Positions 1 to 64,000 of a stretch of DNA of 64,000 bases are shown one piece after another (within the stretch, counting starts at the first letter, position 1; each line of letters starts with the position of its first letter). Origin of the DNA: Candidatus Thiodiazotropha sp. (ex Monitilora ramsayi) (lineage in GTDB: Bacteria; Pseudomonadota; Gammaproteobacteria; Chromatiales; Chromatiaceae). Location: contig JAHXIO010000006.1 of the NCBI GenBank assembly GCA_025655595.1, positions 434,001 to 498,000 of the forward strand. Reading direction: 5' to 3'. A model generated the notes under the pieces. It was not told the DNA's origin. It saw only the letters and a program-made list of their open reading frames with translations, and made no database searches. A program made the translations under genes and the position numbers.

Positions 1-1066
1 ACGCTTGCAGATCGAACCCGGCAGCAAACCGGGGATGACGCGCGTCATGATCCACAACGAAGCGAGCCGCCGCTGGCGCGCCCGCGCCGCCCTGGACAAC
101 TATAACGGCGATGAAAAACTCGATCTTCACTACAGTGTCGATAATCCGCTGGCACTCAACGACCAACTCTCCGTCACTGCCAGCCACTCCTACGCCGATA
201 CCGCCAGCGACAGTCTCTCACTGTTCTGGTCGGTACCCTACGGCTATTGGCTCTATACCACCATGGCGAGCTATTTCGACTATCGCGGCACCATCGAGGG
301 CTTGACCCAAAACCTCGCCACCGAGGGTGACAGCGTTACCCTGCGAACCGAGGCGCAGCGGGTGCTGTTCCGCACCCGCAAGGGCCGCCTCGACCTTGTG
401 GCGGGACTGCAGTACCGCGATACCGAAAACCTCATAGAAGAGGTCCTGCTCGAGGTCAGCAGCCCGACGCTCTCCACATGGGACCTGGCGATGAACTGGA
501 CCCTGCCCCTCGGCAATGGTGTGTTCCAGTGGCACCTCGGCCTGGTAAACGGCATAGGCGCATTCGGCGCCACCAAGGGCGGAGAGACCGAGGAGTCGGC
601 GCACGGACGCTTCCGAAGCTACGAAACCCGTCTCACCTATAGCCACCCATTTCGCGCGGGAGACACCCGGGCGGTCTTTGTTTCCGATCTCACGGCGCAG
701 AGCAGCGATGTGCCGCTCTACGGTTCCCAGCAGCTCTCATTGACCGGATTCTGGGCGGTACGCGCGCTGCAGGGCAGTTCGGTCGCCGCAGATCGTGGGC
801 TCTACTGGCGCAATGAACTGTCGGTCTCACTGCCCACCCAGCGGAGCGATGTCCAGGCGCGCTTTTTCTTCGCCCTCGATTACGGCCGCACCGATGAGCG
901 CTTCGGCGAGCCCGACCGCAAACTGACCGGCGTCGCTGTCGGCATCAACGGCGCCTGGCGGCAGTTGGGGTACAACCTGGTAGTGGCAGACCTTTACGAG
1001 CAGAGAGCGCTGACCGATATTGATGAAGATCCCGTCATCTATGCACAACTGAGTTGGTCAATCTAA
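1..1066 (+). CDS. TpsB-family outer-membrane transporter (ShlB/FhaC/HecB), 5' partial
   Basis: This is the C-terminal part (about 353 residues) of a two-partner secretion transporter; the frame is open to the window edge, so the POTRA domains and plug helix lie outside. What remains is alternating hydrophobic/polar beta-barrel sequence. Near residue 255 (numbered from position 5), WAVRAL followed by ADRGLYWRNEL resembles the conserved TpsB loop-6 block, which normally reads VRGF...GDRGWYLRNEL, so the invariant Arg is kept but the following Gly is replaced by Ala. The family sits in the outer membrane and exports one TpsA partner. The stop lies 15 bp before the large TpsA gene, the classic tpsB-tpsA operon order, so that protein is the presumed substrate. 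Confidence 0.88.
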   Translation, partial: RLQIEPGSKPGMTRVMIHNEASRRWRARAALDNYNGDEKLDLHYSVDNPLALNDQLSVTASHSYADTASDSLSLFWSVPYGYWLYTTMASYFDYRGTIEGLTQNLATEGDSVTLRTEAQRVLFRTRKGRLDLVAGLQYRDTENLIEEVLLEVSSPTLSTWDLAMNWTLPLGNGVFQWHLGLVNGIGAFGATKGGETEESAHGRFRSYETRLTYSHPFRAGDTRAVFVSDLTAQSSDVPLYGSQQLSLTGFWAVRALQGSSVAADRGLYWRNELSVSLPTQRSDVQARFFFALDYGRTDERFGEPDRKLTGVAVGINGAWRQLGYNLVVADLYEQRALTDIDEDPVIYAQLSWSI

Positions 1067-1081
1067 TCAAGGAATAAGACG

Positions 1082-4000
1082 ATGAAACGAACCGGATCGA
1101 CCTCGACCAATCGAATTCATTCTCATGGGGCATGGCGCTTGAGTGTATGCACTGCATTGTCATGGTGTCTTGTACTGCAACCTGTCGCCGGCATCGCCGC
1201 CGGCGTTGTCGTCGACACCGCCGCCCCCGCCAATCAGCAGGCGCAGGTGACCAGCGCCAACAACGGCGTGCCCATGGTGCAGATTGCCGCACCCAACACC
1301 AACGGCCTCTCCCACAACCAATACACAGACTTCAACGTCTCCTCGCAGGGGCTGATTCTCAACAATGCCCAAAGCGCCACCACCACCCAACTGGGCGGGG
1401 CGGTGCTGGCCAATCCCAATCTGCAGCAGGCGGGCGCCACCGCGAATATCATCCTCAACGAGGTGACCAGTACCAACCGTTCACGGCTGGAGGGGTTTCA
1501 GGAGGTGGCCGGTGACCGTGCCGATCTGATCCTGGCCAATCCCAACGGCATTACCTGTCGGGGATGCGGCTTCATCAACACCCCCCGGGCGACCCTCTCC
1601 ACGGGACGGCCGCTGGTGGACAACGGAGTGCTGCAGGGCTTCGAGGTGAGGGATGGGGATATCCTGATCGAGGGGGAGGGGGTTAACGCCCAGGGCGCGG
1701 ACGCCTTTGATCTGGTGAGCCGTCGGTTACAACTCGACGGTGCGGTGAACGGTCACGATGTCCATATCGTCACAGGCGCCAACCGGGTCGACTACGTCAC
1801 ACGCGGTGCCACCGCCATCGCCGGCACGGGGGATGCCCCCGCCTATCTGGTGGACAGCAGCGCCCTCGGCGGTGTCTACGCGGACCGGATCTTCCTCCTG
1901 GGCAACGAGCATGGGGTCGGGGTGCGCCTGCGCGGCGACATGGCCACCAGCGTGGGTGAGATTGCGCTGCGCAATGACGGTCGTATCGAGCTGACCGGCA
2001 ACGGCCTGATGGCCGCCGGGGATCTCAATGTCAAAAGTGGCGAGGCGGCGCTCTCCATGACGGATGCGACCCTACACGGGTCAGAAGATTTGGTACTGAA
2101 CAGTGGCGCACTGACCATGACCCGGGCCACGACGGTGGCGGATGCACGTGCCGCGGTGGCCACCGCCGGTAACCTGACGCTCTCCGATTCGACCCTGGGT
2201 GGCCGTACCTCGCTCAATATCGATGTGGGCCACCAGATGGTGATGGAAGACAGTCTGGTGGCATCGGATCAGGTGCTTGCCATCGAGACGACCACGCTGT
2301 ACGTCGACGCGGCGAGCCGTTCCGGCAAGGGTGTGGTGTCAGGGGGCGATCTGACCATAACGGCAACAGCAAGCGGTTCAGACATCACGAACGCAGGCGA
2401 CATCCTGGGTCGCGATATCACGCTCCGCGCGCCCCGCTTTATCCTCAATTTGGCTACCGGGCTGGTGAGCGGTGACAATAGCGTGGATTTCGATAATCTC
2501 ATCAATCGCGGACAGGTGATCGGCGGGCGCATTCAACGCACCGGCGGCGACCTGACTACGAACAATTTCGGTGAGCTCCTGGCCGGTGCGGACGGGATCA
2601 GTATCCAGGACAGTCTGATCAACCATCCCGGCGCCCTGCTGCACGCCATTGGCGATATCGAGCTGGGCGCGGCGGGGGCGACGGTGCGTAATGAGCAGGC
2701 GCGTATCGAGAGTTACAACGGTACGGTGACCCTCAATGCAGCGCGGTTCGAAAACATCGGTGCGACTCCGGAACTGGTGTGGGACTACGACAACACCGTA
2801 AAGGTGGAGTCAGGCTCGGCGGGCGGTGGTGCCCTTCCCATTTATTCGGACTGCGGCACAACCGCAGATCATTTTGATGCCGGCCGGGTCGGTTATCGTT
2901 GCGCGAGATCCGTCAGGCGCACCCACCAGGAGGTGGGATTGGGCCAGTTACCGGATCCCGCACGCCTGCTGGCGGCAGGCGATGTCCGTTTCACCGGCGG
3001 CGAGTTCCTGAACCAGCAGGGTATCGTCGCTGCTGGCGGCGATGTCGCCATCGACGCCGGGTTGTTCACCAACATCACCGTCCGTCGCCTGACCAGGGAC
3101 ACCACCTTCGATCCCAGCCAACCCTACAATGCCGGCTTTACCGGCTATGTCTACCAGGACGGAGGAACCGACCTTCTTTTCTGCGCCGCCAATCCGGACG
3201 CCTGCTTTGGGGGCGGTAGAGTCAAGCAGTTCGGCATCGTCGACGCCACCTGGGTGTTTGACAACGGTCACGGCCCGGTGGATCCCGCCTGGGGCGGCGT
3301 GGTGCAGGCGGGCGGCACCCTCAGCATCAATGCGACCCAGGTACAGAACGGTCATGCGCCGACCGGCGGGGCACCTTATAACGGGAGCGCACCGGCCAGC
3401 CCGACCCTGCCGGGTGTTACCTCCGGGCTGCCCAACGGCGGCAGCCTCTTTGTCCCGACCCGGGATCCCGGCGCCGTGGTACTGATCGAAACCGATCCCC
3501 GTTTCAATCTCGATCTGTTGCTGCAGGGCTTCGGCGGCAGCCAACTGCTGCTGGATGAACTCAGCGGACAGGATATCGACGGGCAGACCAGCGAGACGGT
3601 GCGCCTCGGTGATGCCTACTTCGAGACCCTGCTGGTGCGCGACGAGGTGATGCAACTCACCGGCATGCGTTTCATCTACGATGATCTGGCCACGGATGTG
3701 GGTCAGTTCCAACAGTTGATGGACAACGCCCTGACGGAGTCCCAGGCGCTGGATCTGCGCCTCGGGGTGGCGCTGGACCAGGATCAGATCAGCAAGCTGA
3801 ATAAGGATATTGTCTGGATGGTGGAGACGGAGTACAAAGGTCGCAAGGTGCTCCAGCCCAAGGTCTATCTGACCGAGCGCACCCTGGCGCGGCTCGGCCG
3901 GGGCGAGACCCTGACGGCGCGCAATATCGAGATCGATGCTGCCAGTGCCTTTACCAACGCAGGCACCATGAAGGCCAACGGGACCACCCGGGTGACCGCC

Positions 4001-7000
4001 GATGCCTTCACCAACAGGGGCATAACAGAGGGCGGCGCTGCGGTCTCGATCACCGCCACTGCGGGGGATGTGCGCAACAGCGGTGTGATCCGCGGCGGCG
4101 ATGTGGCGCTCAGCGCCACCGGTGGCGACGTGGTCAACGAAAACCTGGCACGGCGCGAGGCGCTGGTGGACGGATACACCACCCGTGAAGGCGCACGGGG
4201 GCAGATCGAGGCGAGCGGCGATCTCCTCATGGAAGGGGAGAATGTGGTGATGCAGGGCGGGACAAGCGCTGCCGCCGCCGGCACCGCTACCCTGCATGCG
4301 AGCGGGGATGTACGCCTGGAGGCACAGGCCTACAGCGATGAGCGACGCAGCTCCACCACCCGGCGCAGCGGCCTGTTCGGGGTCAATTCGGAGCGCACGG
4401 AGCGGGTGGAACGCACCACCCGGATCGAAGGCGCGCAGCTCAGCGGCGCGGGAGGTGTGAAGATCAATGCAGGACGGGATGTCCGCCTCATCGCCGCCGA
4501 GGTAGCCAGCGAACAGGGCGGTATCTCCATCGATGCCGGCCGTGAGGTGGCCATCGAGACCGCCAAGGAGGAGGTGTACGACTACGCCTCCACTACCCGC
4601 GAGCGCATCTTCAGCGAGAGCCGCGCCGATGCCACGGACCAGGGGCGTCTCGCCGCGTCAGCGGGTGCCGACATCTATTCCAAGCAGACCACCACGACCG
4701 AGAACCGGGACGAGACCGTCATCGGCAGCCGTCTGCAGGCCGGGTCGGGTATCAGCATCAACAGCGGGGGCAAGAGTACCCTGCGTAGTGCGGAACTGGA
4801 CGCCGGGCAGGGGCCGATCAGTATCAGCGGCAGCGAAGTGGAACTGCTGGCGGACCAGGAGAACGACCTGCACCGCACCGATACGGAAAATCTGACAGTC
4901 GGTGTGGCAGCGAGTGCCGATACCCGCGACCAGTTCACAGGTTTCAAAGGCCAATATCGCAACGATAAGGAGACGACGCAGAGTGTCACCCAGCGGACCA
5001 ACCGATTGCAGGGCGGCGGTGATGTGTCGATTACCGCGCATCGGGGTGATGTCCGGGAGCAGGGGAGCGAAATCCTCGCAGGGCGTGATATCGATGTCAG
5101 CGCCCGTGCCGGCAACGTGATCAGCGAGGCGGTCAAGGACAGCACCACCACCACCCGGGAGACAGAGACGATCGGGGGTGAGTTGGGCGCGGGTGCGCGT
5201 ACCGGCATCGCGTCGGATATCGAAACCACCGTTCGCAACGACCCTGCAGTGACCCGGGTCGATCCCAAGGACCTGGATGCAGACTCCTCGGCGATCTCCA
5301 GCGGCACGCTCTTCTATGGCGGCAGGGCCGGTGGTGAATATCAGCAGTCGCGCACCGAGCAGCTGGACGAAAAGGTGCGGACTTCCCGTTGGCAGGCGGG
5401 TGGCGATATCGCGATCGATGCCGCTGACGATGTACACCTGCAGGCGACCCAACTGGCAACCGACAGCGGTGATATCGCCTTACGTGCCGGTAACGAGGTA
5501 CGTATCGAAGCGGTGACCGAGCGTCACGAGAGCCGAAGCGAAAGCACGGGTGGCCAAGGCGAGCTGATCGCCTCGAACAACAGCGGCACCCTGGCGGGAC
5601 ACTACGATACCCAAAGCGAGTCGGAACGGCTGGGCATCTCCCGGACCTCCCACATCGATGCGGGTGGCGATCTGTCGATCCAGGCCGGGGGCGATCTCGC
5701 TGCGACGGGTGTGAAGGGCAAGGCCGGGGGCGATGTCCGCCTGCAGGCCGGCGGCGATTTGTCGCTCAATGCGGCCCACGATACCTATGAGCATAGTCGC
5801 AAAGGTATGGCGGCGGACGGGCGCCTCTCGCTCAAACGCAATATGAAGACCGGCCCGGTGGAGCGTGTCTACGACTTCGGTAGCGGCGGCGTCACGGGTC
5901 GCCAGTCCACCGGCAAGGGTGGGGCGCTGGAGGGTCAGTACCGCGGCGTCGATGAGAGCACCACCGGCGATATCGCCCGGGTGAGCGGTTTTGAGGCCGG
6001 GGGAGATCTCAGTGTCCGTGCCAAGCAGAACGTCATCCTGGAGGGTACCCAACTGAGTGCGCAGGGCGATGGCGAGATCACCGCTGAGCAGGGTGACATC
6101 GACTACCGGGCGGTGGAGGATCGCTTCTCCACAAAGCGGGACAACCTGCAGGTCTACGGCAAGCTGAGCGGGGCCAAGAGCAAGGACAAGCAGGCGGGTC
6201 CAGCAGCCACTGGTCGCCTTGGCAAGGCGTGGGGCGCCTTCGGTGTGGCCCGGGGCAAGGTCTCCGAGCTGACCATGAAATACAAACAGGACGGCACCAC
6301 CGTGGATATCGAGCAGACCGATAACGAGACCGTTCAGGCACGCGGCGGCAGTTTCGACTTCGGCGGCAAAGCGGTCCTGAAAGCCGGCAAGGACATCAAT
6401 CTGCAGGGCACCCAGGCGGTGGCCGGGGGACGCATGGTGGTGAATGCCGGAGGTGACCTGAATCTGGAGGCGGCGGAGAGCCGGACACGCATCGACACCA
6501 ACACCCTGAATGCCGGTGCCGGATTGCGCCAGACCGGTTTCATGCTGGGTTCCACCGACATCAATGCAACCCGGCATCAGAATGCCAATCTGCAGGGTGG
6601 TGAGGTCGTGACCCGAAGCGGTGGGGATACGACCCTGGCGGGCGCCGGGATCGAAGGCCGTATCGTAAACACCCATGTGGGTGGAGATCTGACGGTGGTG
6701 TCGAAAGTCGACTGGGTTGATTTCGAGGTGGGAGAGCAGGGCGTCATCCTCGGCACGGCGGTTGGCGAGGGCGGCGGTGGCCGGCTGGACGGATTCGCCG
6801 AGGTGATCCACTCCATCAAGAATGCACCCGATCACTTCAAATCTGAAAACAAGGCCGAGAGCGGCAACGTTCGGGGCGTCTCCTCTCCCAGCGGCATTCG
6901 CAGCCGACAGGGAACGGTGGTGAACGTGGAGGGTGAAACCCGTCTTGAAGGCGGCCATATCCTGCAGCAGGATGCCCCTGCAACGCTCAAGAGCCGCCGC

Positions 7001-7222
7001 GGCCTGCAAAAGCAGGATGTGGAAGCTACCAGCAGCGACGACACCACATCCACCACCGTAACCACACGCAACCTGGTGGGCCAGGGCGATGCGGGCAGCG
7101 TGACCGACGATCCGCTGCCGGGGCAGGGACAGGGCCAGAGTAAGTTTTTCACGGAGGAGGTTCAGCCCGCCATCGACGCAGAGGATGATGCCGTGCGTGA
7201 AATGATCGAGCAGCAACGCTAG
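1082..7222 (+). CDS. Filamentous haemagglutinin-type TpsA exoprotein
   Basis: A 2046-residue secreted adhesin-like protein. It has a long signal peptide (residues 1-40, with hydrophobic core SVCTALSWCLVLQPVAGIAA). The TPS secretion domain follows (about 45-290) with both hallmark motifs, NPNL (LANPNLQQ) and NPNGI (LANPNGITC). The rest is beta-helix-forming haemagglutinin repeat, rich in GGD, AGGDL and INAGRDV units. An insertion at about 570-800 contains several cysteines. The start is supported by AAGGA 7 bp upstream of the ATG. There is no VENN motif and no recognisable C-terminal toxin domain; the tail is acidic and polar (EEVQPAIDAEDD), so a contact-dependent inhibition role is not supported. 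It probably mediates attachment or aggregation and is exported by the TpsB encoded just upstream. Confidence 0.93.
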   Translation: MKRTGSTSTNRIHSHGAWRLSVCTALSWCLVLQPVAGIAAGVVVDTAAPANQQAQVTSANNGVPMVQIAAPNTNGLSHNQYTDFNVSSQGLILNNAQSATTTQLGGAVLANPNLQQAGATANIILNEVTSTNRSRLEGFQEVAGDRADLILANPNGITCRGCGFINTPRATLSTGRPLVDNGVLQGFEVRDGDILIEGEGVNAQGADAFDLVSRRLQLDGAVNGHDVHIVTGANRVDYVTRGATAIAGTGDAPAYLVDSSALGGVYADRIFLLGNEHGVGVRLRGDMATSVGEIALRNDGRIELTGNGLMAAGDLNVKSGEAALSMTDATLHGSEDLVLNSGALTMTRATTVADARAAVATAGNLTLSDSTLGGRTSLNIDVGHQMVMEDSLVASDQVLAIETTTLYVDAASRSGKGVVSGGDLTITATASGSDITNAGDILGRDITLRAPRFILNLATGLVSGDNSVDFDNLINRGQVIGGRIQRTGGDLTTNNFGELLAGADGISIQDSLINHPGALLHAIGDIELGAAGATVRNEQARIESYNGTVTLNAARFENIGATPELVWDYDNTVKVESGSAGGGALPIYSDCGTTADHFDAGRVGYRCARSVRRTHQEVGLGQLPDPARLLAAGDVRFTGGEFLNQQGIVAAGGDVAIDAGLFTNITVRRLTRDTTFDPSQPYNAGFTGYVYQDGGTDLLFCAANPDACFGGGRVKQFGIVDATWVFDNGHGPVDPAWGGVVQAGGTLSINATQVQNGHAPTGGAPYNGSAPASPTLPGVTSGLPNGGSLFVPTRDPGAVVLIETDPRFNLDLLLQGFGGSQLLLDELSGQDIDGQTSETVRLGDAYFETLLVRDEVMQLTGMRFIYDDLATDVGQFQQLMDNALTESQALDLRLGVALDQDQISKLNKDIVWMVETEYKGRKVLQPKVYLTERTLARLGRGETLTARNIEIDAASAFTNAGTMKANGTTRVTADAFTNRGITEGGAAVSITATAGDVRNSGVIRGGDVALSATGGDVVNENLARREALVDGYTTREGARGQIEASGDLLMEGENVVMQGGTSAAAAGTATLHASGDVRLEAQAYSDERRSSTTRRSGLFGVNSERTERVERTTRIEGAQLSGAGGVKINAGRDVRLIAAEVASEQGGISIDAGREVAIETAKEEVYDYASTTRERIFSESRADATDQGRLAASAGADIYSKQTTTTENRDETVIGSRLQAGSGISINSGGKSTLRSAELDAGQGPISISGSEVELLADQENDLHRTDTENLTVGVAASADTRDQFTGFKGQYRNDKETTQSVTQRTNRLQGGGDVSITAHRGDVREQGSEILAGRDIDVSARAGNVISEAVKDSTTTTRETETIGGELGAGARTGIASDIETTVRNDPAVTRVDPKDLDADSSAISSGTLFYGGRAGGEYQQSRTEQLDEKVRTSRWQAGGDIAIDAADDVHLQATQLATDSGDIALRAGNEVRIEAVTERHESRSESTGGQGELIASNNSGTLAGHYDTQSESERLGISRTSHIDAGGDLSIQAGGDLAATGVKGKAGGDVRLQAGGDLSLNAAHDTYEHSRKGMAADGRLSLKRNMKTGPVERVYDFGSGGVTGRQSTGKGGALEGQYRGVDESTTGDIARVSGFEAGGDLSVRAKQNVILEGTQLSAQGDGEITAEQGDIDYRAVEDRFSTKRDNLQVYGKLSGAKSKDKQAGPAATGRLGKAWGAFGVARGKVSELTMKYKQDGTTVDIEQTDNETVQARGGSFDFGGKAVLKAGKDINLQGTQAVAGGRMVVNAGGDLNLEAAESRTRIDTNTLNAGAGLRQTGFMLGSTDINATRHQNANLQGGEVVTRSGGDTTLAGAGIEGRIVNTHVGGDLTVVSKVDWVDFEVGEQGVILGTAVGEGGGGRLDGFAEVIHSIKNAPDHFKSENKAESGNVRGVSSPSGIRSRQGTVVNVEGETRLEGGHILQQDAPATLKSRRGLQKQDVEATSSDDTTSTTVTTRNLVGQGDAGSVTDDPLPGQGQGQSKFFTEEVQPAIDAEDDAVREMIEQQR

Positions 7223-7226
7223 CGAT

Positions 7227-7270
7227 CGGGTTTTGGTGTGTATCGGCATGACAAAACCCGTATTTTTTTT
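7227..7270 (+). terminator. Rho-independent terminator of the tps operon
   Basis: Starting 5 bp after the tpsA stop, a perfect 9-bp stem (CGGGTTTTG / CAAAACCCG, 7227-7235 and 7252-7260) with a 16-nt loop is followed by TATTTTTTTT. This is a textbook intrinsic terminator for rightward transcription. Confidence 0.9.
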
Positions 7271-7364
7271 CGAATGGGGAAGCCAAGGGATCATCTCTCG
7301 TTCATAATCCATGACTCGCCTTGGACCTGTTAACAGGCTCTAAAAAATGAGTATCACGGACTGA

Positions 7365-9581
7365 ATGGACAATAAAGCAGGTCAAGACGTAGCCTCACGC
7401 TGGCTCCCCCCCCTCGCGCTGCTGCCCCTGTTGAGCCTCGCTGGCCTGATTGCGCTGGGGATGGTCGCCCTGTCCCTCTGGTTGAGCCTGCAGCAGCCCT
7501 GGCTGGGGGTCGAAGCGCGGCCCGACCCGGCCGTGGCTGCGTGGGTCGTTACCGGTGTCGCTGAGGCGGCATCCACAGCTGGCTTCGAGGTGGGCGACCA
7601 GATAGTCGCAGTCGCTGCCGACGGCCATACGCCGGTGCGGTTTGAGGCGGGATTCGCGGTGGAGGACCCGGAAACGCTGCCCGATTTCCAGACTTACAAT
7701 CGGTTTTTTGAACGGCAGGATGCGCTCTTTCGGGTCTTGCTGGCAGAGAGGATCGAGCTGCAACTGGCCGATGGCAGGGTGCTCCCCTTGTCAGCGGCAC
7801 CGGCCCGCCCCTGGTCGACACTGCCGCTGCCCTTCTGGATCGTAAACGGTTTTGCCCTGTTTTGTATTCTCATGGGAGTGGGTATCTGGGGGCACAGGCG
7901 GGGACGCGCCACCACCCGCCTGCTGGTGCTGGGCAGTATCGGCATCCTGCTGACCTCCGCCACCGTAGGGGTCTATGGCTTTCGCGAGTTTGCCCTCTCC
8001 GGGGAGCTGTTCGCCTGGTTGCACCGGATCAATCGTTTCGGCGTCTATCTTTGGGTCTATTCCATGGTGACGCTGCTCTGGTTCTACCCCCGTCCTATCA
8101 GCCGGCTGCCTGCCGCCCAAGTGGTGTTCCTGCTTGCCTCGTTGCTCTGCCTCAACGAACTGTTGCAAGGGAGCGACTGGCCCCTGCACACCTTCTATCT
8201 GCCGGGGGCTTTCACTCCATTTGGTTTGGGTCTGGTGCTCGCCTCCCTGCAGTGGAGACGATCGAGGGGGTTGCCGCTGGACCGGGCGGCGATGCGTCTG
8301 TTTCTGATCAGTGTGTTGTTGACCAGCAGCATCGCACTGACCCTCTACGCGGCACCGCCGATGGTGGGACAGCCGCCGCTGGTCCCGCTCTGGGTCGGGC
8401 ATCTCTCCATGAACCTGGTCTACGGCGGTTTCGCCGTGGGTGTGTTGCGTTATCGTCTGTTCGATGTGGAGTGGTGGTGGCTGCTGCTGTGGCGCTGGTT
8501 CTTCGTGGCCGTGGCGTTTTTGGCCACTGATCTGGCACTGCTGGCCTGGTTCAACCTTCAACCCATGGATGCGCTTGGATTGTCCGTCGTACTGGTGGCC
8601 TGGTTATACATACCTTTACGCCAATGGGGCTGGAAACGCCTGTTCGGGCGCAAACGGAGTATGCTGGAAGACTACCTGCCGCAATTTCTTGAGGCCCAGT
8701 TCTCCCAAATCGACAACGGGGACGGCGAGCGGGCCTGGCTGACGCTGTTGCGCTCCGTCTTCCGGCCTCTCTCCCTGGAGCGGGTGGATCAGCGGGTAGA
8801 CGATACGCGTCTGGTGGATAACGGGCTGATGCTCCAGGTACCGGACAGTGGCGGCAGGATGGGTTGGCTGCTCTCGGGCAAACATCGCGGGGTCAATCTG
8901 TTCGATCGCCACGACTGCAGTCTGGCGGAGGGTCTGCTCAACCTGACCCGTCAGGCACGCCAATTACGTATGGAGAAGGAGCAGGCCGCCGAGCGGGAGC
9001 GCCAGCGTATCGCCCGCGATCTGCACGATGACGTGGGTGCGCAACTACTGACGGTGATTCACGGGGCGGAGTCGACCCATACGGCGAAAGAGGCGCAGGA
9101 AGCCCTGCGTGCGCTGCGCGAATCGATCTATGCTCTGCGCCAGGAGAAGCCCATCCTCTGCAGAGATCTTTTGGCCGATTGGCGTCACGAGGTGCTGAAT
9201 CGGCTGGAGGTGGCGGGTGTCGAACTGCGGTGGCATGACGAAGTTTCGCAAGACGCCTGTTTCGTCACTGGTCGGCAGCGCATCAATCTGACCCGTATGC
9301 TGCGCGAGGCGGTGAGCAATCTGCTGCGTCATGGCGCGCCGAATAACGTCGGTATTGCAGTTACCCATGCCGACGGCAACCTTGAACTGCAAGTCAACGG
9401 TGATGCTGTTGCCGAGCCCGTCGAGACGTGGAGAGAGGGTGCGGGAATGGCGGGCATACGCAGCCGCGCCGGGGAGATCGGTGCGCATGTGGCATGGCAG
9501 TCCGATGACGTCGGCACGAAATTTATCCTGACGATGCTGCTCGATGCGGAGATAGAGAATGAAAAGCGCGCTCCTGCTTGA
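7365..9581 (+). CDS. Membrane sensor histidine kinase, NarL/LiaS class (HisKA_3)
   Basis: A 738-residue inner-membrane kinase. It has one N-terminal membrane helix (about 17-42), a roughly 100-residue periplasmic segment that looks PDZ-like (VVTGVAEAASTAGFEVGDQI), and then a block of about six to seven membrane helices between residues 155 and 400. The cytoplasmic part has a HisKA_3 dimerisation/phosphoacceptor motif, RQRIARDLHDDVGAQLL, with phosphorylatable His554. A C-terminal HATPase domain follows, with an N-box-like LREAVSNLLRHG and GAGMAGIRSRAGEIG. It overlaps the response-regulator gene by 23 bp, so the two are a translationally coupled two-component pair. The ligand is unknown. The PDZ-plus-polytopic arrangement suggests sensing at or within the envelope; that is inference. 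Confidence 0.9.
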   Translation: MDNKAGQDVASRWLPPLALLPLLSLAGLIALGMVALSLWLSLQQPWLGVEARPDPAVAAWVVTGVAEAASTAGFEVGDQIVAVAADGHTPVRFEAGFAVEDPETLPDFQTYNRFFERQDALFRVLLAERIELQLADGRVLPLSAAPARPWSTLPLPFWIVNGFALFCILMGVGIWGHRRGRATTRLLVLGSIGILLTSATVGVYGFREFALSGELFAWLHRINRFGVYLWVYSMVTLLWFYPRPISRLPAAQVVFLLASLLCLNELLQGSDWPLHTFYLPGAFTPFGLGLVLASLQWRRSRGLPLDRAAMRLFLISVLLTSSIALTLYAAPPMVGQPPLVPLWVGHLSMNLVYGGFAVGVLRYRLFDVEWWWLLLWRWFFVAVAFLATDLALLAWFNLQPMDALGLSVVLVAWLYIPLRQWGWKRLFGRKRSMLEDYLPQFLEAQFSQIDNGDGERAWLTLLRSVFRPLSLERVDQRVDDTRLVDNGLMLQVPDSGGRMGWLLSGKHRGVNLFDRHDCSLAEGLLNLTRQARQLRMEKEQAAERERQRIARDLHDDVGAQLLTVIHGAESTHTAKEAQEALRALRESIYALRQEKPILCRDLLADWRHEVLNRLEVAGVELRWHDEVSQDACFVTGRQRINLTRMLREAVSNLLRHGAPNNVGIAVTHADGNLELQVNGDAVAEPVETWREGAGMAGIRSRAGEIGAHVAWQSDDVGTKFILTMLLDAEIENEKRAPA

Positions 9582-10191
9582 AGACCATGAACCGACCCGC
9601 GATGTGCTCTGCTCCGTGCTGCGGGAGGCCTTTGCCGGGATCAGTGTCGATGCCGTCTCCACGGTGGCCCAGGCCCGTGCACGGGCGGAGGGAAGGCAGT
9701 ACGATTTGGCACTGCTCGATATCAGTCTGCCTGACGGCAGCGGAGTGGAGGTGGCGGCCGAACTCAGCAGGCGGGAGGGTGCACACTACATCGTCATGGC
9801 CACGGTCATGGATGATGACGAGAGCCTGTTCGGCGCCTTGCGTGCGGGCGCTCAGGGTTATCTGCTGAAAGAGCATCTGCGTGCCGAACTGGTGGAGCAG
9901 TTGCGCGGCATCGTCGAGGGGCGCCCGCCGCTTTCACCGTCCATTGCGCGACGCATTCTGGGTCACTTTCATCCCGATCCGCGATCGCAGCAGCAACAAC
10001 TGACGCCCCGGGAGGCCGACGTGTTGACGCTCATCGCCCAGGGCAGCACCCGCAAGGGGATCGCACGCCAGCTGGAGCTCTCCCCCAATACGGTGTCGGG
10101 GTATATCAAGACTATCTACCAGAAACTGAACATCCGCAGCTGTTCGGAGGCTACACTGGAAGCTGTACGCCGAGGGTTGGTGCGGGAGTAG
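9559..10191 (+). CDS. Two-component response regulator, NarL/FixJ family
   Basis: A 210-residue regulator. The receiver domain (1-120) has the acidic pair E8/D9, phosphoacceptor Asp54 (ALLDISLPDG), a Thr/Ser switch region around VMATVMDD, and Lys in YLLKEH. The C-terminal LuxR helix-turn-helix (about 145-205) reads LTPREADVLTLIAQG then IARQLELSPNTVSGYIKTIY. The start codon lies within the 3' end of the histidine kinase gene, so the kinase encoded there is its cognate partner. Targets cannot be read from the sequence; the adjacent two-partner secretion operon is a plausible candidate. Confidence 0.93.
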   Translation: MKSALLLEDHEPTRDVLCSVLREAFAGISVDAVSTVAQARARAEGRQYDLALLDISLPDGSGVEVAAELSRREGAHYIVMATVMDDDESLFGALRAGAQGYLLKEHLRAELVEQLRGIVEGRPPLSPSIARRILGHFHPDPRSQQQQLTPREADVLTLIAQGSTRKGIARQLELSPNTVSGYIKTIYQKLNIRSCSEATLEAVRRGLVRE

Positions 10192-10267
10192 CGCACGACC
10201 CCTCCGTTGCATTTTTCTTGAATCCAGGCTCATGCTTTGACCTCGATTCGGGGTAGAATCCTCTCCC

Positions 10268-13200
10268 ATGGAAGCCGCCTTCGTACATCTCCGTGTCCAC
10301 TCCGAATACTCCCTGGTGGATGGCCTGGTACGGGTCAAGCCGCTGGTCAAGCAGGTGGCGGAGAGCGGTATGCCCGCCGTGGCGCTGACCGATCAATCCA
10401 ACCTCTTCGCCCTGGTCCGTTTCTATCAGGCGTCGCTGGCCGCAGGGGTCAAACCCATCGCCGGAGTGGATGCCTGGATCCGTAATCCCGAGGACGCCAA
10501 CAAGCCCTATCGCTTGGTGCTGCTGGTGCAGAACCAGGCGGGGTACAAGAATCTGACCCGGTTGGTCTCACGCAGCTATCGTGAAGGGCAGCATCTGGGA
10601 CGTCCTCTCATGGAGCGTGAGTGGCTGGAGGGTAATACCGAGGGGTTGATCGCGCTATCCGCCGGCCGTCACGGCGATGTGGGACATGCCCTCCTGGCGG
10701 GCAACGGTGCTGAGGCGGAGAGGCTGCTCGGTCAGTGGCTGGCTCTGTTCGGAGATCGCTACTATCTGGAGCTGCACCGCACCGGACGGCCGGATGAAGA
10801 GCGCTGTCTGCACGAGACCGTTACCCTCGCGGCCGACTACGGGGTGCCGGTGGTGGCGACCAACGATGTCCATTTTCTCCATGCGGAGGATTTCGACGCC
10901 CACGAGGTGCGGGTCTGCATCCACGAGGGACGTACCCTCGACGATCCCAGGCGTCCCAAGAACTACAGTGAACAGCAGTACCTGCGTACGCCGGAGGAAA
11001 TGCAGGAACTCTTCTCAGACATTCCCGAGGCGCTGCAGAACAGCGTTGAGATCGCCAAGCGCTGTACCATCGAGCTGACCCTGGGCAAAAATTTCCTGCC
11101 CGACTTTCCGATCCCCGAGGGGATGACCATCGAGGAGTTTCTTGCCGCCGAGTCGCGCAAGGGACTGGAGTGGCGTCTGGGCAGTATCCTAGATATGGGT
11201 TCGCCGGAGTTCGCCGAGCAGCGCAAGGTCTATGATGAGCGCCTGCAAATAGAGCTCGATGTGATCAACAGCATGGGCTTTCCCGGCTACTTCCTGATCG
11301 TCGCCGACTTCATCCAGTGGGCTAAGGACAACGATATCCCAGTGGGTCCGGGACGTGGCTCCGGCGCCGGCTCCCTGGTCGCCTATGCGCTGAAGATTAC
11401 CGATCTCGATCCTATCGAGCATGAGTTACTCTTCGAACGATTTCTCAATCCCGAGCGTGTCTCCATGCCCGACTTTGATGTCGACTTCTGCATGGATAAG
11501 CGCGACCTGGTGATCGACTATGTAGCCCGGCGCTACGGGCGGGATTCCGTTTCGCAGATCATCACCTACGGCTCCATGGCGGCGAAGGCGGTGGTGCGGG
11601 ATGTGGGACGCGTGCTCGGCCATCCCTACGGTTTTACCGACCGGGTGGCCAAGATGATCCCCTTCGAGATCGGCATGACCCTCGACAAGGCGCTGGAGGA
11701 GAGCGACGACCTGAAGGAGGCCTACAAGAGCGACGAGGAGGTCAGCGAACTCATCCAGATGGCCAAGAAGCTGGAGGGTTGCGCCCGTAATGCCGGCAAG
11801 CATGCCGGCGGCGTGGTGATCTCGCCAGGACTCCTGACCGATTTTACCCCGCTCTACTGCGAAGCCGGCGGCGAAGGCCTGGTGACCCAGTTCGATAAAG
11901 ACGACGTGGAGAAGGTGGGCCTGGTCAAGTTCGACTTCCTCGGTCTGCGTACCCTCACCATCGTTGACTGGGCGCTCAAGGCGGTCAATGCCGAACGGGA
12001 AAAATCGGGTCAGGAACCGATCGATATCAATGCCATACCGATGGATGACGAGGCCTCGTTCAGACTGCTGAAAAGCGCCGCGACCACGGCTGTATTCCAA
12101 CTGGAATCCCGAGGCATGAAGGAGTTGATCAAGAAGCTCCTGCCCGATTGCTTCGACGACATCACAGCTCTCGTGGCCCTGTTTCGACCGGGACCGCTGC
12201 AGTCAGGCATGGTGGACGACTTCATCAACCGTAAACACGGTCGTGCCCAGGTCGCTTATCCCCATCCCGATCTGGAACCGATCCTCAAGCCCACCTATGG
12301 CGTCATCCTTTATCAGGAGCAGGTGATGCAGATCGCCCAGGTGCTGGCGGGTTACTCCCTCGGCGGCGCCGATCTGTTACGTCGCGCCATGGGTAAGAAG
12401 AAGCCGGAGGAGATGGCCAAGCAGGGCGAGATCTTCCGCAAGGGTGCGGTGGAGCGTGGCGTCGAGGAGGAGACGGCTCGCTACATCTTCGATCTGATGG
12501 AGAAGTTTGCCGGCTACGGCTTTAACAAGTCACACTCCGCCGCCTATGCCCTGGTCTCTTATCAGACCATGTGGCTCAAGGCCCACTATCCGGCGCCCTT
12601 CATGGCGGCGGTCTGTTCAGCGGATATGGACAACACGGACAAGGTGGTCCCTCTGATCGACGAATGTCGCCATATGAAGCTCAAGGTGGAACCGCCTCAG
12701 GTCAATCTTTCAGAGTACAAGTTCACCGCGTCGGGCGATCGCACGGTGGTCTATGGTCTGGGCGCCATCAAGGGAGTGGGGGAGTCCGCCATCGAGGCGA
12801 TCATCCATGAGCGCAACGCCAACGGCCCTTACGAAGATATTTTCGGTTTCTGCCGTCGCATCGATCTGCGTAAGGTCAACCGTCGGGTGCTGGAGTCGCT
12901 GGTCCGTGCCGGGGCGCTGGACGGGCTTGGCAAGAACCGTGCGACCCTGATGCAGCAGCTGCCACTGGCGCTGAAACTTGCCGAGCAACACCATGAAATG
13001 GAGGTGGTGGGGCAGAACGATCTCTTCGGTATGGGCGATCCGCAACCGACGGAGTCGAGTCACGCCCAAGTGATTCCCGATGATATCGATGAGTGGGAAG
13101 AGGAACAGCGCCTGCAGGCGGAGAAGGAGACCCTCGGCCTCTATCTCACCGGTCATCCCATCGACCGATACGCCAACGAACTGCGCCAGGTCACCAGCAG

Positions 13201-13780
13201 CCGTATCGGTGATCTCAGCCTGGACAACAGCGGGAATCAAGGGCAGAGACGCCGAGGTGTTTCTGTTGTGGTTGCGGGCCTGGTCGTCACCGCCAGTCAT
13301 CGCCAGACCCAACGTGGTAGGATGGGTACCATTCTGCTGGATGACCGCAGTGGACGTATCGAGTGCACACTGTTCAGCGATACCTATGAGGTTAACCGGG
13401 AGCTGGTCTCCGCAGATAAGATTCTGGTTGTCTCCGGTAACCTCAACTATGATGAATTCCGTGGCGGATTGAGTATCCGTGTCGACAATGTCCTGACCTT
13501 TGAACAGGCCCGGGCTCACTACGCCGGTCTGGTCAGTGTCAACGTCAAACTCAACGGACTCGATGCTTCGGGCTTTCGGGAAAAGCTGCAGCATATCCTC
13601 AGTCCCTTCCGCGGCGGCACCACCGGCATCCGTCTCCACTACCGTACCGATAATGCCAGCGGTGATATACAATTGGGACAGGAGTGGCGGGTCAATCCGA
13701 CAGATGAGCTCCTGCGTCGACTGGAGCAGTTGGCCGGTGCCGATTCGGTTAAGGTCGACTATCGGAGAAAGGCATCCTGA
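10268..13780 (+). CDS. dnaE: DNA polymerase III subunit alpha
   Basis: The replicative polymerase catalytic subunit, 1170 residues, close to the family's usual 1160. The N-terminal PHP domain starts at FVHLRVHSEYSLVDG. The C-family polymerase active site is present as PDFDVDFCMDKRD, supplying the catalytic aspartates. The finger region contains GPGRGSGAGSLVAYAL, and the tail carries helix-hairpin-helix and OB-fold segments. The gene is not beside rnhB or accA here. It starts 76 bp after the response-regulator stop and appears to have its own promoter in that gap. Confidence 0.98.
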   Translation: MEAAFVHLRVHSEYSLVDGLVRVKPLVKQVAESGMPAVALTDQSNLFALVRFYQASLAAGVKPIAGVDAWIRNPEDANKPYRLVLLVQNQAGYKNLTRLVSRSYREGQHLGRPLMEREWLEGNTEGLIALSAGRHGDVGHALLAGNGAEAERLLGQWLALFGDRYYLELHRTGRPDEERCLHETVTLAADYGVPVVATNDVHFLHAEDFDAHEVRVCIHEGRTLDDPRRPKNYSEQQYLRTPEEMQELFSDIPEALQNSVEIAKRCTIELTLGKNFLPDFPIPEGMTIEEFLAAESRKGLEWRLGSILDMGSPEFAEQRKVYDERLQIELDVINSMGFPGYFLIVADFIQWAKDNDIPVGPGRGSGAGSLVAYALKITDLDPIEHELLFERFLNPERVSMPDFDVDFCMDKRDLVIDYVARRYGRDSVSQIITYGSMAAKAVVRDVGRVLGHPYGFTDRVAKMIPFEIGMTLDKALEESDDLKEAYKSDEEVSELIQMAKKLEGCARNAGKHAGGVVISPGLLTDFTPLYCEAGGEGLVTQFDKDDVEKVGLVKFDFLGLRTLTIVDWALKAVNAEREKSGQEPIDINAIPMDDEASFRLLKSAATTAVFQLESRGMKELIKKLLPDCFDDITALVALFRPGPLQSGMVDDFINRKHGRAQVAYPHPDLEPILKPTYGVILYQEQVMQIAQVLAGYSLGGADLLRRAMGKKKPEEMAKQGEIFRKGAVERGVEEETARYIFDLMEKFAGYGFNKSHSAAYALVSYQTMWLKAHYPAPFMAAVCSADMDNTDKVVPLIDECRHMKLKVEPPQVNLSEYKFTASGDRTVVYGLGAIKGVGESAIEAIIHERNANGPYEDIFGFCRRIDLRKVNRRVLESLVRAGALDGLGKNRATLMQQLPLALKLAEQHHEMEVVGQNDLFGMGDPQPTESSHAQVIPDDIDEWEEEQRLQAEKETLGLYLTGHPIDRYANELRQVTSSRIGDLSLDNSGNQGQRRRGVSVVVAGLVVTASHRQTQRGRMGTILLDDRSGRIECTLFSDTYEVNRELVSADKILVVSGNLNYDEFRGGLSIRVDNVLTFEQARAHYAGLVSVNVKLNGLDASGFREKLQHILSPFRGGTTGIRLHYRTDNASGDIQLGQEWRVNPTDELLRRLEQLAGADSVKVDYRRKAS

Positions 13781-13825
13781 ATCATCGGCATAAATAGACT
13801 CTTATTACTTTTAGAGGGAACTGAA

Positions 13826-14047
13826 GTGATAAAAATATATCTCTTTTCCGCGCTTCTTATTGTCGGTTTCGTTTTTTCTTATCCTTTTTTGCAGAGCGAG
13901 TTTGGTCTTGCGATGGTCTATCGCGAGGTTGTCATTTCCGGATTTCTTCTCTTGATCTTTATTATTCCGCTCTACTGGCACTCGATTGCAAAGCAGGAGG
14001 AGAAGGAAAGGGCGCAGGAAAACAGGGTGAAACAGCCGTGGGAGTAG
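13826..14047 (+). CDS. Small two-helix membrane protein, unknown function
   Basis: A 73-residue ORF with a GTG start preceded by AGAGGGA, a plausible ribosome-binding site 7 bp upstream. It predicts two membrane helices (IYLFSALLIVGFVFSYPFL and VVISGFLLLIFIIPLYW) and a short charged tail (KQEEKERAQENRVKQ). It follows dnaE by 45 bp. The composition and placed RBS support a real gene, but I recognise no family. Confidence 0.55.
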   Translation: MIKIYLFSALLIVGFVFSYPFLQSEFGLAMVYREVVISGFLLLIFIIPLYWHSIAKQEEKERAQENRVKQPWE

Positions 14048-14221
14048 ATCGGTATCTTGCCGGGTAACAGGCAGTCCCTGTGTGCTGTATAAACAACGCT
14101 GAAAGGCGCCTATGTGAAAAGTTGTCACAGTCTTACATGCGTGAATAGCCTGTGGTGCTATCTTAGCGCGGCATAAGATATTATCTTGCCAGTCAATCAT
14201 CGTGTTTTCTGTGGATCTATC

Positions 14222-15469
14222 ATGAAAATAATAATACTGCTTCTACTCTTGTGTAGTACCAACCTGTATGCCACCAATGGTTATTTCACCCACGGCCTTG
14301 GCACAAAAAGCAAAGGGATGGCGGGGGCGGGTGTGGCACAGCCTGAGGATGCATCGAGCGGTGCGTTGAATCCCGCCAATCTCTCGCTGGTGGGTTCACG
14401 CATGGATTTCGGCGGCTCTCTCTTCATGCCCAAGAGGGGCTTTAAAGCGAATGATGACGCCACGGGACCGGTACAGATCGCACCCAGAGACTACAAGAGT
14501 AAAAACAGTTTTTTTCTCATACCCCAGTTTGCTTATAGCCGGAAAATCGATGAATCCAATACGGTCGGACTTGCTCTGGTGATGAATGGACTCAATACGG
14601 AGTATGACGAGGCGATCTTCAGGTATTTCGAACGACCGGGTTGGGAGGCGACGGCACCCACGGGCGTCGATCTCTACCAGATGATGCTTCATGTGCCTTA
14701 CTCGTATGCGGTATCGGAAAAACTGTCATTGGGTATTGGTCCGATTATTGGACTGCAGGCGTTCAGAGCCAGGGGCTTGAAGCCCTTTGGTGCTGTCTCA
14801 TTCTACCCGGACGAAGTGACGAACAATGGATTCGACTACTCATATGGTTTGGGTTTGAGTCTCGGTGTGAACTACCGCCCCACCGATCTGATCGCCTTAG
14901 GGTTGGGTGTACAGACAAGAATGGGAATGACAGAGTTCGAAGACTACCGGGGCCTGTTTGCTGAACAGGGGGATTTTGATATTCCCGCAACCTTCCAGAT
15001 GGGGGCAGCATTTAATCTTACAGGTGAGTTGATGTTAATGGTTGATTATCAGCGAATCTATTACAGCAGTATTGCAGCAGTCGGTAACCGAAACGATATT
15101 CCGCTGATGATGCCGATCCTGGGTGCCGATGATGGAATCGGCGGCGGTTGGCGGGATGCCAAGATAGCCAAAGCCGGAATCCGATGGCAGTACGACCCGG
15201 ATACAGTGCTGAGGGCAGGCTATAGTCACGGCAACCAGATCATTCCGAACAACCAGGCTTTGTTGAATATCCTTGCACCGGCAGTGGGGCGGGATCACTA
15301 CAGTCTCGGTATGACCAGGCAGCTCTCAACAGAAAGAGAGATAAGCCTGTCATTGACTTACTCTCCGAGGGAGGAGCTGACAGGTACAAATCCCAATACC
15401 AGCGGACAGACCGGTACGCTGTATATGGAACAGACTGAACTGGAGGTTACCTTCGGATGGCTGTTTTAG
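14222..15469 (+). CDS. OmpP1/FadL-family outer-membrane transporter
   Basis: A 415-residue beta-barrel porin for hydrophobic compounds. Start chosen at ATG 14222 because it yields a clean signal peptide (MKIIILLLLLCSTNLYA) followed directly by the FadL N-terminus, NGYFTHGLGTKSKGMAGAGV, where the NGY/F segment is the hatch strand typical of the family. GALNPANLSLVG is also family-typical. The C-terminus ends in aromatic barrel sequence (LEVTFGWLF), as expected for recognition by the barrel assembly machinery. The family imports long-chain fatty acids, alkanes or aromatic hydrocarbons. A downstream thioesterase-like gene would fit acyl metabolism, but a shared operon is not shown. Confidence 0.9.
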   Translation: MKIIILLLLLCSTNLYATNGYFTHGLGTKSKGMAGAGVAQPEDASSGALNPANLSLVGSRMDFGGSLFMPKRGFKANDDATGPVQIAPRDYKSKNSFFLIPQFAYSRKIDESNTVGLALVMNGLNTEYDEAIFRYFERPGWEATAPTGVDLYQMMLHVPYSYAVSEKLSLGIGPIIGLQAFRARGLKPFGAVSFYPDEVTNNGFDYSYGLGLSLGVNYRPTDLIALGLGVQTRMGMTEFEDYRGLFAEQGDFDIPATFQMGAAFNLTGELMLMVDYQRIYYSSIAAVGNRNDIPLMMPILGADDGIGGGWRDAKIAKAGIRWQYDPDTVLRAGYSHGNQIIPNNQALLNILAPAVGRDHYSLGMTRQLSTEREISLSLTYSPREELTGTNPNTSGQTGTLYMEQTELEVTFGWLF

Positions 15470-15571
15470 AGAAAGAGAGATGAATGGGGTAATGGACCTT
15501 TTCGCATCTCTTTTCTCCTGATAACGGCTACCCTATCGTGACGCAAATGGCGATGAGAGTTTGAGAGTGAG

Positions 15572-15994
15572 ATGAAAGAGACACTGAAACCGGGACTACG
15601 ATATCAACACAAGTTTATCGTCCCAGAGTCGAAAACGGTCCCTGCCTTGTATCCTGAGTCCGATGAGTTTTTGGCGATGCCGGAAGTGTTTGCAACCGGT
15701 TTTCTCGTCGGGTTTCTCGAGTGGAGCTGTATCAAGGCAATAAACCCTCACATTGAGTGGCCCGTTGAGCAGACCGTTGGTACGCATATTGATATCAGTC
15801 ATCTTGCTGCAACGCCGACTGGGTTCGAAGTCACTGCCACTGTTGAGCTGTTGGAAGTTGACGGGAGGAGGTTGGTATTTGGCGTAGAGGCCCATGATGG
15901 CGTCGATCTGATATCCAAAGGTCGTCATGAGCGCTTTATCATCCACAAAGAAAAATTTGACGCTAAACTTCATGAAAAGAGAAAGCTTGCCTAG
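15572..15994 (+). CDS. Thioesterase, FlK-like (hot-dog fold)
   Basis: A 140-residue single-domain protein resembling the fluoroacetyl-CoA-thioesterase-like family. Recognisable features are LKPGLRYQHKFIVPESKTVP at the N-terminus, the TGFLVGFLEW helix, VGTHIDISHLAATP, and a C-terminal HERFII strand followed by a Lys-rich tail. These proteins hydrolyse or bind acyl-CoA thioesters; the substrate is unknown. AGAGTGAG 6 bp before the ATG is a weak RBS. It sits 102 bp after the FadL porin gene on the same strand. Confidence 0.82.
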   Translation: MKETLKPGLRYQHKFIVPESKTVPALYPESDEFLAMPEVFATGFLVGFLEWSCIKAINPHIEWPVEQTVGTHIDISHLAATPTGFEVTATVELLEVDGRRLVFGVEAHDGVDLISKGRHERFIIHKEKFDAKLHEKRKLA

Positions 15995-16082
15995 CCGGCA
16001 AGAGGTTTCAGTAGATAGGTGTTTGCCGGCATTCATCCTGTCTATGATCTAAACCGTAGGCAACAGTAGCGGGGATCGAGTT

Positions 16083-16406
16083 ATGCCGGCATACATGATT
16101 ACCTATCTTGGCGGAAACCACCCTTCAAACCCGGAAGAAGGTAAGCGCCATTTTGCGAAGTATCAAGCGTGGCTGCAGGATTTGGGAGAGGCTGCGATAA
16201 GCCCTGCGAACCCGCTTAAGAATACACGCGTTGTAAAACCGGATGGTAGCGTCAGTGACGGCAGTGCAACCTCCATGTCGGGGTTTACGATCATCAAGGC
16301 GGACTCTTTGGCAGCGGCCATCGAGATCGCAAGAGCCTGTCCGTTCCTCGAAATTGGAGGCTCTTTGGAAGTATCGGAAATACTGGAGATGCCCAGCAAT
16401 AAATAA
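16083..16406 (+). CDS. YCII-related domain protein
   Basis: A 107-residue protein of the YCII/DGPF fold: MPAYMITYLGG, then a mid-region that in the family bears a conserved His/Asp pair, and the terminal pattern PFLEIGGSLEVSEILEM. Proteins of this dimeric ferredoxin-like family are mostly uncharacterised; some act as small-molecule enzymes. The start is supported by GGGGATCGAG just upstream, only a modest RBS. No operon partner is evident. Confidence 0.75.
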   Translation: MPAYMITYLGGNHPSNPEEGKRHFAKYQAWLQDLGEAAISPANPLKNTRVVKPDGSVSDGSATSMSGFTIIKADSLAAAIEIARACPFLEIGGSLEVSEILEMPSNK

Positions 16407-16627
16407 TGGTGAAATTTCTCTCTGGTATACGAAATTACTGTCAAGGTTATTGTACTGATAGTGATAAGTAGCAAGAGGACGGCAATTATTACGGCGACGA
16501 TGCGCATGGTGAAACAGTCATTTTAAGTCACGCTCTTTTTATTGAGCTCAGAGACGAGATGACATGTTGTCAGGGAGTGTGAGGTGTCTTTATCCAGTGA
16601 TAAAAGACAGACTAAAGGAGGAGTGTC

Positions 16628-17260
16628 ATGGCAAAATTCGAAATTGTACCAGGGCTGGTCTATGCCGATAGGGAGGCATGGGGTGCCGATCCGGCATATC
16701 CGAGAAAGGGCTACCGGGTTTCTCGAGATAGACGGACTCATGTGATTATTCACCATACCGTGATGCCGGACAGCAGTGACAGTTCCCCCAATCTGTGGGA
16801 AACAGAGAAGGAGGCGTTCACTATGATGAGAAAGCTGCAGACCGTCAGGCCCGACTTGGGCATGGATGTGCCCTACAATTTTATTGCTTTTCTGATGGCC
16901 CGTTCGGCAAAGATCATGATCTGTGAAGGCAGGGGAGAGGACCGAACGGGTGCGCATACGAAGGGGCACAACTCAACGGGTATTGCGATCAGCTTTGCCG
17001 GAGATTTCGAAAACCAGCCGGTCAGTGACTATGAAATCGCCAGGCGTATGTTCCTGCTCTCCTACTTTCTTGGTTGGCTTAAATACAGTCCCAGCCATGC
17101 TGAGTATGGAAAATTCAAACCCATGAAGAATCTGGGTAGCATGAGACCGCAGGATAGAATGGTTTTCTCGCACCAGGATTTTAAAAAGACAGCTTGTCCG
17201 GGTAAGCAACTGCTGCCGCATATTACGCAGGCCTCATTTCTTGATCCCAGGTTGGTCTGA
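16628..17260 (+). CDS. Peptidoglycan recognition protein / N-acetylmuramoyl-L-alanine amidase
   Basis: A 210-residue protein with the PGRP/amidase_2 fold. It has REAWGADPAYP near the N-terminus and THVIIHHTVMPD supplying the first zinc-binding His. Then come a Tyr in VPYNFIAF, GAHTKGHNSTGIAISFAGDF (the PGRP core), and FSHQDFKKTACPG with the second His and the Cys ligand. The full ligand set suggests an active zinc amidase that cuts the MurNAc-L-Ala bond. No signal peptide is visible, so export or a cytosolic/recycling role is unclear. The RBS is strong (AAAGGAGG). It lies 6 bp before an SH3-domain gene, with which it probably works. Confidence 0.87.
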   Translation: MAKFEIVPGLVYADREAWGADPAYPRKGYRVSRDRRTHVIIHHTVMPDSSDSSPNLWETEKEAFTMMRKLQTVRPDLGMDVPYNFIAFLMARSAKIMICEGRGEDRTGAHTKGHNSTGIAISFAGDFENQPVSDYEIARRMFLLSYFLGWLKYSPSHAEYGKFKPMKNLGSMRPQDRMVFSHQDFKKTACPGKQLLPHITQASFLDPRLV

Positions 17261-17266
17261 CTCACT

Positions 17267-17620
17267 ATGCGTCCGCTGCTGATGCTGTGTGTATTTCTGC
17301 TCACGCAGTTCATGTCCCAGTCTGTCCTGTCAGAGGCCGATGGGCCGGATTATTGGGCGGTCACCGGTATTACAGAGAATAGTTATCTCAATCTACGGAA
17401 AGGCCCTTCAAAAGCATTTTCAGTCGTCGGCAGAATACCTGGTAATTATAAAAAGCTGGAAAATCTTGGCTGCTATCCAAATTTCACATTTGCGGAATGG
17501 GAGGCCTTTGATAGCAGAGAGAGGGAGCTGGCGATGATGATGCGATGGTGCAAAGTGAGATACTTAAACTCTCTTGGCTGGGTCTACGCAAAATACTTGG
17601 TGGAAGGTGGGGATATTTAG
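17267..17620 (+). CDS. Secreted bacterial SH3-domain protein
   Basis: A 117-residue protein with a signal peptide (MRPLLMLCVFLLTQFMSQSVLSEA). A single bacterial SH3 domain follows: SYLNLRKGPSKAFSVVGRIP, a three-cysteine region (LGCY, RWCKVRY), and GWVYAKYLVEGG. Such domains commonly bind peptidoglycan. The gene starts 6 bp after the amidase stop, suggesting one transcript and cooperation at the cell wall. A terminator hairpin follows. Confidence 0.82.
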   Translation: MRPLLMLCVFLLTQFMSQSVLSEADGPDYWAVTGITENSYLNLRKGPSKAFSVVGRIPGNYKKLENLGCYPNFTFAEWEAFDSRERELAMMMRWCKVRYLNSLGWVYAKYLVEGGDI

Positions 17621-17630
17621 AAAATGTAAG

Positions 17631-17652
17631 AGAACGAGTAGAGGCTCGTTCT
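17631..17652 (+). terminator. Hairpin terminator after the amidase-SH3 pair
   Basis: A perfect 8-bp inverted repeat, AGAACGAG / CTCGTTCT, with a 6-nt loop, begins 10 bp after the SH3 gene stop. It is followed by a short T-containing stretch (TTACTGTTAG), so termination is likely but not strong. Confidence 0.6.
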
Positions 17653-17796
17653 TTACTGTTAGCATCTATTGGATGCCATGCTAATACAGCCAGTATAATT
17701 TCCGAATGAGCCAATGAAGCCGATGCTGTAAATCGAGCTGTAATTTACATAATTGGTTCTCAAGGGCTCGAACCCAAGCAAATAAGGGGGGCTGAA

Positions 17797-17953
17797 CCGA
17801 ATGGCACTTACTTAAGCGGACCTTGTAGGGTGATATGAGAATTACTCTTATTTTCTCCATCGCAATGGTGGGGCCCTGCCCCACAAAATAGGCTGGAATC
17901 CAACTCGAATCCTTCTATTGCGATTGATATCCCTTTAAGTAAGTACCATTCGG
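17797..17953. mobile_element. MITE-like non-autonomous element, 157 bp, with 7-bp target duplication
   Basis: Terminal inverted repeats of 20 bp (CCGAATGGCACTTACTTAAG at 17797-17816; its complement with 2 mismatches at 17934-17953) bound a 157-bp segment. The flanks carry an identical 7-bp direct repeat, GGCTGAA, at 17790-17796 and 17954-17960, abutting both ends exactly as a target-site duplication would. The interior holds a perfect 7-bp hairpin (GTGGGGC CCT GCCCCAC, 17868-17884) and no ORF. This is the structure of a miniature transposable element mobilised in trans. I cannot assign the parent IS family. Confidence 0.8.
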
Positions 17954-18155
17954 GGCTGAATCCTGATCACAGTATGGAATTCGGGAATCGCATGGGCCTT
18001 TTTCCTTGGTGGTTCGACATCTATCAACTTGCCGGATTGTGATCCACAATGGATCCCTTATCCAGCTGCACATTAAGTGATTTGCATTGCAGGCAGGTTA
18101 TTCGTTTAATGTACCTGTTGGATTTGTCTAAAAGGTTGAACCCCTCGGTTAGCGT

Positions 18156-19211
18156 ATGCTGTTGCTTCTTGTCTACATTTCGATAGCCCTGGGCTTTTCC
18201 TTCCTCTGTTCCATCGCCGAAGCGGTGATTCTGAGCGTTACCCATCCCTATATCTCGGTGTTGGAGCAGGAGGGTAACGGCGCCGCCAAGCTACTCAAGC
18301 GGCTGAAGCAGAACATCAACGATCCGCTGGCGGCGATCCTGACCCTGAACACGACGGCACACACCATCGGTGCGGCCGGTGCCGGCGCGCAGGCTACGGT
18401 GGTGTTCGGCGATGCCTATCTGGGGGTGGTGTCTGCGGTCCTCACCCTGATGATCCTGATCTTCTCGGAAATCATTCCCAAGACTATCGGAGCGGTCTAC
18501 TGGCGGCAGTTGGCGCCGTCCACGGCCTATCTGCTGAAATTTCTCATCTGGATACTCTATCCGTTCATCAAGATGTCCGCGGTGCTGACGCAACTCCTGT
18601 CGCGGGGGCATCAGCACGGGCAGTTTCGGCGGGACGAGTTTACCGCAATGGCGCAGGCCGGTGTGGAGGAGGGCAAGCTGCTGGAGCGCGAGTCACTCAT
18701 CCTCAACAACCTCTTCCTCCTGAGAGAAGCCAGGGTCAGCGATGTGATGACACCCCGCCTGGTGGTTTTCTCGCTGGATGAGGCGTTGTCGGTCGCGGAC
18801 TATTTCAACATGCACGGCGACAGCCGCTTCTCCCGTATTCCCATCTATGATGGGCAACGCGACCACGTGACCGGGTTCGTCCTGCGCAGCGACCTGTTGC
18901 TGGCCCATGCCCGTGGTAACTCAGATAAACCGCTTTCCATCTATCGCCGGCATCTGGCCGCACTGCCCGACACCAGTTCCCTGCAGAATGCTTTCGAGAT
19001 GCTGCTTGAGGAGCGCAGCCACATCATCCTCATCGTCGATGAGTACGGTGGCATGGAGGGCATACTGACCCTGGAGGACGTGCTGGAGACCCTGATCGGT
19101 ATCGAGATCGTCGACGAGATGGACAAGGTCGAGGATATGCGCAAGTTGGCGCGCAGACTCTGGCGTAAGCGGGCCGCTGAGATGGGACTCGATATCGACT
19201 CCCAGGGATGA
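18156..19211 (+). CDS. CNNM/CorC-type transporter-like protein (DUF21 + CBS pair)
   Basis: A 351-residue membrane protein. The N-terminal DUF21 domain (about 1-140) has three to four membrane helices and the signature SIAEAVILSV followed by LAAILTLNTTAHTIGAA. A CBS pair follows (about 190-320), starting at VSDVMTPRLVVFSL and including SRFSRIPIYDG and the second CBS end VDEYGGMEGILTLEDVLETLIG, which closes with a conserved acidic EIVDE. There is no CorC_HlyC C-terminal domain, so this is the short form. Family members have been linked to Mg2+/Co2+ export and resistance. It is preceded by 536 bp of intergenic DNA carrying the MITE-like element. Confidence 0.88.
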   Translation: MLLLLVYISIALGFSFLCSIAEAVILSVTHPYISVLEQEGNGAAKLLKRLKQNINDPLAAILTLNTTAHTIGAAGAGAQATVVFGDAYLGVVSAVLTLMILIFSEIIPKTIGAVYWRQLAPSTAYLLKFLIWILYPFIKMSAVLTQLLSRGHQHGQFRRDEFTAMAQAGVEEGKLLERESLILNNLFLLREARVSDVMTPRLVVFSLDEALSVADYFNMHGDSRFSRIPIYDGQRDHVTGFVLRSDLLLAHARGNSDKPLSIYRRHLAALPDTSSLQNAFEMLLEERSHIILIVDEYGGMEGILTLEDVLETLIGIEIVDEMDKVEDMRKLARRLWRKRAAEMGLDIDSQG

Positions 19212-19667
19212 GAATGTCCTTTTCCGTATTGGGCTCCGGTCAGTGGAACCAGACGGTGGGCAGGAGGCGATTTCTGGATCTCTTGTTAGTATCCATAATT
19301 GGATGGCTAAATATCACACAGTCTTGCGCACTAATGAAAAAATATTGTTACCTCAACCCGAGTCATACCCCAATAGGTTCGCACGTTCGCCGCTACCGAG
19401 TTGACCGGTTCCGAGCATAATAAATCTGTCCCGGTTTTCGGGGGCTGGAACTCAGTAGCAAGGGGCCGGCCCCTGGGCTAGGACTAGTAGGGGGGCTGGT
19501 CCTGTGGCCGGGTTTTCCGGAACTTGGAGTTCTGTCAATAACTGTACGTTAATGTAAAATACTTTCTACACTGGCGGATAAAATGCTTATAAACAGCAAT
19601 CTCTACGTTAATATTTTATCTTGAATCCAAGTAGTTATATTTTTTGATCTAGTGGCGGGGTTTGGTG
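19212..19667. other. Structured, non-coding junction before the AT-rich accessory region
   Basis: No convincing gene. 19425-19540 is GC-rich and packed with short self-complementary pieces: CCCG-GTTTT-CGGG, the palindrome GGGGCCGGCCCC (19462-19473), AGGAC...GTCCT, CCGG-GTTTT-CCGG and GAACT-TGG-AGTTC. From about 19540 the DNA becomes abruptly AT-rich. Two direct copies of TACGTTAAT (19545-19553 and 19604-19612, 59 bp apart) lie upstream of the nuclease-like gene and may be a regulator site or part of its promoter. The composition switch probably marks the left boundary of an acquired segment. Confidence 0.5.
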
Positions 19668-20396
19668 ATGCTTCTCTCTCTTAGTGCAGATTCTAATCCC
19701 CCAAAACACGACAGTGAAGTATTGTTCACCCGCACAGCTTCATCCATGCCTTTCACATCTGAAGAAGCCCTAGTCCAGGATTTCTCAAGATATGAAAAAT
19801 TTAGATCAAATGATTCATATGGCCACATATTGGAATTAGATGCAGGTAATGGTATCGCTGATATTGGTATCTATGAGCTTAGAGCAGATTGGCAAAAATA
19901 TGTTGATATTACGTCATTACGTCCACAGTGGACCTACCCACTAGTTCGTCTCCCGTACAGGAAAGTTTTTCAGGTAGATGATTTTCGAGCGCTTGCTTGC
20001 GTATCACACCAGACAGCAAAAAAGATACTAAGAGAATACTCATTAGCTGGGTTCTGCAACAAAACTTCTCGAGGCTGGATCAAATTGCACCAACCCAGAG
20101 CTCCTGTTAATCGTATATATGCTATTGAAGCAAAGTTAAGAGATTGGCGTAAAGCACTATATCAAGCGAGTAGATATCATGACTTTGCACATCAGTCTTG
20201 GGTACTTATAGATCATTATTACTGTGCAACAGCTCTAAAAAATAGATCTGAGTTTATTAGGCGTAACGTAGGACTCGCCTCGATTGAGAAAGATGGAAAA
20301 TTAATAATCCATATAAACTCAAAAATTAACTCACCTAAATCACAATTTAGATACTGGTATGCTGCAAATCTAATCTTAAAGCAGAACCTAAGATAA
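19668..20396 (+). CDS. PD-(D/E)XK nuclease-like protein with helix-turn-helix-like insert
   Basis: 242 residues from ATG 19668; in-frame GTG and TTG codons lie 3 and 6 bp upstream. The segment AIEAKLRDWRKALYQASRY (Glu154, Lys156, Gln166) is a good match to the E-x-K...Q core of PD-(D/E)XK endonucleases, in the form seen in many uncharacterised proteins with ExKL.DW..AL.QA..Y. It is followed by a buried strand (SWVLID). The upstream catalytic Asp would be Asp65 in GNGIADIGIYEL. Between the two halves, residues about 100-138 read like a winged helix (VDDFRALACVSHQTAKKILREYSLAG). It converges on and overlaps by 9 bp the kinase-partner operon. Base composition is AT-rich unlike its neighbours, suggesting transfer. 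The nuclease fold is motif-based inference; activity and target are unknown. Confidence 0.6.
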   Translation: MLLSLSADSNPPKHDSEVLFTRTASSMPFTSEEALVQDFSRYEKFRSNDSYGHILELDAGNGIADIGIYELRADWQKYVDITSLRPQWTYPLVRLPYRKVFQVDDFRALACVSHQTAKKILREYSLAGFCNKTSRGWIKLHQPRAPVNRIYAIEAKLRDWRKALYQASRYHDFAHQSWVLIDHYYCATALKNRSEFIRRNVGLASIEKDGKLIIHINSKINSPKSQFRYWYAANLILKQNLR

Positions 20397-21569
20397 GAAA
20401 GAGCGATAAAACCAGTTTAGAGAGTCAAGCCAAGGCTCTATATGATCACCTCTGCCATGCCTATCCAAATCGAGCGGCCACCGCTCAATTTCATAGTAGT
20501 TTTCCTGCGCGTTTCTAAGCAAATCTCTTAAGATTTCATACCTTTGACTGTCAGATACTTCAGATAATGTATCGATCTGTTCCTGAAAGTTTAGAAAATA
20601 ATGTTTATACAGGCCAGGATAATTAAAATGCGGATCTATTGCAGATTCAAAAGCCTCCTCTGCATATGTAGTTTCAGAATAAATCCTATCCCATACTGAT
20701 CCCAACCCATCTCTTATCTCTACTGCCTGCGGATATTGAATCCAATTCAATAACCCCGGCATATATAACCTGGCTCTTGGGCCGCGTCTATCCTCATCTG
20801 ATACCACAAATTTATCAACCGAGAACATTCTAGTATTTTCGTAAGCACCAAATGTTATTTCACATCCTTCGATTAGAGTAAACAACAATGCTTCTGTATT
20901 ACAATGCCCCACTAGAACCTTCAGGCCAGCATCTCGTAACTCATAGACCGATGTCAGGTATTTTTTTAAAAAATTATGATCCTGTATCTGTTTTGATGCC
21001 CGGTCATCCTCAACCAGTAAATAAACGCCATCAATTTCAGGATAACTAGTTATCCAATTTAAGATATTGGTCCTATATCGATCATGCATAAGCATCCTGC
21101 TCGTTAATGGCAATGTTAAAAATATTTCCTTACCAACTCCCTCTTCTTCAATAGCTTGTAAAAATGGATGAACTGTATAAACTTCTTGTTTCTCAATATA
21201 GTCCGGTTCCATATCAGAAAAATGCCTGGCAGGTATCATAATCCTATGGAAATCTTTTTCTAATTGAAATCCTAGGCAACTGCGCGCTGACTCTATAGCT
21301 AGAGTTGAAAATTCTAATGTATCAAATCCCCCAGATATTACTTCTGGGAAGAATTCGTATGTCTTTAATTTTTTCTTTTGTGAATTTGGAAGATAATATT
21401 GTGGATCAAAAATACTTGCCTGAATAATATCATCGCCCAATTTATCTATAGTTGGCTGACTCTGATGTACCGGACTCAGAATTAGCCCATCACCACATTC
21501 ATCGTCTCTATATGAATCAATATTCCAGTTCGCATTATGACCACATTGATGTAATAGAGTAATTGGCAT
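20388..21569 (-). CDS. Uncharacterised 393-residue protein coupled to a Ser/Thr kinase
   Basis: I do not recognise a family. Hydrophobic beta strands alternate with helices: FHRIMIPARHF, EIFLTLPLTSRML, IDGVYLLVEDD, LKVLVGHCNTEALLFTL and EITFGAYENTRMF. This rhythm would suit a TIM-barrel or similar alpha/beta fold. MPITLLHQCGHNANWNIDSY at the N-terminus and a Trp/Tyr-rich C-terminus (EPWLDSLNWFYRSF) are distinctive. There is no signal peptide or membrane helix. The start codon follows the kinase stop by 2 bp, and its ribosome-binding site (AAGGAG) lies inside the last kinase codons, so the two proteins are translationally coupled and probably act together. It may be the kinase's substrate or effector. 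It is AT-rich, as is the rest of the island. Confidence 0.7.
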   Translation of the reverse strand: MPITLLHQCGHNANWNIDSYRDDECGDGLILSPVHQSQPTIDKLGDDIIQASIFDPQYYLPNSQKKKLKTYEFFPEVISGGFDTLEFSTLAIESARSCLGFQLEKDFHRIMIPARHFSDMEPDYIEKQEVYTVHPFLQAIEEEGVGKEIFLTLPLTSRMLMHDRYRTNILNWITSYPEIDGVYLLVEDDRASKQIQDHNFLKKYLTSVYELRDAGLKVLVGHCNTEALLFTLIEGCEITFGAYENTRMFSVDKFVVSDEDRRGPRARLYMPGLLNWIQYPQAVEIRDGLGSVWDRIYSETTYAEEAFESAIDPHFNYPGLYKHYFLNFQEQIDTLSEVSDSQRYEILRDLLRNAQENYYEIERWPLDLDRHGRGDHIEPWLDSLNWFYRSFLS

Positions 21570-21571
21570 TC

Positions 21572-22483
21572 CTAGCTCCTTATGGCTTCAATTTCTACGA
21601 CTAAATCTTCAATTTTTCTGTGTCGTTTATATGGATGTTTTTCCATCATTTTTTGAATAATTCTCGAAAAATCCTCACTAGCTAAGCCTAAGGAATGTAA
21701 GGACTCTGGAATCTTATTGCATACTTTATCAAGAACATCTTCTACAAGATCATCTTCTTCTTGATATGGATTAGACCCTGTTAACAACTCATAACATAGA
21801 GTTGCGAGTGCAAAGAAATCACTTTTAAAGGAAATGTTTCGCTTATCGTTTATTGCTTGCTCAGGACTTGCATATTTCGGCGTACATGGCCCATGTGCTA
21901 CCGCAGAAAAAGTTACCCCACTCGCTCCCTCTTCCCTAACAATGCCCAAATCTATTACCACCACATCATTGCTGGGTGTGATTAGAATATTTGCGGGTTT
22001 CAAATCACGGTGGACTAGAGGCGGCCTTCCTTCCCAAAGAGGCTTGAGAATTAGAATTAATTTTGTAAGAAGATCAATGACACTATTTTCATCACAAAAA
22101 TTTTCGGCAAGCTCACTAAGCGGTTGTGCGTCAATTCTTTCTTCAATAGTGACAAATAGTTTTGGATTTAACTTAACCTCTGTATCAGGATCTTCTGAAA
22201 TGACATCATCGTAAAGTAGGGTCGGATATCCTGGATGCGCTAGCCTGTTTAGAATTTCAATCTCTCTTTGGATATAAGCAATAGCTTGCGCAGATACCCC
22301 TTCAGATACCTTTAGTACTACATTGCCCCACTCGGGCCACTCATTTTCGAGAGCTGGATCTGGCTCGAAATGGCAAAAATATACGACACGTTGCCCAGAA
22401 GGAGCAGGTACATCGTCTATTACCAAGCCTGGATATATACGGGTTAGAAAGCCCCGAAAGTCTTCGTTATCTAATATAGCCAA
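21572..22483 (-). CDS. Eukaryotic-like Ser/Thr protein kinase, atypical
   Basis: 303 residues from TTG 22483, chosen because AAGGAG (22490-22495) sits 6 bp upstream; a TTG at 22510 would add 9 residues and has no good RBS. Kinase subdomains are present: VVLK (Lys58), the alpha-C Glu74 (QREIEIL), LVHRDLKPANIL (Asp160 and Asn165), VIDLG in place of DFG (Asp178), YASPEQ and the SDFFALATLCYELLTG helix. The glycine-rich nucleotide loop is not recognisable; the equivalent stretch reads PSGQRVVYFCHF, although the VAIK-type Lys is kept. No membrane helix or sensor domain is present, so this is a soluble kinase. Its target is unknown; the coupled downstream protein is the first candidate. Confidence 0.88.
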   Translation of the reverse strand: MAILDNEDFRGFLTRIYPGLVIDDVPAPSGQRVVYFCHFEPDPALENEWPEWGNVVLKVSEGVSAQAIAYIQREIEILNRLAHPGYPTLLYDDVISEDPDTEVKLNPKLFVTIEERIDAQPLSELAENFCDENSVIDLLTKLILILKPLWEGRPPLVHRDLKPANILITPSNDVVVIDLGIVREEGASGVTFSAVAHGPCTPKYASPEQAINDKRNISFKSDFFALATLCYELLTGSNPYQEEDDLVEDVLDKVCNKIPESLHSLGLASEDFSRIIQKMMEKHPYKRHRKIEDLVVEIEAIRS

Positions 22484-22510
22484 AACACGCTCCTTGTGAC
22501 TGATATACAA

Positions 22511-22838
22511 GCATATACGTTGAGCTATAGTATCAAAGACTTACAGCTCTTAAGTTATAAAGGCTCTCAGATATAATACCAGATAAGATTTATCACTTAG
22601 GATTCTAAGTCTTGATTCTCTGTCTGGTAATCATTAATAGGATCGTCTACATATTGTCTACATTTAAATGCGTGGCTAGTAGAAAATCATGTAACCATAT
22701 TGATTATATGGAGCCAGCGAGAGGATTCGAACCCAGACCAGCTGATTGCAAAAAAACAACTATGCAGGGTGGGAAGTTTTGATATGTCTACATGCCAAAT
22801 TCATGATTAAGCAAAGTGACATAACAGGTTGTTTTTAT
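22511..22838. other. Intergenic region with recombinase attachment-site traces
   Basis: No gene. Three copies of GTCTACAT (22645-22652, 22656-22663, 22786-22793) flank a tRNA 3'-end fragment. Repeats of this form are common as arm-type binding sites beside tyrosine-recombinase att sites. The DNA is AT-rich up to about 22830 and returns to the local chromosomal composition at the tRNA. No integrase gene remains in the window. The kinase operon's promoter must lie at the left side of this stretch, but I cannot place it. Confidence 0.5.
22709..22752 (-). pseudogene. tRNA 3'-end fragment (tRNA-Thr-like), probable att-site remnant
   Basis: On the minus strand the sequence runs from TTTGCAATCAGCTGGTC through GGGTTCGAATCC to CGCTGGCTCCA. 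That is the anticodon-stem 3' side, T-loop and acceptor 3' side plus CCA of a tRNA. It resembles the 3' half of gammaproteobacterial tRNA-Thr(UGU), from memory. No matching 5' half precedes it, and the T-stem has mismatches. Integrative elements duplicate tRNA 3' ends, so this is best read as an old attachment-site copy. Confidence 0.6.
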
Positions 22839-22915
<77 letters not shown>

Positions 22916-22935
22916 GGAATCGCGGGATTTTATCA

Positions 22936-22973
22936 GATCCGCCCGCAATTTCAGCATCTGTTGCGGGTGGATC
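22936..22973 (-). terminator. Hairpin between rpoD and tRNA(CAU)
   Basis: A 13-bp stem with one mismatch (GATCCACCCGCAA / TTGCGGGCGGATC) and a 12-nt loop begins 8 bp after the rpoD stop. It lacks a U-tract, so it may be a weak terminator or a processing/stability element at the 3' end of the rpsU-yqeY-dnaG-rpoD transcript. Confidence 0.5.
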
Positions 22974-22980
22974 TGTCCGG

Positions 22981-24831
<1,851 letters not shown>

Positions 24832-24942
24832 CTTTTACCTTGAATGTGTACGAGAGCTACTAGTCCAGGCTGAACTCACCATATTAGCACAGATCTAGGG
24901 ATGTTTTCCACTAATGTACGGGTTTTCCACGAGATCCATGAC

Positions 24943-26706
24943 TCAACTCTCCGATCCGTCATCTGTCTCTGAGGGGAGGGTGCCCGGGTAACGTTTTTTC
25001 AGTGCATCCAGCTCAGTTTCAGACAATTCGCTGGGTTTGAGATTCCCCGGCAGTGGGCGACTCTCCTTGCGAAATTGGCTGTTAAGTTTGACCAGTGCGT
25101 CTCTCAGTTCCGTCTCCTGGTCCATTTCGGGCAGGGTGAAAGTATGCTCCGCAAGCTTGTTGAGATGAGCGAAGTGCTCGCTATCCCGCCAGCGCTCCAG
25201 TAGCGCCGCCTTGTTAAGCGTAGGTTGGGAGCGAATAATTTCAAGCAGTTGGGACAAAATCTGTGTACCCGTCGTTTGCCACTGTTTCCAGCTGTCATCC
25301 ACGCTGTCTGCCGTAGTCACTAAATGGGGATTATCAAGCAGAAGTGCAATAGCGAAGCGTATCGGCGTGGGACGCTGGACTGCCTGGCGCTGTCTTGCCT
25401 GCCGGGACGCTCTGCCGGTTCCAGCGCTTTGGGTGTCGAGGTGTCCGTCACGGATACCGACCAGATTCTCCAGATGTTGATACATCATGCGCCGGAACAG
25501 TCCGGGCGGAAGTCGTTCCAGGTAGGGCTTGGCGAGCTCGGCAAGATGTGCGCGACCGTCGATGGTCTCCATTTTTACCTGGCCGGTGAGCTGTTGAAAG
25601 AGAAACTCGGAGAGTGGCAGGGCGCCGTCAATACGGACTTCGAAGGCCTCCCGGCCCTCTTTTCTGACCAGTGTGTCGGGATCCTCACCGTCCGGCAGGA
25701 ATAAAAATCTCGCCTCGCGACCCTCGCGCATCACCGGCAGCGTGGTCTGTAGCGCCTTCCAGGCTGCATCTTTGCCCGCCCGGTCGCCATCGAAGCAGAA
25801 CACCACCTCCGAGCAGGTTCGAAAAATGAGTTCGAGATGGTCCTGTGTGGTGGCTGTACCCAGGGTGGCAACCGCATTGAGGATCCCGTATTGGGCCAGC
25901 GCCACCACGTCCATGTAGCCCTCGACCACCAGCAGTCGCTGCAGTTTGTTGTTGGCCTTGCGTGCTTCGTAAAGACCGTAGAGCTCGCGTCCCTTGTGGA
26001 ACAAGGGTGTCTCCGGTGAGTTGAGATATTTGGGCTTGTCATCCCCCAACACGCGTCCGCCGAAGCCGATGACGCGTCCCCGGGAGTCGCGGATTGGAAA
26101 GACGATCCGGTGCCGGAAGCGGTCGTAACGTTTACCCGATTCCGGTTCACTGGTCAGGCCGCATTGGCTGAGGCGTTCGATTGCGGCCTGGTCCTGACCC
26201 AGAATGGATAACAGGTTGTCCCATCCCGGCGGTGCGAAGCCGAGATGAAATCTGGCGGCGATTTCTCCGGTAAGGCCACGGTGTTTGAGGTAGTCGACGG
26301 CCTGATAGACTTCCGGATGCTGACGCAACTGTTGCTGATAGAAGCGGGAGGCCTCTTCCATCAAGTCGTAGAGAGGACGCAGATCGGGGCCCTGGTCATA
26401 ACCCGCTTCTCGCGGCACTTCCAGGCCTGCGGACTCGGCGAGTGACTCCACGGCTTCGACAAAGCCCAGGTTGTCATACTCCATCAGAAAGCCAATGGCG
26501 GAGCCATGGGCGCCGCAGCCGAAGCAATGGTAGAACTGTTTCTGCTGACTGACGGTGAAAGAGGGGGTCTTTTCGTCGTGGAAGGGGCAGCAGGCCTGAA
26601 AATCGCGTCCGGCCTTTTTCAAAGGCACCCGGCGGTTGATGATCTCCACCACGTCAACGCGGCTGATCAGTTCGTCAATAAACTGGGAGGGGATTCTACC
26701 GGGCAT
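24943..26706 (-). CDS. dnaG: DNA primase
   Basis: 587 residues, normal length. The N-terminal CHC2 zinc finger (Cys40, His43, Cys61, Cys64) is in CCPFHDE...FYHCFGCG. The TOPRIM catalytic core includes LLVVEGYMDVVALAQYG and VVFCFDGDRAGKDAAWKAL, whose acidic residues bind metal. The C-terminal helicase-interaction domain occupies roughly 430-587. It synthesises RNA primers at the fork in complex with DnaB. It sits in the conserved macromolecular synthesis operon between yqeY and rpoD. Confidence 0.98.
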   Translation of the reverse strand: MPGRIPSQFIDELISRVDVVEIINRRVPLKKAGRDFQACCPFHDEKTPSFTVSQQKQFYHCFGCGAHGSAIGFLMEYDNLGFVEAVESLAESAGLEVPREAGYDQGPDLRPLYDLMEEASRFYQQQLRQHPEVYQAVDYLKHRGLTGEIAARFHLGFAPPGWDNLLSILGQDQAAIERLSQCGLTSEPESGKRYDRFRHRIVFPIRDSRGRVIGFGGRVLGDDKPKYLNSPETPLFHKGRELYGLYEARKANNKLQRLLVVEGYMDVVALAQYGILNAVATLGTATTQDHLELIFRTCSEVVFCFDGDRAGKDAAWKALQTTLPVMREGREARFLFLPDGEDPDTLVRKEGREAFEVRIDGALPLSEFLFQQLTGQVKMETIDGRAHLAELAKPYLERLPPGLFRRMMYQHLENLVGIRDGHLDTQSAGTGRASRQARQRQAVQRPTPIRFAIALLLDNPHLVTTADSVDDSWKQWQTTGTQILSQLLEIIRSQPTLNKAALLERWRDSEHFAHLNKLAEHTFTLPEMDQETELRDALVKLNSQFRKESRPLPGNLKPSELSETELDALKKRYPGTLPSETDDGSES

Positions 26707-26775
26707 ATCTATCGCGCTGCCCGTTGTGATCGGCTGTCATCTGGAGGATAGCCGATAGTGCGGTGGGTGCTGCCG

Positions 26776-27219
26776 TCAGCCGGACAGCTTCTGTTTGACC
26801 AGGCCGCTGACTTTGCCCATGTCCGCCCGGCCCTGCATTTTGGGTTTCAGCACGCCCATGACCTTGCCCATGTCACGGATGGAGGCGGCGCCGGTCTCGC
26901 TGACGGCCTCATCGATCATAGCAGCGACCTCATCGTCGCTGAGGCCTTCGGGCATGTAGACCTCTATGATGGCGATCTCCTTTTTCTCCTGATCGGCCAG
27001 TTCCTGGCGACCCGCACTTTCATATTGGGAGATTGAGTCGCGCCGCTGCTTGATCATCTTCTCCAGCACCGCCAGCACTTGCGTGTCATCCATGTCGATG
27101 CGTTCATCGACCTCCCGCTGCTTGATGGCGGCGGTGATCAGACGCAAAGTCGTCAGCCGATCCTTGTCCTTGGCCTTCATGGCCGTTTTGACGTCATCCT
27201 GGATGCGGGATTTCAACAT
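26776..27219 (-). CDS. yqeY: GatB/YqeY domain protein
   Basis: 147 residues from ATG 27219, giving the typical N-terminus MLKSRIQDDVKTAMKAKDKD. The open frame continues upstream into rpsU shadow sequence, so the longer start is rejected. Family hallmarks are LTTLRLITAAIKQREVD, EIAIIEVYMPEGLSDDEV, MGKVMGVLKPKMQGRADMG and the terminal VKQKL. The fold resembles the tRNA-binding tail of GatB amidotransferase; its role is not established. It lies between rpsU and dnaG, an arrangement common in gammaproteobacteria. Confidence 0.93.
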   Translation of the reverse strand: MLKSRIQDDVKTAMKAKDKDRLTTLRLITAAIKQREVDERIDMDDTQVLAVLEKMIKQRRDSISQYESAGRQELADQEKKEIAIIEVYMPEGLSDDEVAAMIDEAVSETGAASIRDMGKVMGVLKPKMQGRADMGKVSGLVKQKLSG

Positions 27220-27247
27220 GCGGGAGAAATTCGCTGAATGGTGCCGA

Positions 27248-27463
27248 TCAGTACTGGCGCTCGAAGCGGCGGCTTTCGCGGGAGACCTTCTTGAGGGTAC
27301 GCTTGACGGCGGCAGCTGCCTTGCGCTTACGCTCCCAGGTGGGTTTTTCGTAGAATTCGCGACGACGGACTTCGGCAAGAACGCCTGCCTTCTCGCAAGA
27401 GCGCTTGAAACGGCGCATGGCGACTTCAAAAGGTTCGTTCTCTTTAACGCGTACGTTAGGCAT
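27248..27463 (-). CDS. rpsU: 30S ribosomal protein S21
   Basis: 71 residues, the standard length, with the full S21 signature [39 protein letters not shown] and a basic tail ending [10 protein letters not shown]. It is the first gene of the rpsU-yqeY-dnaG-rpoD operon. The promoter must lie in the 122 bp shared with the divergent tsaD gene. Confidence 0.98.
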
Positions 27464-27585
27464 CTATTCTGTTTCCTCAGATCTGTTAAGCTTGCTCAGC
27501 CTTTTTGTGAAAGGCGGAAATTCTACTCATTGGCGGCGGTGTTTGCAAAGGTATTGCCGTAAAAATCTGGCGAAATTGCGGAAAA

Positions 27586-28614
27586 ATGCGTGTATTGGGT
27601 ATAGAAACCTCATGTGACGAGACGGGTGTGGCCATCTACGACAGCGAAGCGGGGCTGCTGGCCCACGCCTTGCACAGCCAGGTCGAGCTGCATGCGGCCT
27701 ATGGCGGTGTGGTGCCTGAACTCGCCTCCCGCGACCATGTACGCAAGGTCCTGCCGCTGATCCGTCAGTTGTTCGATGATGCCGGGATCGAGGCCGGCTC
27801 ATTGGGCGGTATCGCCTATACGGCCGGTCCGGGATTGGTGGGGGCCTTGATGGTAGGCGCCGCCGTGGGGCGCAGTCTGGCCTGGTCCTGGGGGCTGCCG
27901 GCGGTGGCGGTTCACCACATGGAGGGGCATCTGCTGGCCCCCATGCTTGAGGCCCGACCACCCGAATTTCCCTTCGTCGCCATGCTGGTCTCCGGTGGAC
28001 ACACCCAGTTGGTAGAAGTGACAGACATCGGTCACTACCGGCTCCTGGGGGATTCCCTGGACGATGCGGCGGGAGAAGCGTTCGACAAGACCGCCAAGCT
28101 GCTCGGACTTCCCTATCCGGGCGGTCCGGAACTGGCCAAGCTGGCGCAATCAGGGGATCCGTCCCGCTACCGTTTCCCGCGTCCGATGACCGATCGTCCC
28201 GGATTGGACTTCAGTTTCAGCGGCCTGAAGACGTTTGCACTCAATACCCTGACTGAAGCGAAGGAGAAGGAGGGTCAGGCACTCTCCCATCAGACAATGG
28301 CCGATATCGCCCGCGCCTTCGAGGATGCAGTGGTCGATACCCTAAAGATCAAGTGCCGAAGAGCGGTAAGAGAGACGGGTATCAAAACCTTGATTATGGC
28401 GGGTGGGGTGAGCGCCAATCGCAGACTGCGCCAGCAGGTCAGTGAGATGATGGAGAAGGAGGGGGGTGAAGCCTTCTACCCCAGGCCCGAGTTCTGCACC
28501 GACAACGGTGCCATGATCGCCTTTGCCGGGTGTCAGCGTCTGCAGGCGGGTTTGGCCGAGCCTCTGGGTATCAAGGTGTCGCCGCGCTGGTCGATGGAGA
28601 CGCTGGCTTTCTAG
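27586..28614 (+). CDS. tsaD: tRNA N6-threonylcarbamoyladenosine transferase TsaD
   Basis: 342 residues, full length. It begins [19 protein letters not shown], the conserved ASKHA start. The metal-binding histidines are in [12 protein letters not shown] (HxxxH). [14 protein letters not shown] and [11 protein letters not shown] are further nucleotide/substrate motifs. TsaD transfers threonylcarbamoyl to A37 of ANN-decoding tRNAs, together with TsaB, TsaE and TsaC (not in the window). It is divergent from rpsU, the usual gammaproteobacterial neighbour. Confidence 0.98.
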
Positions 28615-28619
28615 CCAAT

Positions 28620-28684
28620 GGGTGCGGCAAGGCCGCACCCTACCACTACCTGCTCGATTCTGTAGGGTGCGGCCCTGCCGCACC
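28620..28684. repeat. Dispersed GTAGGGTGCGGC inverted-repeat element (copy 1)
   Basis: Two perfect hairpins are arranged head-to-head: GGGTGCGGC-AAG-GCCGCACCC (28620-28640) and GGTGCGGC-CCT-GCCGCACC (28666-28684). The outer arms GCACCCTAC / GTAGGGTGC are also complementary. It fills the gap between the convergent tsaD and epmB genes and could end transcription from both sides. A relative lies at 35534-35594. This is REP-like in style. Confidence 0.75.
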
Positions 28685-28720
28685 AATCGTCACCTATGGT
28701 TACCTATCACGAACCGAGGG

Positions 28721-29776
28721 CTATTCGGTAAGTGCCTGCACCAGTGTTTTTGACTTCTCCCCCGCGATCTCACGCACCATCTTTGGCACCAGATAACCGG
28801 GAAGACCCGCTTGCAGTTCTTTATATAACCTCTGTGCGCTTCTCCATTCCACATCGAAGTGGGCAGCTCCAGCCACCCGGTCGAGCAGGTGGAGATAGTA
28901 GGGGAGTACACCAATGGAAAAGAGTCTCTCACTAACGCTGATCAGGGTTTCCGCATCATCGTTGACCCCTTTGAGGAGTACCGATTGGTTCAGCAGTGTG
29001 ATGTTCTTATCTTTTAATGCAGCCATACCCTCCGCAACCTGAGGTGAGATCTCGTTGGGGTGGTTGACGTGAATCACCATCATGGTCTGTAAACGGATAC
29101 GGGTGAGGCTCTCCACCAGAGCCTGATTGATTCTCTGCGGTAGTACCACCGGTAACCGGGTATGCAACCGTACTCTTTTGAGGTGTGGAATGGTTGATAG
29201 CTTTGTCAGCCATGCCTCAAGTTTCTCGTCACTCATCATCAAAGGGTCGCCGCCGCTGAGAATCACCTCATCAATCGTCTTCTCCCGATGCAGGTAGTCG
29301 AGAATGCGTTCCCATTGCCGGGGAGTGGCCGATCCGTTTTCGTAGGGGTAGTGGCGGCGGAAACAGTATCGGCAGTTAACGGCACAGGCGCCAGTGGCGA
29401 TGACGAGTGCACGGCCATGGTACTTGTGCAGCAGTCCTGGGTGGACTTCCGCCTCTCTGTCACCGACCGGGTTATCGGTATATCCCGGCTGTGATGCCAG
29501 CTCATCCGCCAGGGGCAGTACCTGTTTCAATAGCGGATCCTCAGGGTCGCCCGGACGCATCAGGGCGGCGAACTCCCTGGGTACGCGGAGACCGAATCGC
29601 TCAATGGCCGATTGCGCATCGGCCATATCGATGTCGCTCAACTGGAGGTATGACAGTAATGAAGGGAGATCGGTAAAGGCCTGGCTGAGGGCCTGTTGCC
29701 AGGGGGGTGTCTGCAAAGTTGCGTCGCACTCAGGTATGATGTGCGCCGCAATCGATCTGTTTCGTGAGGAAGACAT
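28721..29776 (-). CDS. epmB: EF-P beta-lysylation protein EpmB (lysine 2,3-aminomutase-like)
   Basis: 351 residues. A radical-SAM enzyme with the cluster motif [15 protein letters not shown] (CxxxCxxC) at about residues 123-130, plus [10 protein letters not shown] and the PLP/KamA-like C-terminal half. EpmB converts (S)-alpha-lysine to (R)-beta-lysine, which EpmA attaches to EF-P. The ATG (29776-29774) overlaps the divergent efp ATG (29775-29777) by two bases, so either the 5' UTRs run into each other's coding sequence or the true start is further in. No good RBS precedes this ATG. Neighbours efp and epmA confirm the role. Confidence 0.95.
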
Positions 29777-30347
29777 GGCTAGCTATAGCACCAATGAGTT
29801 TAAGGGCGGGTTGAAGATCATACTGGATGGCGACCCCTGCTCCATAATTGAAAACGAATTCGTCAAGCCTGGCAAAGGGCAGGCCTTCAACCGGGTGAAG
29901 ATCCGCAACCTCAAGACCGGCCGTGTGTTGGAGAAGACCTTCAAGTCAGGCGAATCAGTGGAGGCGGCCGACGTCCACGAGACCGATATGCAATACCTCT
30001 ACGCCGATGGCGAGTTCTGGCACTTCATGGACCCGGACAGTTTTGAGCAGGTGAGTGCCGATGCCGCCGCCGTGGGCGACAATGCCAAGTGGCTGAAGGA
30101 ACAGGATATGTGCACTGTGACCCTGTGGAACGGCGCCCCCATCATCGTGGAACCGCCCAAGTTCGTGGTGCTGTCGGTGACCGATACCGACCCAGGGCTG
30201 AAAGGGGATACTTCGGGCAGCGGCGGCAAGCCGGCGACCCTGGAGACCGGGGCTGTGGTGCGCGTTCCTTTGTTTGTACAGATCGGTGAAGCGATCAAAG
30301 TCGACACCCGTTCCGCTGAATACGTCTCTCGGGCAAAAGAGGATTAA
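29775..30347 (+). CDS. efp: Elongation factor P
   Basis: 190 residues from ATG 29775, with GTGAGGA 5 bp upstream. It begins [20 protein letters not shown] and carries the modification loop [10 protein letters not shown], where Lys34 is the beta-lysylated residue. The three OB-like domains end with [24 protein letters not shown] relieves ribosome stalling at polyproline. It is flanked by both modification genes, epmB (divergent) and epmA (22 bp downstream), so the EpmAB pathway is complete apart from the hydroxylase EpmC, not seen here. Confidence 0.98.
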
Positions 30348-30369
30348 TCGATTCTAAGCCGCAACCCCG

Positions 30370-31353
30370 ATGACTGAAAAGCGGGACTGGCACCCTTCGG
30401 CATCCCTGGAGATGATCCGGGCCAGGGCGCATCTGCTCGGGCAGATACGCGACTACTTTCAACAGGCCGGGGTGCTCGAAGTGGAGACCCCGGTGCTCTC
30501 CCGATGCGGTACGACCGATCCCGCCATCGAAAGTTTCACTACCCGCTATATGGGGCCGGCTGCGCCCCGGGGGTGGGATCTCTATCTGCAGACCTCGCCG
30601 GAGTTTCCGATGAAACGGCTGCTGGCTGCCGGTAGTGGCCCCATCTACCAGATCTGTAAAGTCTTTCGTCAGGGTGAACTGGGACATCGACACAATCCGG
30701 AGTTCACGCTCCTGGAGTGGTATCGACCGGGCTACGATCACCATACCTTGATGGATGAGGTTGCGAGTCTGGTCAATCGCCTTGTTGAAACCCCGATGGA
30801 GGTCGAGAAGCTAAGCTATCGAGCGGCGTTTCAGCGCCACCTGCAGGTCGATCCGCACCTGGCGGATGGTGAACAGCTACGAGAGCTTGCGATTGAGCGG
30901 AAGATACCGGGTGCTGGTGATCTGCACCTCGACAGTCGGGATGGCTGGCTGGATCTGCTACTGAGCCACCTCATCGAGCCGCATCTGGGGCAGTCCGGTA
31001 TGACTTTCCTCTACGACTATCCGGCCACCCAGGCAGCCCTGTCCATCGTCCGTCGGGAGACACCGCAGGTGGCGGAACGGTTCGAACTCTATCTTGCAGG
31101 CATGGAGATCGCCAACGGTTTTCACGAGTTGCTGGATAGTGACGAGCAGAGAAGGCGGTTTACCGAAGACAATCGGTTGCGTGTCGAGCGAGGACTGCCG
31201 GAGGTCGATATGGATGAACCCTTACTCGACGCCCTGGCCGCCGGGATGCCGGAGTGTGCCGGGGTTGCATTGGGGGTTGATCGACTGCTGAGTTATCTCT
31301 CCGGTTGCCGGGATCTTCGGGCGTTGCTTGCCTTCGATTTTACCAGGGCCTGA
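30370..31353 (+). CDS. epmA: EF-P--(R)-beta-lysine ligase EpmA (GenX/PoxA)
   Basis: 327 residues: a class II lysyl-tRNA-synthetase-like catalytic domain without the anticodon-binding domain. Motif 1 region VLEVETPVLSRCGTTDPAI, motif 2 IYQICKVFRQGELGHRHNPEFTLLEW (read across residues 98-123), and motif 3 GVALGVDRLLSYL are present. It adenylates (R)-beta-lysine and attaches it to Lys34 of EF-P. It directly follows efp and is probably co-transcribed. Confidence 0.97.
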   Translation: MTEKRDWHPSASLEMIRARAHLLGQIRDYFQQAGVLEVETPVLSRCGTTDPAIESFTTRYMGPAAPRGWDLYLQTSPEFPMKRLLAAGSGPIYQICKVFRQGELGHRHNPEFTLLEWYRPGYDHHTLMDEVASLVNRLVETPMEVEKLSYRAAFQRHLQVDPHLADGEQLRELAIERKIPGAGDLHLDSRDGWLDLLLSHLIEPHLGQSGMTFLYDYPATQAALSIVRRETPQVAERFELYLAGMEIANGFHELLDSDEQRRRFTEDNRLRVERGLPEVDMDEPLLDALAAGMPECAGVALGVDRLLSYLSGCRDLRALLAFDFTRA

Positions 31354-31694
31354 AACGTATCGCGTGCGAAGAAAGCCCTGCATCCGCAAGCTACCACTCA
31401 TACTAAACAGTGAATATTCCCGCTCCCTTCGCTTCATGTGATCCGCAATAAACTCGCTCCAGGTTTAGGTTCCTTCTGTTTGTCAGAGGGGATTTTCGAT
31501 CGTATTTCCACGCTTTGCCGACCGTGACAGGAAATTAATTCATAAAACAGACCCCGATCAGAGCCCTCCCGGCAGGTTTAACAGTTGTTTAAAAAAGCGA
31601 GGGTTAGCGCCCATTAGACTAGAGATTCAGGGGTTACTGCGGGTGTTTTTTAACAATTCCCGTGAATCCATAGGTCTAAAATCATAAGTATAAC
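31354..31694. other. Intergenic region between epmA and the L,D-transpeptidase
   Basis: No coding frame with support on either strand. No long inverted repeat or clear terminator is visible after epmA. The right end leads into a CRP-like palindrome at 31695-31710. Confidence 0.4.
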
Positions 31695-31710
31695 TGTGAA
31701 ACAGGTCACG
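31695..31710 (+). promoter_or_regulatory. CRP/Vfr-like palindrome upstream of ldtD
   Basis: TGTGA-AACAGG-TCACG, one base off the TGTGA-N6-TCACA consensus for CRP-family proteins. It lies 24 bp upstream of the preferred ATG at 31735, so binding here might repress as easily as activate. Confidence 0.5.
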
Positions 31711-31734
31711 GTTTGATGGGTGCTGGTGTTGAGC

Positions 31735-33396
31735 ATGTTGAGAGTGAACAGGTGTTTCGTTGGGCTGATCGTGTTGGGATTGTCGTTCAATCTTGATACT
31801 GCCCATGCCGAGTCGCCTGAGCTCCATACCGATGATTTCAACGTGCCTGTGGTTACCGATCCGGTACACGATTTCTCTCTCGACTGGACACAGCTGGAGC
31901 ATTTCTATGACAGCAGAGAAGGCACTTTCGTCTGGCATGATGATCGTGTCCTGAACCGCCAGGGACGCCGGCTCTTCGAATGGCTCTCCCATGCCGACCG
32001 GGAAGGCCTCTCCTCAAATGATTATCATGTGACACACCTGAAGCATCTGGTGGATGCGAATCTGCCGGATCATCTCCTGCTTCGGGAACTGCTGCTGACC
32101 GACGGTTATCTGCGGCTTGCAAGGGATCTGCGCAATGGTCACCACGATCCCAAGACGATCGATCCGCTGTGGTTGCTGCCGAACGATCTCTTCGATCCCC
32201 TGGGAGCGCTCAGCCTGGCGCTTCGGGAGAATCACCTTGATGAGCTGCTTGATAACCTGAGCCCCCAGAACGATGGATATCAAAAACTGAAAGAGGCCCT
32301 GGCTGACTATCGCGATATTTGGATGGAAGGCGGTTGGGCAACCCTTGAGATGGGTCAGACCCTTAGGCCGGGTGAGGTACATGAAGGCGTCGTGGGCCTA
32401 AGGGAACGATTGGCTTACGAGAGTGATGTTCCAGTTGAAGGCATTGAAAATCCTCTGCTGTTCGATGCGGTGCTTGTGGATACGGTCAAGCGATTCCAGA
32501 GGCGTTTCGGACTCGATGAGGATGGCGTGGTGGGGCCGGAGACGCTTCGCGCGCTTAATGTACCTGTCGAGACGCGGATAGCACAGATCCTTACCAATCT
32601 GGAGCGCTGGCGTTGGCTGCCTCATGAGTTGGAGCCGCAGCATATTTGGGTGAATACAGCCGGATTCGATATCACCCTGAAGGCGGAAGAGCAGGTGATC
32701 TTCCGCAAACGCACGGTTAACGGCAGAGAAGAGCGGCAGACCCCCTCCTTCAACAGCCAGGTCACTCACCTTGTGGTGAATCCCACATGGACGGTTCCCC
32801 GTTCGATCGCGATCAAGGATCTGTTGCCTCAACAGCAGAGGGATGATGAGTTTCTCCAACGTAAGCGGATCAGGGTTTACCGGCGCAACGGTAAAGCCTG
32901 GGATGAGGTCGATCCACTCGGTATCGACTGGTCGCTCTATCACGCCAATAATTTCCCGTTCCTGCTGAGACAGGATTCGGGTGCGGGGAACAGCCTGGGC
33001 CGGGTGAAGTTCTATATGCCCAACTCCCATGCAATCTATCTGCACGACACGCCATCGGTGGGACTCTTTGAGCGTCCGGTACGGGCCTTCAGTTCCGGTT
33101 GCGTCCGGGTCGAGCACGCCGATGAACTGGCGAGACTGCTGCTGCAGGAGTCGGGAGTGCCTCAGGAGGATCGCTTCAACCAGGCTCTGGATAGTGGAGA
33201 AACCATGATTTCACCGCTGTCTGAGCCGATACCGGTCTATCTTACCTATTTCACCAGTTGGGTGGATGGTGCCGGCGATGTCCATTTTCGTCCGGATATC
33301 TATCAGCGAAACACCAACCTGATGCTGGCGATGGATGTGGGAATAGGCCATGTCACCGCCCAGCGCGAGTCGGCGCAAGAGATCTCTTCGCTCTGA
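31735..33396 (+). CDS. ldtD: L,D-transpeptidase, YcbB/LdtD type
   Basis: 553 residues from ATG 31735; a GTG at 31720 would add 5 residues before the signal peptide (MLRVNRCFVGLIVLGLSFNLDTAHA). The order is an N-terminal scaffold region, a peptidoglycan-binding domain (VDTVKRFQRRFGLDEDGVVGPETLRALNV), then the YkuD catalytic domain with IYLHDTPSVGLF and SSGCVRVEHADEL, where Cys456 is the nucleophile. This domain order matches E. coli LdtD, which makes 3-3 cross-links. It is followed 176 bp later by a MepK-like gene, as ycbB-ycbK in E. coli. Confidence 0.92.
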   Translation: MLRVNRCFVGLIVLGLSFNLDTAHAESPELHTDDFNVPVVTDPVHDFSLDWTQLEHFYDSREGTFVWHDDRVLNRQGRRLFEWLSHADREGLSSNDYHVTHLKHLVDANLPDHLLLRELLLTDGYLRLARDLRNGHHDPKTIDPLWLLPNDLFDPLGALSLALRENHLDELLDNLSPQNDGYQKLKEALADYRDIWMEGGWATLEMGQTLRPGEVHEGVVGLRERLAYESDVPVEGIENPLLFDAVLVDTVKRFQRRFGLDEDGVVGPETLRALNVPVETRIAQILTNLERWRWLPHELEPQHIWVNTAGFDITLKAEEQVIFRKRTVNGREERQTPSFNSQVTHLVVNPTWTVPRSIAIKDLLPQQQRDDEFLQRKRIRVYRRNGKAWDEVDPLGIDWSLYHANNFPFLLRQDSGAGNSLGRVKFYMPNSHAIYLHDTPSVGLFERPVRAFSSGCVRVEHADELARLLLQESGVPQEDRFNQALDSGETMISPLSEPIPVYLTYFTSWVDGAGDVHFRPDIYQRNTNLMLAMDVGIGHVTAQRESAQEISSL

Positions 33397-33448
33397 TTTT
33401 CGTAACCGCCAATCCATTTCTGAATGTTTCCGATGAATGATTTATCCC

Positions 33449-33464
33449 TGTGACTCCGGTCACA
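33449..33464 (+). promoter_or_regulatory. CRP/Vfr-like palindrome upstream of mepK
   Basis: TGTGA-CTCCGG-TCACA, a perfect TGTGA-N6-TCACA palindrome 108 bp before the mepK ATG. That is a position suited to activation. Together with the site in front of ldtD it suggests shared control by a CRP-family regulator. Confidence 0.55.
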
Positions 33465-33572
33465 AGGTTGGTCATGTATGGTGAGAATTGTTAACCTGCG
33501 CCTGGATTTTATTCCGTCGTTGCCGACAATATTGGCGAATTTTGGCGATAGAGAACAGGTTAACAGGCTCAG

Positions 33573-34145
33573 ATGTTTGATTCCGAATCTACTTTTTCCG
33601 GTCAACAGTCAATCAGTCGGCGACGCTTCCTCTCCGGGCTTGCCTCGGCGGCAGGACTGTTGGTTACATCACCTGTGATCGCCGCCATTTCTCCGATGCA
33701 AGAGAGGGCACTGGCCTTCCGGCACACACACACCGGTGAGAAGGAGCGGGTCATTTACTGGCGGGACGGTGAATACCTGACCGGCAATCTCGAAGCCATC
33801 GACCATCTGATGCGCGATCATCGAAGCGGAGATCGTGTCGAGATGGACCGGGAACTGCTGGATATGCTCTATGCCCTGCAACGGAGCGTGGGCATGGAAT
33901 CCGGTGAGTTCGAGATCATCTCTGCCTATCGCTCGCCCGTGACCAACGAGATGTTGCGCGGCAAAAGCAAAGGTGTGGCCAAACGCAGTCTGCACATGCA
34001 GGGCAAGGCGATCGACATCCGGCTCTGCGGTTGCGATCTGAAGACCCTGCGCAATAACGCTATCGCCCTGAAAGCGGGTGGTGTGGGTTACTACCCCAAA
34101 TCCGGCTTCATACACGTGGATACCGGCCGGGTCCGTTCCTGGTAG
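33573..34145 (+). CDS. mepK: Murein endopeptidase MepK-like (DUF882, Tat-exported)
   Basis: 190 residues. A twin-arginine signal (SRRRFLSGLASAAGLLVTSP) is followed by a DUF882/M15-like peptidase with EIISAYRSPVTNEMLRGKS, SLHMQGKAIDIR (zinc ligands His and Asp) and GFIHVDTGRVRSW (third ligand). E. coli MepK (YcbK) cleaves 3-3 cross-links formed by L,D-transpeptidases, so pairing with the upstream ldtD is functionally coherent: one enzyme makes and the other cuts the same bond. Confidence 0.9.
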   Translation: MFDSESTFSGQQSISRRRFLSGLASAAGLLVTSPVIAAISPMQERALAFRHTHTGEKERVIYWRDGEYLTGNLEAIDHLMRDHRSGDRVEMDRELLDMLYALQRSVGMESGEFEIISAYRSPVTNEMLRGKSKGVAKRSLHMQGKAIDIRLCGCDLKTLRNNAIALKAGGVGYYPKSGFIHVDTGRVRSW

Positions 34146-34274
34146 CGCATTCAGCGTATTCAGCGTAATCACAAAAAGCACGTCCCGCGTAATCCCCAAG
34201 CCGTAAGGGGGTGCGGCTGATACGGCGTGAAATCTTCCCATCCGTCTACAGAAAAAAGTTGCCTTATACTTAAA

Positions 34275-34306
34275 ATAGTTCTATATTTCGAAACATGTCG
34301 AACTAT
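34275..34306 (+). promoter_or_regulatory. ArsR-type operator overlapping the arsR start codon
   Basis: The inverted repeat ATAGTTC (34275-34281) and GAACTAT (34300-34306), separated by 18 bp, spans the arsR ATG (34295). An inner TTTCGAAA adds to the symmetry. Its position suits autorepression of arsR-arsM, released by arsenite. Confidence 0.6.
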
Positions 34307-34633
34307 AGAAATGATGATCAGTTGCTGGCTGAGATGTTCAAAGCCCTGGGGAACCCCCATCGACTGCTGCTTTTCCATCGTCTGACCACTTGCTGTCAGC
34401 CCGGTACACGCTGCGACCTGGATGCGGCCATGCGCTTTAGCGTAGGCCAGTTGGGGGAGGGGTTGGAAATTGCCCCATCGACACTCTCCCATCATCTGAA
34501 GGCGCTGCACCAGGCCGGGTTGATTGAGATGGAGCGTCAAGGCAAGCAGGTGATGTGCTGGATTGAGCCTGCTGTCTTGAGTCGGCTGTCCGGTTATTTC
34601 GCCGGTAACGAAGAGATCCCTATTGAGAGGTAA
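34295..34633 (+). CDS. arsR: ArsR-family transcriptional repressor
   Basis: 112 residues with a winged helix: MFKALGNPHRLLLFHRLT, then the recognition helix APSTLSHHLKALHQAGLIEM. Cysteines Cys33, Cys34 and Cys40 near the N-terminus (TTCCQPGTRCD) may form the As(III) site; the classical CxC in the recognition helix (ELCVCDL) is absent, so sensing would use a different site. It precedes arsM by 5 bp, so the pair is an operon, and an inverted repeat covers its start codon. Confidence 0.88.
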   Translation: MSNYRNDDQLLAEMFKALGNPHRLLLFHRLTTCCQPGTRCDLDAAMRFSVGQLGEGLEIAPSTLSHHLKALHQAGLIEMERQGKQVMCWIEPAVLSRLSGYFAGNEEIPIER

Positions 34634-34638
34634 AGACG

Positions 34639-35502
34639 ATGTCGGATAAAGAAAGTTGTTGTACCACCGATTGCTGCGCACCCGAAGTGACCCTGGTGGA
34701 TGGGGCGGACGCTCATCGGCAGGAAGTGCGCCAGGCCTACGCGGAGGTCGCACAGGCGAGTAACGAAAACAGTGCATGTGGCGTTGGCTCGAGCTGTTGC
34801 GGGGTTTCCGACGATGCCGCCATCAACACTCTGATCTCCACCCGGCTGGGTTACAGCGAGGCGGATCTGGCACAGGTGCCGGATGGTGCCGATATGGGAT
34901 TGGGATGCGGCAACCCCAAGGCGATCGCATCACTCCAGCCCGGTGAGGTAGTGGTTGATCTCGGATCCGGCGGCGGCTTTGACTGTTTTCTGGCCGCTGC
35001 GGAAGTCGGTGATGAGGGGCGGGTGATTGGCGTCGATATGACACCCGATATGCTGACCAAGGCCCGCGGCAATGCGATCAAAGGTAACTACACCAACGTG
35101 GAGTTCCGCCTGGGTGAGATCGAACATCTGCCCATCGCCGACGCCACTGCCGATGTGATCATCTCCAACTGTGTCATCAATCTCTCTCCCGATAAGGCTC
35201 GGGTGTTTCGCGATGCCTACCGTATACTCAAACCGGGTGGTCGCCTGGCCATCTCCGATGTAGTGGCGACGGTGGAACTACCGGAGGAGATGCGCAACGA
35301 TCCACTATTGATCTCAGGTTGCATGGGCAATGCATCGCTGATCGAAGAGCTTGAGGGGATGATAGATGCAGCCGGTTTCGAAAGAACCCGTATCGCACCC
35401 AAGGACGAGTCGAGAGAATTTATTCGTGATTGGGCACCGGGCCGCGGGGTGGAGGAATATGTGGTTTCGGCGACTATCGAGGCGGTAAAACCCCTCGGGT
35501 AG
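34639..35502 (+). CDS. arsM: Arsenite S-adenosylmethionine methyltransferase
   Basis: 287 residues. The SAM motif VVDLGSGGGFDCF (107-117) is followed by GVDMTPDML. The three cysteine positions known from ArsM are present: Cys53/Cys54 (SSCCGVSDD), Cys178 (SNCVINL) and Cys228 (SGCMGNA), consistent with As(III) binding. It methylates arsenite to mono- and dimethyl forms. An extra Cys-rich N-terminus (ESCCTTDCCAPE) could bind metal(loid). It is in an operon with arsR. Confidence 0.95.
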   Translation: MSDKESCCTTDCCAPEVTLVDGADAHRQEVRQAYAEVAQASNENSACGVGSSCCGVSDDAAINTLISTRLGYSEADLAQVPDGADMGLGCGNPKAIASLQPGEVVVDLGSGGGFDCFLAAAEVGDEGRVIGVDMTPDMLTKARGNAIKGNYTNVEFRLGEIEHLPIADATADVIISNCVINLSPDKARVFRDAYRILKPGGRLAISDVVATVELPEEMRNDPLLISGCMGNASLIEELEGMIDAAGFERTRIAPKDESREFIRDWAPGRGVEEYVVSATIEAVKPLG

Positions 35503-35533
35503 TTGTTCAATGTTTTCTGTCTGTTTGAGGATT

Positions 35534-35594
35534 GCGGTGCGCCATGGGCGCACCCTACAGATTTGAGTATGCGGTGGGGTGCAGCCCTGCCGCA
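35534..35594. repeat. Dispersed GTAGGGTGCG inverted-repeat element (copy 2, degenerate)
   Basis: The hairpin GGTGCGCC-ATG-GGCGCACC (35536-35554) is followed by CCTAC, and then an imperfect second hairpin, GGGTGCAGCCCTGCCGCAC, ends near 35594. The layout is the same as the element at 28620-28684, and it again lies between two convergent genes, arsM and psd. Confidence 0.65.
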
Positions 35595-35616
35595 CTATTC
35601 GATTAGTGATCGTGGC

Positions 35617-36519
35617 TCAGGTGGTGGTGGCAATGGCCTCGCCGACCTTGACTGTACTGCCGGCCGTGAACGCTTCGTTCCACTCTAATCTATCCTTACC
35701 GACCAGCACGATCACAGTTGATCCCATGTTGAAGCGACCCATCTCTTCACCCTTCTCCAGTTCAATGCTCTGTGGTGCATCGTTCGGCATATAGTCCCAA
35801 GTTCCGATCCTTTCCCTAGCAGGTGTGACGGTCCCGGCCCAGACGGTATCGATGCTGGAGACGAAGATAGCGCCCACCAGGATCACCGCCATGGGGCCGA
35901 TCTCGGTCTCAAAGAGAGAGATAACCCGCTCATTGCGGGCAAATAGCCTCGGCACTTGCTGGCAGGTGGTCTCATTGACGCTGAAGAGGCGGCCGGGTAC
36001 ATGGACCATCTTTCTCAGTTTGCCGCTGTAGGGCATGTGTATCCGATGGTAGTCCCGGGGAGAGAGGTAGATGGTGGCGAAGCTGCCGTCCTCGAAGAGA
36101 CGGCTCAACTCCGGGTCTCCCCCCAGCAGTTCCAACAGAGAGTAGTCGTGGCCCTTGGCCTGAAACAGGTAGCCGTTCTCGATGTCGCCGGCCTGGCTGA
36201 GGGTGCCGTCGGCGGGACAGGCGATTTTATCGGTCTCCTCGGCCACTGGGCGGGCATCGGGTCGCAGGGCGCGGGTAAAGAAGTCGTTGAAGCTGCGATA
36301 GGCACTGGGATCGCTCTCGAGCGCCTCGCTCATGTCTACCTTGTACCAGTCGATAACCCGACGGATCAGTGTGTTCTTAAACCCCTTCGCTTCGACGCGT
36401 GTGACTGCGTGCATCAACCTGGAGAGTAAATGGTGGGGCAGCAGGTATTGGAGGCCGATAAAGAGGGTCTCCAGGATTTTCTGCGGGGTTCCCTTGGGGG
36501 GCGATACTGCTCGATTCAT
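35617..36519 (-). CDS. psd: Phosphatidylserine decarboxylase proenzyme
   Basis: 300 residues, normal length. The autocatalytic cleavage and pyruvoyl-forming motif is FNMGSTVIVL near residue 264: MGST rather than the usual LGST, with Gly-Ser conserved. Other family blocks are FNDFFTRALRPDARP, ACPADGTLSQ and SPRDYHRIHMPYSG. It makes phosphatidylethanolamine at the inner membrane. It ends the apparent leftward cluster psd/unknown/sulfurtransferase/aminotransferase. Confidence 0.97.
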   Translation of the reverse strand: MNRAVSPPKGTPQKILETLFIGLQYLLPHHLLSRLMHAVTRVEAKGFKNTLIRRVIDWYKVDMSEALESDPSAYRSFNDFFTRALRPDARPVAEETDKIACPADGTLSQAGDIENGYLFQAKGHDYSLLELLGGDPELSRLFEDGSFATIYLSPRDYHRIHMPYSGKLRKMVHVPGRLFSVNETTCQQVPRLFARNERVISLFETEIGPMAVILVGAIFVSSIDTVWAGTVTPARERIGTWDYMPNDAPQSIELEKGEEMGRFNMGSTVIVLVGKDRLEWNEAFTAGSTVKVGEAIATTT

Positions 36520-36525
36520 TGACGG

Positions 36526-37116
36526 TTACTGGTTTTGTCTGATCAGGGTAGTGATGTCTTGCGCGATGGTAGCGGCATCCTCAGCCGGGGTAAACAGTGC
36601 GTGAAGATTGGTGTCAGGTCCGATCAGGTAAAGAGAGGCCTGTTCGTTGTCCGGATCGACACCGAAACGTCTGAATGTCTCCTCGATACGGTTGTGTTCA
36701 CCACTGAGTCCTGTGAAATTTTCACGTAATGCAGAGATCGATGTTTGTATGGCCTCATCGGCCTGTATAGGCAGGTAGAGATAGTGAAGTTGCCGCTGCA
36801 GCTCCGGCGAAATGGCCAGACGGTTGTGGATTTGCAGCAGGCGCACCAGCGCGGGAGAGCGTGCCTCTCCCCGATGGGGGTCAAGGACCAGAAGACTCCA
36901 GCGATCATGCAGCATAGATTGCTCGAGTGGTGCTTTGTCATCCATATCGTCCATAGAGGGCAGCGGAGAGGGTGGATGGATCGACAGGCCTGAAATGTTC
37001 GGTACGGGCCTCTCCTGCTTTTTATATTTTGTGCCACCAAAGTAGGCTACCCCGAAGACGATTACGGCCAGTGTCAGAACGACCAGGCGACGCTGACGGT
37101 TGGAAGGACGTCTCAT
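36526..37116 (-). CDS. Membrane-anchored protein of unknown function
   Basis: 196 residues from ATG 37116, chosen because it overlaps the sulfurtransferase stop as ATGA. A basic start (MRRPSNRQRR) leads into one membrane helix (LVVLTLAVIVFGVAYFGG), then a periplasmic domain. WSLLVLDPHRGEARSPALVRLLQ and ASLYLIGPDTNLHALFTP faintly recall the SCO1/thioredoxin-like fold, but no CxxxC or CxxC is present, so redox or copper function is not supported. It is coupled to the upstream sulfurtransferase and ends 6 bp before the psd start. Confidence 0.8.
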   Translation of the reverse strand: MRRPSNRQRRLVVLTLAVIVFGVAYFGGTKYKKQERPVPNISGLSIHPPSPLPSMDDMDDKAPLEQSMLHDRWSLLVLDPHRGEARSPALVRLLQIHNRLAISPELQRQLHYLYLPIQADEAIQTSISALRENFTGLSGEHNRIEETFRRFGVDPDNEQASLYLIGPDTNLHALFTPAEDAATIAQDITTLIRQNQ

Positions 37117-37928
37117 GGGGTCTCTTTCGGAGTGTCGTCCCGATTGCCCCAATCGGACCAGGAACCGGGATAGCCTCGGGCTCGTTCATAGCCGAGATAT
37201 TTTAATACGAACCAGCTCAAGGACGAGCGATGGTGGGTCTGGCAGTAGGTGATCACGTCTTTGTCGGGTGTGATGCCAAGATCCCCCAACATCTCGCGCA
37301 ACGTCTCTTCGGGTTTCAGGCGGAGATTGTGTTCACGGTCCATCAGTTCCAGCCAATCAAGATTGACAGCGCCTGGTATATGTCCCGGATATTGGGAAAA
37401 TCGTGAGAGGCCCTGGTACTCATTGACACTGCGGGCATCCCAGAGTGCCAGATCCTCCCGATGCAGAGACTGCAGGATGTCGGCAGTCTCAGCCACGGGG
37501 GCAGGATTCGGACGAGGCGTGAAGTCTGTCGGTTGGGGCGAGCTCTTATCCCGGGTTACCGGGTGGTGCTCGTTAGCCCAGGCATGGAGTCCGCCATTGA
37601 GCAGGCTGTAAGTTGAATGTCCCATGGCGTCCAGGGTCCAGAGCAGGCGACAGGCATTGCCTCCACCTTCGTCATCATAGGCGACAACATGGGTGGTGTC
37701 GCCGATACCGTAGGCAGAGAAGAGTTGTGCCAGTTTATCGGGCAGGGGCAGGAGACCGTGAGTCGGGTGGCGGGAAGCGACAATCTCGGCATAGGGCATG
37801 TGAAGTGCACCGGGAAGATGCAGCTGCTGATAAGTGGTGTCCTTACACAGATCCAACACCAACAGGTCTGCCCGATCGAGCAGAGGCTTGAGCGCCTCAG
37901 GCTCGATCAGCAGTGGCAGATCGGCCAC
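37113..37928 (-). CDS. Rhodanese-type sulfurtransferase
   Basis: 271 residues from GTG 37928, one base after the upstream aminotransferase stop; an ATG at 37970 would overlap that gene by 41 bp. Other members start close to the VADLPLLIEP segment. It has two rhodanese domains. The N-terminal one is catalytically blank; the C-terminal one has the active-site loop CQTHHRS, with Cys at its start, and VNLDWLELMD. This is the two-domain 3-mercaptopyruvate/thiosulfate sulfurtransferase layout. The substrate is not certain. Confidence 0.88.
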   Translation of the reverse strand: MADLPLLIEPEALKPLLDRADLLVLDLCKDTTYQQLHLPGALHMPYAEIVASRHPTHGLLPLPDKLAQLFSAYGIGDTTHVVAYDDEGGGNACRLLWTLDAMGHSTYSLLNGGLHAWANEHHPVTRDKSSPQPTDFTPRPNPAPVAETADILQSLHREDLALWDARSVNEYQGLSRFSQYPGHIPGAVNLDWLELMDREHNLRLKPEETLREMLGDLGITPDKDVITYCQTHHRSSLSWFVLKYLGYERARGYPGSWSDWGNRDDTPKETP

Positions 37929-37929
37929 C

Positions 37930-39111
37930 TCAGGACTGAAGTGACTGCTGCATCGCGGCCAGGGCGACACCGGTATTGATGGGGGCCTTCAGATCGCTGA
38001 GTACTGCTTCCAGGGCGCCGACGCAGAGCAGGATGTTCTCCGCCCGCGCACTGTGACCCATCAGGCCGATACGCCAGACTTTGCCGGCGAGTGCACCCAG
38101 TCCGGCGCCTAATTCCAGGTTATATTCATTCAGCAGACGGCCTCTCACCGCGGCGTCATCGATACCTTCGGGGATAGAGACTGCATTGAGCTGAGGCAGG
38201 CGATGTGCCTCGTCTACGATGAACTCGAGCCCCATGGCCTCTAGCCCCGCCTTTAGTGCCAGATGCATTTTGCGGTGACGGGCCCAGGCGTTCTCCAGTC
38301 CCTCATCCTGTAGAATCACCAACGCTTCGTGCAGACCGTAGAGGCCATTGACGGGGGCTGTGTGGTGATAGGCGCGCTTCTGACCGCCGCCCCAGTATCC
38401 CATTACCAGGTTGAGATCGAGGAACCAGCTCTGCACTTTACCGCTGCGATTGCGCACTTTCTCCAGCGCCCGCTCACTGAAGCTGATGGGTGAGATACCC
38501 GGTGCGCAGGAGAGGCATTTCTGGGTGCCGGAATAGATGGCGTCGATCTGCCACTCGTCCACTTTCAGTTCGGAGCCACCGAGGGAGGTGACCGAGTCGA
38601 CAATGGTCAGGCAGTCGTGCCGGTGGGCCAGTTCGACCAGCTCTTTGGCGTCCGAGCGGGCCCCGGTCGAGGTCTCTGCGTGAACAAAGGCGAGAATCTT
38701 GGCGTCCTTGTGTGTCTCGAGGGCTGCTTCCACCTTGGCCAGATCCACAGCCGTGCCCCAATCATCCTCGACCATGACAGGGCTGCCGCCACAACGCTCC
38801 ACATTCTCCTTCATGCGTCCGCCGAAGACACCGTTCTGGCAGACAATCACCTTGTCGCCCGGTTCGACCAGATTGGCAAAGCAGGTCTCCATACCGGCTG
38901 AACCGGGTGCGGAGACAGGCATTGTCAGGGCATTCTCTGTCTGAAATGCGTACTGGAGCAGGGATTTCGTCTCCTCCATCATTTCCACGAATACCGGGTC
39001 CAGGTGACCGATGGTCGGCCTTGAGAGGGCTTCCAGTATACGGGGGTGAACATCGGATGGGCCGGGCCCCATTAGTGTGCGAACAGGTGGGTTAAAACTG
39101 GATATGGTCAT
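37930..39111 (-). CDS. Class V aminotransferase, alanine/serine-glyoxylate type
   Basis: 393 residues from ATG 39111, giving the typical start MTISSFNPPVRTLMGPGPSDVHPRIL. The PLP lysine lies in YSGTQKCLSCAPG, and VDSVTSLGGSEL supplies the PLP-stacking region with Asp. SAPGSAGMETCFANL is the cofactor-phosphate binding loop. The family interconverts glyoxylate and glycine using alanine or serine. The tight join to a sulfurtransferase gene suggests a link to sulfur or amino-acid metabolism, as inference. Confidence 0.92.
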   Translation of the reverse strand: MTISSFNPPVRTLMGPGPSDVHPRILEALSRPTIGHLDPVFVEMMEETKSLLQYAFQTENALTMPVSAPGSAGMETCFANLVEPGDKVIVCQNGVFGGRMKENVERCGGSPVMVEDDWGTAVDLAKVEAALETHKDAKILAFVHAETSTGARSDAKELVELAHRHDCLTIVDSVTSLGGSELKVDEWQIDAIYSGTQKCLSCAPGISPISFSERALEKVRNRSGKVQSWFLDLNLVMGYWGGGQKRAYHHTAPVNGLYGLHEALVILQDEGLENAWARHRKMHLALKAGLEAMGLEFIVDEAHRLPQLNAVSIPEGIDDAAVRGRLLNEYNLELGAGLGALAGKVWRIGLMGHSARAENILLCVGALEAVLSDLKAPINTGVALAAMQQSLQS

Positions 39112-39527
39112 GTGGAACAGCCTTATTACTCTACTTGAATGTTTTAAAAGGGATAGTGGGGGCTGAGTATAAGTGGCCTGATGATCACGCTTCAAGCACC
39201 GGCTCCACAGGTGTTTCAGGGTATTTTGATTTCCAACCTGTTCCGCGATTGGAAAATCGTGATTTTTTAGGGAACCATGGCTATCAATGAGATTGATTAT
39301 CGTCGCTGCTAACCACAGATTTTAAACACCTGAAAAGTTGCTGTGAGGAGACTCACAAGCCTTCAACGTCGCTCAGTTTTTGTTGCCAATTGTGACAGGT
39401 ATCAAGTAACTCACAGAGGCCGCGCAACAGTGTGACTTCGGTCTATATGAAATGTGAAGCGCCTCCTCATTGAGTTGTATGGATTGCCGTTAACCTGTGT
39501 GACATAGAACGTTACGAGACGACGGTA
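39112..39527. other. Divergent intergenic region, aminotransferase / Ig-repeat lipoprotein
   Basis: 416 bp with no gene. It contains one perfect CRP-like palindrome (39342-39357) and further half-sites (TGTGACAGGTATCA near 39393, TGTGACTTCGG near 39431, CTGTGTGACATAG near 39497). It must contain the promoters for both flanking genes, which are divergent. Confidence 0.5.
39342..39357. promoter_or_regulatory. CRP/Vfr-like palindrome, TGTGA-N6-TCACA
   Basis: TGTGA-GGAGAC-TCACA is a perfect match to the CRP-family consensus. It lies 171 bp before the lipoprotein ATG and 231 bp before the aminotransferase ATG. The orientation of control cannot be read from the site alone. Confidence 0.5.
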
Positions 39528-41864
39528 ATGAAGTCACTACGAAATATAGCATCGGTAATCGCAACAACTCTCATTCTCACTGCATGTGGGAGCGAACAGG
39601 AAACAAATGGTACGTCAGCTGGTAATGTAGTTACCGATCCTGATACCCCCGTGGTTCCAGACGTTAACCGGCCTCCTGTAATTAATGGCGTCCCCGTGAC
39701 GGTTGCCTCTACCGGTGAGAATTACAGCTTTACGCCGAATGCCAGCGATCCTGACGGAGATGTACTCAGCTTTGCGGCTGAAAATCTTCCTGCCTGGGCG
39801 ATTATTGATCCCACCACCGGGACAGTGTCCGGCACACCTTCATTGAGCGACGTAGGCGGCTCGGGCCTGATTACGCTGACCGTCAATGATGGCAGTGATA
39901 CTGCGAGTCTGGCAGCCTTCGTGATCACCGTGGTCGACAGCGGAGAGGTCCAAGTCGTTTCTACTCGAGTCGCCAATGGGTTGGATGATTCGGAAGAGTG
40001 GGATAGCGGTGTCATGTATCTCAATAGCAGTGACCTTGAGCTGGTAAACGATGATGGTAATCAGCTGGTTGGATTAAGATTCTCTCTGCCAGTACCCAAT
40101 GGTGCCGTTGTTACACAAGCCAATCTCAGATTCACGGTTGATGAAGTGACAACGGAACCGGCCGATCTGACCATCTGGGCAGAGGCCAGCGATGATGCCC
40201 CACCATTCACCGCCAATTCACGCGATATCTCCAATCGGGTTTCAACATTGGCGACCGCCAACTGGATACCGCAACCCTGGAATCTCATCGGTGACAGCGC
40301 CAACGCTCAGACCAGTAGCAATTTCTCGAATGTGGTACAGGAGATTGTGAACCGTCCTGGCTGGAGCAGTGATAGCCATCTCGTGGTCGTGATATCCGGC
40401 ACAGGTGTTCGCACTGCTGATGCCTATGAAGGCAATGCAGCCAACGCTGCGGTACTTACTGTGCATTACTCGGGTGGCGATAATCGGGCTCCTACCATTA
40501 GTGGGGTACCTGATAGCGGTGCAACCGAAGGTTATTCCTATCAATTCAGTCCAATTGCAAGTGATCCTGATGGTGATAATCTGACTTTCTCCATCAACAA
40601 TAAGCCTGACTGGGCCAGTTTCGATGTCACGAGCGGGACCTTGCAGGGGACGCCTGCTGTGGGAGATGCTGGCAACTATAGCAACATCTCCATTACAGTT
40701 TCGGACAGCAATTTAAGTGCAGTTCTGGGTCCGTTTGACATTGCTGTATCTGATAGCAACCGTGCACCTGTTATCAGCGGAACGCCAGCAATTTCAGTGG
40801 TAGAGCTATCGGATTACAGCTTTACTCCGACGGCAACTGATCCAAATGGGGATGCCCTTGCTTACAGTGTCAGTAACCTGCCGTCTTGGGCCAGCTTCGA
40901 TACAACGACAGGTAATCTTAGCGGGACGCCGGACTTTAATGATGCCGGTACCTATAGTGGTATCCTGATCAGTGTTAGCGATGGTAGCGTCAGCGCTTCA
41001 CTCAGTCCGTTCAGCATCACTGTGACGGACATGAATCGAGCGCCAACAATCTCTGGAACACCGACCACGTCAGTCGCGGAAGGGGGCAGCTACAGTTTTA
41101 CACCCGCAGCCAGCGACCCCGATGGCAACAGTCTGTCATTCAACATTGCCAACCTACCGGGGTGGGCGAGTTTTAACGATGCAACAGGCACACTTTCCGG
41201 TACGCCTGATCATGACGCCGCAGGTAGCTATAACAACATAGTGATCAGTGTGTCAGACGGGGCAGCCAGTGCCTCATTGGCCGCTTTTTCCATCACCGTC
41301 TCTGATGTCAATCAATCTCCCACCATCAGTGGTGTGCCAAGTGCCAATGTGACGGCGAGCAACAGCTACAGCTTTGTGCCGACTGCGAATGATCCGGATG
41401 GTGACAACCTGACCTTCTCCGTCGCCAATCTACCTTCCTGGGCGAGCTTTGATAGCAGTAACGGCAGCTTGACCGGCACACCTCAGGAATCTGATGTGGG
41501 TGCATATAATAATATCCAGATCAGTGTGTCGGATGGTAATGAGGTTGTGGCATTGGGAATATTCGGCATCACAGTCGATTCCTCTGTGGTTGTAACCGGT
41601 TCTATGGATCTGAGATGGACAGCGCCAACCACCCGTTCCGATGGGTCGGCATTGGATATTTCAGAAATTGATGGATATCGTATCTACATCGGAGATAGCA
41701 ACAGCTCTCTTCAGATGGAGCTGGATCTGAATGACGGCTCAGCTACAACAGCTACTATTTCCGATAAGGAACTTGGTACCTACTTTGTGGCTGTCACCGC
41801 CTACGATGTGGACGGAAATGCCAGTTCCTATTCGAATGTTGTTGAAGTTAATGTCACTAATTAG
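39528..41864 (+). CDS. Large lipoprotein with five putative-Ig repeats and a fibronectin III tail
   Basis: 778 residues. A lipoprotein signal with lipobox LTAC (IATTLILTACGSEQ) is followed by a first Ig-like repeat (about 45-145), a jelly-roll/DNRLRE-like module (about 148-318), and four more repeats of about 92 residues. Each repeat follows the scheme RAPxISGxP...YSFxPxASDPDGDxLxFSxxNLPxWASFDxxTGxLxGTP, typical of the putative-Ig (He_PIG) family. A fibronectin type III-like domain ends the protein (LRWTAPTTRSDGSALDISEI). Such Asp-rich DPDGD repeats bind calcium in cadherin-like modules. It is probably surface- or periplasm-anchored and adhesive. A strong terminator follows. Confidence 0.88.
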   Translation: MKSLRNIASVIATTLILTACGSEQETNGTSAGNVVTDPDTPVVPDVNRPPVINGVPVTVASTGENYSFTPNASDPDGDVLSFAAENLPAWAIIDPTTGTVSGTPSLSDVGGSGLITLTVNDGSDTASLAAFVITVVDSGEVQVVSTRVANGLDDSEEWDSGVMYLNSSDLELVNDDGNQLVGLRFSLPVPNGAVVTQANLRFTVDEVTTEPADLTIWAEASDDAPPFTANSRDISNRVSTLATANWIPQPWNLIGDSANAQTSSNFSNVVQEIVNRPGWSSDSHLVVVISGTGVRTADAYEGNAANAAVLTVHYSGGDNRAPTISGVPDSGATEGYSYQFSPIASDPDGDNLTFSINNKPDWASFDVTSGTLQGTPAVGDAGNYSNISITVSDSNLSAVLGPFDIAVSDSNRAPVISGTPAISVVELSDYSFTPTATDPNGDALAYSVSNLPSWASFDTTTGNLSGTPDFNDAGTYSGILISVSDGSVSASLSPFSITVTDMNRAPTISGTPTTSVAEGGSYSFTPAASDPDGNSLSFNIANLPGWASFNDATGTLSGTPDHDAAGSYNNIVISVSDGAASASLAAFSITVSDVNQSPTISGVPSANVTASNSYSFVPTANDPDGDNLTFSVANLPSWASFDSSNGSLTGTPQESDVGAYNNIQISVSDGNEVVALGIFGITVDSSVVVTGSMDLRWTAPTTRSDGSALDISEIDGYRIYIGDSNSSLQMELDLNDGSATTATISDKELGTYFVAVTAYDVDGNASSYSNVVEVNVTN

Positions 41865-41896
41865 CTTTTAACTGGTTCGAACTGAGTTGCCAATAA

Positions 41897-41950
41897 GCTC
41901 CATAGCCGATATTCGACTGGTGTTATCGGCTATGGAGCATTTCTCTTTGT
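41897..41950 (+). terminator. Strong hairpin after the Ig-repeat lipoprotein
   Basis: A perfect 15-bp stem (GCTCCATAGCCGATA, 41897-41911; complement 41924-41938) with a 12-nt loop is followed by ATTTCTCTTTGTT, starting 32 bp after the stop codon. Confidence 0.82.
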
Positions 41951-42025
41951 TAATTCCATAACTCGACAACCAATCCCTTCCTAACAGAGAGGGGAGTAGC
42001 GGCTGAGCCTTTAGATTGTGAGGCG

Positions 42026-42424
42026 TCAGTAAGTCTCAAGCACCCGTGTAATCAGGTTTTCCCTTCGCCGCTCTCCCTTGCGGCGTTCGGCCATTTTGGG
42101 ATCGGCGAGCTGATTCAGTCGGCGATCACGTGATGGGAATCTGCGATGGTATCGATGGAGCTTGATAAAGAGACCGTTGACTGTTTTTCCATCAAGATTA
42201 TCAATAATGTTGTCAGCGGCAACCTGGGTGTTGACCTGGACGATACCGTGATATTCGGTGCTGTCATTTTTCAGGTCCCGAATGCGAATAATTTTAGATC
42301 GTTTGATGACATTTCGCTTGAAGATGGGCATCAGTTGCAGGCCTGACCGGCAGCCCTTTCGAGTGACTTTATTGATTTCCTTAATGGAAGTGCCTCGTGG
42401 TAGATGCTTATAGAATATCCACAT
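42026..42424 (-). CDS. Small RRM-like, strongly basic protein
   Basis: 132 residues, very rich in Arg and Lys. IFYKHLPRGTSIKEINKV resembles an RNP-2 strand and helix, and YHGIVQVNTQVAADNIIDNL then KTVNGLFIKLHRYHRRF resembles the RNP-1 half of an RNA recognition motif. The tail (MAERRKGERRRENL) is basic. It lies downstream of and on the same strand as the DEAD-box helicase deaD, 298 bp away, which would fit an RNA-related role. The fold is inferred from pattern only. Confidence 0.6.
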   Translation of the reverse strand: MWIFYKHLPRGTSIKEINKVTRKGCRSGLQLMPIFKRNVIKRSKIIRIRDLKNDSTEYHGIVQVNTQVAADNIIDNLDGKTVNGLFIKLHRYHRRFPSRDRRLNQLADPKMAERRKGERRRENLITRVLETY

Positions 42425-42722
42425 ATCTCCCTTTCTCCACCTTTGGTTGGTACTTGCGCCGTTTTTTCTTATCCTGACCGATTTATATGACTTTTTAAAG
42501 GTCGATAAACCCAGTTCAAACTAGGGTTAATCGCCGGAATTTGAAAATGGAATCTTCAGAAAATCATAAATTATATATAGTAATCAATGTATTAAAGTGT
42601 GTGCATTGATCGCTTTTGCGGGAGCTCAGAGACTGGTTTTATAGGATTAAAGATGTAAAAAAGTGTAAAGTATTCCGACGTTGCGTCAGCGTTTTTTCAA
42701 CCGAAGCGCGTAATCGAGGGGC
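42425..42722. other. AT-rich intergenic region downstream of deaD
   Basis: 298 bp without a gene. No clean hairpin with U-tract follows deaD. A promoter for the RRM-like gene must lie here, but I see no convincing -35/-10 pair. Confidence 0.35.
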
Positions 42723-44465
42723 TTATTTTCTCGATTTACCGGGATTCGATTTCTGATGGCGTTTCTTTCCTTTTCCCTTTTTTTTCTCCTTACGAGCTGC
42801 CGGAGCGTCGGCATTGAGTAGTGACAGATCCAGCTTCTGTCCACGAACGTATACCCGCCGCAGGTGGTGATAGATCTCTTTTGGCATACCGACGGGAAGT
42901 TCTACCAAGCTGTGATCCTTATTGATCTCCACACGGCCGATCATGTCACCGTCCAGTCCGGCCTCATTGGCGATGGCGCCAACGATCTCCCTTGGTGAGA
43001 CCTCATCTTTTTCACCCACCTCCAGACGATAGGTCTCGAAGGGGATGGCATTATCCCGGCTGCGGGATTTTTTCTGAGAGCGCTTGTCCTTACCTGGTTT
43101 CTCCCTCTTTTCTCTTCGGCCCTTACGGTCGGGGTTTTCCAGTTCATCGACGATAAAGGGGCGAGCCTTCTGGCTCAGAAAGGTCAGTGCGGCAGCGATA
43201 TCGAGGGCGCTGGTCTCCTGCTCTTTCTCGATCCGGCTGACAAGCCGATAGTAGAAGTCCAGGTCCTGCTCACTGAGAGTCTCTCGGAGCATCTCCACAA
43301 AGCGGTCGATACGATGTTCGCTCAGATCGTCCGCCGTTGGCAGATTGATTGCAGGAATGGGTTGACGGGTTGTGCGTTCAATGGCTTTAAGCAGACCCCG
43401 CTCTCTCGGTTGTACAAAGAGCAGGGCCTTGCCGGTGCGTCCGGCGCGACCGGTACGTCCGATGCGATGTACATAGGACTCGGGATCATTGGGGATATCG
43501 AAATTGACCACATGACTGATGCGCTCCACATCGAGACCCCGTGCTGCCACATCCGTAGCGACAATGATGTCTAATTGTCCAGACTTGAGGCGGCTCACAG
43601 TGCGTTCGCGCATGGCCTGGTTCATGTCTCCATTGAGCGCTTCTGCCGCAAAGCCATGGGCCTCGAGTTTATCGGCTACCTCCACTGTGGCTGTTTTGGT
43701 GCGTACAAAAATGATCATGCCGTCGAAGGGTTCGACTTCCAACAGTCGGGTCAGGGCATCCATCTTGTGGTGACGGGTTACCACACAGTGTGATTGGTCA
43801 ATGGTGGTGACGGTTTCCGTCTTGTTCCTGACCTTGATCTCAATCGGGTTACGCAACTGTTTTCTGGCGATACGCCGGATCGCCTCCGGCATGGTGGCGG
43901 AGAATAGTGCGACCTGGCGGTCTTCAGGCGCCTGATCGAATATCCACTCGATATCCTCGATAAAACCCATATTCAGCATTTCGTCAGCTTCATCGAGTAC
44001 CAGTGTGCTCAAATTATCCAGGGTTAGAGAATTTCTCCTCAGGTGGTCCATCACACGCCCCGGGGTACCGACGATGACCTGAGGGTTTCTCTTCAGTTGG
44101 CGGAGTTGGAGGCCGATACTCTGTCCGCCGTACAGGGGCAGTACATGAAATGAGGACAGGTGACTGGCGTAACTTTTAAACGCCTCTGCAACCTGCAGCG
44201 CCAGTTCCCTCGTTGGCGCAAGTACCAGGATTTGGGGCAGTTTCTGCTTGCAGTCGAGACGGCTGAGCAGAGGCAGGGCGAAAGCGGCGGTTTTACCAGT
44301 TCCTGTCTGGGCCTGCCCTAGCAGGTCACGTCCCTCCAGCAGGGGAGGTATGGATTCGGCTTGAATAGGGGTTGGGGTTTCATAACCCATCTCCCGAATT
44401 GCTTGTAACATTTCGGGAGCCAGCGCCAGGCTGGAAAATTCAATCATCGTTTGGGAGGCGGTCAT
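42723..44465 (-). CDS. deaD: DEAD-box ATP-dependent RNA helicase, DeaD/CsdA type
   Basis: 580 residues. The Q motif (TPIQAESIP), motif I AQTGTGKT, Ia PTRELA, II DEAD, III SAT, V ATDVAARGLDV and VI HRIGRTGR are all present. A C-terminal DbpA-like RNA-binding domain (about 475-550, EIVGAIANEAGLDGDMIGRV) and a Lys-rich tail place it with DeaD/CsdA rather than RhlB, RhlE or SrmB. It unwinds RNA in ribosome assembly and cold adaptation. The 286-bp leader before it is compatible with the long regulated 5' UTR typical of deaD. Confidence 0.95.
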   Translation of the reverse strand: MTASQTMIEFSSLALAPEMLQAIREMGYETPTPIQAESIPPLLEGRDLLGQAQTGTGKTAAFALPLLSRLDCKQKLPQILVLAPTRELALQVAEAFKSYASHLSSFHVLPLYGGQSIGLQLRQLKRNPQVIVGTPGRVMDHLRRNSLTLDNLSTLVLDEADEMLNMGFIEDIEWIFDQAPEDRQVALFSATMPEAIRRIARKQLRNPIEIKVRNKTETVTTIDQSHCVVTRHHKMDALTRLLEVEPFDGMIIFVRTKTATVEVADKLEAHGFAAEALNGDMNQAMRERTVSRLKSGQLDIIVATDVAARGLDVERISHVVNFDIPNDPESYVHRIGRTGRAGRTGKALLFVQPRERGLLKAIERTTRQPIPAINLPTADDLSEHRIDRFVEMLRETLSEQDLDFYYRLVSRIEKEQETSALDIAAALTFLSQKARPFIVDELENPDRKGRREKREKPGKDKRSQKKSRSRDNAIPFETYRLEVGEKDEVSPREIVGAIANEAGLDGDMIGRVEINKDHSLVELPVGMPKEIYHHLRRVYVRGQKLDLSLLNADAPAARKEKKKGKGKKRHQKSNPGKSRK

Positions 44466-44751
44466 CTGTCTGCTCGTGGGGACGGGAAACGGTCGGCCGC
44501 TTCATCGCTGTGGGGTGAGGGAAGGCGCGGGAGTATACACCAAACCACTGTGGAGCACGATTGTTTTCTCGATCTTCAAGGATAAGGCAGCCTGAGAGGA
44601 TAGAGAAACAGGCCCGGGGATGTAGGGAGCGGACCAAGCCGGCAACCGTCAAGATCGTTTTGATCTTGCAGGAGACTGTGAATACTCATCTAAGCAACAC
44701 TGCGAGGACGATCAATATTCAGTAGTGTAGTGTTATTGGTACAGAAGTCTC

Positions 44752-45219
44752 ATGTCCTGGACAATACGGAAGACCACTTTGCGTCTCTATCCTCCCATCT
44801 GGTTTTTACTCTTTTCGATCACTGCCTTCCTGGTGCATTGGTTGTGGCCTCTCTCCTTTGATCTGCCAATCCCGATGAAAATGATCTCGGTCGCAGTCAT
44901 GGTTAGCGGCGTGGTCTTGGCTGCGTGGGCGAGGGCAACATTCAGGTCGTATGACACCTCCGCAAATCCATACGCAGAGGCAGATTGCTTGGTCACCACA
45001 GGGCCATACCGTTATAGCCGAAACCCTATGTATACGGGGATGCTACTGGTACTCATTGGGTTGGGTTTCTGGTTACAGAGTTTCACCGCTCTCATGGTCA
45101 CGCCACTGTTTGTCTATGTGATAAACCACTTTCACATTGTCCCGGAGGAGCAGCGCCTGATGAAGCGGTTCGGCAAGACATTCAATGACTACTGTGCGAC
45201 GACCCGTCGATGGTTTTGA
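44752..45219 (+). CDS. Isoprenylcysteine carboxyl methyltransferase-like membrane protein
   Basis: 155 residues with about four membrane helices and the family signature LVTTGPYRYSRNPMYTGMLL, then VPEEQRLMKRFGKTFNDYC. Bacterial members of the ICMT/PEMT superfamily are integral-membrane SAM-dependent methyltransferases of mostly unknown substrate. It is a single gene between divergent deaD and convergent truC. Confidence 0.88.
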   Translation: MSWTIRKTTLRLYPPIWFLLFSITAFLVHWLWPLSFDLPIPMKMISVAVMVSGVVLAAWARATFRSYDTSANPYAEADCLVTTGPYRYSRNPMYTGMLLVLIGLGFWLQSFTALMVTPLFVYVINHFHIVPEEQRLMKRFGKTFNDYCATTRRWF

Positions 45220-45256
45220 GCGCTGTGCTGCTATTCGGTGTATGCGCTAAATCGAT

Positions 45257-45979
45257 TTACAAGGGATCAAATAGTGCTTCGATCTTTTTGAATGTCTGAT
45301 CGATGGGGGCTTCCAGGACAAGGGATTGACCTGAAATTGGATGCTGTATTGTCAGATGAGTTGCGGCAAGCAAGAGGCGGCGACAATTGAACTGTTCTGC
45401 AATAAGGCGGTTGTGAATCGATTTGCCATAACTTGTATCCCCGATAATCGGGTGGGAGATATGTTTGAAATGACGCCGTATCTGATGTTTTCTGCCGGTC
45501 TGCGGTGAGATTTCGACCAGGGAGTATCGGCTGGTGGGGTAGCGATCGACAGGGATGGGCAGTTCCAGCGTGGCCAGGCGATGGTAGTCTGTGACTGCGG
45601 ATTGTGCGGGCTTGTCTTTTCTTGCCCTGGCGTCTGTCATCTTGTCCAGTTTTTCCCGTAACGGGTAGTCTATTCTGCCTGACTCGTCGGTGTAACCGCG
45701 TACCACGGCAAGGTAGCGCTTGCGAACCTGGCTGTCGTTGAACTGAAGACTGAGCTCTCTTGCTATCTCGGAAGAGAGGGCGAAGAGCAGCACCCCTGAG
45801 GTCGGTTTATCAAGTCGGTGTACGGGATAGACATATTGGCCAATCATGTCCCGCAGGAGTGTCATGGCTGACTGTTTCTCGTGACGATCGACAAGCGAGG
45901 GGTGGACAAGAAGTCCGCTTGGTTTGTTGATCGCGATCAGGTGGGTGTCGCGAAAAATGATGTCGAGGGTTGGATTCAC
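45257..45979 (-). CDS. truC: tRNA pseudouridine(65) synthase TruC
   Basis: 240 residues of the RluA-type pseudouridine synthases. The catalytic Asp is in VHRLDKPTSGVLLF. The start DIIFRDTHLIAINKPSGLLVH and the C-terminal QTGRKHQIRRHFKHISHPIIGD match TruC in both length and motif. No S4 domain is present, which separates it from RluA/C/D relatives carrying S4. It modifies U65 in tRNA-Ile and tRNA-Asp. Confidence 0.92.
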   Translation of the reverse strand: MNPTLDIIFRDTHLIAINKPSGLLVHPSLVDRHEKQSAMTLLRDMIGQYVYPVHRLDKPTSGVLLFALSSEIARELSLQFNDSQVRKRYLAVVRGYTDESGRIDYPLREKLDKMTDARARKDKPAQSAVTDYHRLATLELPIPVDRYPTSRYSLVEISPQTGRKHQIRRHFKHISHPIIGDTSYGKSIHNRLIAEQFNCRRLLLAATHLTIQHPISGQSLVLEAPIDQTFKKIEALFDPL

Positions 45980-46033
45980 GAAATATCCGGGTGAGCTGAC
46001 AGGGGGGTGTGACTAGTGTCCGGGGATCCCGGG

Positions 46034-47245
46034 TCAGATCTCCCTCAGACCCTCTGAGGGCTCTATACGCGCAGCCCGAAAACCGGCCATGGTTGCCGCT
46101 ATAATCGCCGCAGCCAGTGTCAAACCCAATGCTGTCAGAAAATGTGAGGGTAGCAGTTGGCAGAGCGTTTCACCTTCATTCATTTGCGAAGCAAACATCC
46201 GATTGATGGTAAAACTGACAAGCAGATAGATCAGAGAAGCGGTGAGCCAGCCGAAAAAGGCGGTAAAGGTGGATTGGATCACCGGAAACCAGACAATATC
46301 CGCCGTGCGTAGTCCCACCAGCCGCAACACGCTCAGCTCTTTACGTTTGCGATCCACATTGGCCCAAAGACTGGCACTGAGGGAGAGCGAGAAGCCGGCC
46401 AGTCCTATGATAGCGATGAGCCAGAAAACGGCTGTCAGGTTCCGGTCCATACTACGTACGATATCGATGTCAGCGGCACGGGTGCTGACCTCGATGCCGA
46501 GTTTGGCCAGTGCCTCGCTGACTTTCGAGACGTCGTAGATGGAGCGGGTGTAGAGGCGGAAACTGGGGTAGGTGCGTTCGTCGCTCCCACTGTTTGTGCC
46601 TTTCCAACCCAGAGCGGGAACGGCATGACCATCTCTGAAGTCCTCAGCGGATTCGACCAGATAGAGAGGGACAAAGGCACCGTCACGGCCGAAGCTGGCG
46701 GGTTTTGCAACATCGGAGACCTGCAGGGGGAGGTGTACCCGTTCACTGCGTCCTTTATAACGCCTGGCCAGACTGCCACTAATCTCATCCCCGGCGGCCA
46801 CATTGAGTTTTCTCGCGGCGGAGGCTGAGAGGATGATCTGTTGCATTCCCTGCGGCATCTGTTGACCCTGCAGAAGCGGGTCGTTCCTGTCGGTCGGGAT
46901 CATCTCCACCGGGATGATCTGTTTGCCCGATTCGCTCTTAAGCTCGATGGTAGCGGCGATAGCCCGGGTTCGCGGTACGATAAAGGCGACTTCGGGATGC
47001 TTACGGATCTCTTCGATCCAGGCCCGGTCGTAGCGTCCGCTGCCGACGGGACGGATCTCCCGGTTTCGAGGGTCCTCGATCAGATTATCGAGCATGCTGC
47101 CGACAATGCCGAACTTGAGTCCGAAAAGTATCAACATGGGCCCCAGCACGGCGGCCAATGCGAGGATGAAGAACCCCGACATCTGCCACTCGTTGCGGTA
47201 GTCCCTGCCCGCCAGCCAGAGGGTGTCTTTCAACCGGTGATGCAT
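46034..47245 (-). CDS. ABC transporter permease, FtsX/MacB-like (TagS-like)
   Basis: 403 residues with the MacB-type topology: one N-terminal membrane helix (about 22-48), a large periplasmic domain (50-270), then three C-terminal helices (AVFWLIAIIGLAGFSLSL, VIQSTFTAFFGWLTASLIYL, FLTALGLTLAAAIIAATMAG). Its ATG shares one base with the stop of the ATPase gene (TGATG), so translation is coupled. With the ATPase it would form a mechanotransmitting rather than a classical transport complex. Operon context with a vWA protein recalls TagS. Confidence 0.85.
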   Translation of the reverse strand: MHHRLKDTLWLAGRDYRNEWQMSGFFILALAAVLGPMLILFGLKFGIVGSMLDNLIEDPRNREIRPVGSGRYDRAWIEEIRKHPEVAFIVPRTRAIAATIELKSESGKQIIPVEMIPTDRNDPLLQGQQMPQGMQQIILSASAARKLNVAAGDEISGSLARRYKGRSERVHLPLQVSDVAKPASFGRDGAFVPLYLVESAEDFRDGHAVPALGWKGTNSGSDERTYPSFRLYTRSIYDVSKVSEALAKLGIEVSTRAADIDIVRSMDRNLTAVFWLIAIIGLAGFSLSLSASLWANVDRKRKELSVLRLVGLRTADIVWFPVIQSTFTAFFGWLTASLIYLLVSFTINRMFASQMNEGETLCQLLPSHFLTALGLTLAAAIIAATMAGFRAARIEPSEGLREI

Positions 47246-48018
47246 CAGCCGGTTACCACGGTCTCTGTCATGGAACCGTCCTCTTCACGTTTTGTGTGGT
47301 GCTCCAGGTGGCGCAGCCCCAGACGGTTGATATGCCGCCACGCATGGCTGGCAAGAATCACGGTGATGTGCAGCTCATCCACCAATTCGATGAAGAGGGA
47401 CATGATGCGCTCAGCGGCAATTGGGTCCAGCGAAGCGGTGGGTTCGTCGGCAATGACGATGGACGGGCGATGCGCCAGAGCGCGACCGATAGCGACACGC
47501 TGGCGTTCGCCCACCGAGAGCAGGTGGGGCAGTTTGTCGAGATGACGCCGGATCCCCAGGTCGCCCGCCAACTCGTCCACCAGTCCATCATCCGGCAAGT
47601 CGAGCAGACGTCGGGAGAGATTGATGTTCTCTCTTACGGTCAGGTAGGGCAACAGACCGCCGGTCTGCATTACATAGCCAATACGCAGACGGCGAAGGTC
47701 GCCCAACTGGTTCAACTGTTTTTTACGCCAGAGTGCTGAGATGTCCACCGGTTCGGCTCCCTTCTCAGGACGGAACCGGAAGGAACCTATTTCGCTTGGT
47801 TTCAGCGTCATGGAGAGCATGTCCAGCAGGGTGCTCTTGCCGCAGCCGCTCTCGCCGATCAGGGCGATCTTCTCACCCAGAGCGATCTGCAGACTCGGTA
47901 CGCGCAGACGGAAAGCGGTGCCCTCGGCCTCGCGGGTTTTGACCACATCGCGCAGATGGTAGATCAGGACCTTGTCACCGGTCAGCCCGTGGCCGGCACT
48001 CAATTCAGGGGCGTTCAC
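47245..48018 (-). CDS. ABC transporter ATPase, LolD/MacB-like (TagT-like)
   Basis: 257 residues. Walker A GESGCGKSTLLDML, Q-loop YVMQTGGLLPYL, signature LSVGERQRVAIGRAL (LSxGE rather than LSGGQ), Walker B SIVIADEPTASLD and the H-loop in VILASHAWRH are all present. GTG start at 48018, two bases after the vWA gene stop. It belongs to the MacB/LolD branch, which drives periplasmic signalling or lipoprotein movement, and partners with the permease encoded next. Confidence 0.92.
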   Translation of the reverse strand: MNAPELSAGHGLTGDKVLIYHLRDVVKTREAEGTAFRLRVPSLQIALGEKIALIGESGCGKSTLLDMLSMTLKPSEIGSFRFRPEKGAEPVDISALWRKKQLNQLGDLRRLRIGYVMQTGGLLPYLTVRENINLSRRLLDLPDDGLVDELAGDLGIRRHLDKLPHLLSVGERQRVAIGRALAHRPSIVIADEPTASLDPIAAERIMSLFIELVDELHITVILASHAWRHINRLGLRHLEHHTKREEDGSMTETVVTG

Positions 48019-48020
48019 GG

Positions 48021-50030
48021 TCAGGGCAGCATTTCCAAAGCAATGGGGAAGACAGAGTCTCCGGTGATCGGTCCGCCGTCCAGGGAAACCCAGAGGTCAG
48101 TATGATCGTGAAGCACTTCGTAGTAGTTGATCTTCTCTTCCAGGCGATTGATGAAAGTGACCTGATTCCTGGCAGGCCAGTCCTGCCAGTTATCCAGGGA
48201 GAGGTTCATCACCTCACCGGTATAGGGCAGATCCTCGATGTACTCCCGCATGAACCCCATGTCGGCCAGATTGCCGGCGCGCGCACCGGTGACCCGGGTG
48301 GTTGTACCGAGCTGATCGGGGTCACGGGCAATGGTGGCTGCCAGACTCTTTAGATCATTGAGGAAGGTCCGGGGCGACAGCAGTCCCTCTTCCGCGGTGA
48401 CCAGTACCTGGCGCAGGATGCTGTGCAGGTCGCTGAGCTGGTCCCGTGTCAGCAGTACCCGTACGTCGAGGGTCTGTCGTTGTGGATCGCTGATATCCCG
48501 GTCCACCAGCCAGGCGTTGAAGACGTTGGGTATCTGCTTTTTATCCCCCTGCTGCAGGTAGCGCATGCGCAGGGCATAACCCAGTTTGGCGACCTTTGCC
48601 TGGAATTGCGCCAGTTGATCCGAGGACTCTTCCGCGACCATGGCCTCCGCCTCTTTGGTCTGGCGTGCCTCGGCAATAGTCTTGCCGGCTGCGGCAACCG
48701 CTGCCAGTTTTACCTGTTCCGTGATCTGCTGGGCGAGTGCATCAAGGACGCGTCCGAAGCGTTCGATATTGCCGGTTTCAACACCGAAATAGAAGCTGCC
48801 GATACCGGGGTAGTAGGAGAGGTCCCTGTAGGTCTCTTCTGCATTGACATGATCAGCCATGACACTGGGTGTCAACAGATGCAGCACGGAAAGCGCGATC
48901 CCTTTGTCCTGCGCCAAGCGCCTCAGGGCGGCACTCGACATGCCGGTGCCGGAGAGGGGGTTGCCCGCTTCACGGGGACCGGCATCGGTGATTAAAACCA
49001 CATATCGGGCATCCTGGCCTTCCCAGTTGATGCCTGCAATGGCTTCATTGACGCCGGCGTAGCTGTCTTCGATGAAATCCCGACTGGAGACGGTGGCGGC
49101 CTTTAGGGTAGAGACATGCTGAAAAAAGCTCTCGGCACCCTGGCCCTGGGCCAGATCCACGTAAGTTCGGGTCAGATACTCAAGTCCTGGCGCGACATCC
49201 GGGTTGTCCCGAAAGGCAATCAGACCGAAGCTGACATCCCCAGTCAGTTGCTCCTTAGTGATGGTGTCGTAGATCTTGCGCACCGCTTCACGTGTGCGGT
49301 CGATATAAGGATCCATTGAAAGGGTGGAGTCGATCACGAAGACCACAGCCGATCGAAAAGGTTTGACAGGCTTTTTCTCGGGTTGGGGGTCCTCGGGTTC
49401 CGGGGGTTGCTTCTTCTGTATCAATGGCAGGAGTGGGACGCTGGAGACCTGCAGCATCCTCGCTTGCTCGCTGCCGAGATAGATATCCTCGTGATCACGA
49501 ATGGGTACCAGATAGAAGTCCTTGAGTATATCCACATGGGTGCGGGGTTGGATCGCGATGACCGGAGCATCATCTGCTAGTTCACCCGCCTCCGCTGCTT
49601 GATAGAGTCGGCGGTATTGCTCCTGGTTTCCTTGCTCGACCAGCTGTTTGAGTCCTGTTTTGTCACGGAACAGCAGTACCCGATCGGCACCCAAGGGATC
49701 ACGGAAAGCGACGGTAAGGCCCTGATTCCAGGGAATGGAGTCGATTTCGGGCATCCAGCCAACGATCTCTCCGTAACGGTTCATGCCAAGTTGAACCCAG
49801 CTGGAACCGTCCTTTGTCTCACGTGCATAGACGTAGTAGGCGCTGAAAGGCGTTGCCGGTGCGCCATTTCCCAATTGTGGCTGATCGAAAATTCGAGCAC
49901 CAGGCTTACTCAGAACGCGTTGATATAATGCCTGCTTGCCCTCCATCAGGAGAGGTTCCATCTGCGAATAGGCAGGTGAGGTCATCACCAGAGCCGACAG
50001 TGCAATTAGGGCCAATTTGAAGTAAGCCAT
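48021..50030 (-). CDS. Exported von Willebrand factor A protein (PpkA C-terminal-like)
   Basis: 669 residues with a signal peptide (MAYFKLALIALSALVMTSPAYS). An SH3-like N-terminal region is followed by a Pro/Lys linker (PPEPEDPQPEKKPVKP) and a vWA domain starting FVIDSTLSMDPYIDRTREAV. This MIDAS reads DSTLS rather than DxSxS, with Thr at the middle position. The helical C-terminal half has no known motif. The domain arrangement and genomic partners recall the periplasmic part of the type VI secretion kinase PpkA, but no kinase domain is present. It is the second gene of an apparent four-gene operon. Confidence 0.85.
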   Translation of the reverse strand: MAYFKLALIALSALVMTSPAYSQMEPLLMEGKQALYQRVLSKPGARIFDQPQLGNGAPATPFSAYYVYARETKDGSSWVQLGMNRYGEIVGWMPEIDSIPWNQGLTVAFRDPLGADRVLLFRDKTGLKQLVEQGNQEQYRRLYQAAEAGELADDAPVIAIQPRTHVDILKDFYLVPIRDHEDIYLGSEQARMLQVSSVPLLPLIQKKQPPEPEDPQPEKKPVKPFRSAVVFVIDSTLSMDPYIDRTREAVRKIYDTITKEQLTGDVSFGLIAFRDNPDVAPGLEYLTRTYVDLAQGQGAESFFQHVSTLKAATVSSRDFIEDSYAGVNEAIAGINWEGQDARYVVLITDAGPREAGNPLSGTGMSSAALRRLAQDKGIALSVLHLLTPSVMADHVNAEETYRDLSYYPGIGSFYFGVETGNIERFGRVLDALAQQITEQVKLAAVAAAGKTIAEARQTKEAEAMVAEESSDQLAQFQAKVAKLGYALRMRYLQQGDKKQIPNVFNAWLVDRDISDPQRQTLDVRVLLTRDQLSDLHSILRQVLVTAEEGLLSPRTFLNDLKSLAATIARDPDQLGTTTRVTGARAGNLADMGFMREYIEDLPYTGEVMNLSLDNWQDWPARNQVTFINRLEEKINYYEVLHDHTDLWVSLDGGPITGDSVFPIALEMLP

Positions 50031-50055
50031 TGCTCGTTTCCTTAAGGTACTTTTT

Positions 50056-50784
50056 CTATTGCCAGTTCAGCAGCAACCGCCGTGCAGCCATGTCGCCCTT
50101 CTCGGCCTGTTTCTGGATGCTGTTTCGCAGTGCCTGCAGGCGTGCTTCAGCTTGGGGGATGTTTTGACTGGCGGCTTTGCTGTACCACTTATGTGCCTGG
50201 TATGTATCCGGTTTTTGCAGCAGACTGCTGCCCTCGCTGAAGTGGTTGGGATCGTAGAGGCTGGCCAGGTTAAAAGCGGCCTGCCCACCTCCTTGTCTGG
50301 CAGAATAAAACAGTAGCAGGTACGCATCACTGGTTGCACCCTTCTCCTGATAGGACTGCGCCTGATCGAGGATCTCGGCCTCGGTGAGGGTAACACTGCC
50401 TTCACGCAGGTTTGCGATGAGGCGTCTTGCTGCTCCGCCTTCAGGGAGGTTTTCATCCGCTGATGTCGATTCTGCAGTCTGCTGTGAAGGCTCCGCACCT
50501 GTCGGGGAGGGGGCGATTGTGTCAGCAACAGGTGTAGGTGTGTCGGTGTCTGCTTTCGTTTGTTGTTCCGCCGCGTCGATTTGAGCCCTGATGATGGGAT
50601 CAATCGCCTGTGGCGGCAACGGTGGAAGCACCATGTCCTCTTCAGGTGCAAAGAAATAATAGATCCCAACCAGTACTGATACAGCGACCGCAATCTCCAG
50701 CGCAACGCGCAGTCGACCGGAGTTGTTGGGCAGTTTCTCCAAACTGGAGAAATCTTCTGTCATTCTGGGTTCCGAAGTGGTCAT
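50056..50784 (-). CDS. Membrane-anchored Sel1/TPR-like repeat protein
   Basis: 242 residues. A short cytosolic start leads into one membrane helix (VALEIAVAVSVLVGIYYFFA), a Pro/Thr/Ser-rich spacer (about 55-110), then Sel1-like helical repeats: ILDQAQSYQEKGATSDAYLL, FNLASLYDPNHF and AHKWYSKAASQNIPQAEARL. It is the first gene of the operon with the vWA protein and the ABC pair (gap 25 bp). It probably scaffolds a complex in the periplasm. Confidence 0.78.
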   Translation of the reverse strand: MTTSEPRMTEDFSSLEKLPNNSGRLRVALEIAVAVSVLVGIYYFFAPEEDMVLPPLPPQAIDPIIRAQIDAAEQQTKADTDTPTPVADTIAPSPTGAEPSQQTAESTSADENLPEGGAARRLIANLREGSVTLTEAEILDQAQSYQEKGATSDAYLLLFYSARQGGGQAAFNLASLYDPNHFSEGSSLLQKPDTYQAHKWYSKAASQNIPQAEARLQALRNSIQKQAEKGDMAARRLLLNWQ

Positions 50785-50967
50785 ACAGCCAGGTTTTATC
50801 GATCGGTTGAGGGTCTTTTTGTCGTATATCCGGAGGATCGACTTTGGCCGTACATTTCACCAGAAGCGGGAAATAAAATCCATAAATGCCCATGCTGAAG
50901 ACTCAGCCTTGAGTGGTGATGTTGGAGTAGGGGGTGCCTAGATGATCAGGGAGGCGAGGAAATCAAG

Positions 50968-51054
<87 letters not shown>

Positions 51055-51100
51055 TTGCGAGGAGGGAGAATATACTCAATTTTTTCCATTGGGAAGGGGG

Positions 51101-53350
51101 TCAGGCGGAAAATTCGGCATATCCTCGATCTAATGCCGGTTTAACGATGGTTGCTGCAGGCTTGCCGAAGTAGTATCCCTGCCCATACTGGAACCCTAAT
51201 CGACCCAGTTGTCGGGCGGATGTGGCGCTTTCGATACCTTCCGCAACCAGTAGATGGCCACACTCCACGATCATCTGCGCTAAATGGTTAAGTATCGGAT
51301 TTTTGCCCTGCGAATCGATTAAGCGGGTCAAGTTGATGTCGAATTTGACTACATCCACCGGCATGTTGCCCAGATAGCGAAGGGAGGAATAACCACTACC
51401 GAAATCATCCAGTGCAATACGAAATCCCATCGATTGTAAACGGCTGAGGTGGGCGCGCGCCTTCTGCATCTGGGTGATCATCGCCGTCTCTGTGATTTCC
51501 AGCAGAATCTTATAGTCGTTCATATAGGGAGAAAGCGCTTCCAGCCAGTCGAAGAGTTCGTTTTCGATGATGCAGGGTGCGGATAGATTGATCGAGACGC
51601 CTGTGCCGGGGGGGATCAGGCCGCTCCGCAGATCGCTCTCTATTTTCAGAATGACTTGTCTGTCGAGGTCAACTTCCAGTCCCTTTGCCTCTACCAGAGG
51701 AAAAATATGCGATGGCATGATCAATTTGCCCTCGTGGACAATACGCACCAGTGCTTCGAAATATTGGGCCTCACCATTTTCCAGATTGACAATAGGCTGA
51801 TAGTGCATGATCAGCCCCGTTCCCTGTGAAATCGCATCGAACACAGCACTGTGTGTTCGGCTGGAGAAGAGCCCCTGGGCATGATTGGCCATCTCCTCTG
51901 TGAATAAGATGATATTAGGCTGCCCAGGCCGCTTCGCCTGGTAGGTGGCGACATTGACCTGCCACTGAAGGGAGGCAAGACTTGCCTGGTTATCGGGTTT
52001 GGTATGGGCGATGCCCATGCTCAATCTGATTGGTTCTAGAATGCCTATTTCTTTAAAGGGATAACGACTGAAAGCGAGATGTACCTGCTTTGCGATCTGC
52101 ATGGCTTTGCGGGCATTTACGCCGATCAACACGGCCATAAACTCATCACCGCCAAGTCGAAATAGCTGCTCTTGATCGGAGAGGGTGTTTTTCAATGTCT
52201 GGGAGACGGCGATCAGCACTTCATCCCCCACCTCATGGCCATAGGTATCGTTGACGGCCTTGAAGTGGTCGAGGTCGAAGAGAATCAGGCAGACTTGGCC
52301 GCGACTATGCTGAAAGACATCGTTGATCTCATTCCAGTATTCGTCGAATGCAGCCCGGCTTCTTACACCCGTGAGGGGATCGAGCTGTGTCAGGTCGTTC
52401 AATTGCCTCCGTTTCTCATCCAGGTTGGTATTCGCATCACTCAGTTGATTGTGGTAGTCGTTGAGCGACTGACGGATCTTGTCCAGTTCCCGAATCAACA
52501 AAGGCTGCTGAAAAGAGGAGGTGACAGTGGCCTTGCTGTGCTTTTTCAGCAGGTCGATATGTTGTGAGATCTGCAAAATCGGCCGGCTCATGATTCTGGC
52601 GGCCAGTGGAAATATAATTAGACTGAGGATTGCAGCCATACCCGCCAGTCGTAGTACTGATTCGGTCATGACTCGTTTCAATGTGTCGGCGTAGTCATCA
52701 CTGATCAATTCATAATGAATAGCGCCGAACAGCTCATGGCTGGCGATGCGATCGGTGTTCCCGATATCCACGCTCAATGTACCGATATCCACAAGGTTGA
52801 ACTGCCCGCTGCTGAGAAACTGCGGGATGATCCGGCTGAGTGTCGCTACATAGCCCTGCAGCGATTCTCCCTTTGCGTCCCAGACCGGCCGGATGACTAC
52901 CAGTAGCGGTTCGAACTGGTTCATCAGGACATAATCGGATACCTGTTGAACCTCAATCGATTCGGGCAGGAGAGCGGTATCGATTAGACTCAGCATCCTG
53001 CCTTGGAGGTCGTAGAGTGCCACATCGATGATGTGCTGAGATATGAGATGATTGGTTTTTGCCCGGTGGCGGTACCAGTAGCTGTAGAACATTGAGTTGT
53101 GTAACTGCTGGCCGACCTCTTCCCATTTTGCGAGCTGCTCAGTCTGTGCTTCGATATGCTCTATCGATAGATTCAATGCACGCTGAATCTCTCTCTCAGC
53201 GCGCGCCTTGCTTGCTGCTTGAAACTTGTTCTCCAAGTCATCGATTTCCAGATAGGCGATCCGTCCGAAAAAAAACAGGAGCAGCAGGAAAAGGGCGACA
53301 AAGAGTGCCGTAAATAAGCTGATCGGAATAGGTTTAAATGGGAATCTCAT
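51101..53350 (-). CDS. Membrane GGDEF-EAL protein (cyclic-di-GMP turnover)
   Basis: 749 residues. One N-terminal helix (about 10-35), a periplasmic sensor domain (36-230), a second helix (about 233-252) with a HAMP-like segment (RPILQISQHI), a GGDEF domain with GGDEF intact at 400-404, and an EAL domain from about 510 with EALVR (532-536) and LDDFGSGYSSLRYLG. Both catalytic motifs are complete, so either or both activities are possible. No RxxD inhibitory site precedes GGDEF. It sits alone beside tRNA-Leu. Confidence 0.93.
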   Translation of the reverse strand: MRFPFKPIPISLFTALFVALFLLLLFFFGRIAYLEIDDLENKFQAASKARAEREIQRALNLSIEHIEAQTEQLAKWEEVGQQLHNSMFYSYWYRHRAKTNHLISQHIIDVALYDLQGRMLSLIDTALLPESIEVQQVSDYVLMNQFEPLLVVIRPVWDAKGESLQGYVATLSRIIPQFLSSGQFNLVDIGTLSVDIGNTDRIASHELFGAIHYELISDDYADTLKRVMTESVLRLAGMAAILSLIIFPLAARIMSRPILQISQHIDLLKKHSKATVTSSFQQPLLIRELDKIRQSLNDYHNQLSDANTNLDEKRRQLNDLTQLDPLTGVRSRAAFDEYWNEINDVFQHSRGQVCLILFDLDHFKAVNDTYGHEVGDEVLIAVSQTLKNTLSDQEQLFRLGGDEFMAVLIGVNARKAMQIAKQVHLAFSRYPFKEIGILEPIRLSMGIAHTKPDNQASLASLQWQVNVATYQAKRPGQPNIILFTEEMANHAQGLFSSRTHSAVFDAISQGTGLIMHYQPIVNLENGEAQYFEALVRIVHEGKLIMPSHIFPLVEAKGLEVDLDRQVILKIESDLRSGLIPPGTGVSINLSAPCIIENELFDWLEALSPYMNDYKILLEITETAMITQMQKARAHLSRLQSMGFRIALDDFGSGYSSLRYLGNMPVDVVKFDINLTRLIDSQGKNPILNHLAQMIVECGHLLVAEGIESATSARQLGRLGFQYGQGYYFGKPAATIVKPALDRGYAEFSA

Positions 53351-53371
53351 GCCATGGCATCTGTACTTCGC

Positions 53372-54235
53372 TTAATGCAGCCTTTCAGAAATAGTATCCA
53401 CAAGGTCGAATTCGTGCTCGTGATTAAAAAAATGGTTTGCGCCATCGATTTCGATGACCTCAATACCAGCCTGCTTGAGGCGGGGGAACCAGTCTTCGCC
53501 CAGTCGCTGATCTTGTCCGCCTAGTATGACTATCGGTCGGCGAGGTAAATTCTTCAGGCTATTGAGTGATTTTTCTCCATTCCAGCTGACATATGAGAGA
53601 TAATTTCCCGGTGTGGTGACATATTTGTCGCAGAATGCCAATGGATAGGCATATACTTCGTCTCCATCGTGTTCCAGGTGTGCAATCGCAGCTAGGCGGT
53701 CATCCTCACTCTCTTTCGCTATGGGACCCTGGGCAAAGGCGATGAGACTGACAAGTAAAGTATCCTCGACAGGTGCTCCCGGTGTCTTGGCGAGATAGGC
53801 CAGCAGCAGCAGGCTTCCGGCACTGTGACCGATTAGAGTGACCGGCTCTTCTCGATGGTCGGAAAGCCACTCAACCCACGATGCAATTTCACTGACATCC
53901 TGCTCGAGCGAGTGGGTATGGATCGCCTCGCAAGCCAGGCTTTGCTGCCTTTGATCGATGCCCAGGCTCAGATTGGGGATGAGTACAGCATGCCCCTCTT
54001 CATTGAGTGCGTCCGCAAGCCTTCTGATTGTAAAGAAGTCCCGCGTCTGCAGAAATCCATGCAGAATCAGTACAGTTTTGCCACCTTTTTCGCCTGGCAT
54101 CAGTTCTGCCGTGGCAACTGTATTCTCAGCGACATTCAGTCTGACGATTTCGCTGGAAACGGGAAATGCGAAACAAAACAACAGGCACAAACATGCGATT
54201 CGTGTGATTGAAGGGAAAGTCACAGGGTCCGGCAT
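53372..54235 (-). CDS. Exported alpha/beta hydrolase
   Basis: 287 residues from ATG 54235, chosen because GGAG lies 5 bp upstream. Signal peptide (IACLCLLFCFAFPVSS), oxyanion region LILHGFLQTRDFF, nucleophile elbow GHSAGS (Ser), and DGANHFFNHEHE supplying the catalytic His; the Asp is likely in VILGGQDQRLG. A periplasmic esterase or peptidase-like role is possible, but the substrate is not clear. It has several cysteines (LACEAI, LAFCDKY). Confidence 0.82.
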   Translation of the reverse strand: MPDPVTFPSITRIACLCLLFCFAFPVSSEIVRLNVAENTVATAELMPGEKGGKTVLILHGFLQTRDFFTIRRLADALNEEGHAVLIPNLSLGIDQRQQSLACEAIHTHSLEQDVSEIASWVEWLSDHREEPVTLIGHSAGSLLLLAYLAKTPGAPVEDTLLVSLIAFAQGPIAKESEDDRLAAIAHLEHDGDEVYAYPLAFCDKYVTTPGNYLSYVSWNGEKSLNSLKNLPRRPIVILGGQDQRLGEDWFPRLKQAGIEVIEIDGANHFFNHEHEFDLVDTISERLH

Positions 54236-54443
54236 AACAACTCCAAGAGACAGCACCGAGACCCTCTATCGGACGGTAAGTCCTCATTATTATTGAGGAT
54301 CTCTCCTGATAATATGGATGAGAGAAGTGTGATTAACAAGTTGTACCGACTTGTCTGTTGTGGATTTGTTTCACAGATCACACTAATGGCCCGCCCCTTG
54401 TACGATTCATTGCTGCATGGCCCCGTGGTAATATCCGCGCCCT

Positions 54444-55475
54444 ATGCGCCTATCCGATTTTGAATACGACCTTCCGGAAGAGCTGATTGCACAGTTCCCC
54501 ACCAGTGAAAGAAGCGCGAGCCGGTTACTGGCCCTGCTTACAGGTGAGATGGAGCCAAGGGATCTGAATTTCAGGGATTTACCTTCTCTGCTGCAACCGG
54601 GCGATCTGCTGGTGTTTAACAATACCCGCGTCATGCAGGCCAGGTTATACGGCCGCAAAGAGACGGGTGGAAAGGTGGAACTGCTGATTGAGAGAGTCAC
54701 CGATCCTGATTGTGCACTGGCCCATCTTCGCGCCAGCAAGACACCCAAGGCGGGTGCTCGTCTGAGAGTGGGTGTGGGGGAGTGCCCCATCCTAGTTGAA
54801 GAGAGGGATGGCGAGCTATTCAGATTGAAGTTGTTGCAAGGTGATTTCTATTCATTGATGGCGGAAGAGGGGCACATGCCGCTTCCGCCCTATATTCAAC
54901 GCGACGACGAAAGAGAGGATCAGGAGCGTTACCAGACTGTCTATGCCGAGCAGCTTGGTGCTATAGCGGCTCCGACCGCAGGACTCCACTTCGATGAAGA
55001 TCTGTTGCAACAGATATCATCACAGGGGATTGATCAAGCCTTCGTAACACTCCATGTGGGTGCGGGAACTTTCCAGCCTGTCAGGTCGGAAAACCTCGAT
55101 GAACACATTATGCACAGTGAGTATGTCGAGGTGGATGAAGCCGTCTGCGAAAAGATTCGTAAAACCCGCGCCAACGGGGGACGCGTGGTTGCGGTGGGAA
55201 CGACTTGTGTCAGAAGCCTCGAGGCTGCGTCATCAAGTGGTGAAATCGCTCCCTTCAGAGGAGATACCCGTCTTTTCATCCGGCCCGGCTATCGGTTTAA
55301 AAGTGTCGATGCAATGATCACTAATTTCCACCTGCCAAAATCGACACTGCTGATGTTGGTGGCTGCATTCTCCGGATATGAACGTATCTTGGGCGCCTAT
55401 CATCATGCGGTGAACAGGCGCTACCGTTTTTTTAGCTACGGTGACGCCATGTTCATCACGCCTGAGCCCAATTGA
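54444..55475 (+). CDS. queA: S-adenosylmethionine:tRNA ribosyltransferase-isomerase
   Basis: 343 residues, full length. Typical blocks MRLSDFEYDLPEELIAQFP, LLVFNNTRVMQARLYGRK, AAPTAGLHFDEDLL and FHLPKSTLLMLVAAFSG are present. QueA adds the epoxycyclopentanediol of queuosine to preQ1 in the tRNA wobble position. It acts directly after Tgt, encoded 260 bp downstream; the intervening space holds a candidate small RNA on the opposite strand. Confidence 0.97.
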   Translation: MRLSDFEYDLPEELIAQFPTSERSASRLLALLTGEMEPRDLNFRDLPSLLQPGDLLVFNNTRVMQARLYGRKETGGKVELLIERVTDPDCALAHLRASKTPKAGARLRVGVGECPILVEERDGELFRLKLLQGDFYSLMAEEGHMPLPPYIQRDDEREDQERYQTVYAEQLGAIAAPTAGLHFDEDLLQQISSQGIDQAFVTLHVGAGTFQPVRSENLDEHIMHSEYVEVDEAVCEKIRKTRANGGRVVAVGTTCVRSLEAASSSGEIAPFRGDTRLFIRPGYRFKSVDAMITNFHLPKSTLLMLVAAFSGYERILGAYHHAVNRRYRFFSYGDAMFITPEPN

Positions 55476-55494
55476 AAAAAGTAAAACCGATAAC

Positions 55495-55585
55495 AAAAAA
55501 AAAGCGCGACAGGGGTGTCGCGCTTAAAAATTCCACCAAAGGAGGATGGAGGAGTGTTGTGTTGACTCAGATAACGAATCAGCAC
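55495..55585 (-). ncRNA. Candidate small RNA with anti-Shine-Dalgarno motif
   Basis: Transcribed leftward from the promoter at 55592-55620, an RNA of about 91 nt would end at a perfect 10-bp hairpin (AAGCGCGACA / TGTCGCGCTT, 4-nt loop, 55502-55525) with a tail of nine U (55503-55495). The body contains CTCCTCCATCCTCCTTT (55554-55538). Its CCTCCTTT is complementary to the ribosome-binding consensus AAAGGAGG and nearly the same as the 16S rRNA 3' end. On the plus strand the same hairpin lacks a U-tract, so it is not a good terminator for queA. Promoter, short body, single-stranded C-rich motif and terminator together fit a trans-acting sRNA. Confidence 0.55.
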
Positions 55586-55591
55586 ATAAAT

Positions 55592-55620
55592 ATTTTCTAA
55601 TATAGGGTGATTACTGTCAA
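55592..55620 (-). promoter_or_regulatory. Sigma-70 promoter for the candidate small RNA
   Basis: On the minus strand, TTGACA (55620-55615) is followed after exactly 17 bp by GAAAAT (55597-55592, 4 of 6 matches to TATAAT). The start of transcription would fall near 55585. No gene on the minus strand needs this promoter. Confidence 0.55.
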
Positions 55621-55726
55621 GTTTTTTTAGGGAAAACCCTAATAACTGGTTCACATTTTGTTTTTTTGGCATTTATTTGGATGTGCTAAACCAGGCGTTT
55701 GATAGAAAAGCGCTTTGCGGAAATAA

Positions 55727-56830
<1,104 letters not shown>

Positions 56831-57137
56831 AATAGTACGACAATTATCCTTGATAAAGCGGATAATGTAACTTTGCAAGAACAGGAAGTATTTGTTAGCC
56901 TGCTTATACGTCGAAAAATTGACTGATACTACGTTTTTCTCTTGAAAAGGATTTTCAATGAATACACTCCCCCTCCCTCGATATTTAGTACTGTGACAAC
57001 TATGCCGTTTGTGGCTCGGGTCGCAGAAAATGTAAGTGATTGAATCTCAGGATCCCTGAAAAACAACCCCCATGTGGTATTCGGTCATTGCATCATTTTC
57101 CCAGATATTGATATCGCTTTTTATTCACGAGGCAAAT
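56831..57137. other. Intergenic region after tgt
   Basis: A weak hairpin, ATTATCC / GGATAAT, at 56843-56866 just after tgt lacks a U-tract and may be a poor terminator. The rest is AT-rich with no supported gene; the open frame upstream of 57138 has no RBS. Confidence 0.35.
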
Positions 57138-57776
57138 ATGGAAGTTCGTCGTATATTCGTTTTCCTACTGTTAATTTTTTCTGTTGCTGCGGTGTTGTCA
57201 AGTGATGAACCTGTAGATTTGTCAAAACTGATCTGCGATACACCCGCATGTGACATGGTTGCAGAGATGGGTGACTACGAAGCATACAAACTGGAACACA
57301 CAATTAAGTTGAAGACCGATGCGTTTTCTCTGCAAGTGCCGGATGAACCACTAAACAAGATAATCGCTTTGGAGGATGAGATCATCCTCTTCTATAAAGA
57401 TGGACAACGCCTTCTTATTGCTGAGGACTCAGGCCCGGATGTCGGAGAGTTAAAGAATGTAAAGGTTAACCAGTTTCCACAGATTGTTTTCACAAAAACA
57501 ACAAAAGACGAAGAGCCTGAATCGCATTCAGATCGTTTTTTCTGGAAAGTTGCACTGTATCAGAAACCTGCTTTTTTCAATCAGGCAAGCGAAGTTAGTT
57601 ATGCGGAAAAAGATGGTGTGAGCTACTTTTTATCCAATAGCAATGAATTGGGATTTTCGGGTAGTGCCATGGTAAGCGCTGAAAATGTAAAGGATAGATT
57701 TTTACGTATTAAAGCGATGAATATGGAGTACGGAAAGTTTAGGAAAATTGCATCAAACGTTGTTGTGGAAAAGTAG
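57138..57776 (+). CDS. Exported protein of unknown function
   Basis: 212 residues from ATG 57138, with GAGG 7 bp upstream; an in-frame ATG at 57072 would place a second hydrophobic run before the signal peptide. Signal peptide MEVRRIFVFLLLIFSVAAVLSS. The mature part has a cysteine pair (LICDTPACDMVAEMGDY) and a beta-rich pattern with a hydrophobic strand KIIALEDEIILFYKDGQ. No family recognised. It is more AT-rich than the flanking housekeeping genes. It ends 12 bp before the next, frameshifted gene. Confidence 0.7.
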   Translation: MEVRRIFVFLLLIFSVAAVLSSDEPVDLSKLICDTPACDMVAEMGDYEAYKLEHTIKLKTDAFSLQVPDEPLNKIIALEDEIILFYKDGQRLLIAEDSGPDVGELKNVKVNQFPQIVFTKTTKDEEPESHSDRFFWKVALYQKPAFFNQASEVSYAEKDGVSYFLSNSNELGFSGSAMVSAENVKDRFLRIKAMNMEYGKFRKIASNVVVEK

Positions 57777-57788
57777 GAGGATAAACGC

Positions 57789-58107
57789 ATGGAGCTCACG
57801 GAAAGAGATATTGAAGATGCAAAATGTATTATGGCCTTTTTTTGGGGGGAGAAGTGCGGGTGATTGGAAGGTGAATAAAGAGGTTTTAGATGTAATAGGC
57901 GAAATGTTAGCCAGGGAGAGTAACTGTTCCAAAGCCATGGATTTAGTGCCGAGGCCTGGTTTTAGGATCGACGCCGGTTATATAAAACGGCAACTCAGAG
58001 ATATAGCTAGAAGAGTTACATCAGGAGATCACTCATATTATGCCTGCCAGATAGCAGTTTCCTATAAGTACAAGGATAGAGTGAAGCTGGCCAGTGAAGG
58101 GCTGTAA
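57789..58107 (+). pseudogene. Small gene of unknown function, frameshifted in a T7-G6 run
   Basis: The well-placed start is ATG 57789, with AGGAGG 8 bp upstream. It reads MELTERDIEDAKCIMAFFWG and stops after 24 codons. The coding-like remainder, from GGRSAGDWKVNKEVLDVIGE to the stop at 58107, is in another frame. The two join cleanly if one base is removed at TTTTTTTGGGGGG (57837-57849), giving ...CIMAFFGGRSAGDWK... and a protein of about 105 residues. It may be a sequencing error, a phase-variable off state, slippage-dependent expression or a decaying gene. No family recognised; it is coupled to the exported protein upstream. Confidence 0.65.
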
Positions 58108-58383
58108 ATCACTGGTTTTGAGAGATACGCCAATGGGTATGGACTTTGGGTCTGGCACTATAGATTCGCTTCTATTCTACCCGTGTGTTTTTTGGGTTGT
58201 GGATACTTCGCTGGAGCGGGGTGTAATGGCTTGAGGGTTGACAGGCGGAGCCGATCGGACTCTACGCCGAATTGGTGCTGATTCTGGAGATAGTGGGTTT
58301 GTCATCGGCCTTTTCAAACCGGTACGCCGCTTCGGGATCGTTGCACCTTAGTCAGTAGGAAGGGTACTTCGGTTTCGTTGGGT

Positions 58384-59379
58384 TTAGTTCTCGGCTGATG
58401 ACGGGCGAAGGTCCTCCATGCCTTTGGACATGTGCATCTTACCCTGGTTGTCTATGATTACTGCCTCCACATCGTCCAGCCGGTTGATCAGAGCCAGCCC
58501 CTCTTTCAGTCCCAGGACGAACACGCTGGTAGAAAGGGCGTCGGTGTGAGTGGTATTGGGCCCGAGAATGGTAACGCTACGCAGCTCGCCGGCAGAGCGG
58601 CCTGTCTTGGGGCTGATAATGTGATGGTGGCGCACACCGTCCCTTTCGAAGAAGCGTTCGTAGTCCCCAGAGGTGGAGACGGCGGTTTCCGATAAGGGCA
58701 GCACTGCAGCCAGTGCCTCCTTGTTCCGGGGTGCCTGGATACCGATGTGCCAGGGTCGGCCGCGATGATCTCCCAGGAGGCGGCTGTCGCCACCGGCGCT
58801 GATCAGAGCGTGCTCGATCCCCAAGCGTTGCAGAATCCCGATACCCCGATCAACCGCGTATCCTTTGGCGATGCCTCCCAGGTCGATACGGACACCCTCT
58901 TGCGCGAAAGCGACAGTGCGGCTGTCCGTGTCGAGTCTGATCAGACGGTAGTTGATCAATGGCAGTGCGTTGCCAATAACATCTTCACTGGGCCTGATTC
59001 CTTTGCGGAAGTCGTAGTGATAACCGATGGAGGCGAAGGTGATGTCGAAGGCGCCGTCGGTCAGTTGGGAATAGGCGAGTGATCTCTCAAGGAGATCGAA
59101 GAACTCCTGGGATATGGATGTCCGTTGTTTGTCTGCATCACGATTGACCCGAAAGAGTTCACTCTCCTCGATATAGGGGCTCAGTGCCCGGTCAATACGC
59201 CTGAATTCATCGAGTACCGCCTCAATGGCATGCTTGGCTGTCGTATTGTCTTCGTGCCAGATCTCCACACTGATCCGGGTACCCATGATGGCCGCTCCAC
59301 CCTTGTGCCAGTTTCCCAGCACTAAGGAGGGCATGAGCAGCATCAACAGGATGCTAATAAAAGGGGTCTGACGGGTCAT
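58384..59379 (-). CDS. apbE: FAD:protein FMN transferase (ApbE)
   Basis: 331 residues with a signal peptide (PFISILLMLLMPSLVLG). Motifs include MGTRISVEIW, the FAD-binding IDLGGIAKGYAVDRG, LISAGGDSRLLG and the metal-binding TDALSTSVFVLG. ApbE attaches FMN covalently to a Ser/Thr in targets such as NqrB/C, RnfG/D or related electron-transfer proteins. It starts 4 bp after the stop of the PglI-like gene. Its target is not obvious in the window. Confidence 0.95.
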   Translation of the reverse strand: MTRQTPFISILLMLLMPSLVLGNWHKGGAAIMGTRISVEIWHEDNTTAKHAIEAVLDEFRRIDRALSPYIEESELFRVNRDADKQRTSISQEFFDLLERSLAYSQLTDGAFDITFASIGYHYDFRKGIRPSEDVIGNALPLINYRLIRLDTDSRTVAFAQEGVRIDLGGIAKGYAVDRGIGILQRLGIEHALISAGGDSRLLGDHRGRPWHIGIQAPRNKEALAAVLPLSETAVSTSGDYERFFERDGVRHHHIISPKTGRSAGELRSVTILGPNTTHTDALSTSVFVLGLKEGLALINRLDDVEAVIIDNQGKMHMSKGMEDLRPSSAEN

Positions 59380-59383
59380 TCCA

Positions 59384-60364
59384 TCAGGAGGGGAGAAAAT
59401 CGATGGGGTAGGAGACGACCGTGGTCTCTACGTCTTTTGCCGTGAATTTGAAGAGTTTTATCCGGCTCACCAGCTTTCTTTCCAGTTTTTTGTCGTCCAG
59501 CTCTGAGGAGACAATGCGGCATTTCGTCACCTTGCCTCCGGGAGATATGGTCAGCTCAAGCACTACCTTGCCGCGCAGGGTCGGGTCCTTGCGCAGGGCA
59601 CGATTGTAGAGCGCATAGACCGCCCCTTTGTTCTGGTCGAAGACGGTCTGTATCTCTTCGCGTGTGCGATTGCCCTTATGGTCTTTGCCTTTGGCTCGGC
59701 CCGAGTTGCTGGCTGCCGCTCGTTTGGCCTCTGCAGCACGGCTCTGTACCTGGGTGGTTGAACGTCCTCCCAGACCCTGGCCGCCGGTATCACGGCTCAA
59801 TGCGGCAGTATTGATACCGCCACTTCCCTTGGCGGCACCGCCGGTGATGATCGAGCGACTCGATGTGGATGCCTTCTCTCCGGTGGCAGCCAATTTGCGA
59901 ATGCCACCGACTTGCGGCACAGCAGGGTCGTCACGCAGATCCGCCAACTGGTCGGAAAAGGCCAGAAGGCCTGAACTTGCCGCTTTCTTGCGGGCGCTTT
60001 CCGTTGTCGGTTTAGGCGGCTTTTTCGCGATCTTCGGTTCCGGTTTCTTTTCAGGCGCCGGTTTCTTTTTGGGTTCTGGTTTTTTTTCGGCCTTTTTCTC
60101 CGGTTTCTTTTTCTCCACCAGTTTCTTCACCGGTTTTGGCTTGGGGGGCGGTACCTTCTTCTGTTCCAGAATGAGACGTGCGAGACGCGGCGGAAGAGAC
60201 TGTTTCTTGAACCGCTCCTTCTCAGGCAGATCGATCATGGGTATCAGCACGCTAAAAAGCAGTGTGATGATCAGGACGATTCCGGTGATCAGATAGAAGC
60301 GCCGCTCATCGGCGTCTTGAGTTTGCCAGGGCAGGGTGGGGGAATGGCGATAGGAGACGCTCAC
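59384..60364 (-). CDS. AgmX/PglI C-terminal domain protein, TonB-like energy transducer
   Basis: 326 residues. One membrane helix near the N-terminus (FYLITGIVLIITLLFSVLIPMI) is followed by a long Lys/Pro/Glu spacer (about 70-128) that could span the periplasm. The C-terminal domain (about 230-326) contains FDQNKGAVYALYNRALRKDP and GKVVLELTISPGGKVTKCRI, as in the AgmX/PglI family and related to TonB. The gene overlaps the second exbD by 4 bp. In Myxococcus, such proteins carry force from a TolQR-type motor for gliding; here it should link the ExbBD-like motor to outer-membrane or wall partners. Confidence 0.88.
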   Translation of the reverse strand: MSVSYRHSPTLPWQTQDADERRFYLITGIVLIITLLFSVLIPMIDLPEKERFKKQSLPPRLARLILEQKKVPPPKPKPVKKLVEKKKPEKKAEKKPEPKKKPAPEKKPEPKIAKKPPKPTTESARKKAASSGLLAFSDQLADLRDDPAVPQVGGIRKLAATGEKASTSSRSIITGGAAKGSGGINTAALSRDTGGQGLGGRSTTQVQSRAAEAKRAAASNSGRAKGKDHKGNRTREEIQTVFDQNKGAVYALYNRALRKDPTLRGKVVLELTISPGGKVTKCRIVSSELDDKKLERKLVSRIKLFKFTAKDVETTVVSYPIDFLPS

Positions 60365-60873
60365 AGAGTCTGTCCTCCATCAGCCTTTTCCGCACGACGC
60401 AGAACCGCCAGTGAGATACGTGGATATTCGGAATCCGCACAAGTGGCCATCACTCGTTTTAAAAGATTGTAGGGGATCTCCTTGTCACCCATGATCGTGA
60501 TATTGCCTTTGAAGGGTTCCAGCGGGCTTGCCTTGGCTCGCTCAGCGTGAAGCTGCAATTCTGCTTTTAGTGAAGGCAGAAGGTTACCTGGGGGTAGTGG
60601 CTGTGCAAGATCGATGACACGCCGACCCTGCAAGAGGATCTCGTCCTGATTGACCATGACGACCAGGGTCTCTTTCGGTTTCTGTTCGGCTGCCGATTCG
60701 GGCAGGCTCAGGGCCTTGGCATTTGGAAGGACCTGTACCTCACCGGAATTGACCAACAGAAAGAAGACCAGAATCGTGAAGATATCCATCAAAGAGACCA
60801 GGTTGAGTGCTGCCCGGCCTTTGTTCCGTTTGTGATGGCGATCCATTCGTTTCGCCCTGCGCGACATTTTCAT
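60361..60873 (-). CDS. ExbD/TolR-family protein (second copy)
   Basis: 170 residues. A basic cytosolic start (MSRRAKRMDRHHKRNKGRA) leads into one membrane helix (LNLVSLMDIFTILVFFLLVN) carrying the conserved proton-pathway Asp (SLMDIF), then a periplasmic domain. It overlaps its neighbours by 4 bp on each side. Two different ExbD-like subunits in one operon match the AglV/AglS-like pairs of gliding clusters. Confidence 0.88.
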   Translation of the reverse strand: MKMSRRAKRMDRHHKRNKGRAALNLVSLMDIFTILVFFLLVNSGEVQVLPNAKALSLPESAAEQKPKETLVVMVNQDEILLQGRRVIDLAQPLPPGNLLPSLKAELQLHAERAKASPLEPFKGNITIMGDKEIPYNLLKRVMATCADSEYPRISLAVLRRAEKADGGQTL

Positions 60874-61391
60874 GAAGCGTTACCTTGAGCCTTGTTGGGT
60901 GCCTTGAGAGGTGGTGGTGCATCACCCAGCGATATCTCGGGAAAGAGTTCGGCTTGGACGATAGATCCAGCCTCCACCTGTTCTGTCATGCGTACCGCAT
61001 CCATGACGTGCACCATCGTCTCGTAACTGGTTTCAGGTTCAGACAGGATGAAGACATTGCGTTTCTCTGGGAAACGGACTTTGATCTGCACCAGCAGTTC
61101 ATTCAGCGTCTTGAAGTCGTGCCCATCGGTATTGTTTTCAATGCGGCGTATCAGGCCGCCTTGCTGGTCCGCCACTTCCATGCTGTCCTTGCGGATGATC
61201 ACCTCGAGCTGCAGCTCCTTGATAGCCTGCAGTTTGCCCTCGCTGGCTGGCGGCAGGTAGAGCTCCAGGATCGAGAAGCGGGAGAAGGCCGCCGTGATCA
61301 ACAGAAAGGGAATCAGGATCACCATCAGGTTGAGAAAGGCGGTGATATTCAGCTCCGCCTCGTGATGATGGTGACGCAGCCGTTTTCTCAT
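60870..61391 (-). CDS. ExbD/TolR-family protein (first copy)
   Basis: 173 residues with a His-rich cytosolic start (MRKRLRHHHHEAE). The membrane helix LNITAFLNLMVILIPFLLIT has Asn where the proton-carrying Asp normally sits (AFLNLM rather than xxxDxx), so this copy may be structural rather than proton-conducting. A periplasmic domain follows. It is translationally coupled to the ExbB-like gene upstream and the second exbD downstream. Confidence 0.88.
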   Translation of the reverse strand: MRKRLRHHHHEAELNITAFLNLMVILIPFLLITAAFSRFSILELYLPPASEGKLQAIKELQLEVIIRKDSMEVADQQGGLIRRIENNTDGHDFKTLNELLVQIKVRFPEKRNVFILSEPETSYETMVHVMDAVRMTEQVEAGSIVQAELFPEISLGDAPPPLKAPNKAQGNAS

Positions 61392-62041
61392 GCGTTACTC
61401 CGTGCGGAATAGGCCTTCTCATTGAAGATATTGAGGAACTTCACCGAGGCCATCTCGAGACTGTCGACAATGGCGGTGGTCTTGCTCTGTAGCAGGGCGT
61501 AAACCAAAAGCAACGGAATGGCCGCCATGAGGCCAAACGCCGTGGTGTTCATCGCCACTGAGATACTGGCGGAGAGCAGGTCTGCCTTCTCTGCGGGATC
61601 CGCATTGGAGACGGCGGTAAAGGCCTGGATCAGACCGATGATGGTGCCCAACAGTCCCAGGAGGGTGGCGATGTTGGCCAGTGTGCTCAGGTAGTGGGTG
61701 CGTTTTTCCATGCGCGGAATGGCTTCCATCAACCCCTCTTCCATGGCCACCTCGACATCGTCACGGCGACGTGCGGTGCGGGCACGGGCCAAGCCGTAGG
61801 TCAGCATGGTGCCGATGGCGGTTTTCGATTTGTTGGCCGCATTCATGGCCTCTTTGAAATCACCGGTGTTGAGGTGGGGCAGGACCCGCTTCCAGGTCCG
61901 CTTGTTGCTACCTGTGACCATAGTGAGATAGATCCAGCGCTCAATGGCAATCGCCACCCCGCCTGCGAATATCAGCAGAATGGGATACATGAAGAGTCCG
62001 CCTTCCTGAAAGAATCGGACGATGGGATCGATGAGCTCCAT
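61388..62041 (-). CDS. MotA/TolQ/ExbB proton-channel protein
   Basis: 217 residues with three membrane helices. A first helix (FMYPILLIFAGGVAIAIERW) is followed by a cytosolic stretch, then the conserved TLANIATLLGLLGTIIGLIQAF and AMNTTAFGLMAAIPLLLVYALL. It forms the stator-like channel with the ExbD subunits encoded next. ATGA overlap with the following gene indicates coupled translation. Confidence 0.92.
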   Translation of the reverse strand: MELIDPIVRFFQEGGLFMYPILLIFAGGVAIAIERWIYLTMVTGSNKRTWKRVLPHLNTGDFKEAMNAANKSKTAIGTMLTYGLARARTARRRDDVEVAMEEGLMEAIPRMEKRTHYLSTLANIATLLGLLGTIIGLIQAFTAVSNADPAEKADLLSASISVAMNTTAFGLMAAIPLLLVYALLQSKTTAIVDSLEMASVKFLNIFNEKAYSARSNA

Positions 62042-62131
62042 GGGGTTCTCCGTTGTTAAAACCTAAATAATGATTGATCAGTTTCGGGCTCAGCCGCGTT
62101 TGTTGCGGATCGGCAGCGTAGCCCGGATTCT

Positions 62132-62407
62132 TTACGGTTTTTCGCCAAATGTCTGGTACCAATCGACACGTCTGCGAAATACATCACGGTCCAGGGGAGT
62201 CAACAGCTCCTCCATGGTGGTCATTTCCGGCGGCATCATCCCGGTCAGGCGCTTGGCAGAGCGCCAGGGCACCACGTAGAGCACGTTGGGAGACTCCTTG
62301 TTGCCGAAAATGGCGGCGCCTTCCATATCGAGACGCTGCTCCGCCATACTCGCCGATGTCAGCATCAGCAGTGTCAGGGCGCAGAATTTCTTAATCTTGA
62401 ATGGCAT
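62132..62407 (-). CDS. Small exported protein of the ExbBD cluster
   Basis: 91 residues with a signal peptide (KFCALTLLMLTSASMA). The mature part, about 70 residues, reads RLDMEGAAIFGNKESPNVLYVVPWRSAK and ends with MTTMEELLTPLDRDVFRRRVDWY. No known domain. Its position between a TPR lipoprotein and the ExbB-like gene suggests a periplasmic component of the same complex. Confidence 0.75.
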   Translation of the reverse strand: MPFKIKKFCALTLLMLTSASMAEQRLDMEGAAIFGNKESPNVLYVVPWRSAKRLTGMMPPEMTTMEELLTPLDRDVFRRRVDWYQTFGEKP

Positions 62408-62426
62408 CTCAAAATATACCTTTAGG

Positions 62427-63035
62427 TTATTTGGCGGCCTTCACACGACGTTCCAGATCGATGATCCAGCCTTCAATCTCCCGGTCTTCCGTTTCGGCCA
62501 GCTTTTGGCAGACGCGGTAGTGTTCCAATGCCTGTTCCGGTTTCGCCAGATAGAGGTCGTAAAGGATACCGAGGTTACGATGCGCCAGCCGGTAGACGGG
62601 TTCGACCTCGAGCGCCGTCTGATAGGCCTGTTCCGCCTCCTGAAAGCGCCCCTGTAGTCTTAATACCAGCCCGAGTTGGTTGTGAGCTTCGGCGCTCTGC
62701 GGATTGCTCTTGATGGCGTTGCGAAACGACTGTTCGGCTGCCGCAGGGTCGTTCTCCTTCAACTGGATGATGCCAAGATTGGTCTGTGGACCGGCTAATT
62801 CGGGGTTCTTTTCCGCAAGTTGTTCAAATTGTCGCTTTGCCCGTTCTGTCTTGCCTTCCCGCATCGATTTCAAAGCGGCTGCATAATCCTGTTCCAGGGC
62901 GGAGGTGATCTTTTTTTGCGCTTCTTTCGTCTCTACGGTGGAGGCCTGTTCACCAGGTCGCTCCTGCATTGTGCTACAACCGCTGATCAGCAGGGTGATA
63001 GTAAGAATCAGACTGAGTGGTTTAATTGATGGCAT
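62427..63035 (-). CDS. TPR lipoprotein
   Basis: 202 residues from ATG 63035; the longer open frame is rejected because its upstream part overlaps the preceding TPR gene out of frame. A lipobox (ILTITLLISGCSTMQ) is followed by four tetratricopeptide repeats, including AKRQFEQLAEKNPELAGPQT, AEQSFRNAIKSNPQSAEAHN and AEQAYQTALEVEPVYRLAHR. It overlaps the preceding TPR gene by 14 bp. In gliding-type clusters a TPR lipoprotein plays a comparable structural part. Confidence 0.88.
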   Translation of the reverse strand: MPSIKPLSLILTITLLISGCSTMQERPGEQASTVETKEAQKKITSALEQDYAAALKSMREGKTERAKRQFEQLAEKNPELAGPQTNLGIIQLKENDPAAAEQSFRNAIKSNPQSAEAHNQLGLVLRLQGRFQEAEQAYQTALEVEPVYRLAHRNLGILYDLYLAKPEQALEHYRVCQKLAETEDREIEGWIIDLERRVKAAK

Positions 63036-64000
63036 CGACCCACTCCTCGCTTTGCTCTTTTTTGGCATAGCGTGCCGGTTGCAGTTTTGCCAGTGCTTTG
63101 AAACTCTTCTTGATCCACTCGTCATAGATACCGGAAGCGGTATGTTTGATATTGGATTCATAGATGGCGATGGCCTTGTCCTCGAAAGGATAGGCCTGCT
63201 CTTCCAGAAGTATCTCGTACTGCTCCAACTCCTCCTCATTGAGACCTTTGGGGCGTTCAGAGTCCAGCAGGGCTGCGCCAAACTGTTGATAGATTTCACC
63301 GATATGGTAAGTGGCGGCGGTGGAGACTTCGGCCACACCATATTCGGCGGCTTGTTTGTAAGCGGTAATGGCGCTCTGCATCTGCGTTTTCTTACGTTTC
63401 AGATTCTTTTCCAGTGGCGCCTTCAATGCGATGCGATTGAAGAGTTCGTGATCGGGACGGGCCAGACGGAGAGAGGCGTGAGCGGCGAGATATCGCGTAC
63501 GGTCGCTACGCAGCTTGCCGGCGCCGGCATCGGCCTCGACGATCTGTTTCAGCCAATGGTCGCGCTGTTTCGGATTGCCCTGTTGTTCATACAAGTCGAC
63601 CAGCTTCTGTCTTGCTTCTATTGATTGGTCTATCGGGGTAGGGAAGGCTTTTACATAGCGGCTATAGGCGTTGATGGCTTCGGGGACCCGGCCCGCCTTT
63701 TCGTATAGCTCCGCGGACTGCCAGCCTGCTGCCTGCCTCAATTCTGGTGTCGAACCCTGTTCAGAGATAGTGGATAACTCAGCCGCCGCTTTTAAGGGTT
63801 GCTTCGTCTCAAGATAGGCGGTGGCGAGTTTATTATTGACCTCGGCGATCAGCTCGTTATCGGGGTAACGCTTGCGGAAAGACTCGAGAATGGCGACAGA
63901 GCCGTCCCAGTCGCCGCCGGCGATGAGACTTGCGGCCGCGTCGTACTCGGCAGTGGCGCGTATCGATGCCTTCGGTACCAGGGTGGCAATACGCAGGAAC
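63022..64000 (-). CDS. Large TPR protein, 5' partial (GltE/AglT-like)
   Basis: The frame is open to the window edge, so the start is outside; about 325 residues are visible. It is a helical repeat protein: RYPDNELIAEVNNKLATAYL, AELYEKAGRVPEAINAYSRY, KLVDLYEQQGNPKQRDHW and so on. It is the most upstream visible gene of the cluster with ExbB/ExbD/PglI-like proteins. Large TPR proteins of this sort are conserved partners (AglT/GltE class) in the envelope motility clusters of deltaproteobacteria and relatives in gammaproteobacteria. A TTG at 63741 is internal to the frame, not a start. Confidence 0.82.
   Translation of the reverse strand, partial: FLRIATLVPKASIRATAEYDAAASLIAGGDWDGSVAILESFRKRYPDNELIAEVNNKLATAYLETKQPLKAAAELSTISEQGSTPELRQAAGWQSAELYEKAGRVPEAINAYSRYVKAFPTPIDQSIEARQKLVDLYEQQGNPKQRDHWLKQIVEADAGAGKLRSDRTRYLAAHASLRLARPDHELFNRIALKAPLEKNLKRKKTQMQSAITAYKQAAEYGVAEVSTAATYHIGEIYQQFGAALLDSERPKGLNEEELEQYEILLEEQAYPFEDKAIAIYESNIKHTASGIYDEWIKKSFKALAKLQPARYAKKEQSEEWVDAIN

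Follow-up and report, generated by a model that had tools for sequence, protein, structure and literature searches.

A kinase, an undescribed partner protein and a putative nuclease form a three-gene system, a candidate mobile anti-phage module, in a variable slot of Candidatus Thiodiazotropha

Does an AT-rich island in the genome of Candidatus Thiodiazotropha sp. (ex Monitilora ramsayi) encode a single immune system, and what would each of its genes contribute? Within the 64,000-nucleotide stretch analyzed here (the window), the island's long open reading frames are three: a Ser/Thr kinase (KIN), a 393-residue partner protein (P) and a putative PD-(D/E)XK-type nuclease (NUC). A preliminary description, made from the sequence alone, proposed that the kinase and its partner sense or relay infection, with the nuclease serving either as their effector or as a second system.

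A variable cargo slot and its three genes

The island fills a variable cargo slot (positions 19440..22820) with conserved flanks on either side, slightly wider than the interval first reported (19540..22760). The abrupt change in composition described there is real: the slot has a GC content of 0.390, the lowest among 304 windows of equal length, and its flanks reach 0.591 (gene 18156-19211) and 0.575 (22981-26706). The edges are sharp because both flanks are shared at 92% identity with two same-genus genomes, where they enclose different cargo. The identical slot of one sister genome of the genus carries Gabija (GajA, 937 bits; GajB, 821 bits). The right edge is marked by tRNA-Met(CAT) (22839..22915, minus strand), an integration hotspot in the genus, and stretches of 46-51 bp that duplicate its 3' portion exactly are present in three relatives (L062, L063, L069). 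No such duplicate of the tRNA-Met 3' end turned up at the island's left edge. A remnant of tRNA-Thr(TGT), 47 bp long and derived from its 3' portion (22706..22752, minus strand; 92% identical to the genome's own tRNA-Thr gene), is a probable attachment-site footprint; no integrase is seen among the island's open reading frames, this att-like relic being the only such trace. The three long open reading frames have no methyltransferase match in Pfam, PADLOC, PHROGs or NCBIfam, and RES toxin and Xre antitoxin genes are absent from the slot (open reading frames, Pfam).

KIN (21572..22483, minus strand) is a soluble Ser/Thr kinase of 303 residues. Its reading frame reaches back to a TTG at 22510 (312 residues), but the second TTG, at 22483, has an AAGGAG 6 nt upstream and is the better start; counted from there, the HRD aspartate is D160, as originally numbered (D169 in the longer frame). 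The kinase assignment is confirmed by a match to PF00069 (Pkinase, 82.8 bits, E 3.5e-23, curated cut-off 31.7) and by the Hanks-type features of the window's protein, with the beta-3 Lys, alpha-C Glu, HRD and DLG (DxG) all present. Among its relatives, K67 and E83 are conserved in 28 of 31 rows and HRD and DxG in 29 of 31, the remainder being gaps from cut or short copies. KIN matches 34 PADLOC families, led by PD-T4-6 (E 1.9e-31), and the best 25 of the 34 are mostly kinase models of other systems.

P (20388..21569, minus strand) begins with an ATG 2 nt past the KIN stop, and its AAGGAG ribosome-binding site (21576..21581, minus strand) lies within the kinase gene, exactly the arrangement noted at first reading. 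That reading also recognized no family for P, and profile searches agree. At E up to 1, the sole Pfam match is SgrT (E 0.043, under its cut-off), and the window's P matches nothing in PADLOC, PHROGs or NCBIfam. Searches of the whole P family against PADLOC-DB 2.0.0 give a best E of 0.034 for 25 members and 0.018 for 11 sequences made up of a second branch and a fusion protein (both described below), and PDB profile searches return designed or unrelated chains only, with no TGT chain. Judged from sequence, P represents an undescribed family with no model in the libraries searched; no housekeeping family, a finding that would have spoken against an immune role, emerged for it. D55 is invariant (42/42 members), and P113, G241 (41/42 each) and H323 (37/42) are nearly so. 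By eye, its sequence looks like a succession of strand-helix units.

NUC (19662..20396, plus strand; 244 residues from a TTG, or 242 from ATG 19668) converges on P with a 9-nt overlap. It fits the PD-(D/E)XK signature and is a putative DNA-cutting enzyme, a call made because E58, D67, E156-x-K158 and Q168 are invariant in 24/24 aligned sequences, as is G64 (the two alignments, A3 and A4, take in 25 and 24, respectively, of the sequences available, near-identical or cut ones being left out). The internal helix-turn-helix-like segment of the preliminary description proves to be a winged helix between D67 and E156 (PDB 2d1h, E 3.4e-4). With E up to 1 allowed, Pfam MarR_2 is recognized in 8 of 24 members, the strongest match having E 7.9e-5, and PDDEXK_9 matches one of 24 (E 0.0075); PADLOC-DB 2.0.0 gives weak matches only, mostly of HTH type (best E 0.00097). 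Most NUC proteins carry the insert; it is missing from the short homologues at L026, L155 and L156.

Three-gene linkage and exchange of effectors

KIN, P and NUC form one system. KIN and NUC adjoin P in all 28 loci found with the P profile (26 genome loci, 2 viral), a span from proteobacteria to haloarchaea plus viral contigs, although the seeds of this profile were all kinase-linked, which favors triads among its hits. Querying with the NUC profile instead yields seven viral loci: four full triads (two already known), one probable P with NUC and without a kinase, one cut at a contig end, and one NUC alone. These recovered triads and the 28/28 linkage speak against NUC as a separate second system, a possibility left open at first reading, and place it in the same system as KIN and P. 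The triads occur in three gene orders (KIN>P<NUC, KIN>P>NUC and NUC>KIN>P), so the co-occurrence is not that of one frozen operon. In five of the 28 loci one gene is truncated or disrupted: contig ends cut L025, L026 and L030, L020 has a P split by a stop into two open reading frames (counted as present), and L033 retains only a 186-residue kinase frame without the N-lobe. The kinase of L003 falls at a contig end. The three profiles were built iteratively from their own hits, so that the E-values of the last round lack independence; even before iteration, however, the seed profiles recovered 34 P and 31 KIN hits, together with 31 of the 32 NUC hits eventually obtained.

The distance matrices of the genes are correlated (Mantel r 0.86-0.94, a value reached in 0 of 2000 permutations, for 20 non-redundant full loci and uncorrected for the species tree). 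These are what remains of 27 full loci after 90% identity filtering, loci with cut or broken genes having been dropped; one Natribaculum plasmid figures as both L002 and L027. All three genes are under purifying selection, with dN/dS of 0.02-0.15 in 16 of 21 gene comparisons (seven pairs), several of them with dS above 1, and the other five saturated. Two further features had escaped the preliminary description: a phosphatase, of one of two subfamilies, lies beside the triad in 9 of 28 loci, and a Priestia plasmid encodes a 677-residue KIN::P fusion with NUC convergent to it.

A second branch of P, also missed at first reading, is followed in 11 of 11 loci by an Xre-RES toxin-antitoxin pair, P being the first gene of that triad. 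RES-Xre modules are NAD+-consuming. The two P branches recognize each other in hhalign (E 6.1e-14, probability 98.2%, with L005 and the Priestia fusion left out). This branch is found on plasmids, beside toxin or defense genes (15 plasmid records, eight of them opened), and one of its 11 loci adjoins annotated Qat genes. With this branch, P does occur away from kinases, one half of the pattern said at first reading to contradict an immune role; the other half, a location outside mobile or defense contexts, is not what the branch shows. Literature search listings on RES-Xre modules point to no paper with a third gene like P. The phage locus L156 probably pairs P with NUC and has no kinase, which suggests that the kinase is not indispensable; its P scores 22% against kinase-linked P alone and 66% against the RES branch in hhalign. 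At L155, neither KIN nor P is detectable beside the NUC homologue. Because of the P-Xre-RES branch and the kinase-less L156, P is, as far as gene content can tell, the common part around which effectors are swapped: kinase and nuclease, Xre-RES, or NUC without a kinase.

Some members of the family carry cysteine motifs: CxCxxC occurs in L156 and in the fusion protein from Priestia, 8 of the 11 RES-linked members have C-rich variants, and the window's P lacks these cysteines. The CxCxxC...His motif had made P a candidate relative of transglycosylases, yet hhalign against bacterial TGTs and against a diverse set with three archaeal TGTs lent this no support (probability at most 0.6% among the matches listed, no better than the unrelated kinase, nuclease and phosphatase profiles run as controls). 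P and the RES proteins gave a faint hhalign signal (16-17% with both branches joined, ~6% in a re-run), set aside as insufficient.

P is patchily distributed: of 194 further genomes from the order, 3 are positive, one of them with the RES-linked type, and 0 of 397 other genomes in the phylum sample are. Neither single-protein tblastn of a phage collection nor a search of viral contigs in which the window's P was the only query found relatives. Likewise, blastn with the Silvania cassette, which can detect near relatives only, found none in E. coli genomes, and three P queries against 72,556 plasmid records found one with kinase-linked P. Examples of neighboring genes agree with the earlier view of a mobile, defense-type gene set. 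Defense neighbors include CBASS, DrmMI/type IIG-like and type II methylases, HNH and PDC-S05; mobile ones include a P4-like primase (of a P4-like satellite), a relaxase, integrases and Tn7-like genes. The defense neighbors were chosen by eye before the family scans, so no enrichment statistic attaches to them, and two of ten scanned neighbors (both from L075) have no PADLOC match. The terminase-like neighbor of L154 has no PDB match; it and a portal gene there were named by eye. Several triads sit, again by eye, amid ordinary-looking chromosomal genes, as at L019 near rpoA and at L010, where ubiquinone-type genes lie on the other side of the triad.

A phosphorylation-run switch and its alternatives

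We put at about 0.6 the probability that KIN, P and NUC are one mobile anti-phage module in which P senses, the kinase sets a switch and NUC destroys DNA. This reading is preferred because of the three-gene linkage, the purifying selection, the conserved kinase and nuclease motifs, the mobile and defense neighbors in the examples, the optional phosphatase and the sharing of P with an Xre-RES module. As sensor-regulator, P would recognize something that infection produces. While bound to P, or as a fusion with it, the kinase would phosphorylate P, NUC or both, so setting or triggering the switch; where a locus has a phosphatase, that enzyme may reverse it. NUC, once released and guided by its winged helix, would cut either the invader's DNA only or all DNA in the cell, the latter amounting to abortive infection.

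An improbable though substantial alternative is a toxin-antitoxin module with NUC as toxin and P plus KIN as neutralizer, maintaining mobile elements rather than conferring antiviral immunity. The pairing of the second P branch with Xre-RES, the plasmid, satellite and integrative contexts, and the small size of a nuclease that could be toxic all point that way. Sets of three or four genes in which the nuclease often stands apart as a convergent unit would however be unusual for addiction modules, a kinase with a phosphatase implies signal input, and the same slot in the sister genome holds Gabija; addiction and immune roles also overlap. It is decidedly improbable that NUC acts in a restriction-like manner or in exclusion between elements, selectively cutting foreign or modified DNA recognized through the winged helix or P, with phosphorylation only tuning its activity. 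The inserted winged helix of most NUC proteins would suit such a role, as would the loci carried by viral contigs, by a P4-like satellite and next to an integrase, but self-protection would need another cue since the window's island has no methyltransferase, and the short NUC proteins of L026, L155 and L156 lack the insert. Nor do the invariant nuclease residues, the patchy distribution and the carriage on viral contigs sit well with an ordinary regulatory or stress operon, in which a kinase, an enzyme and a DNA-binding protein would have no immune role and mobility would be incidental. Kinase-phosphatase pairs are common in signaling, and NUC has a DNA-binding fold, yet we regard such an operon as very improbable.

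If the immune module is real, separate 'hypothetical' genes become one testable candidate system spanning bacteria, haloarchaea and viral contigs. It would be a candidate defense switch run by phosphorylation in which writer (KIN), likely eraser (phosphatase), effector (NUC) and shared regulator (P) are all genetically visible, and for which the KIN-P fusion, the kinase-less version and the effector-swapped version with RES offer natural experiments. Through P, a wider family of likely defense regulators would become accessible. More tentatively, and with considerable doubt, P may be the founder of a new family of prokaryotic immune sensors with interchangeable killing machines: kinase and nuclease reset by a phosphatase, RES toxin with Xre antitoxin, or, probably, the nuclease by itself. 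It would be an enzyme-derived pocket that detects infection through a nucleobase or nucleotide signal; that this pocket is a remote, remodeled transglycosylase-like barrel around the invariant Asp55 is speculation.

Comparison with known systems

Hanks-type Ser/Thr kinases like KIN occur in defense contexts as PD-T4-6, Stk2, PglW (BREX type 2) and MAD6 (MADS). PD-T4-6, MAD6 and PglW are among the profile matches of KIN; Stk2, like PD-T4-6, is a phage defense made of a single kinase. Unlike PD-T4-6, which acts as a stand-alone gene, KIN is encoded as a short protein of its own next to P and NUC in all 28 loci found with the P profile. The window's island also differs from BREX type 2 and MADS in having no PglX, PglZ or MAD partner gene, and the system departs from kinase-based defenses generally in that L156 has no kinase and the Priestia kinase is fused to P. 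NUC shares with PD-(D/E)XK restriction-type nucleases the E-D-ExK-Q signature and a DNA-binding domain. In contrast to them, its winged helix lies inside the nuclease core, it is hardly recognized by Pfam nuclease models, and the slot lacks the cognate methyltransferase of a restriction-modification locus.

Where the second P branch has Xre and RES, the window has a kinase and a nuclease. The CxCxxC...His motif of some P-family members, though not of the window's P, is like that of the archaeal TGTs compared; the profile comparison that found no relationship with P covered TGTs themselves rather than their relatives in defense, DpdA and Cap10 (type IV CBASS). Gabija occupies the identical slot of a same-genus genome, but its genes are unrelated to KIN, P and NUC. 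As the preliminary description supposed, no described system with this gene set appears in PADLOC, NCBIfam, Pfam, PHROGs or the literature searched, and KIN-P-NUC is probably an uncatalogued anti-virus system.

Linkage of the kinase, P and nuclease genes

Within the AT-rich slot of the window lie a Ser/Thr kinase (KIN, ORF 21572 to 22510, minus strand), a 393-residue partner of an undescribed family (P, 20388 to 21569, minus strand) and a PD-(D/E)XK-type nuclease (NUC, 19662 to 20396, plus strand), here called the triad. The most likely start of KIN is the TTG at 22483, preceded by AAGGAG, which would give a 303-residue protein with D160 as the HRD aspartate; P starts 2 nt past the KIN stop, and its own AAGGAG lies within the kinase gene in the window sequence. 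KIN belongs to the Hanks kinases and retains the catalytic residues. NUC gave only weak library matches; all 24 aligned sequences share its PD-(D/E)XK signature (E58, D67, E156-x-K158 and Q168), and a winged helix is inserted between D67 and E156. Short homologues without this insert are encoded in L026 (1606 to 2148), L155 (5860 to 6390) and L156 (5968 to 6435).

Using a profile for each gene, KIN, P and NUC were found adjacent in all 28 loci sampled with the P profile (26 confirmed from the genome collection and two from IMG/VR). Five of these are incomplete: contig ends cut L025, L026 and L030, a stop breaks P into two ORFs in a Rhizobacter MAG (L020, 2316 to 3467), and on a viral contig the kinase is a 186-residue ORF with the N-lobe missing in frame (L033, 7444 to 8004). 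The latter two are either degraded copies or sequence errors. Three gene orders occur: KIN>P<NUC (window, L006 to L024, L032, L033), KIN>P>NUC (L004, L025, L026, L030) and NUC>KIN>P (L027 to L029, L031). By record title, the hosts are Gamma- and Betaproteobacteria, three haloarchaea, and MAGs labelled Bacillota, Ignavibacteria, Phycisphaera and Auribacterota. An order-level search with the window P added three loci, namely a full triad (L004), a locus ending at a contig edge (L003) and one without KIN and NUC (L005). Among 195 genomes of the order, the NUC profile matched strongly in G000, G058 and G034 only, the same three that carry first-branch (kinase-linked) P, with weak partial matches in three others. 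The distance matrices of the three proteins correlate at 0.86 to 0.94 across 20 non-redundant loci, a value uncorrected for the species tree, with 0 of 2000 permutations reaching it, and dN/dS is 0.02 to 0.15 in those 16 of 21 comparisons for which a ratio was obtained. A Priestia megaterium plasmid encodes a 677-residue fusion of KIN and P, with a convergent NUC behind; in this predicted product, the kinase is physically coupled to P.

A calcineurin-like phosphatase gene adjoins the triad in nine of the 28 loci (Pfam check: five of nine), being of a protein-phosphatase-like type in L010, L015 to L018 and L032 and of a different subfamily in haloarchaeal L027 to L029; the window cassette has no phosphatase gene. 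The presence of two phosphatase subfamilies beside one kinase module suggests that dephosphorylation matters to it. The 157-kb viral contig of L033 encodes a further phosphoesterase (1 to 752), roughly 7 kb away from its triad.

The slot and its mobile surroundings

The slot (~19,440 to 22,820) has a GC content of 0.390, versus 0.591 and 0.575 in the flanking genes, the lowest among 304 equal-size windows. A second low-GC stretch, with GC 0.416 and a strong GC skew of 0.212, lies at 57001 to 58000. Two loci from the same genus, L060 and L075, are 92% identical to the window from 18,033 to 19,436–19,439 and again from 22,821–22,834 to around 23,600, where the fetched DNA stops, and carry different genes in between. 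The cargo is Gabija in L060 (GajA, 937 bits; GajB, 821 bits), and in L075 (genome G055, 2644 to 5138) a Schlafen/AlbA_2 protein, a seemingly membrane-bound 274-residue protein and a 110-residue ORF, a candidate defence cargo in which the first two ORFs were scanned and had no PADLOC match.

The right edge of the slot is the 3' end of tRNA-Met (22839 to 22915), beside rpoD, and exact 46–51-bp copies of the 3' part of this gene lie about 9.5–16 kb away in L062, L063 and L069; this site is an integration hotspot of the genus. In the window, a 47-bp relic, 92% identical to the 3' part of tRNA-Thr(TGT), adjoins the kinase gene. In G058, of the same genus, NUC and part of P lie together with integrase and Rep genes on one contig, whose end holds 46 bp of tRNA-Thr(CGT) at 98%. 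These tRNA-derived copies and the G058 contig indicate that the cassette was probably brought by integrative elements. A tRNA-like T-arm fragment (17763 to 17776, AGGGCTCGAACCCA) and then 24-nt inverted repeats (88%, 17797 to 17953) lie in an intergenic stretch left of the slot, possibly another integration scar.

Neighbouring genes were picked by eye and then scanned, so the contexts serve as examples rather than as enrichment. Defence-type neighbours include a CBASS phospholipase and cyclase (L030), a type II methyltransferase (L031), a DrmMI/type IIG-like enzyme (L027), an HNH protein (L018) and PDC-S05 (L015). Carrier genes comprise a primase-helicase with P4-type domains (L032), a MobA/MobL relaxase (L011), TnsD and TniB (L010) and an integrase (L028); other triads sit in settings that by eye look like ordinary chromosome. 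Searching viral contigs with the NUC profile yielded seven loci (L151 to L157). L151 and L152 are the already known L032 and L033, and L154 and L157 are new viral full triads, the former flanked by ORFs resembling terminase and portal by eye (the terminase-like one had no PDB match) and the latter beginning with a tyrosine recombinase. L153 is truncated by a contig end, and L155 has NUC alone, with neither KIN nor P nearby. L156 (5968 to 7633) pairs NUC with a very divergent probable P bearing CNCPVC and has no kinase; its profile E-value is 4e-9 against both branches of P and 3e-4 against the first branch, and it may be a minimal form of the system.

Protein P and its second branch

Window P fell into no library family, with no match in PHROGs, NCBIfam or PADLOC and a single Pfam match (0.043) below the cut-off; its relatives gave only scattered weak library matches (the NCBIfam and PHROGs comparisons covered the window proteins), and a PDB search with P returned nothing related. 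By eye, the sequence suggests about eight strand-helix units, possibly a TIM-type barrel. D55 is conserved in all 42 family members compared, P113 and G241 each in 41 and H323 in 37. Some members carry CxCxxC...His, as do archaeal tRNA-guanine transglycosylases (TGTs) fetched for comparison; a TGT relationship was unsupported by profile comparison.

With the kinase-less L005 as lead, 15 plasmid records matched a second branch of P, which aligns full-length with the first (hhalign E 6.1e-14, probability 98.2%, profiles without a shared member); single sequences also cross-match between branches (E 6e-5 and 9e-5). Of the eight records opened, seven show P followed by RES and one is the Priestia fusion. 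Xre is annotated between P and RES in six of the seven, and a profile of these six genes detected it in L113, the seventh, as well as in L005, L108, L109 and L110; in these latter loci RES was detected with Pfam (L005) and with a profile. P-Xre-RES is thus present in 11 of 11 distinct second-branch loci examined and, as read from gene content, is a RES toxin-antitoxin pair preceded by an additional gene, a member of the P family. The arrangement is conserved on plasmids and in same-family genomes (L113 to L119, L005, L108 to L110), and L115 adjoins annotated QatA and QatB.

Proposed mechanism and relation to known systems

Linkage, motifs, selection and example contexts are what the computation shows; the antiviral activity of the triad is a prediction. 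Because P is common to the kinase-nuclease, probable nuclease-only and RES versions, it is the best candidate for a sensor-regulator. P would perceive infection through a presumed signal, KIN would phosphorylate P and/or NUC, its putative substrates, and switch their state, a phosphatase would reset the switch in loci carrying one, and NUC would act as the effector, degrading DNA as its presumed target.

The gene set is unnamed in the literature searched, which comprised the starts of abstracts, with few subscription-journal papers and no bioRxiv preprints as such. Excerpts of two papers (PMC12839542, PMC10853773) report NERD nucleases together with S/T/Y kinases in PglW and DndF, and also a BREX-related system that has a TGT; as described there, these differ from the KIN-P-NUC triad. 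An excerpt of a third reports that Cap10 of type IV CBASS is a transglycosylase-family enzyme (PMC11996544). As a mobile defence candidate of several genes and of nuclease type, the triad is of a familiar kind; its gene set and P are not familiar.
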